Positions 1-10,345 of a stretch of DNA of 10,345 nt are shown piece after piece (the first letter of the stretch is position 1; the number at the start of each line of letters is the position of its first letter). The DNA is taken from the NCBI GenBank assembly GCA_030595135.1, contig JAUVDU010000030.1:1-10345 (forward strand). The letters run 5' to 3'. This DNA is from Deltaproteobacteria bacterium (GTDB lineage: Bacteria > Desulfobacterota > Anaeroferrophillalia > Anaeroferrophillales > Tharpellaceae). A model generated the notes under the pieces. That model was not told the origin of the DNA, ran no database searches, and saw only the letters and a list, made by a program, of their open reading frames with translations. The position numbers were made by a program, and so were the translations under genes.

Positions 1-407
1 AAACTGGTTTTTATCACGGCAGTGGCACAGGGGGTTCCCATGAATTTCGCCAGCATGGGGCCGGTTTGACCGGCCATCATGTCCGTCGACATGATTCCGG
101 TCAGAATCAGGTCATAAGGTATCTTTTTTACTACCGCCGCCAGTCGAGTTGCCGTTACAAAAGAGGAAACATAGTCGTTATTTTCAGTAACTATATGATA
201 TCCCTGGTCGGCGCCTAAGCCAAAGGCTCGTCGGATGATCTTTGACCATTCCGGCGGGCCGACCGTGACCACGTCAACGGCCGCCGACCCCAATAATTGA
301 GGGGCAAGTTGCTCTTTTAAGCTAAGCGCCTCTTCCAGAGCATGGAGGTCGAATTGGTTTATCTCACCGTCATCGCCCACCTGTTTAATGCAAACCAGAA
401 TCTTCAT
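1..407 (-). CDS. etfB: Electron transfer flavoprotein beta subunit, FixA-like (partial, N-terminal 135 residues)
   Basis: This is the N-terminal half of an ETF beta subunit; the 3' end lies outside the window. ETF is a cytoplasmic flavoprotein heterodimer that takes electrons from acyl-CoA or other dehydrogenases; the alpha-subunit gene usually follows. The translation begins MKILVCIKQV, the standard EtfB start, continues with FDLHALEEALSLKEQ and VDVVTVGPPEWSKIIRRAFGLGAD, and has STDMMAGQTGPMLAKFMG where typical EtfB has its AIDGDTGQVGP nucleotide-binding loop. The loop between KQV and the FDxxALEEAL helix is shorter than in most EtfB, so this belongs to a FixA-like subgroup, not the mitochondrial type. 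The ATG at 405-407 has no good Shine-Dalgarno sequence but fits the family start exactly. It may have its own promoter (414-442). The family call is firm; the electron donor is unknown. Confidence 0.93.
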   Translation of the reverse strand, partial: MKILVCIKQVGDDGEINQFDLHALEEALSLKEQLAPQLLGSAAVDVVTVGPPEWSKIIRRAFGLGADQGYHIVTENNDYVSSFVTATRLAAVVKKIPYDLILTGIMSTDMMAGQTGPMLAKFMGTPCATAVIKTS

Positions 408-413
408 GCTTTC

Positions 414-442
414 GGCATACACCGGAGTTCAACGTATGTCAA
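414..442 (-). promoter_or_regulatory. Sigma-70 type promoter for etfB, nearly leaderless
   Basis: On the minus strand a perfect TTGACA (437-442) is followed by a 17-base spacer and TATGCC (414-419), which matches the first three bases of TATAAT. Transcription would begin near 407-409, practically on the etfB ATG at 405-407. The only purines before the ATG are GAAAGC, too close to act as a normal ribosome binding site, so a leaderless message is possible. The -35 is strong and the -10 is mediocre. Confidence 0.5.
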
Positions 443-451
443 GAAAAAACG

Positions 452-465
452 AACGAACGTTCATT
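452..465. promoter_or_regulatory. TetR-type operator-like palindrome upstream of etfB
   Basis: AACGAACGTTCATT is an inverted repeat with a perfect GAACGTTC core (455-462) and further matching A/T pairs after one mismatch. It lies 10 bases upstream of the etfB -35 box. Palindromes of this GAAC/GTTC kind are commonly bound by TetR-family regulators of acyl-CoA and organic-acid catabolism, which suits an ETF gene. No regulator gene is in the window, so the binding protein is unknown. Confidence 0.4.
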
Positions 466-485
466 TTTTTAAACGTGTCGGGATT

Positions 486-585
486 GGGGTCATTGCTGGT
501 ACAAGGTGCGTCAGCACCCCAGGCTTCGCTGTGAGCGTAGAGAGGAAGCACTCTTGGGGTGTGACCCCGTTTATGAGTGCGAAGC
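486..585. repeat. Cluster of nested inverted repeats, REP-like
   Basis: Three imperfect hairpins sit side by side between DUF1329 and etfB. GGGGT (486-490) pairs with ACCCC (516-520) and encloses GCTG/CAGC. GCTTCGC (523-529) pairs with GCGAAGC (579-585) as a 7-base outer stem. Inside it, GCACTC (548-553) pairs with GAGTGC (575-580), enclosing GGGGT-GTG-ACCCC (556-568). There is no T-run after the stems, so this is not a classical intrinsic terminator. The repeated GGGGT/ACCCC stems resemble REP elements mobilised by RAYT transposases, but only one copy is visible here, so repeat status is unproven. Confidence 0.45.
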
Positions 586-639
586 AAAGTTCGCCGCTAT
601 TAACTGTAACTTTATGGTGGATCTCAGAATACTTACGGT

Positions 640-2004
640 TTAGCGTCGCCCCGCCCGGCGCAGAGCGCTGGTAGAAAAATCTTTTATCGGTTTTTCGCGA
701 TCGAAGATAAAGGTGTTTTTCTCTTCGTTATCGAGGAGGTTGAAAAGGTAACGTCCGGTGCGAAAGTCGTAATGTACCTCGGCCGTAAGCCAGGTACACG
801 GGACATCGTAAAAATTGATCATAAACCCTTCGGCAGAACGCCATAATTGGTCATGCTTGTCATACTTGTCGGTGGCGACAATACTCCAACTATCTTCGTC
901 TATGTAAAATACCCGTTTCTTGTAGAGATGGCGGATGCCGTTCTTGAGGGTGGCTTCCACTACCCAGACCCGATGTAACTCATAGCGCAGGTAGTCGGGG
1001 TTAAGGTGTAGTGGCTGGATGATATCTTTATATTTCAGGGTGTCGCTGTGGAGCAGATAACTGTTGTACGGAATGTACATCTCTTTTTTGCCCACCAACT
1101 TCCAATCATAGCGCTCGGGGCTGCCGTTGAACAAGTCATAATCATCGACGGTACGAACTCCCTCTGAACCGGTGTCCGGAGTGTCAAAGCAGAGTTGAGG
1201 AGCCCGCCGGACACGTCGTTGCCCAGGATTGTAGGCCCAGGACTTGCGGGTTTCGGCACTCTGATTTAAAGTGTCGTGAACCAGTAGAATACGACCGGCG
1301 ACACGGGGCGGCCCGAGCAGGGAATGTTTGACGAATAAGATGACATTGTCCATCTTCTCTTCAGTCATCCCCGGCAGGCTGTATTGAAAGCGCGTCTCCG
1401 TACGTACTTTACCAAGGTTATAACCACCCGAGCGGGTTACCGGAGCGTAGACGCAGGTACGATCAACGTAGTTACCCCGCCAGCGTACAAGGTGATTCCA
1501 GATGACTTCCAGGCCATTTTCAGGAATCGGGAAGGGTGTCCCCTCGGCGGCATTAAGCAGACCGTTACCATCTTTGGTTAAAGTTGCTGTCGGGGCAATC
1601 TTTTTGGTCGCATCATAGATTCGCTGGGGAGCGGACATTGTCCGGCGGCTGGGGTAGACATTGAGAAAATAGTTTTCATCAGCGGTCAGCAGAGCTTTGT
1701 GACCTTCCGTCATTTGGTCAGCATATTCCGCCATATTGGCCTGGTTGATCTTAAATAGCACATCATCGTCGGCAAAAGGATCGGGATGGTGATCGCCGGG
1801 CTTATAGTTAGTCGGGGGTTGGGTGATGCCACCATCCCAAGCGGGAATTGTGCCTTCGGCATTTCCCGCCTTCTCACTGCCGAATGGGGTGAGATCACGG
1901 CCCAGGCGAGCTGCCTCTTCTGTTGATGCTTTAGCCTGAACCCCGGTGGCACAAAGCATCACGGCCAACAGTAAAATAGTTGCAAAGCTAATGGTTTTGT
2001 TCAT
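640..2004 (-). CDS. Secreted DUF1329 family protein
   Basis: This 454-residue protein has a clear signal peptide (MNKTISFATILLLAVMLCAT, likely cut after VQA24). The mature N terminus carries the DUF1329 signature: GRDLTPFGSEKAGNAEGTIPAWDGG at about 35-59, split by no gap. The length is normal for the family. DUF1329 proteins are periplasmic or outer-membrane associated, related in fold to lipoprotein-carrier domains. They often occur beside DUF1302 proteins and RND exporters in hydrophobic-substrate catabolism clusters, but their biochemical role is not established. Cys18 lies in the signal peptide without a proper lipobox (VML before the Cys), so a lipoprotein is unlikely. The gene begins 15 bases after the FAH-family gene with an AAAGAGA ribosome site, so the two are probably cotranscribed. 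The C terminus (LRRAGRR) is basic and unusually GC-rich at the DNA level. Confidence 0.88.
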   Translation of the reverse strand: MNKTISFATILLLAVMLCATGVQAKASTEEAARLGRDLTPFGSEKAGNAEGTIPAWDGGITQPPTNYKPGDHHPDPFADDDVLFKINQANMAEYADQMTEGHKALLTADENYFLNVYPSRRTMSAPQRIYDATKKIAPTATLTKDGNGLLNAAEGTPFPIPENGLEVIWNHLVRWRGNYVDRTCVYAPVTRSGGYNLGKVRTETRFQYSLPGMTEEKMDNVILFVKHSLLGPPRVAGRILLVHDTLNQSAETRKSWAYNPGQRRVRRAPQLCFDTPDTGSEGVRTVDDYDLFNGSPERYDWKLVGKKEMYIPYNSYLLHSDTLKYKDIIQPLHLNPDYLRYELHRVWVVEATLKNGIRHLYKKRVFYIDEDSWSIVATDKYDKHDQLWRSAEGFMINFYDVPCTWLTAEVHYDFRTGRYLFNLLDNEEKNTFIFDREKPIKDFSTSALRRAGRR

Positions 2005-2019
2005 TTTTTATCGATCTCT

Positions 2020-2841
2020 TTAATTTTTATTGCGGCAGTAATTTTTCAACTTGCCGATACCTTCAATTTCGACCTCAATCAGATCGTCGTCCTGCATGAA
2101 AATCGGCGGCTCGCGAAAGACGCCGACGCCGCTCGGCGTGCCGGTCATGATGAGATCGCCTGGTTCAAGCGTGAAGTGACGGCTTAAAAAACTTACGAGT
2201 TCGGCTACCGGAAAGATCATGTTGGCGGTGTTGCTTTCTTGCATGATTTTGCCGTTAAGACGGGAGCGGATCGCAAGTTTTTGCGGGTCTTTGAGCTCGT
2301 CGGTGGTTACCAGCCAGGGGCCTAAAGGACAAAAGGTATCGAGCGATTTACCGCGAACAAACTGTTTGTCGCCAAACTGGAGGTCACGGGCACTGACATC
2401 GTTGCCACAGGTGTAGCCCAGAACTTTAGAGAGGGCCTCCTCGGGTTGACAGGATGAAGTTTTTTCACCGATTACGACCGCCAGTTCGGCTTCAAAATCG
2501 ACCTTTTTAGTGATTGTGGCCGACCAGGTGATAGCTTCATCAGGGCCGATGACGGAATTTGGGAACTTGGCGAAGACCAGGGGTTGGGTTGGGGCGTCGC
2601 GTTTGCCTTCAGCGGCGTGGTCGGCATAATTTAGGCCGATGGCTATGATTTTACCGGGGCGGTTTACGGGCGCGGCCAGTTTTACTTGGTCTAAGTAGAG
2701 GCTCATCCCGGTCGTTGTCAGTGGTTTGCCGGCTTTGAGCCAGGCATGAAAATCACCAGTGAAGGCAAGAGGTAAGAGTTTCTCTCCCTCAACGATTCCC
2801 AGCTGAAGTTCTTGGTCTTGAAAAAAATGAGCCAGTTTCAT
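2020..2841 (-). CDS. Fumarylacetoacetate hydrolase (FAH) family protein
   Basis: This is a 273-residue cytosolic enzyme of the FAH/HpcE superfamily, which hydrolyses, decarboxylates or isomerises 2-keto acid or acylpyruvate substrates with a divalent metal. The family core is intact: KIIAIGLNYADHAAE, then DFEAELAVVIGE with the ExE metal ligands, GNDVSARDLQ with the third acidic ligand, RGKSLDTFCPLGPWLV with the conserved lysine, and LEPGDLIMTGTPSGVG. The start is set at the ATG at 2841 (MKLAHFF), because AGGAGA lies 7-8 bases upstream and family members begin here. An in-frame ATG at 2901 would add 20 Lys/Arg-rich residues without a ribosome site. It is the first gene of a probable two-gene unit with DUF1329. 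The subfamily fits acylpyruvase or 2-hydroxyhepta-2,4-diene-1,7-dioate isomerase annotations, but the substrate cannot be told. Confidence 0.93.
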   Translation of the reverse strand: MKLAHFFQDQELQLGIVEGEKLLPLAFTGDFHAWLKAGKPLTTTGMSLYLDQVKLAAPVNRPGKIIAIGLNYADHAAEGKRDAPTQPLVFAKFPNSVIGPDEAITWSATITKKVDFEAELAVVIGEKTSSCQPEEALSKVLGYTCGNDVSARDLQFGDKQFVRGKSLDTFCPLGPWLVTTDELKDPQKLAIRSRLNGKIMQESNTANMIFPVAELVSFLSRHFTLEPGDLIMTGTPSGVGVFREPPIFMQDDDLIEVEIEGIGKLKNYCRNKN

Positions 2842-2996
2842 TCTCTTTCTCCTGATTTCTTTGTTTTGATTCCCTTTGTCTTGCCTTTTTTTCAGCTCCA
2901 TGTCAATAATCTTTTGCTATCAAGTGGCAAGCGTGATACAAAAGCGAATCAAAATTTAAGCAAGACAATAACTATATTTTGCAGGAGTTGAAGGAT
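2842..2996. promoter_or_regulatory. Divergent intergenic region with weak promoter candidates
   Basis: This 155-base gap separates the minus-strand FAH unit from the plus-strand dfsP operon, so it must hold promoters for both. For the minus strand a perfect TTGACA (2901-2906) is present, but the hexamer 17 bases away, CAAGAC, is a poor -10. For the plus strand TATATT (2973-2978) could be a -10 without a clear -35; GGAG (2984-2987) and AAGGAT then lead to the ATG at 2997. No convincing operator or riboswitch is seen. Confidence 0.3.
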
Positions 2997-3659
2997 ATGA
3001 CAGATAAATGCACTCACGATTCGATTCAGCGGGTTGTGGTTTTTCAGGAGCGGGGTAGCGGCGAAAAAAAGATTGCCGGAATTGAACTCTATGCCCCGGG
3101 CCGTTTTGAACTTGATGTGATTTCGATTGATGAACCTTTACCCTCTTTGCTCGATGATCCGGAAAATTACCTGCCGACCGAATTGAAGGCCGATCTGGTG
3201 CTCGATTTTTTGCGCCATCCCGATTTGGCGGCCGAGCTTTTACGTCGTTGTCAGGAGGCGAAGATCCCTTTAGTGGCGACGACCAAGAAATATCCGGCGA
3301 GTCCGCTGGTGGCGACGCCACCGATATGATGTTCTCTGCCCCGGCTGGTCTGGCTGGGTGAGTATGGTGAACGTTACGGTACCCCTGAACTCGAGGTTGA
3401 GGTTGAGGATGGTAAGTTGAAGTCAATAAAGGTCTTGCGTGGGGCTCCCTGTGGGGCGACCTGGCGGGCTCTGGAGAAATTGATTGGTATGGAGGCTTCT
3501 GAAGTCGCTACCCGTTATGGTCTCGATGTTCAATTTAATTGCAGTGCCGATCCCGCCGGTTGGGATCCGCTCTGGGGCAAAAGTCCGGTGCATCTGGCCG
3601 CCGATATGCATTTTAAGGCTCTACAGCGAGCCTTAAAAGATATCGAAGAGAAAAAGTGA
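2997..3659 (+). CDS. dfsP: DUF166 family selenoprotein (DfsP-like), in-frame UGA = Sec111
   Basis: This is read as one 220-residue protein through an in-frame TGA at 3327-3329. Before the TGA it shows VVVFQERGSGEKKIAGI, DVISIDEPLPSLLDDPENYLP, ADLVLDFLRHPDLA and ATPPI. The frame then continues as Sec-Cys-SLPRLVWLGEYGERYG, LRGAPCGATW and FNCSADPAGWDPLWGKSPVH to the true stop. These blocks belong to DUF166, where I recall a CysCys pair after the TPP motif; here it is Sec111-Cys112. I also recall the NCBI family name DfsP (DUF166 family selenoprotein). Further cysteines (C152 in APCGATW, C182 in FNCSADP) suggest redox or metal chemistry, but no function is known. The start is the ATG at 2997, with GGAG upstream; a TTG at 2979 is less likely. 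A SECIS-like hairpin follows the TGA. The gene is coupled to the next by TGATG. A plain nonsense mutation is the alternative. Confidence 0.85.
3334..3362 (+). promoter_or_regulatory. Candidate bacterial SECIS hairpin
   Basis: A hairpin directly downstream of the TGA: CUC (3334-3336) pairs with GAG (3360-3362), CC (3339-3340) with GG (3356-3357), and CCGG (3341-3344) with CUGG (3350-3353), leaving the loop CUGGU (3345-3349). The GGU lies 17 bases after the UGA; in E. coli fdhF the loop GGU lies 18 bases after its UGA, and both continue as GGUCUG. Position and loop therefore fit a SelB-binding SECIS. The pairing was drawn by eye and contains internal loops. Confidence 0.6.
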
Positions 3660-5071
3660 TGGTAGACGTGGGTGATTACAACGTAAAATTTGCGCCCCTG
3701 GCTGAGCGTATGCGGCAAGCCGGGATGCCGCAATTGGCTGTCGAAACTCTAGGGCTCTATTTTTCCCGCTTGTTGGCGGGAGAGAGTGGCGAAATTGCGG
3801 AGAGTGAGCTTGAACCGGTAGCCGGACTTCCTGATGCCGAACAACTCGATGATGAGTGTGCCGTGATTGGTCGGCAGGTGCTGTCTGAGACGGTTTTGAT
3901 TAAATTAAATGGTGGTCTCGGCACCAGTATGGGGTTAGAGCGGGCAAAATCATTGCTGGTCGTTAAAGAGGGTTTGACCTTTCTCGATATTATTGCTCGT
4001 CAGGCTTTGGCCGCCAAGGTTCCGCTGCTGCTCATGAACAGTTTTGCCACGCGCAAAGATTCACTGGCTCTGCTTGATAACTATCCGGAGCTTTTGAACT
4101 TCGGCCTGCCGCGTGATTTTCTGCAGCATAAAATACCTAAGATTTGCCGGGAAACTCTGTTGCCGGTTACTTATTCTGCGGCGCCCGAATTGGAGTGGTG
4201 CCCTCCGGGGCATGGCGATCTCTATCCGGCCTTAGTCACCAGTGGGGTTTTAAAATCCTTAAGAAGCGCTGGCTACCGTTACGCCTTTGTCAGTAATGCT
4301 GATAATCTTGGAGCCGTACTCGATCCCGCCATTCTTGGCTATTTTGTTCGGGAGAAATCGCCCTTTATGATGGAAGTTGCCGATCGTACCGCAGCCGACC
4401 GCAAAGGTGGTCACCTGGCCCGGCGCCGCCTGGATGGCGGCCTGCTCCTGCGCGAAGCTGCTCAATGTCCGATTATTGAGCGGGACGCCTTTCAGGATAC
4501 CGAGCGTTATCGTTATTTTAACACCAACTCTTTGTGGCTTGATCTGGTGGCGCTGGAGAAAAAAATGGCCGACTGCAGTAATCTTCTGGAGTTACCTTTG
4601 ATCTGTAATCGTAAACCGGTCGATCCTCGCAACCCTGAATCGACTCCGGTTTTTCAACTTGAGACCGCCATGGGGGCGGCAATCGGCGTTTTTGCCGGAG
4701 CTCAGGCTTTAAGGGTGCCGCGGCGGCGTTTTGCCCCGGTCAAAACCACCGACGATCTCCTGGTGGTGCGCTCCGATGCTTATCTTCTCAAAGAAGATTA
4801 TACTGTGACTTTGGCATCTGATGCCGGGAGCGGGCCGGTTGTCAGCCTCGATCCTCTCTTCTATCGTCTGGTTGATGATTTTGAACAACATTTTCCGGCG
4901 GGAGCGCCCTCTCTTATTGAGTGTAAATCTTTGCAGATCAAAGGTGATATCACCTTTTCGCAAAAGATCTCCATTAAAGGGCGGGTGAAACTTGTAAATG
5001 AAGGGTCGCAGCCGTTGACGTTGCCGGCGGGTCTCGCGATCTCCGCAGATGTCGAAAAGGAATTTGTTTAA
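3659..5071 (+). CDS. UTP-glucose-1-phosphate uridylyltransferase, eukaryote-type (UDPGP family)
   Basis: This 470-residue cytosolic enzyme should make UDP-glucose and pyrophosphate from UTP and glucose-1-phosphate, the entry to glycan, glycogen or exopolysaccharide synthesis. Motifs in order: LIKLNGGLGTSMG (80-92, nucleotide-binding loop), LMNSFATRKDS (125-135), EWCPPGHGDLYP (179-190), FVSNADNLGA (210-219), FNTNSLW (287-293) and RRFAPVKTTDDLL (356-368). A beta-helix-like C-terminal domain covers about 395-470. This is the UDPGP family of eukaryotes and some bacteria, unrelated in close sequence to bacterial GalU. The start is the ATG at 3659, sharing its A with the dfsP stop (TGATG); a GTG one codon earlier is possible. 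The stop overlaps the next start as TAATG. Within the UDPGP family, UDP-N-acetylhexosamine pyrophosphorylases are the alternative, but the LNGGLGTSMG form favours UDP-glucose. Confidence 0.92.
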   Translation: MVDVGDYNVKFAPLAERMRQAGMPQLAVETLGLYFSRLLAGESGEIAESELEPVAGLPDAEQLDDECAVIGRQVLSETVLIKLNGGLGTSMGLERAKSLLVVKEGLTFLDIIARQALAAKVPLLLMNSFATRKDSLALLDNYPELLNFGLPRDFLQHKIPKICRETLLPVTYSAAPELEWCPPGHGDLYPALVTSGVLKSLRSAGYRYAFVSNADNLGAVLDPAILGYFVREKSPFMMEVADRTAADRKGGHLARRRLDGGLLLREAAQCPIIERDAFQDTERYRYFNTNSLWLDLVALEKKMADCSNLLELPLICNRKPVDPRNPESTPVFQLETAMGAAIGVFAGAQALRVPRRRFAPVKTTDDLLVVRSDAYLLKEDYTVTLASDAGSGPVVSLDPLFYRLVDDFEQHFPAGAPSLIECKSLQIKGDITFSQKISIKGRVKLVNEGSQPLTLPAGLAISADVEKEFV

Positions 5072-6597
5072 TGGCTGATTCTTCGCTGGTCTACTTTACG
5101 GCGCTGGCCAAGATCGCTCAGCTTCTGGCCGGGGAGAGTGATTTTCAGAGTACCATGGAGACAATTTTAGTGCGTCTGGCCCGGTTGACCGGCATGAAGC
5201 GAGGCATGATTTCGCTCTATCGCCGCGACCTTGAACAGATTCATGTCGATATTACGTATGGTATTCCTGATACCTCGGAGCCGGTTTTCTATCGTTTAGG
5301 CGAAGGCATTACCGGTCGGGTGGTGGCTACGGGGCGGCCGATTGCGATTCCTCGCCTTGATCAGGAACCGCTTTTTCTCGATCGTTCCGGGGCGCGGCGG
5401 GAGATTGATCGTTCAACTTTGGCTTTTCTCTGTGTGCCGATTAAATTTGCCGGTCAAACCGTGGGGGCACTTTCAGTCGATCGGGCGGCCAAGGGGGTTG
5501 ATCTGCCGGGTGAACTCGCCTTTCTTGAGGTCGTGGCTAATCTTTTAGCGCCACGGGTTCATGTTCGCCGGGTACAGGACGAAAATACCCGCTTGCGTGA
5601 AGCTATCGGTCGGCATGGGCCGCTGGGAACCGTGGTTGGTAATGCTAATTCGATGCGTCTGGTGGCTGAACAGATCGATCAGGTTGCGCAGACTATGACG
5701 ACGGTTCTGATCACCGGTGAAACCGGGACCGGAAAAGGTTTGGTTGCCAGTGAGATTCACTATCGCAGTCCGCGGCGTGATCAGCCGATGGTTCGGCTTG
5801 ATTGTGGGGCGATTCCTGAGAATCTGGTCGAGAGTGAAATTTTTGGCCATCAGAAAGGGGCTTTTACCGGAGCTATCGAAAAGCGTATCGGTAAGTTTGA
5901 ATTGGCTCAGGGGAGTACTATCTTTCTTGACGAGATTGGTGAACTTCCCCTCGCTTCTCAGGTTAAACTCCTGCGAGTTCTGGAGGAGCGTGAGTTTGAA
6001 CGGGTCGGCGGCGGCAAAACCATTAAAACCGATGCCCGGGTTATTATCGCAACCAATCGCGATCTGGAAAAAGAGGTTGCCGCCGGTCGCTTTCGTTCCG
6101 ATCTTTTCTATCGCTTAAGTGTTTTTCCCATCCATTTGCCGCCTTTACGTGAGCGTGGGGCCGATATTATTCTGCTTGCCGATCTCTTTGTTCATAATCT
6201 GGGTGAAAAAATGGGTTGTAAAATCTCTCGAATCGACTCCTCGGCCCTTGACCTGCTTATCTCCTATCACTGGCCGGGAAACGTTCGCGAACTCCAAAAC
6301 GCTCTTGAGCGGGCCATGATTCTGGCCACCGACGGTATTATTCACGGCTATCAGTTGCCGCCTTCACTCCAGGCCGCTGCAGCGGGCGATGAGGGTGATT
6401 CGGGAGGGGAGATCGGGGCCACTTTTCAGGCCATGGTCAATGCTTACGAGACCACCTTGATTGTCGAAGCCTTGAAAAAAACTCAAGGTAACCAGACTAA
6501 AGCGGCAAAACTTCTGAGAACCACCAAACGGGTGATTCAATACAAGATTGCTAATCATAATATCAACTATAAGAAATACAGTGGTGTTAAGGTGTGA
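5071..6597 (+). CDS. NifA-like sigma-54 dependent activator (GAF-AAA+-Fis HTH)
   Basis: This 508-residue cytosolic enhancer-binding protein should use ATP to remodel sigma-54 RNA polymerase. Domains: a GAF sensor (about 20-160), a short coil linker, an AAA+ domain (about 183-410) and a Fis-type HTH (about 465-498). Visible AAA+ parts are Walker A GETGTGKG (216-223), the sigma-54 contact GAFTGA (263-268), Walker B TIFLDEIGE (283-291), ATNR (327-330), arginine fingers in RFRSDLFYRL (340-349) and WPGNVRELQN (401-410). The residue after the Walker lysine is Gly where these activators usually have Glu. The HTH (GNQTKAAKLLRTTKRVIQYK) resembles NifA of Desulfobacterota. There is no Cys motif in the linker, so it is not the oxygen-sensitive rhizobial type. 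It is translationally coupled on both sides and lies upstream of a sigma-54 amtB promoter. The targets are inferred; a regulator of polysaccharide genes is an alternative. Confidence 0.9.
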   Translation: MADSSLVYFTALAKIAQLLAGESDFQSTMETILVRLARLTGMKRGMISLYRRDLEQIHVDITYGIPDTSEPVFYRLGEGITGRVVATGRPIAIPRLDQEPLFLDRSGARREIDRSTLAFLCVPIKFAGQTVGALSVDRAAKGVDLPGELAFLEVVANLLAPRVHVRRVQDENTRLREAIGRHGPLGTVVGNANSMRLVAEQIDQVAQTMTTVLITGETGTGKGLVASEIHYRSPRRDQPMVRLDCGAIPENLVESEIFGHQKGAFTGAIEKRIGKFELAQGSTIFLDEIGELPLASQVKLLRVLEEREFERVGGGKTIKTDARVIIATNRDLEKEVAAGRFRSDLFYRLSVFPIHLPPLRERGADIILLADLFVHNLGEKMGCKISRIDSSALDLLISYHWPGNVRELQNALERAMILATDGIIHGYQLPPSLQAAAAGDEGDSGGEIGATFQAMVNAYETTLIVEALKKTQGNQTKAAKLLRTTKRVIQYKIANHNINYKKYSGVKV

Positions 6598-7595
6598 TGT
6601 ATAGTTTTTGTCAAGTTCTTGTTTTTTTCTTGCTTTATTCGTTTCTGGTGGGTCTGGGGATCTTTTTTTACCTTTGGCGCCGTCGTGAGAAAGAGGACAC
6701 CCTTGTCTTTGCTAGGGATAAAGTTGTTGAGTTTATTGATGATGCCGTGATTGCGCTTGACCGGCAACTGAGAATTGTCGATGTTAATCCGGCGGCCCAA
6801 AATCTACTCTCTTCTTCGGGTAAGTCGATGGTCGGGGTTTTAGTGCAGGAATTTTTGCCAGCCTCTTATGATTTTGGCCAACTGCTTGCGGATGCTGAAA
6901 ATCGTCAGGTGGAGATGGATCTGACCCTTGCCGGTGGGCGACAGGCCATTTTTGATCTGCGTATCTCCAAGCTTCGTAAGCCGAGCCGGGAATGGGTTGG
7001 AATTTTGATTGTGGCTCGGGATGTGAGTGAACGGGTGGATATGGTTGATGATCGGGAGCGGATGATTCTTGATCTGGAGGAGGCTAAAACCGAGCTTACC
7101 CGGTGGGCGAATTTTGATTTTTTGACGGAAATCTATAGTCGGCGCTATTTTATCGAGGTGGCGGGGAAGGAGTTGGTTCGTTCTTTGCGTTATCGGCGTC
7201 CACTTTCCTTGATTATGATGGATGTCGATCATTTTAAAGTGGTTAACGATACCTTTGGTCACGAGGCTGGTGACCGGGTTCTTTTTGCGGTTGCCCGGGC
7301 AATCAAGACGGATCTGCGCCAGATTGATATTCCGGCTCGTTTTGGCGGCGAGGAGTTTATTGTTCTTCTGCCTGAATCGAATCGGGAACAGGCTCGGTTA
7401 ACGGCTGAAAAGATACGCTCAACAATTGCCGAATTGAAATTTGAAGACCTCAATCCCGGTTTCAGGTTGACCATCAGCCTTGGGGTTGCCGGGAAGTCTG
7501 CGGATGATGTGAGTAGTTTAAGTGATCTGCTCAGGCTGGCCGATACGGCACTTTATGCCGCAAAAAAGGCGGGGCGTAACTGTGTGCGGTCATGA
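6597..7595 (+). CDS. Membrane-anchored PAS-GGDEF diguanylate cyclase
   Basis: This 332-residue protein should make cyclic di-GMP from two GTP at the inner membrane. One N-terminal membrane helix (about 7-27) ends in WRRR, giving a cytoplasmic body. A PAS domain follows (about 40-145: VEFIDDAVIALDRQLRIVDV ... IVARDVSER), then a coil (150-172) and the GGDEF domain (about 172-330). The active-site motif is RFGGEEF (248-254), with MDVDHFKVVNDTFGHEAGD (208-226) as metal and substrate loop. An RxxD inhibitory site, RQID (241-244), lies five residues before GGEEF, so product inhibition is expected. The first GGDEF block reads DFLTEIYSRRYF where DPLTGLxNRR is usual. The start is the ATG at 6597 overlapping the activator's stop (TGATG); a GTG at 6594 is possible. 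There is no EAL domain. The ligand of PAS is unknown. Confidence 0.93.
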   Translation: MYSFCQVLVFFLLYSFLVGLGIFFYLWRRREKEDTLVFARDKVVEFIDDAVIALDRQLRIVDVNPAAQNLLSSSGKSMVGVLVQEFLPASYDFGQLLADAENRQVEMDLTLAGGRQAIFDLRISKLRKPSREWVGILIVARDVSERVDMVDDRERMILDLEEAKTELTRWANFDFLTEIYSRRYFIEVAGKELVRSLRYRRPLSLIMMDVDHFKVVNDTFGHEAGDRVLFAVARAIKTDLRQIDIPARFGGEEFIVLLPESNREQARLTAEKIRSTIAELKFEDLNPGFRLTISLGVAGKSADDVSSLSDLLRLADTALYAAKKAGRNCVRS

Positions 7596-7755
7596 TTGAG
7601 GGGTTGGGTTGTTTTTTTGTGTGAAAAACTGATTCATAAATGTGCCGATATGATGCGTGTTGTGCAACAAAAATGTATCTCTGGCTGTAAGTTGTTGAGA
7701 ATGTAGAATTTTTACGTGTTGAAAAAATTATCTGAGGGCCTTAGGCGTCTCTCTT
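7596..7755. other. Non-coding stretch after the cyclase gene
   Basis: I see no gene here. It is AT-rich with many TGTTG words. One perfect dyad, TGTTG-TG-CAACA (7658-7669), matches the half-sites of the dyad nearer amtB. A 13-base word, CATAAATGTGCCG (7635-7647), recurs at 7772-7784 inside the terminator stem. The classical NifA site TGT-N10-ACA was searched for by eye and not found between 7596 and 7892. Confidence 0.4.
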
Positions 7756-7795
7756 CAACGCAAAAACGGCACATAAATGTGCCGTTTTTGCGTTG
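7756..7795 (+). terminator. Rho-independent terminator, perfect 18-bp stem
   Basis: The left arm (7756-7773) and right arm (7778-7795) are perfect inverted copies around a TAAA loop. The core CGGCACA/TGTGCCG is followed by TTTTT, and the left arm has the mirrored AAAAA, so it could stop transcription in both directions. It ends the dfsP-to-cyclase operon about 160 bases after the last stop and insulates the sigma-54 promoter of amtB. Confidence 0.85.
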
Positions 7796-7823
7796 TGATA
7801 GGTGATGAAACGACTTCTTTGCC

Positions 7824-7860
7824 TGTTGTTGTGAACTCTTTATAATCAACAATAGCAACA
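7824..7860. promoter_or_regulatory. TGTTG/CAACA dyad, candidate activator site upstream of amtB
   Basis: Two overlapping TGTTG words (7824-7828, 7827-7831) face two CAACA words (7847-7851, 7856-7860), making an interrupted inverted repeat centred about 75 bases before the predicted amtB transcription start. This is a usual distance for an enhancer of a sigma-54 activator. It is neither the classical NifA (TGT-N10-ACA) nor the NtrC (GCAC-type) site, so the binding protein is unknown. Confidence 0.35.
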
Positions 7861-7892
7861 AATAATCTTTTTTATAAATTTATTTCAAGAAC

Positions 7893-7908
7893 TGGCACGC
7901 CCTCTGCT
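7893..7908 (+). promoter_or_regulatory. Sigma-54 promoter of amtB
   Basis: TGGCACGCCCTCTGCT matches the -24/-12 consensus TGGCACG-N4-TTGCT at every fixed position except one (C for the first T of TTGC). The GG and GC elements have the right spacing. Transcription should begin near 7919, leaving a leader of about 34 bases with AGGAG (7942-7946) before the ATG at 7953. Sigma-54 control of amtB-glnK is well established in other proteobacteria, so nitrogen regulation is expected. Confidence 0.88.
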
Positions 7909-7952
7909 TAAGGTGAGATGTTTAGTAATCTGAAAAAAATCAGGAGCGTGTC

Positions 7953-9317
7953 ATGAAAACTATAGGGATAAATTTTATTAAACATCTGCGGAACCCGTTG
8001 ATGGTCTTTCGGGTGCTGTTTTTTCTTCTGCTGTCGGCCGGAACCCTTCTCGCCGGCGAGGAAGCTGCAGCGATTGACACCGGTACCACGGCCTGGATGT
8101 TAACCTCGACAGCTCTGGTTTTGTTGATGGTTCCGGGGCTGGCAATGTTTTATGGTGGTTTGGTGCGAACCAAAAATGTGTTGGGAACGATGATGCACAG
8201 TTTTGCCGCTATGGGAATTATTGGAGTGTTGTGGGTGGTTCTCGGTTATTCAATGTCATTTGGTAAAGGGGTGTTGGGGGGCTGGTGCGGCTGGAATCCT
8301 GACTACTTTCTTTTGCGGGGCATTGATGATGTGATTCTGGAATGCGGCGTGCCGGAGTATGTTTTTGCGATGTTTCAAGGGAAATTTGCGATCATCACAC
8401 CAGCTCTGATTGCCGGTGCTTTCGCCGAACGAGTTAGTTTTCGGGGTTATTGTCTCTATATTGTGCTCTGGAGTATCTTGATCTACAATCCGCTTTGTCA
8501 TTGGGTCTGGGCCTCGGATGGCTGGATTTTTAATCTTGGAGCCGACGGCGCAATTGATTTTGCCGGGGGTACGGTTGTCCATATCTCAGCCGGGGTCAGC
8601 GGTCTGGTCGCCGCTTTCTACTTAGGTTGTCGGCGCGGCTATCCGAGTACGGCGATGCACCCCAATAATTTGGTTATGACTTTAATGGGGGCTGGTCTTT
8701 TATGGGTTGGCTGGTTTGGCTTTAATGCCGGCAGTGCGGTCTCCAGTGGTCTGGATACGGCCAGAGCTCTGACCGTAACTCAGGTGGCGGCCGCCGCCGG
8801 AGCTACGGCTTGGCTGATCATTGAGGCTGTTCATCTGGGAAAAGCGACCACGTTGGGGCTTGTCAGCGGAATCTTAGCCGGTCTTGTCGTAATCACTCCG
8901 GCGGCCGGTGTGGTTAAGCCGGCGGGGGCCATTGTTCTCGGTATGAGCGCATCATTAGTTTGCTATCTTGGTCTTTTTCTCAAAGAGAAAATGGGTTACG
9001 ATGACAGCCTTGACGCTTTTGGTATTCATGGCGTCGCCGGAATCTTTGGGGCGTTGGCTCTGGTCTTCTTTGTTCGTGAAAGCTGGATGCAGGAAGCGGC
9101 AGCCGGGTTTGGTGCAAGCTGGAGTGTTGCCCAGCAGTTGCTGGTACAGTTTCAGGCTGTGGCCGCAACCATTCTTTATAGCGTAGTAGTTAGTGGCATC
9201 CTGATTGTCGTGGTCGAGAAAACCGTGGGTTTCCGTTTGTCGGAAAATGCTGAAAAGTCGGGAATGGATCATACCCTGCATGGCGAACACGGATATGGCC
9301 TAATAAATCTAAATTAA
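7953..9317 (+). CDS. amtB: Ammonium transporter AmtB
   Basis: This 454-residue inner-membrane channel of the Amt family should conduct ammonium into the cell, probably as a trimer gated by PII. A hydrophobic N-terminal segment ending around LLAGEE (20-37) looks like the cleaved signal of E. coli AmtB, followed by about 11 membrane helices. The key residues are present: twin pore histidines H210 (DFAGGTVVHISAG, with D202) and H359 (DAFGIHGVAG), gate phenylalanines F145 (FQGKF) and F257 (GWFGFNAGS, with S261), and W186 (HWVW) of the recruitment site. The cytosolic tail ends MDHTLHGEHGYGLINLN, similar in plan to tails that hold PII. It is driven by the sigma-54 promoter, ends in tandem stops (TAATAA), and is followed 15 bases later by the PII gene. 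Confidence 0.97.
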   Translation: MKTIGINFIKHLRNPLMVFRVLFFLLLSAGTLLAGEEAAAIDTGTTAWMLTSTALVLLMVPGLAMFYGGLVRTKNVLGTMMHSFAAMGIIGVLWVVLGYSMSFGKGVLGGWCGWNPDYFLLRGIDDVILECGVPEYVFAMFQGKFAIITPALIAGAFAERVSFRGYCLYIVLWSILIYNPLCHWVWASDGWIFNLGADGAIDFAGGTVVHISAGVSGLVAAFYLGCRRGYPSTAMHPNNLVMTLMGAGLLWVGWFGFNAGSAVSSGLDTARALTVTQVAAAAGATAWLIIEAVHLGKATTLGLVSGILAGLVVITPAAGVVKPAGAIVLGMSASLVCYLGLFLKEKMGYDDSLDAFGIHGVAGIFGALALVFFVRESWMQEAAAGFGASWSVAQQLLVQFQAVAATILYSVVVSGILIVVVEKTVGFRLSENAEKSGMDHTLHGEHGYGLINLN

Positions 9318-9332
9318 TAAGTGGGGGATGAC

Positions 9333-9686
9333 ATGCAACTTGTGACGGCGATAATCCAGCCGGATAAGCTGGATGAAGTAAGGGAAGAGTTGGTTGTGGC
9401 CGGCATCACCCGGATTACGACCAGCCGGGTGACCGGACATGGTCAACATCAAGATCAACACGACAGTGAACGTCTCTATCGGGGACAGAAAGTGATGCCT
9501 AATTTGTTGCCTAAGGTGAGGATTGACATCGCTTGTAACGACGAGTTTGTTGATGTCGCGATAGAAGCAATTTTACGTTCGGCCAAACACGGCGATGGCC
9601 GGATCGGTGACGGTAAGATTTTTGTCACCGAATTGAAGCGTTGTATTCGGATCCGGACGGACGAGAGTGGTAGCCAGGCGATTTAA
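9333..9686 (+). CDS. glnK: PII signal protein, GlnK-like, lacking the uridylylation tyrosine
   Basis: This 117-residue cytosolic trimer should sense 2-oxoglutarate, ATP and ADP and dock on AmtB. PII marks: MQLVTAIIQPDKLDEVREEL at the N terminus, LLPKVRI (with K61 matching K58 of E. coli GlnB), the B-loop GRIGDGKIFV (89-98) and RCIRIRTDE near the end. The T-loop (about 35-60) is three residues longer than in E. coli and rich in His and Gln (GHGQHQDQHDSERLYRG). Tyr49 matches Tyr46, but the position of the uridylylated Tyr51 is Val54, so GlnD-type modification at that residue is not possible. The B-loop carries two extra residues (HGDGR). The start is the ATG at 9333, the usual family start, with GGGGGA just before; a GTG at 9321 would add MGDD. 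It sits between two ammonium-channel genes. Confidence 0.94.
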   Translation: MQLVTAIIQPDKLDEVREELVVAGITRITTSRVTGHGQHQDQHDSERLYRGQKVMPNLLPKVRIDIACNDEFVDVAIEAILRSAKHGDGRIGDGKIFVTELKRCIRIRTDESGSQAI

Positions 9687-9749
9687 CTGCAATAGTGTAT
9701 TGTTGATAAAATAGAACTTTTAACGTAAACCAAGGAGATAGCTCTTTTC

Positions 9750-10345
9750 ATGAATAAAACTCACTCATTTCTAAAATTATTTGCGGTCTTGGCAGCTTTT
9801 TTTTTGTTTACCGGGATTGCCGGAGCCACTGAGTTAGATCAGATTGTCGATGTCCAAAAATACAATCGTGCCATACATATAATGGCAATGCTTTTAGCCG
9901 GTTTTGGCTTTCTTATGGTATTTGTAAAAAAATATGGGCGGTCGGCCGCAACCGCAACCTATCTTTTGGTCAGTGTTGCGATTCCTCTCTATATTTTAAA
10001 GGATAGTTTTGGCGTCCTGGGTGGTTCAGGCTCAGAAATTGACAGTCTTATTCTTGCTGAGTTTGCTGCGGCAAGCCTGCTTATCTGTGCCGGTGCCCCT
10101 CTCGGCAGGTTGAAAATGGGTCAGTATATTTTTCTCGGTTTACTATTTATACCCTGCTATGCGTTTAACGAATGGCTTCTCCTTGATAACGGTTTTGGGT
10201 TAATACCTTCCGGTGCATTTATCGATACTGGAGGGTCGATTGTTATCCATGCTTTCGGTGCCCTCTTTGGGCTTGGCGTGATAATGACGATGACGACCAA
10301 AGAAGAGATCGATTTGCCGGTTGAAGCAGATTTTACCAGCGACCG
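9750..10345 (+). CDS. Rh-type ammonium channel (partial, N-terminal 198 residues)
   Basis: This is the first half of a membrane protein of the Amt/Rh superfamily, cut by the window end. A signal-like hydrophobic N terminus (LKLFAVLAAFFLFTGIAGA) is followed by AIHIMAMLLAGFGFLMVFVKKYG (split about 41-63), AEFAAASLLICAGAPLGRL (103-121) and AFNEW, then FIDTGGSIVIHAFGALFGLG (157-176). The last block has D159 and the first pore histidine H167. The pattern of FLMxFxKKYG, AxF-xAASLL and DxGGSxxIHxFGAxFGL is that of Rh50/Rh proteins and not of AmtB. Rh channels pass NH3 or CO2-related gases or methylammonium in other organisms. AGGAGA (9733-9738) precedes the ATG by about 11 bases. No terminator or sigma-54 site lies in the 63-base gap after the PII gene, so cotranscription with amtB is likely. 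Confidence 0.85.
   Translation, partial: MNKTHSFLKLFAVLAAFFLFTGIAGATELDQIVDVQKYNRAIHIMAMLLAGFGFLMVFVKKYGRSAATATYLLVSVAIPLYILKDSFGVLGGSGSEIDSLILAEFAAASLLICAGAPLGRLKMGQYIFLGLLFIPCYAFNEWLLLDNGFGLIPSGAFIDTGGSIVIHAFGALFGLGVIMTMTTKEEIDLPVEADFTSD

What the first reader, a model, noticed from the sequence alone, without database searches (positions are those of the whole stretch)
3327..3332. In-frame UGA followed by Cys in a DUF166 protein: a selenoprotein, not a broken gene
Both halves are in the same frame, the frame runs without other stops for 109 codons after the TGA, and the downstream half carries conserved blocks (APCGATW, DPAGWDPLWGKSPVH). The TGA falls where I recall a CysCys pair in the family, giving Sec-Cys after TPPI. 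A Sec-Cys pair suggests a redox-active or metal-binding site in a protein of unknown function. I recall an NCBI family named DfsP, so the class is probably recorded but its role is not.
Basis: partly seen in the sequence, partly recalled or inferred. Interest (0 to 1): 0.82.

Follow-up and report, generated by a model that had tools for sequence, protein, structure and literature searches.

The report
Selenocysteine gene of a catalogued family
An apparent early stop in this bacterial gene almost certainly codes for the rare amino acid selenocysteine; the protein family was already on record, but its job is still unknown.

Summary
TGA 3327-3329 lies in frame in a 220-residue reading frame (2997-3659) scoring 318 bits against NCBIfam NF041372, DfsP (cut-off 200). 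It is kept in 14 of 14 family matches and 61 of 80 named loci; the other 19 have TGC or TGT. A SECIS hairpin follows: loop GG in 59 of 59 distinct TGA sequences, 4 of 17 Cys sequences. The genome holds selA, tRNA-Sec and a selB start cut by a contig end; selD was not found in this 70.5%-complete assembly but passes in 13 of 16 family genomes. Sec decoding is near certain but not new: two reviews list the family.

New are hints on function. The DUF166 core is probably Cys112, Cys152, Cys182, His199; Sec/Cys111 is the DfsP addition. Acetyl-CoA synthase occurs in 59 of 65 DUF166 genomes, 143 of 232 others; some loci adjoin Wood-Ljungdahl or pterin genes. An IscU-like C-terminal fold is only suggested. 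Expected role: redox or metal site in one-carbon metabolism.

The parts
2997..3659 (+). dfsP: DUF166 family selenoprotein, 220 residues with Sec at 111; own stop codon is TGA
   Evidence: translation; NF041372 318.3 bits, cut-off 200; PF02593 155.5 bits, cut-off 24.4
2983..2987 (+). AGGAG, likely ribosome binding site 9 bases before ATG 2997
   Evidence: read by eye; not tested
3327..3329 (+). in-frame UGA read as Sec111
3330..3332 (+). TGT, invariant Cys112
   Evidence: 120 of 120 listed homologues Cys; 94 of 94 loci TGC or TGT
3340..3358 (+). bacterial SECIS upper stem-loop: 7 pairs 3340-3346 with 3352-3358, 5-nt loop GGUCU 3347-3351, 17 nt from the UGA to the loop
   Evidence: fits the bSECIS constraints quoted in PMC13188914
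3327..3376 (+). whole predicted hairpin from the UGA, -18.7 kcal/mol, z -2.37
3249..3251 (+). Cys85, invariant in close DfsP only
   Evidence: 120 of 120; 41 of 47 rows in the wider DfsP-like set
3450..3452 (+). Cys152 of the APCGATW block, conserved through the DUF166 rows examined
   Evidence: 120 of 120; 47 of 47 and 16 of 16 rows
3540..3542 (+). Cys182
   Evidence: 120 of 120; 47 of 47 DfsP-like rows; 1 of 16 classic rows, where a Cys lies one column away by eye
3591..3593 (+). His199
   Evidence: 120 of 120; 47 of 47 and 16 of 16 rows
3659..5071 (+). UTP-glucose-1-phosphate uridylyltransferase; its ATG overlaps the dfsP stop (likely co-transcribed here, inference)
   Evidence: PF01704 389.2 bits; overlap read

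Best explanation
The gene is dfsP, a DUF166-family selenoprotein gene. SelB with tRNA-Sec reads the UGA at 3327 as selenocysteine, guided by the SECIS hairpin at 3340-3358, and a 220-residue protein is made (shown by comparison, not by experiment). Sec111 sits next to Cys112; Cys112, Cys152, Cys182 and His199 are the likely DUF166-wide core and probably form one metal or redox site to which DfsP adds the selenol (inferred from conservation). The protein probably serves electron or metal handling in one-carbon (Wood-Ljungdahl and pterin) metabolism of anaerobes (inferred from co-occurrence and neighbours, about 0.35). The confidence below is for the selenocysteine claim.
For: Family membership of the read-through product and of both halves. 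TGA in 14 of 14 matches among 16 genomes of the family. TGA or a Cys codon only, 94 of 94 loci: 80 named, 14 from the family search, of which one is the window itself and 12 of the other 13 have the identity and score of a named locus. At least 9 Sec/Cys changes on a quick tree of 80 named loci, 4 forced by starred branches. SECIS: loop GG in 59 of 59 distinct TGA sequences against 4 of 17 Cys; stem pairs 368 of 413, no column shuffle of 2000 as high, while Cys sequences are not above shuffles (282 of 2000 as high). Taking the better of two registers, 56 of 59 TGA but 5 of 17 Cys sequences form 6 or 7 of the 7 pairs. A Cys gene (L052, TGT) keeps the same hairpin as its Sec neighbour on the tree (L069, TGA): a relic. 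selA 598.5 bits, tRNA-Sec 69.7 bits and called by ARAGORN, selB first 104 positions at a contig end with SelB the best family. Coding constraint downstream. Function hints: acetyl-CoA synthase CdhC in 59 of 65 DUF166 genomes against 143 of 232 others; neighbours.
Against: No product has been seen. selD did not reach its cut-off in this assembly (55.1 bits, cut-off 125) and selB is only a fragment; the assembly is 70.5% complete. Across the family selD passes in 13 of 16 and selB in 13 of 16, this genome among the failures of both. Rfam calls nothing in the window. Against the functional part: in this window the neighbours are UGPase, a sigma-54 regulator and ammonium transport genes, not Wood-Ljungdahl genes; CdhC was not found in this genome nor in two others of its genus that have dfsP; the co-occurrence is not corrected for kinship.
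Confidence: 0.96

Rival explanations
1. The TGA is a sequencing error or a nonsense mutation in a dying gene.
For: None found; a lone TGA in a draft assembly can be an error in principle.
Against: Same TGA in 14 of 14 family matches and 61 of 80 named loci; purifying selection after it; SECIS constraint.
Confidence: 0.01
2. The UGA really stops translation and a 110-residue protein is the working product, at least when selenium is short.
For: UGA is also a stop in this genome (dfsP itself ends in TGA); some termination at a Sec UGA is usual (general knowledge).
Against: The second half is the more constrained one and holds the invariant Cys152, Cys182 and His199; the 120 listed Cys-type homologues are 205 to 274 residues long.
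Confidence: 0.02
3. UGA is read as Trp or another residue by a changed genetic code.
For: 3 of 120 homologues carry W in this column.
Against: The column is otherwise Cys (117 of 120); TGA is used as the gene's own stop; selA and tRNA-Sec present; the hairpin goes with the TGA forms. The W rows are better explained by a gene caller's code (inference).
Confidence: 0.01
4. DUF166/DfsP has an IscU-like C-terminal domain and acts as a metal-sulfur or metal-selenium scaffold or maturation factor, with Sec as an acceptor or ligand.
Confidence: 0.3
5. DUF166 is a thymidylate synthase, as some source names say.
For: Several source names in the homologue list say thymidylate synthase; links to pterin genes.
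Against: No such family match: DUF166 is the only family over its cut-off for the window's protein, and no thymidylate synthase family is among the 10 listed for 40 members. The names look inherited (inference).
Confidence: 0.03

Closest known systems
NCBIfam NF041372, DUF166 family (seleno)protein DfsP
   Same: Full-length match, 318.3 bits against a cut-off of 200; the name itself allows Sec or Cys.
   Different: Nothing that matters; one more Sec member, from the Candidatus Tharpella lineage (lineage inferred).
DUF166 selenoprotein credited to Zhang and Gladyshev 2007 (Olavius algarvensis symbiont)
   Same: Listed as a prokaryotic selenoprotein family in the 2022 review PMC9312934 (passages; reference identified) and, with NF041372, in the 2026 review PMC13188914 (passages).
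   Different: The 2007 paper itself could not be read. The review passages seen give no function, no motif and no SECIS of this family.
Classic DUF166 (PF02593) without the Sec/Cys pair
   Same: Cys112 (13 of 16 rows, 3 gaps), Cys152 and His199 (16 of 16), and a Cys close to 182 by eye.
   Different: Phe (10), Leu (3) or a gap (3) at 111; His205 in 1 of 16 rows.
IscU/NifU_N scaffold domain
   Same: Similar order of strands and helices with a Cys at a strand-helix turn (by eye and recall of IscU); weak structure and profile matches.
   Different: No family match; a reversed-profile control is as good.

Membership tests
DfsP (NF041372) | whole-protein score above the curated cut-off of 200 bits | tested here: met
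   318.3 bits
DfsP (NF041372) | Sec or Cys at the position before the invariant Cys | tested here: met
   UGA here; Cys 117 of 120 listed homologues, TGA/TGC/TGT 94 of 94 loci
DUF166 (PF02593) | score above gathering threshold | tested here: met
   155.5 against 24.4 bits
bacterial SECIS element | 3-9 nt apical loop, 4-16 bp upper stem | tested here: met
   5-nt loop, 7 pairs; constraints from PMC13188914
bacterial SECIS element | G in the first two loop positions, mostly followed by G or U | tested here: met
   loop GGUCU here; GG at positions 21-22 in 59 of 59 distinct TGA sequences
bacterial SECIS element | 16-37 nt between UGA and loop; energy at or below -7.5 kcal/mol | tested here: met
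   17 nt; -18.7 kcal/mol over 50 nt
Sec-decoding genome | selA | tested here: met
   598.5 bits, cut-off 267.9
Sec-decoding genome | selC (tRNA-Sec) | tested here: met
   69.7 bits, gathering score 47; ARAGORN tca anticodon
Sec-decoding genome | selB | tested here: inconclusive
   first 104 of 581 positions, 163.8 bits, under the 242.25 cut-off because cut by the contig end; 13 of 16 family genomes over the cut-off
Sec-decoding genome | selD | tested here: inconclusive
   best 55.1 bits, cut-off 125, in a 70.5% complete assembly; 13 of 16 family genomes over the cut-off
selenoprotein | Sec in the product (75Se label, mass spectrum) | not testable with these tools
   no experiment possible
IscU/NifU_N | match to the family profile PF01592 | tested here: not met
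   no match up to E 10 in 40 members; the filters drop most weak matches
IscU/NifU_N | the fold | tested here: inconclusive
thymidylate synthase | dTMP-forming activity | not testable with these tools
   source names only

The most novel reading that the evidence does not exclude
DfsP is a two-domain protein, a Rossmann-like half and an IscU-like half, whose four-residue core (Cys112, Cys152, Cys182, His199) holds a metal or Fe-S site with selenocysteine as an extra ligand or attacking group, and it works in building or feeding the CODH/acetyl-CoA synthase or reduced-pterin branch of one-carbon metabolism. That would be a selenium-containing relative of the Fe-S scaffold fold.
Probability: 0.15. 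Interest if true: 0.7.

Novelty: new member of a known kind. Interest (0 to 1): 0.36.

Why it matters
A gene that looks broken is intact: a gene caller using the ordinary code would cut this protein at 110 residues. Reading it right adds DUF166 to the selenoproteome of the Candidatus Tharpella lineage. The wider gain is a testable lead for a family without a function: DUF166 keeps company with acetyl-CoA synthase, and its core residues are now listed.

Tried and rejected
Viral contigs: a scan with the protein matched 3 stretches, none of which encodes a relative. Rfam: no match in the window at E up to 1, so the hairpin was judged from relatives. Solved structures: no relative by sequence; the protein's 20 rows are designed ankyrin repeats with weak E-values (best 0.003), and the profile gave 4 chance-level rows.

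TSCPD (PF12637) was considered as a closer relative of the C-terminal half because its Cys pattern looked similar by eye. hhalign gave no support (score 10.1, 37 of 38 decoys as high or higher; only 12 of 30 fetched segments were usable). Dropped.

IscU-like fold: kept as a hint only, because the reversed-profile control scored as high, one decoy beat it with the full-length profile and the structure rows tie with unrelated ones. Foldseek and VIA rows for the C-terminal model are from a low-confidence model.

Conserved operon for DfsP as a whole: rejected. Neighbour clusters differ between clades; the largest cluster (sigma-54 activator type, 508 residues) covers 19 of 81 loci, 12 of them in the Tharpella group, and the largest clusters without a Tharpella locus cover 14; many contigs end close by. 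The Wood-Ljungdahl neighbours come mostly from related organisms, so they are not independent.

A first regex for NifU segments found none and its alignment step failed; corrected.

Full report
What is there. The window is contig C329 of a 2.18 Mb, 70.5%-complete draft genome. The closest full-length named match is Candidatus Tharpella aukensis (L034), 92% identical; a partial one, L044, is 96% identical over residues 55-219 (records very near the window may be left out there). The frame 2997-3659 holds one internal TGA at 3327-3329, followed by TGT, and ends in its own TGA. With TGA read as Sec it gives 220 residues. It matches NF041372 (DfsP) at 318.3 bits, and its two halves match adjoining parts of the profile; Pfam gives DUF166, 155.5 bits.

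Is it conserved? In 16 genomes of the same family, 14 have a match and all 14 carry exactly one TGA inside it; the two without are 63% and 78% complete. One scan of species genomes with an alignment of the family found 264 relatives and kept the best 80. With the 14 family loci this makes 94; one of the 14 is the window itself and 12 of the other 13 have the identity and score of a named locus, so they are the same species or nearly so. The codon is TGA in 75, TGC in 13 and TGT in 6; the next codon is Cys in all 94. Among the 80 named loci it is 61 TGA and 19 Cys. In a protein search 580 homologues were found and 120 listed; in those 120 the column is Cys in 117 and Trp in 3, and Cys112, Cys85, Cys152, Cys182, His199 and His205 are invariant. 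The W rows are most simply genes called with a code that reads UGA as Trp (inference). On a quick tree of the 80 named proteins, with the residue itself masked, Sec and Cys change at least 9 times, 4 of them forced by starred branches. One genome (LT984854.1) holds both a Sec and a Cys copy (L062 and L085).

The SECIS. The first 50 nt from the UGA fold at -18.7 kcal/mol, z -2.37; 4 of 200 shuffles fold as well. Position 1 is the U of UGA. In 59 distinct TGA sequences, from 62 loci, positions 21-22 are GG in all 59; in 17 distinct Cys sequences, from 19 loci, in 4. The seven pairs 13-32 to 19-26 hold in 368 of 413 cells against a shuffle mean of 338.6 (maximum 352 of 2000 shuffles); sliding the partner by 1 to 3 gives at most 277. 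In the Cys set the same stem holds in 81 of 119 cells and 282 of 2000 shuffles do as well. In the Tharpella group (12 distinct) the stem is shifted by one, 83 of 84 cells; in the other 47 TGA sequences the first register holds in 310 of 329. Mean energy is also lower for TGA than for Cys loci (-15.3 against -12.5, P 0.001, kinship not corrected). Codon 7, counting the UGA as codon 1, ends in G in 59 of 59 TGA sequences (44 CAG, 14 CTG, 1 CCG) but in 5 of 17 Cys sequences, which suggests that the RNA, not the protein, keeps it. L052 has TGT with the stem-loop of its Sec relative L069 base for base, a recent Sec-to-Cys change; remnant hairpins of that kind are described in a figure legend of PMC1794560 (passage seen). 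The constraints of the bacterial SECIS model were read as passages of PMC13188914, and a guanosine in a small apical loop in passages of PMC1088965.

The machinery. selA is whole. tRNA-Sec scores 69.7 bits and ARAGORN calls it. The selB frame of 113 residues runs off a contig; SelB is its best NCBIfam model, 164.1 bits against 97.8 for the next. selD reached only 55 bits in this genome. Over 16 family genomes, this one included, selB passes its cut-off in 13 and selD in 13. Of the 13 selD places over the cut-off, 12 carry one TGA themselves; the thirteenth is a piece that lacks the first 88 positions.

Wider family. In 297 phylum genomes, 65 have a DUF166 match, 64 of them over the cut-off. 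Rows fetched from them fall into DfsP-like (47 rows, some the same gene fetched twice) and classic (16 rows; duplicates left out). Position 111 is Cys or Sec in 47 of 47 DfsP-like rows, and Phe (10), Leu (3) or gap (3) in the classic rows. Cys112 is Cys in 47 of 47 and 13 of 16 (3 gaps), Cys152 in 47 and 16, His199 in 47 and 16. Cys182 is Cys in 47 of 47; 15 of 16 classic rows show Pro in that column, with a Cys beside it by eye. So the common core is probably Cys112, Cys152, Cys182 and His199, and 111 is the DfsP addition.

Function clues. CdhC (acetyl-CoA synthase) is found in 202 of the same 297 genomes: in 59 of 65 with DUF166 and 143 of 232 without (Fisher P 2e-6). Counting only CdhC matches at E 1e-30 or better, it is 59 of 65 and 128 of 232 (P 3e-8); with that same cut and without the window's own family, 53 of 56 and 128 of 232 (P 3e-9). 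These P values ignore kinship. The six exceptions are this genome, two of its genus and three others. Neighbours within 6.5 kb were clustered over 81 loci where the contigs allow, and one representative of a cluster was scanned. Found, chiefly in loci titled Desulfobulbaceae, Desulfofustis and the like: CdhD in 7 loci; a gene like the CODH/ACS methyltransferase in 7 (206-208 bits, below its cut-offs); 5-formyltetrahydrofolate cyclo-ligase in 6; a protein with flavin, Fe-S and FlpD domains in 10; molybdopterin oxidoreductases in 12 and 13; a NuoF-like protein in 11; rubrerythrin in 14. In two more distant DfsP-like loci (L179, L185) a GTP cyclohydrolase gene (FolE2/MptA type; only the L179 copy was scanned, and it is below the NCBIfam cut-offs) lies directly upstream. 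In the window itself none of these is present. selA is so common in the phylum (275 of 297) that it does not discriminate.

What is known. A search of the paper library for DUF166 as a whole word found two papers: the reviews PMC9312934 and PMC13188914, of which I saw passages. Both list DUF166 as a selenoprotein family and cite Zhang and Gladyshev 2007, which I could not read. A search for PF02593 found none. DfsP as a word gave only papers on other things in the 20 listed of 623. In these searches I found no paper on the function of DUF166, its SECIS or its tie to acetyl-CoA synthase; subscription journals are mostly not held.

Verdict. A true selenocysteine codon in a known family: solid, useful for annotation, not surprising to a specialist. 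The interest lies in the unsolved function, for which the tie to one-carbon metabolism and the four-residue core give a testable start.

Noticed in passing
L052 5335-5394 and L069 8322-8381: Sister genes with the same SECIS stem-loop, one with TGT (Cys) and one with TGA (Sec): a recent Sec-to-Cys change with a relic hairpin.
   Followed up: yes
L062 and L085 (both LT984854.1): One Desulfobacterium genome carries a Sec copy and a Cys copy of DfsP.
   Followed up: partly
L241, L242 and other family genomes: 12 of the 13 selD places over the cut-off in the window's family hold one in-frame TGA; SelD itself is probably a selenoprotein there.
   Followed up: no
G001:C70, G009:C9, G010:C12, G011:C28, G015:C45: In five Tharpella-family genomes dfsP and a NifU-type gene lie on the same contig, about 2 to 13 kb apart.
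   Followed up: no
window 5071-10345: Downstream of dfsP and UGPase: sigma-54 activator with GAF domain, PAS-GGDEF protein, two ammonium transporter genes with a P-II gene between them.
   Followed up: no
window 643-2004 (-): DUF1329 protein, 482.5 bits, with a weak LolA-like match, near an FAA hydrolase gene and part of an ETF gene.
   Followed up: no
L179 4170-5114 (-), L185 2242-3234 (+): GTP cyclohydrolase gene (FolE2/MptA type) directly upstream of a DfsP-like gene, 1 and 43 bp from the matched part; only the L179 copy was scanned.
   Followed up: partly
L180, L184, L186-L188, L191-L194: A DfsP-like subgroup keeps the Cys-Cys pair but replaces the ADPAGWDPLWGKSPVH block by one of the type AKANPNVFLTNPLHVAGEVH.
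   Followed up: no
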